Assembly (NCBI GenBank): GCA_946481605.1
Contig: CAMLPA010000121.1
Span: 1-8,685 of the forward strand
Length of the DNA: 8,685 bases
Origin: an uncultured Flavihumibacter sp.
GTDB lineage: Bacteria > Bacteroidota > Bacteroidia > Chitinophagales > Chitinophagaceae
Direction of reading: 5' to 3'
Shown: positions 1 to 8,685 of the stretch, piece by piece
Layout of the letters: the number at the start of each line of letters is the position of its first letter
Numbering within the stretch: the stretch's first letter is position 1
The notes under the pieces: model-generated
The model's input: the letters and a program-made list of their open reading frames with translations, nothing else
The model's database searches: none
What the model was told of the DNA's origin: nothing
Position numbers and translations under genes: made by a program

Positions 1-1575
1 AGAGACACTACCATTACAGCGCAGAACGCATACAACAACCTTTTCTTCGACAGCCTGCGGCTGGAAAAAGCAATTGCCGGTGATTCATCCCTCTGGCAAT
101 TCGATGAAAAACTCCGTCGTTTCTATGCCGGACGCAATTACCAGTTCGCCTGGTTCGATACAGCAGGCATGGCCGAACAGGCTTACAACTTCCGCAACTT
201 GTGGACCGCCAGCGCTTCCGATCTCCAGGATTCCCTCCTGATGAATACGCCCCTTACCGCCACGGTTGATAGCCTGCACCAACCAGGGCTTACCCCACCA
301 TCCAACGATTCCGGTATATTCAGAACTGAACTAGCCCTTACCCGACAGTTCTTTCTCTACGCCGAGAAAAACTTCACCGGCAAAGAGAACCTCGATATGG
401 CCGAACTCGAATGGTTCATCCCCCGCAAAAAAATCCAGGCGGTTGAACTGCTCGACTCCCTGATTGCCACCAAAGGAAAGGACATCGCCCGCATCGCGCC
501 GGTAAGCAAACAATATTACCTGCTGGAAGAATACCTTAAAAAGTATTACCAACTGGAAAAAGAAACCGGCTGGCCCGAAATTGTGGCGGAACAGAAAAAG
601 TTCAGTCCCGGAGACAGTTCCTCCACCATCTCCGACATCAAGCACCGCCTCAGTTTTCTGAGCGACTATACCGATCCCGATTCCTCCGGTTATTTCAACG
701 ATGCCCTTACCGAAGCGGTTAAAAATTACCAGCACCGACACGGCATTACCGAAGACGGCATCATCGGGCCCCAGTTCCTGCGCAGGTTAAATGCCCCAAT
801 TAACGACCGCATCCGGCAGATTCTCATCAATATGGAACGGTTGCGCTGGGCGCCCCGTGAACCCGAAACCGATTACCTTTTGGTGAATATCCCCGAATAC
901 CGCCTGCATGTGTACGAAGATGGAAAACTTTCCTTTGATATGGACGTGGTAGTGGGAAAAGCGCAGCATGGTACAGTTATTTTCACCGGCAGTTTGAAGT
1001 ACATCGTATTCAGTCCGTACTGGAATATTCCACCCGGAATTCTTGCCAACGAGATACTTCCTGCCGTACAACGCAACCCCGGTTATCTCGCCAAACACAA
1101 TATGGAAGTGGTGAGTGGCAAAACGGTGGTCCCCCCTGGCAGCATCAACTGGGGGAAATACAGCGCCCGTACCTTCCCGTATATGATACGCCAGAAACCC
1201 GGTGATAATAACTCACTCGGCAGGGTGAAATTCCTGTTCCCAAATAACTACAATATTTACTTCCACGACACACCGGCTAAAAGTCTTTTCGGTGAAAGCC
1301 GCCGTGATTTCAGCCATGGCTGTATCCGGCTCAGCGAGCCCATGAAGTTTGCAGAACACCTGCTCCGCAACGATACCTCCTGGACGTCCGAAAAGATCAG
1401 TGAATTCATGAAAGCCGACAAAGAAAAATATGTGACACTTAAAAAGGAAATCCCGGTATTTATCGGCTATTTCACCGCTTGGGTAGATAAAGACGGGAAA
1501 CTAAATTTCAGGGAAGATGTGTATGGGCACGATAAGAAGTTAGAAGAAAAACTTTTCGGATCATCACCCCAATAA
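1..1575 (+). CDS. L,D-transpeptidase, YcbB/LdtD type (5' end outside window)
   Basis: Murein L,D-transpeptidase, expected to form 3-3 cross-links or attach proteins to peptidoglycan in the periplasm. The frame is open from base 1 and ends at TAA 1573-1575. The 524 visible residues lack the N-terminus, so no signal peptide can be seen; the first in-frame ATG (169) is internal, because family-like sequence (FYAGRNYQFAWF) continues upstream of it. Numbering from base 1, an N-terminal scaffold region is followed by a peptidoglycan-binding-like domain at about 209-266 (YQHRHGITEDGIIGP) and a YkuD catalytic domain from about 291. The catalytic signature is complete: H422, then S438-H439-G440-C441-I-R443, with C441 as the predicted nucleophile. 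The stretch YWNIPPGILANEILP is typical of the YcbB subgroup rather than small YkuD proteins. The gene ends 21 nt before a strong terminator and converges on the minus-strand operon. Family assignment is firm; the exact cross-linking role is inferred. Confidence 0.95.
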   Translation, partial: RDTTITAQNAYNNLFFDSLRLEKAIAGDSSLWQFDEKLRRFYAGRNYQFAWFDTAGMAEQAYNFRNLWTASASDLQDSLLMNTPLTATVDSLHQPGLTPPSNDSGIFRTELALTRQFFLYAEKNFTGKENLDMAELEWFIPRKKIQAVELLDSLIATKGKDIARIAPVSKQYYLLEEYLKKYYQLEKETGWPEIVAEQKKFSPGDSSSTISDIKHRLSFLSDYTDPDSSGYFNDALTEAVKNYQHRHGITEDGIIGPQFLRRLNAPINDRIRQILINMERLRWAPREPETDYLLVNIPEYRLHVYEDGKLSFDMDVVVGKAQHGTVIFTGSLKYIVFSPYWNIPPGILANEILPAVQRNPGYLAKHNMEVVSGKTVVPPGSINWGKYSARTFPYMIRQKPGDNNSLGRVKFLFPNNYNIYFHDTPAKSLFGESRRDFSHGCIRLSEPMKFAEHLLRNDTSWTSEKISEFMKADKEKYVTLKKEIPVFIGYFTAWVDKDGKLNFREDVYGHDKKLEEKLFGSSPQ

Positions 1576-1596
1576 TTAAGTAGGAATGACTATAAG

Positions 1597-1626
1597 AAAA
1601 AGAGAAGTGCAATCACTTCTCTTTTT
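1597..1626. terminator. Bidirectional intrinsic terminator between convergent genes
   Basis: A perfect 13-bp stem (1597-1609 with 1614-1626) encloses a 4-nt loop, CAAT. The A-rich left side and T-rich right side give a U-tract to transcripts arriving from either direction. It follows the L,D-transpeptidase stop by 21 nt and also serves the minus-strand operon. The TGA stop of the last minus-strand gene (1615-1613) lies in the loop and the adjoining arm, so that gene's final codons are part of the stem. Confidence 0.9.
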
Positions 1627-2020
1627 TATTTCTTTTACCGGAGAAAAAAAGTTTTGAGGCCATTCGCAAAGCGGTGAAAACACCTACACGCTGAATAAAT
1701 CCTTTCGCCAGACCTCCTGCCAGGCCGGTAACAACACCTCCTACCCCACTTTTATTTTTAGAGAACAACATGTTTACCCCACTGCTCAATCCGCCAATCG
1801 CAGTATCCGCTACTTTCCCTGCAAGGAAAGCAGGTACTACGGTCTTCGCAATGGAAGCCACGAGCTCGCCAGGTACTTTTTTCGCCCGGGAACGTAGTTC
1901 TTTCTCCTGCAACTTCACGCGGAGGCGCACACGCTTTTGTTCCAGCTTGAGGTCATCAAGGTTGTTGATATGTGACAGGTCCGGCCTGGTCGGGGACGTT
2001 ATGGGTGGAATTTGGTTCAT
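1613..2020 (-). CDS. Uncharacterised Gly-rich membrane-associated protein, third gene of the YtxH/holin-like operon
   Basis: I do not recognise a named family. The 135-residue product has a polar N-terminus (1-20), a strongly charged Lys/Arg/Glu/Leu segment likely to be helical or coiled coil (about 21-50), two Gly/Ala-rich hydrophobic stretches (about 54-86 and 91-125, including GVGGVVTGLAGGLAKGF) and a basic tail ending KRNKKEK. The Gly-spaced hydrophobic stretches suggest membrane insertion or glycine-zipper packing. I chose ATG 2020; a TTG seven codons upstream (2041) would only lengthen the overlap. The next in-frame Met is residue 84, so the start cannot sensibly move downstream, and the gene overlaps its upstream neighbour by 65 nt in another frame. 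Position after a YtxH-like and a holin-like gene recalls E. coli yqjD-yqjE-yqjK, where the third gene also encodes a small charged protein; this is an analogy, not demonstrated homology. Confidence 0.8.
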   Translation of the reverse strand: MNQIPPITSPTRPDLSHINNLDDLKLEQKRVRLRVKLQEKELRSRAKKVPGELVASIAKTVVPAFLAGKVADTAIGGLSSGVNMLFSKNKSGVGGVVTGLAGGLAKGFIQRVGVFTALRMASKLFFSGKRNKKEK

Positions 2021-2381
2021 CTTCGTCTGTTTGTTTGTCAAATATGATCCTGACTACCGTGTTGGCCACGAAATTGTGGAGGATTTTTTTCCTCAATACG
2101 ACAAGTACAATGAGTAAAACGATGTACACGAGCGTAATAATGCCGAAACCATAAAACAGGCTTCCGGTAAGTTCGGCGAAATAGTATCCCGCCATGATAC
2201 TCAGGAACATGAGGATGAAAAAGCCGATCATACCAATCACGATGCCGCTAACCATCAGCGCCACCAGGTTGGCGGCTTTTTCGGTAGCCTGTAGCTTAAA
2301 GAGCAGCATTCTGTCCTTAACATACTTTTCCACCATCTCCTCCGTTTCTTCAAAAAATCCGGGCTTTTTATCACTGGCCAT
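1956..2381 (-). CDS. Phage holin family-like membrane protein (DUF1469/Phage_holin_3_6, YqjE-like)
   Basis: A 141-residue inner-membrane protein. It has a charged amphipathic N-terminus (about 1-35, KKPGFFEETEEMVEKYVKDR), two hydrophobic helices (about 39-65 and 74-97) separated by a short AELTG turn, then a basic stretch (RKK at 97-99) and a polar acidic C-terminal tail (about 116-141). This layout matches the PF07332 family, which includes E. coli YqjE; despite the name, most chromosomal members have no demonstrated holin activity and are not linked to prophages. I chose ATG 2381; a TTG two codons upstream (2387) is also open but less likely. No Shine-Dalgarno is visible. It lies 28 nt after the YtxH-like gene, and its end overlaps the next gene by 65 nt, so translational coupling is plausible. 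No lysis genes lie nearby, which argues against a phage role. Confidence 0.85.
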   Translation of the reverse strand: MASDKKPGFFEETEEMVEKYVKDRMLLFKLQATEKAANLVALMVSGIVIGMIGFFILMFLSIMAGYYFAELTGSLFYGFGIITLVYIVLLIVLVVLRKKILHNFVANTVVRIIFDKQTDEDEPNSTHNVPDQAGPVTYQQP

Positions 2382-2409
2382 AGGCAATGTTTTAAGTGAT
2401 TATAGAAGA

Positions 2410-2619
2410 TCAGGCCTGTTCTGCCGAGCCTTCCAGGTCATCAGCGAATTGTTTCCCTTTGTTGATCGTTTCTTTCACTTCATCAGAAAACTTTCCTGCG
2501 GCATCTTTCAGGTCAGCAATCAGTTCTTTCCCCTTATCGCTGGTGAGAAAAACACCTAAAGCAGCGCCCGCGGCAGCGCCAAGAATAAATCCTACGAGCA
2601 GTTTCGAATTACTTGCCAT
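2410..2619 (-). CDS. YtxH domain-containing small membrane protein
   Basis: A 69-residue protein with one Gly/Ala-rich hydrophobic segment (about 7-25, LLVGFILGAAAGAALGVF) followed by the short TSDKGKEL motif and a charged helical tail (about 29-66, with DLKDAAGKFSDEVKETINKG). This is the usual YtxH (PF12732) layout: a membrane anchor plus an amphipathic helix rich in Lys, Asp and Glu. Members are often general-stress or cell-envelope proteins of unknown biochemical function. ATG 2619 is the only sensible start; no Shine-Dalgarno is visible, as is normal in Bacteroidota. It is the first gene of a three-gene minus-strand operon and is divergent from the permease gene at 2710, with a 90-nt gap between them. 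It parallels the place of the DUF883 protein YqjD in the E. coli yqjDEK cluster. Confidence 0.88.
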   Translation of the reverse strand: MASNSKLLVGFILGAAAGAALGVFLTSDKGKELIADLKDAAGKFSDEVKETINKGKQFADDLEGSAEQA

Positions 2620-2654
2620 GTTGGTATGTTTTTTAAAATTGTGAAAGAATCAGT

Positions 2655-2670
2655 GTAGGTTTGAACCTAC
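2655..2670. promoter_or_regulatory. Operator-like inverted repeat in the divergent intergenic region
   Basis: GTAGGTTTGAACCTAC has 7-bp perfect inverted arms (2655-2661 and 2664-2670) with a 2-nt centre. It sits in the 90-nt gap between divergent starts at 2619 (-) and 2710 (+), which is where an operator for a dimeric regulator would be expected. Its centre overlaps the TTTG of the possible plus-strand promoter. Function is inferred from position and symmetry only. Confidence 0.35.
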
Positions 2671-2692
2671 CTAAGTTAATCAAATACCATTC
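2660..2692 (+). promoter_or_regulatory. Possible Bacteroidota promoter for the permease operon
   Basis: TTTG at 2660-2663 is followed after 21 nt by TACCATTC at 2685-2692, a partial match to TAnnTTTG (4 of 6 defined bases). Spacing and position are right for the start at 2710, but the -7 element is weak. I found no convincing promoter for the opposite strand in the same gap. Confidence 0.3.
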
Positions 2693-2709
2693 CACTACAA
2701 AAATAACAA

Positions 2710-3792
2710 ATGGAGACAAGGCTATCCGACCGGAAGATGAACAAGTACCTCTTCCTCACCATCATCCTGCTTTTCGGCGGGTTTCTTTTTTTCAGTCTGA
2801 TAGAGTTCTTCACAGGCTTCCTTGGCGCCATTATGTTTTACGTGCTCGCTAAACCCAGCATGTGCAGGCTTTTGAAAAAGGGCTGGAACAAATCACTGGC
2901 GGCTGTGGTCGTAATCGTGATCTCGTTCTTTATCATTCTATTGCCCATCAGCTTACTGGGCGTGATGCTGTACAATAAAATAAGCGCATTCGTGAGTGAT
3001 CCTGAGGCGCTGGTAAGCGCGTTGAAAGAATTCGACCAGCGCATTCAATCGCAATACAATTTCAAGTTGCTTTCAGAAAAGAACATCAGCAATATTGAAG
3101 GGTTCGCTACCGGGGCCATCCAATCGATACTGAATGAAAGCCTGGGCATCTTCGGCACCATCACCATGATGTACTTCTTTCTTTATTTCATGTTGTACAA
3201 TGTGAACAGAATGGAAGCGGCCATAGTCTTTTACCTTCCGTTCCAGCGGAGAAAAATCGAATTGTTCGGGCAGGAACTGGTGGCGCAAACCTTCAGCAAT
3301 GCTGTGGGCGTTCCGCTCATCGCGGTGGCGCAGGGGCTTTGCGGGTATGGCGGGTACCTGATAGCAGGTCTCCCGGAAGCGGGTTTCTGGGGCATCATTA
3401 CAGGGTTTGCGTCCATCATCCCCATTGTTGGAACTGGATTAGTGTGGGTGCCGGCAGGTATATATCTCTTAGCGGGCGGCTCCATCTGGCAGGGCGTATT
3501 TATCATCATCTGGGGCGCGGCGGCACTGGGCAGTCTGGACAATGTGATCCGGTTTGTACTCGCCAAACGTATGGCCGATGTACATCCTGTGGTAACCGTG
3601 CTGGGCGTGATCATCGGACTTAAATATTTTAATATCCCCGGATTGATATTCGGCCCGCTGCTGATCTCCTATTTCATCATCCTGCTGAAGATCTATTACG
3701 CGGAATACCAGACCGATGTTCCGGTCATAAAAAAGAATAAAATTCGCCCTGTTCGGTTTAACTTGCCCTTTTTAGGAACGAAAAAGCCATAA
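2710..3792 (+). CDS. AI-2E family transporter (PF01594) permease
   Basis: A 360-residue polytopic inner-membrane protein, a normal length for this family. Hydrophobic segments lie at about 11-30, 33-48, 63-88, 145-165, 197-220, 225-255, 257-275 and 293-328, with a soluble, partly charged region (about 89-140) between the third and fourth. The C-terminal half carries the family hallmarks: PIVGTGLVWVPAG (238-250), GSLDNVIR (274-281), HPVVTVLGVIIGL (292-304) and FGPLL (314-318). Characterised members include E. coli TqsA, implicated in autoinducer-2 export, and Na+/H+ antiporter-like proteins, so the substrate cannot be inferred from the family. I kept ATG 2710, preceded by an A-rich stretch; ATG 2737 (MNKYLFLT) is a credible alternative that would drop nine polar residues. 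The basic C-terminal tail (340-360) is cytoplasmic by the positive-inside rule. The stop is 2 nt from the next ATG, so the two genes are very likely cotranscribed. Confidence 0.92.
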   Translation: METRLSDRKMNKYLFLTIILLFGGFLFFSLIEFFTGFLGAIMFYVLAKPSMCRLLKKGWNKSLAAVVVIVISFFIILLPISLLGVMLYNKISAFVSDPEALVSALKEFDQRIQSQYNFKLLSEKNISNIEGFATGAIQSILNESLGIFGTITMMYFFLYFMLYNVNRMEAAIVFYLPFQRRKIELFGQELVAQTFSNAVGVPLIAVAQGLCGYGGYLIAGLPEAGFWGIITGFASIIPIVGTGLVWVPAGIYLLAGGSIWQGVFIIIWGAAALGSLDNVIRFVLAKRMADVHPVVTVLGVIIGLKYFNIPGLIFGPLLISYFIILLKIYYAEYQTDVPVIKKNKIRPVRFNLPFLGTKKP

Positions 3793-3794
3793 GC

Positions 3795-4958
3795 ATGGAA
3801 TTGATCCAGGTATCGGATAAGGCAACTGAAGCATTGTTTCTGAAGGCTTCGGTGGAAGTGAACAGGAATACCCCTCATTACATACGGCCGCTTGATAAAG
3901 ACATCCGCATGGTGTTTGATCCCGCGCAGAACAAGGCTTTCCGGCAGGGAGAATGCGCGCGGTGGGTATTGAAGGATGCCGAAGGAAAGCTGATTGGCAG
4001 AATCGCGGCTTTTGTCAATAAAAAGTACAGGTCGAAAGGCGATAAAGGTCCGGTGGGCGGAATGGGCTTCTTCGACTGCATTCAGAACCAGGATGCCGCA
4101 GACATGCTTTTCGATGTGGCAAAACACTGGCTGCTCCAACGTGGTATGACCGCCATGGACGGCCCCATCAACTTCGGGGAACGCGACCGCTGGTGGGGAC
4201 TGGTAGTGAAAGGTTTCCAGGAACCACTTTACGGCATGAACTTTAACCCGCCCTATTACCAGGATCTGGTGGAAAATTATGGTTTCAAACCTTTCTTTCA
4301 CCAGGTATGCTTCGGCATGGACGCTAAAAAACCCATGAGCGAAAAACTGCTGAAAAGGCATGCGCGGGTGGCCGCAGATCCCGCTTATTCCGCCAAACAC
4401 ATCCGCAAGGATCAACTGGAAAAGTTCGCGGAAGATTTTACTGAAATATACAACAAGGCCTGGGCAGGACATGGCGGCATGAAAGAACTCCGGAAAGAGC
4501 AGGTGATCGTTATGTTCAAAACCATGAAACCCGTTATGGACGAGCGCATCATCTGGTTCGCTTACCACAACGACAAACCGATTGCGCTGTTCGTGAACCT
4601 GCCCGACCTGAACCAATGGTTCAAACACCTGAACGGGCAGTTTAACCTGCTCGCGAAGCTGAAGTTCCTTTGGGTGAAAGCCACCAAACCCTGCCGTAAA
4701 TTAACGGGTATCGTATTCGGTATTATCCCCGAGTACCAGGCAAAAGGGGTGGACGCCTATATCATCGTGGAAACCGCTAAAGTGGTACAGCCGGAAACCC
4801 CGTATACGGAATATGAAATGCAGTGGATAGGCGATTTCAACCCGAAAATGATCAACGTTGCGGAGAATCTGCCAGACTCCTTCCGGACCCGGGAACTGAT
4901 TACCTACCGGTACAATTTCGACCGGACCCAGCCCTTCGAGCGCCACCCGATCCTCTGA
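3795..4958 (+). CDS. GNAT-like acyltransferase-fold protein of unknown substrate (YghO-like)
   Basis: A 387-residue soluble protein without signal peptide or membrane segments. It appears to have two acetyltransferase-like halves. The first (about 40-178) has a strand LIGRIAAFVN, then GGMGFFDCIQ, a helix DMLFDVAKHWLLQRG, and a conserved-looking block GPINFGERDRWWGLVVKGF and NPPYYQDLVENYGF. The second (about 205-375) has IIWFAYHNDKPIALFVNLPD, then IIPEYQAKGVDAYIIVETAK, where Q-x-x-G-x-x-A resembles the acyl-CoA pyrophosphate-binding loop of GNAT motif A, and YEMQWIGDFNPKMINVAENL, typical of GNAT ends. I recall similar GP-N-F and NPPYY blocks in E. coli YghO-like proteins. The substrate is unknown. 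The start is fixed by the 2-nt gap after the permease stop. Fold assignment is moderately confident; enzymatic activity is inference. Confidence 0.8.
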   Translation: MELIQVSDKATEALFLKASVEVNRNTPHYIRPLDKDIRMVFDPAQNKAFRQGECARWVLKDAEGKLIGRIAAFVNKKYRSKGDKGPVGGMGFFDCIQNQDAADMLFDVAKHWLLQRGMTAMDGPINFGERDRWWGLVVKGFQEPLYGMNFNPPYYQDLVENYGFKPFFHQVCFGMDAKKPMSEKLLKRHARVAADPAYSAKHIRKDQLEKFAEDFTEIYNKAWAGHGGMKELRKEQVIVMFKTMKPVMDERIIWFAYHNDKPIALFVNLPDLNQWFKHLNGQFNLLAKLKFLWVKATKPCRKLTGIVFGIIPEYQAKGVDAYIIVETAKVVQPETPYTEYEMQWIGDFNPKMINVAENLPDSFRTRELITYRYNFDRTQPFERHPIL

Positions 4959-5008
4959 TCCGGGAATAGAAAATCACCTACCGGAGCCCCGTTTAAACAC
5001 CGTACCTG

Positions 5009-5038
5009 TTTGCCTGAAAAGTAAAATCTCTATCTTGC
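5009..5038 (+). promoter_or_regulatory. Bacteroidota-type promoter for dnaX
   Basis: TTTG at 5009-5012 and TATCTTGC at 5031-5038 are separated by 18 nt, close to the Bacteroidota sigma-A pattern (TTTG, 17-23 nt, TAnnTTTG). Only 7 nt separate the -7 element from the dnaX ATG at 5046, so the transcript would be leaderless or nearly so. No intrinsic terminator is visible between the upstream gene (stop 4956-4958) and this site, so some read-through is possible. Confidence 0.65.
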
Positions 5039-5045
5039 AACCATA

Positions 5046-6902
5046 ATGGAAAAGTTCATCGTTTCGGCCCGGAAGTACAGACCACAGAATTTCAGCACTG
5101 TTGTGGGGCAACAGCATATTACCACTACCTTAAAGAACGCGATCCGCAACAAACAACTGGCGCATGCCTTTCTGTTCTGTGGCCCGCGGGGGGTGGGGAA
5201 AACCACTTGTGCACGTATCCTGGCCAAGACCATCAACTGTGAACATCCCGGAGAAGATGGGGAAGCCTGCAATACCTGTCACTCCTGCGTGTCCTTCAAC
5301 GATGGGGCTTCGCTGAATATCCATGAACTGGATGCCGCATCCAACAACTCGGTGGACGATATCCGTACACTGGTGGAACAGGTACGCTTCGCGCCGCAGG
5401 CCGGAGAATACAAGGTGTACATCATCGATGAGGTGCACATGCTCAGTTCGTCGGCCTTCAACGCCTTCCTGAAAACCCTGGAAGAACCCCCTCCGTATGC
5501 CATTTTCATCCTGGCCACCACGGAAAAGCATAAGATACTGCCCACGATCCTTTCCCGTTGCCAGATATTCGATTTCAAAAGGATCACCACCCAGGATACC
5601 GCCGACCACCTCAACGAGATATGTGAGAAGGAAACAGTGAAAGCGGAAATGGCCGCCCTGCAACTGATCGCCCAGAAAAGCGAAGGCTGTATGCGCGATG
5701 CCCTGAGCATCATGGACAAGATCGTGAGTTTCACCAACGGGGAACTCAGTTATACGAATACCCTGGAGCACCTCAATATCCTGGATGCGGATTATTATTT
5801 CCGGCTCATGGACGCCATGTTGAAACAGGACGTATCCTCCGCACTCCTGATGTTCGACGAGATCAACCGGAAAGGTTTTGAAGGCGATACCGTGTTGAAC
5901 GGGCTGGCCGAATTCATCCGGAACCTGCTGGTGTGCAAAGACCCGAAAGTGGCGTCCCTGCTGGATGTGGTGGAAAGTTTCAAAGACCGTTATGTAACCA
6001 TGGCGGGGGCAGTTAGCGCATCCCTGCTGGTGAGCGCGCTCAACCTGCTCTCCGATGCGGAAATACAATACCGTGGCGCCAGGAACAAACGCCTGCACAT
6101 AGAACTTACCCTCATCAAACTCTGTTACCTCCAGCAGGCGATAGAAATTTCCGATGGCGGTTCCGGCCTGGATAAAAAAAAAATAACTGACCGGCCGCTG
6201 GCTTTCAGGACTGTTTCGCTGGCACCCGCTCCGGAGAAAAAACCGGCTTCTGGCGCAAAGCTGATTGTGGAAACGAGTTCAGTTGCACCCAAACCTGTTA
6301 CAGGAACAGCAATTCCACCAGTCACCGCACCACCAGCACCGGCACAACCAACGGCTTTCCAAACGGCCTCAAAACCGGCACAGGCAGCAACAACAACTGT
6401 TTCCGCCCAACCTACCGCAGCGCCGCCCCCTCCCCCCAATGGCGGAGGACTGAAACTAGGTTCACTGAGTAAACTCCGGCAGGAAATCGCGGCACGAAAC
6501 AGTGGTCCTTCCGAGAAAAAAGAGCGCATCGCCCTCACGCAAGAACTGCTGAAAGAGCACTGGCAGGGCTTTGCCGATAAATTGAGGGAAGCGAAAAACC
6601 CGGCCGTACAAAGTTTCGAATTATCCGAACTGCGTATACTGGACGACGAAAACTTCGAAGTAGTAACCGGCGACAATATTATGGCCCGCTTTATCGACGC
6701 TGAAAAGCGGGAACTCGCGGAATACCTGCAGGAAAAGTTCTGCAACAACAGACTGCTGTTCACCGTGGTGATCGAACAAAGAGCTGATCTCGGTCTCAAA
6801 TTCGAACGGCCACTCACGCCACGCGAAGTATTTATGCAGATGGCCGAACAATACCCGCTGATCAACGACCTGCGGATAAAACTCCGGCTGGAAGTGGATT
6901 GA
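5046..6902 (+). CDS. dnaX: DNA polymerase III subunit gamma/tau
   Basis: ATPase subunit of the replicative clamp loader: it loads the sliding clamp and, in the tau form, links the loader to polymerase and helicase. The 618 residues start with the typical MEKFIVSARKYRPQNF. Visible motifs are Walker A GPRGVGKT (46-53), a four-cysteine zinc module (C65, C75, C78, C81), Walker B with IIDEVHML (126-133), sensor 1 around ATTEKHK (157-163), the SRC arginine-finger motif (170-172) and the sensor 2 region CMRDALS (215-221). The collar domain runs to about residue 368. A Pro/Ala/Thr-rich linker (about 385-465) leads to the tau-specific C-terminal region (about 466-618). Codons 377-379 lie in a run of ten A residues, a likely slippage site (separate entry). 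ATG 5046 is supported by the conserved N-terminus and a promoter ending 7 nt upstream. Confidence 0.97.
   Translation: MEKFIVSARKYRPQNFSTVVGQQHITTTLKNAIRNKQLAHAFLFCGPRGVGKTTCARILAKTINCEHPGEDGEACNTCHSCVSFNDGASLNIHELDAASNNSVDDIRTLVEQVRFAPQAGEYKVYIIDEVHMLSSSAFNAFLKTLEEPPPYAIFILATTEKHKILPTILSRCQIFDFKRITTQDTADHLNEICEKETVKAEMAALQLIAQKSEGCMRDALSIMDKIVSFTNGELSYTNTLEHLNILDADYYFRLMDAMLKQDVSSALLMFDEINRKGFEGDTVLNGLAEFIRNLLVCKDPKVASLLDVVESFKDRYVTMAGAVSASLLVSALNLLSDAEIQYRGARNKRLHIELTLIKLCYLQQAIEISDGGSGLDKKKITDRPLAFRTVSLAPAPEKKPASGAKLIVETSSVAPKPVTGTAIPPVTAPPAPAQPTAFQTASKPAQAATTTVSAQPTAAPPPPPNGGGLKLGSLSKLRQEIAARNSGPSEKKERIALTQELLKEHWQGFADKLREAKNPAVQSFELSELRILDDENFEVVTGDNIMARFIDAEKRELAEYLQEKFCNNRLLFTVVIEQRADLGLKFERPLTPREVFMQMAEQYPLINDLRIKLRLEVD
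6174..6183 (+). promoter_or_regulatory. A10 slippage site in dnaX, predicted to yield a gamma-like short product
   Basis: Ten consecutive A residues encode K377-K378-K379 and the first base of I380. Losing one A gives TAA directly after K379 (bases 6184-6186), a 379-residue product. Gaining one A, or a -1 ribosomal shift, gives Asn-Asn then TGA (6188-6190), a 381-residue product. Either keeps the ATPase and collar domains and removes the linker and tau domain. Thermus thermophilus dnaX is known to make gamma by transcriptional slippage on an A9 run, and E. coli dnaX uses ribosomal frameshifting. No Shine-Dalgarno-like stimulator is visible upstream, which favours transcriptional slippage here. 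The function is inferred, not shown. Confidence 0.6.
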
Positions 6903-6971
6903 TTTCCGGTGAAAACACCGCTTACAGAAATGTAAAAACACCGTTTAACAATCAGGTAAAAACCATTTTCA

Positions 6972-7001
6972 TTTTCTTAACAAAAGCTTTCCCTACATTC
7001 G
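6972..7001 (+). promoter_or_regulatory. Possible promoter upstream of the structured element
   Basis: TACATTCG (6994-7001) matches TAnnTTTG at all but one defined base. The upstream element is imperfect: TTTTC at 6972-6976, 17 nt away. A transcript starting near 7006-7008 would carry both downstream hairpins, and would reach the E2 start with a leader of about 205 nt if not terminated. Confidence 0.35.
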
Positions 7002-7023
7002 TTCCGGAATTGCTTTCCGACCA

Positions 7024-7084
7024 TCAGCCTTTACTGGTGCTAAGATCCTATCAGTGTATGATCTGTGCTTCCGGTAAAGGCTGA
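7024..7084 (+). other. Long imperfect hairpin, candidate structured RNA element
   Basis: The arms TCAGCCTTTACTGG (7024-7037) and CCGGTAAAGGCTGA (7071-7084) pair over 14 positions with one G.U wobble. Inside the 33-nt interior a second helix forms between AGATC (7043-7047) and GATCT (7060-7064), possibly extended by GC/GC (7039-7040 with 7067-7068). No T-run follows directly. It could be part of a small RNA, an mRNA leader element, or a palindromic intergenic repeat; I recognise no known RNA family. Confidence 0.45.
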
Positions 7085-7123
7085 GCCAATTATGGGAACC
7101 GCTGCACCATAATTCGCCTTTTT
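7085..7123 (+). terminator. Terminator-like hairpin with T5 tract
   Basis: AATTATGG (7088-7095) pairs perfectly with CCATAATT (7107-7114). GC/GC pairs outside a C.C mismatch extend the stem (7085-7086 with 7116-7117). The loop is 11 nt, and the stem is followed by C and then TTTTT (7119-7123). The stem is AT-rich, so termination may be partial. It could end dnaX transcripts about 180 nt past the stop, end a small RNA begun at the 6972-7001 site, or act as an attenuator before the E2 gene. Confidence 0.45.
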
Positions 7124-7211
7124 CCTGTAATTTCGGCCTTCCATTAAGCAAATGGGCACCGGGAACCCGGGAAACACACGCAATCGAACAACTAAAAACG
7201 ATTATCTTTTT

Positions 7212-8685
7212 ATGGCTGAAGTGATACTCATGCCCCGCCTGAGCGATACCATGACCGAAGGTGTGATAGCCGCCTGGCACAAAAAAGTGGGTGATACCGT
7301 TAAGAAAGGAGATTTACTGGCTGAAGTTGAAACCGATAAGGCCACCATGGAACTGGAAAGCTACCAGGACGGTACGCTCCTGTACGTGGGTGCCCAGAAT
7401 GGAGAAAAAGTGGACGTGAACGCATTGCTGGCCATCCTCGGAAAACCAGGAGAAAATGTGGATGATCTCGTGAAGCAAAACGGTGGACAAGCCGCTCCTG
7501 CAGCCGAAAATAAAACCGAAGCACCAAAAGAAGAAGCGCCAAAAGCTGACGCGCCCAAAGAAGCACCTAAGGCTGAAAAACCTGCTGCTTCCGGTATGGA
7601 CCTGTCCACTGTGGAAGAAGCCATCCTGATGCCCCGCCTCAGCGATACCATGACCGAAGGCGTAATCGCAGCATGGCATAAAAAAGTAGGCGACTCCGTT
7701 AAAAAAGGTGAATTACTCGCTGAAGTGGAAACCGATAAAGCCACCATGGAACTGGAGAGCTACAAAGATGGCACCCTCCTGTACATCGGCGCTGAAAAAG
7801 GCGACAAAGTTCCCGTTAACGCCCTGCTCTGCATCATCGGAAGCGATAAAACAAATGTTGACGCCATTGTAGCCGCCGCAAAAGGTGGTGGCATTGAAGC
7901 AAAAGGAGAAGGTGACGTAAAAGGCGCCGCAGGCACACCCGCTTCTTCCGTGGAAAGTAAAAAAGAAGAAGCCAATAAGGAAAGTGATACCACTTCTGAA
8001 AATGTTTCCAGTGATGGAAGGATTAAAGCATCCCCCCTCGCCAAAAAGATCGCCGCTGAAAAAGGCATCGATATCACCAAAGTAACAGGAACAGGAGACA
8101 ACGGCCGCATTGTTAAATCCGACGTTGACAACTATGTTCCCGCCGCTGAAAAAAGCGCTTCCGCTCCGGCTGCAAAAACAACCGCCGCTCCCGCAGTATA
8201 TGGCCAGGAAAGCTTCGATGAGAAGCCTGTTTCGCAAATGCGCAAAGTAATTGCCAAGCGCCTCAGCGAAAGCCTGTTCACCGCACCGCATTTCTACGTA
8301 ACAATGTCTATTGATATGGACAAAGCCGTGGAAAGTCGGGCCAAAATGAACGAAACCGCTCCCGTAAAAATATCTTTCAACGATATGGTGCTGAAAGCCG
8401 TTGCGCTTTCACTGAAGCAACACCCTGCTGTGAACAGCAGTTGGCTGGGTGACAAGATCCGCACCAACCACCACGTAAACATCGGCGTTGCTGTTGCAGT
8501 GGACGAAGGCCTGCTGGTGCCCGTGGTTCGTTTCGCCGATACCAAATCCCTCAGCCAGATCGGTGCTGAAGTGAAGGATTACGCCAAACGCGCCAAAGAC
8601 AAGAAGTTGCAACCTGCCGATTGGGAAGGTTCCACCTTCACGATCTCTAACCTTGGCATGTTCGGTGTGGACGAATTCACCGCCA
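7212..8685 (+). CDS. Pyruvate dehydrogenase complex E2, dihydrolipoamide acetyltransferase (3' end outside window)
   Basis: E2 core subunit of the pyruvate dehydrogenase complex: it carries acetyl groups on lipoyl-lysine and transfers them to CoA. The 491 visible residues run off the right edge. Two lipoyl domains lie at about 3-80 and 136-212, with ETDKATMELES in each placing the lipoyl-lysines at K43 and K176. An Ala/Pro/Lys/Glu-rich linker (about 90-130) joins them, and a second polar linker (about 223-268) leads to the peripheral subunit-binding domain (about 270-308, with SPLAKKIAAEKGI and GTGDNGRIVKSDV). The catalytic domain begins near 335 (PVSQMRKVIAKRLSES); its active-site HxxxDG motif would lie beyond the window. 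Two lipoyl domains and the MPRLSDTMTEG signature favour the pyruvate complex over 2-oxoglutarate E2. ATG 7212 follows an A-rich leader and starts directly with the lipoyl fold. No E1 gene lies upstream. Confidence 0.96.
   Translation, partial: MAEVILMPRLSDTMTEGVIAAWHKKVGDTVKKGDLLAEVETDKATMELESYQDGTLLYVGAQNGEKVDVNALLAILGKPGENVDDLVKQNGGQAAPAAENKTEAPKEEAPKADAPKEAPKAEKPAASGMDLSTVEEAILMPRLSDTMTEGVIAAWHKKVGDSVKKGELLAEVETDKATMELESYKDGTLLYIGAEKGDKVPVNALLCIIGSDKTNVDAIVAAAKGGGIEAKGEGDVKGAAGTPASSVESKKEEANKESDTTSENVSSDGRIKASPLAKKIAAEKGIDITKVTGTGDNGRIVKSDVDNYVPAAEKSASAPAAKTTAAPAVYGQESFDEKPVSQMRKVIAKRLSESLFTAPHFYVTMSIDMDKAVESRAKMNETAPVKISFNDMVLKAVALSLKQHPAVNSSWLGDKIRTNHHVNIGVAVAVDEGLLVPVVRFADTKSLSQIGAEVKDYAKRAKDKKLQPADWEGSTFTISNLGMFGVDEFTA
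7224..7394 (+). repeat. First copy of near-identical lipoyl-domain repeat in E2
   Basis: Residues 5-61 of E2 match residues 138-194 at 53 of 57 positions (differences T/S, D/E, Q/K, V/I). The DNA copies differ at 23 of the 53 codons for identical residues, so the match is at protein level. The copies are 399 nt apart, exactly 133 codons. Confidence 0.9.
7623..7793 (+). repeat. Second copy of the lipoyl-domain repeat in E2
   Basis: Partner of the copy at 7224-7394, covering E2 residues 138-194 with the second lipoyl-lysine, K176. After residue 194 the two domains diverge quickly (QNGEKVDVNALLAILG against EKGDKVPVNALLCIIG), and the linkers that follow are unrelated. Confidence 0.9.

Follow-up and report, generated by a model that had tools for sequence, protein, structure and literature searches.

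The window, by which we mean the whole stretch of DNA analysed (8,685 bases from an uncultured Flavihumibacter sp.), carries a dnaX gene in which the clamp-loader core and the tau tail of DNA polymerase III lie in a single open frame. The encoded protein matches the NCBIfam model NF011531 (PRK14971) with 730.8 bits against a cut-off of 685, and Pfam identifies the clamp-loader domains PF13177, PF22608 and PF12169, the last of which ends at residue 364. Between an AI-2E-type transporter and dnaX sits a 387-aa protein (3795-4958) that neither Pfam nor NCBIfam matches at E 0.001. An open frame at 7152-8684 leaves the end of the window, and its N-terminal part contains two very similar lipoyl-type repeats, which we take to resemble pyruvate dehydrogenase E2. 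The features of dnaX that concern us here, all on the forward strand, are the following.

5046..6902, forward: dnaX, DNA polymerase III tau, full length 618 aa, single open frame (NCBIfam NF011531 (PRK14971), Pfam)
5046..6183, forward: predicted gamma-coding part, comprising ATPase, lid and collar (domains I-III) and a short lead into the run (Pfam, alignment to 1jr3_A)
6164..6168, forward: CGGCC, upstream arm of a proposed hairpin, not supported as a feature
6174..6183, forward: A10 slippery run, starting at codon 377 in phase 0 (direct reading)
6184..6186, forward: TAA, the first codon behind the run if one A is lost (or two are gained) (direct reading)
6184..6902, forward: linker and C-terminal part found in tau only, translated if the run preserves the frame (direct reading)
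6188..6190, forward: TGA, two codons behind the run after gain of one A or a -1 slip of the ribosome (direct reading)
6193..6197, forward: GGCCG, the downstream arm of this hairpin, likewise without support as a feature

The sense strand of dnaX thus holds a run of at least nine A's past the collar domain, and this run is the sole A or T run of eight or more within the 8,685-base window. In the zero frame the site reads GAT AAA AAA AAA ATA ACT GAC CGG, and the out-of-frame stops lie 0 nt (TAA) and 4 nt (TGA) from the end of the run. With nine A's, TAA would stand right behind three lysine codons and end a product of 379 aa, while eleven A's would place AAT AAC TGA behind the run and end one of 381 aa. 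Direct reading thereby bears out the preliminary description, which had reported ten A's at 6174-6183, a TAA on loss of an A and a TGA on gain of one, and the two short product lengths that it predicted follow from the sequence. In an alignment to the E. coli gamma chain 1jr3_A (373 residues), residue 359 of the window protein corresponds to residue 356, so that a product ending at the run would approximate the crystallised E. coli core.

A pairing of CGGCC with GGCCG around the run had also been proposed. The downstream arm was correctly placed at 6193-6197, but the upstream arm, given as 6166-6170, actually lies at 6164-6168, and the pairing itself does not hold up. It is absent from the predicted fold of window positions 6150-6240, which is not notable in any case (z -0.13). 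Stems that enclose the run do not exceed the random-site background either: those of 5 bp occur in 41 of 193 genes of the sample described below, as compared to a random-site mean of 51.8. The hairpin was therefore dropped. Nor is a downstream stem-loop supported, whether in the window, where the 60 nt behind the run give a z of 0.19, or in the 65 of 193 relatives that were folded over the same length (mean z -0.13; four below -2). The heptamer A_AAA_AAG is absent from the window, where the ten A's are followed by T and A_AAA_AAA is the sole possible heptamer. Shine-Dalgarno-like tetramers (GGAG, AGGA, GAGG or GGGG) are likewise absent from the stretch 18 to 4 bases before the window run; in the sample as a whole they occur just upstream of the run in 41 of 193 genes, versus 12 of 193 when the position is shifted by 6 nt, and at 9% of core sites.

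Related dnaX loci, numbered here with the prefix L, came from three sources. A contig search supplied the best 80 of at least 594 matches. The GTDB family of Longitalea luteola supplied 79 genomes, 76 of which matched; G046, whose match breaks off at residue 316, was left out, giving 75 family genomes with a readable site. Finally, 292 of 296 genomes of the phylum matched, and from these we used 30 loci, several of them also in the family set, and 58 regions chosen by rank, with ten distant ones added; about 200 lower-ranked matches were left out, and the sample leans to the better matches. The 235 records, window included, yielded 231 dnaX genes after removal of L232 and L233, which could not be placed, and of the duplicates L089 and L098. 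The site was defined as 15-50 codons past an anchor at window residue 346. The nearest relative found, L083, belongs to the GTDB family of Longitalea luteola and shares 94% amino acid identity with the window protein.

At this site, just past the collar domain, 193 of the 231 non-duplicate genes, all from the same phylum and the window among them, carry at least nine A's (A9 in 54, A10 in 125, A11 in 10, A12 in three and A13 in one). Named species among the relatives include Chitinophaga terrae (L004, A10) and Terrimonas ferruginea (L002, A9). The remaining 38 have A7 (three), A8 (one) or no run of seven or more at the site (34), so that 193 of the 197 site runs of at least seven A's reach nine. 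Outside the site, a scan of 396,420 bases of these genes shows just two runs of nine or more (L030 and L060), and A10 has 7-17 overlapping matches per genome in four related genomes of 4.7-7.3 Mb. The run starts in phases 0, 1 and 2 in 51, 73 and 69 of the 193 genes, and those with at least nine A's make up 51/52, 73/74 and 69/71 of the site runs of seven or more in the respective phases. Judged from these counts, the run at the dnaX site is more than a product of chance. Loss of the run in close relatives, which the preliminary description had named as evidence that would speak against a switch, is mostly absent: at least nine A's are kept in 70 of the 75 readable genomes of the Longitalea luteola family, the five exceptions being L093 (A7), L101 (A8), L094 (A6), and L162 and L176 (none). 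The window and L083 differ at 223 of 1,857 dnaX bases, none of which falls between 4 bases 5' of the run and 28 bases after its first base, a segment that includes both stops. The run is also missing from genes of Bacteroidaceae, from some of those of other Bacteroidales and from the majority of the distant genes: of the ten that were added, L234 has A10, seven have fewer than nine A's, and the site could not be located in two.

The tau frame is intact in 139 of the 193 genes with nine or more A's, the window among them; one of these genes, L130, is intact, yet also has 258 nt open in another frame. In the intact genes, the first stop in the -1 frame lies within 20 nt in 138 of 139 and that in the +1 frame within 20 nt in 114 of 139, as compared to 40-45% (-1) and 35-39% (+1) at other codons of the same genes. 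When the codons behind the run were redrawn synonymously, the stops averaged 66.7 (maximum 80) and 62.2 (maximum 79) of 139, respectively; only the stop counts of this redraw were used, the 139/139 with at least nine A's being true by selection. The excess persists when a single gene is taken per cluster. At 80% identity, intact genes have close -1 stops in 50/50 and close +1 stops in 41/50, the maxima in 2,000 draws of random core sites being 33 and 31. At 70% identity, the counts are 21/21 (random core sites: mean 7.9, maximum 15) and 16/21 (mean 7.1, maximum 14).

In the other 54 of the 193 genes, to which the window does not belong, the zero frame ends at the run, so that tau could be made only by crossing it. 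The tau tail can be seen in another frame in 52 of these split genes, in the -1 frame in 50, where it is open for at least 450 nt, and in the +1 frame in two (L178 and L196); the records of L055 and L058 stop with the -1 frame still open, after 51 and 195 nt. In all 52 genes with an open -1 frame, the gamma frame terminates within 20 nt (50/50 without L055 and L058), and the third frame, which would encode neither product, is closed within 20 nt in 43/52 (41/50 without these two short records), as compared to about 42% in the control. With one gene per 80% cluster the third frame is closed in 17/21, above the random core-site maximum of 15 in 2,000 draws, whereas at 70% identity it is closed in just 8/11 (random mean 4.4, maximum 10).

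On a FastTree phylogeny of the core, parsimony requires at least 19 changes between intact and split and 41 changes of phase, numbers that tree error or gene transfer could inflate. The intact L206 reads KNTKHYIIPPSYFKD in frame and the split L205 reads KKAKSFIIPPTYFRN in the -1 frame; the context of the run is nearly the same in both, and the two linker peptides are similar. L196, which is split with tau in +1, has its A10 directly 5' of TAG; by comparison with L203 and L206, its site resembles that of a relative with one base added before the run, which may be a sequencing error, and assembly error is possible in either of the two genes with +1-direction tails. The Bacteroidaceae-like L276 has A11, with a zero frame that ends soon after it and 720 nt open in the -1 frame.

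We propose, with a probability of roughly 0.78, that the A10 run is a programmed transcriptional-slippage site through which one dnaX gene would make both tau and gamma. RNA polymerase would slip on the run and produce mRNAs with 9, 10, 11 or more A's. Those with 10 A's (or 10 ± 3) would be translated into the 618-aa tau or nearly so, while mRNAs of other lengths would lead to termination at the TAA or TGA behind the run, and thus to a gamma of 379 or 381 aa that would retain the ATPase, lid and collar domains and lack the tau tail. We infer the polymerase as the layer that slips, the accumulation of gamma and the ratio of tau to gamma from features that are read directly, namely the run, its stops, their conservation and the split relatives. 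A gamma/tau switch with polymerase slippage as its likeliest cause, as first suggested for this locus, is thus supported by a run kept in 193 of 231 genes and in all phases, with stops close by in both frames and with the 54 split relatives.

Ribosomal -1 frameshifting on A_AAA_AAA within the run, as in E. coli, would also yield a gamma, ending at the TGA at 6188-6190, and is in our estimate unlikely. It would account for the -1-frame stop being the one kept most tightly (138/139 within 20 nt), and -1 is the frame of 50 of the 52 tails located outside the zero frame, as expected from a ribosomal -1 shift and from insertion of one A alike. According to the relevant section of Antonov 2013 (PMC3711429), recoding in a single direction points to the ribosome. 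The enrichment of Shine-Dalgarno-like tetramers upstream of the run in relatives fits the ribosome as well; the Shine-Dalgarno sequence is described as a stimulator of E. coli dnaX frameshifting (PMC5009743, in part). Also to be set against slippage are the third-frame count in the 70% clusters of split genes, the 38 of 231 genes with fewer than nine A's, and the distant genes, among whose eight placeable members just one reaches nine. A ribosomal -1 shift alone, however, would require just seven A's in a single phase, and stops in the +1 frame would make no difference to it. The runs instead have nine to ten or more A's whatever their phase, and stops close the +1 or third frame nearby as well, in excess of the control; stops close in both alternative frames, far above the controls, favor slippage by the polymerase. 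Moreover, downstream structure is not notable, the window has no Shine-Dalgarno-like tetramer upstream, and L178 and L196 would run in the +1 direction, if neither is an assembly error. The ribosomes of Bacteroidia, finally, fail to recognise Shine-Dalgarno sequences, as stated in the portion of PMC9976891 cited here.

Much less probable is that the run reflects lysine coding or chance alone and has no product of its own. AAA is the commoner lysine codon in the core of these genes (68%), which makes A runs easy to form in lysine-rich linkers, and 38 of 231 genes do without nine A's at the site. Even so, 193 of 231 genes having such runs at one place, in all three phases and with clustered stops, when just two others occur in the 396,420 bases, as well as tau tails in another frame in 52 genes, are hard to explain in this manner, and we reject lysine coding alone on the phase, length and stop data. 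A DNA-level contingency locus, in which replication slippage would produce phase variation and the run would not be a decoding signal, is the least probable alternative of all, for while A10 is expected to be mutable in DNA too and run lengths and frames do vary among relatives, split is the assembled state in 54 of 231 genes, the stops in the other frames are kept, and tau is a replication protein expected to be necessary in every cell. The same DNA-level reservation has been made for A and T runs in general (PMC1088944, in part).

The transcriptional slippage proposed for the dnaX run has a known precedent in Thermus thermophilus, whose dnaX contains A9 (PMC1088944 and PMC5009743, relevant passages). 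As in that gene, tau occupies one open frame in the window, a long A run follows the core, close stops are found in both other frames, and a short and a long product are expected from a single gene. In contrast to Thermus, the window run is A10 rather than A9 and lies approximately 61% through the gene instead of seven-eighths, and its slippage is predicted from sequence. The parts of Antonov 2013 used here (PMC3711429) describe 17 split dnaX genes (fs-genes) from 12 genera, 12 of them with poly-A and nine with ten A's, and three named Chlorobi split dnaX genes with 9, 8 and 7 A's. These share with our locus a long A run at the gamma/tau boundary together with recoding, and the split relatives in our sample belong to the same class; they differ from the window, where tau is in frame, in having gamma in frame and tau dependent on recoding. 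The E. coli gene, as covered in sections of PMC5009743, PMC3711429 and PMC3290774, uses a ribosomal -1 frameshift on A_AAA_AAG aided by a Shine-Dalgarno sequence and a stem-loop. It resembles the window in that tau is in frame and a short gamma of domains I-III arises via a frame change, which in the window is a prediction. Unlike E. coli dnaX, the window lacks AAG at the end of the heptamer, a Shine-Dalgarno-like tetramer upstream and a supported stem downstream, and has both alternative frames closed. In Caulobacter crescentus, gamma is generated by proteolysis of tau (PMC5009743, in part), which has the same two-product outcome, but at the protein level and with no nucleotide signal. The proposed switch in the window is therefore of a kind already known from Thermus dnaX and Antonov 2013, and its extent in Bacteroidota adds to the picture. 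Within the open-licence PMC literature, as far as the portions consulted extend, we found no report of dnaX slippage signatures across Bacteroidota or of UAG readthrough in dnaX, and neither the breadth in Bacteroidota nor the repeated interchange of intact and split genes was found in print.

Other elements occupy the site in some relatives. L255, L257, L258 and L262 have T9 instead of the A run, with tau in frame and stops in the other frames at 14 nt (+1) and 9 nt (-1). The Bacteroidaceae-like dnaX genes (L267-L296) are mostly without an A run; a short inverted repeat resembling GGGC-loop-GCCC, defined by a loose pattern, is present in 25 of these 30 loci, mostly encoding GRSP-like residues some way before LKPIF-like ones. 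Close out-of-frame stops show no consistent pattern at this repeat in the Bacteroidaceae relatives.

A distinct element is found in one Bacteroidales family (L049, L050, L059, L238, L239, L241, L247 and L298-L384; in L050 the TAG is at approximately 3599 on the locus). Where the A run would be, these genes have an in-frame TAG followed by AT(T/A) GCA AG(A/G) and mostly by a short hairpin, and tau continues in the same frame. We searched 190 genomes of the GTDB family of L050, of which 116 match the L050 DnaX core at E <= 1e-165 and 74 fall below this bar; the open frame is short (367-438 aa) in 107 of the 116 and long in nine. Of these 107, 94 loci were read, chosen partly for their short frame, and the early stop is TAG in all 94; eight long ones were also read. 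Behind the TAG, the encoded residues are Ile in 91/91, Ala in 91/91 and Arg in 90/91, and their codons vary synonymously (ATT/ATA, GCA/GCT/GCC/GCG, AGA/AGG). Ten such genomes contain 13 occurrences of the pattern TAGATWGCWAGR, of which 10 lie beside the dnaX match by coordinates, versus six occurrences for the reversed control pattern. In L352, L355 and L383, the peptide G(I/L)ARSPQAEH does not follow an in-frame TAG but lies in the +1 frame, which is open for 199-216 codons. Among the other family members sampled, some carry A runs or T9 farther along and some lack any such element.

RNAalifold found no consensus structure on a MAFFT alignment of 90 UAG elements, which speaks against a stem conserved as aligned. 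This alignment gaps the variable loops, and stems were therefore also counted in each sequence separately, with shuffled sequences as the control. Behind the TAG, 85/91 have a stem of 3 bp or more that includes three or more G-C pairs, as compared to a shuffled mean of 14.1 (maximum 24) and to 12% of the remaining tail windows. Five UAG-type loci searched against Rfam returned eight matches at E<=1, all under the gathering score. In the 89 loci not cut by the end of the record, the frame behind the TAG is open for 167-260 codons (median 209). Across 171 close pairs, differences in the tail distribute over codon positions as 10512/8164/17912, with 8,974 synonymous and 13,674 nonsynonymous codon changes, which indicates that the tail is coding but fast-evolving. 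TAG seems also to be an ordinary stop in UAG-type loci: across 34 such loci, frames of 200 aa or longer terminate at 47 TAG, 23 TGA and 12 TAA codons, counts that include the dnaX core ends and possibly spurious frames. The simplest reading of the TAG element is that it is a candidate for programmed UAG readthrough; a separately started tail protein behind the TAG is possible.

Taken together, we lean towards one joint reading, in which a dual gamma/tau output would be selected across Bacteroidota at a fixed position in the protein while the decoding layer that achieves it turns over. Most of the sampled lineages would use polymerase slippage on A9-A13, with the tau frame flipping repeatedly between in-frame and split, and four relatives have T9 in place of the A run. 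In the one Bacteroidales family with an in-frame UAG, a conserved AUW GCA AGR and a small hairpin, gamma would arise by termination and tau by programmed stop-codon readthrough. A 2012 review (PMC3290774), in the section cited, holds that most bacteria besides enterobacteria and Thermus keep no dnaX frameshift signatures and may not make gamma; by contrast, the signature is kept in 193 of 231 genes of our sample, which leans to good matches to the window. If this is true at the RNA level, the disputed need for gamma would become testable in Bacteroidota, which would offer many natural replicates of one slippage site, with tau in or out of frame depending on the species.
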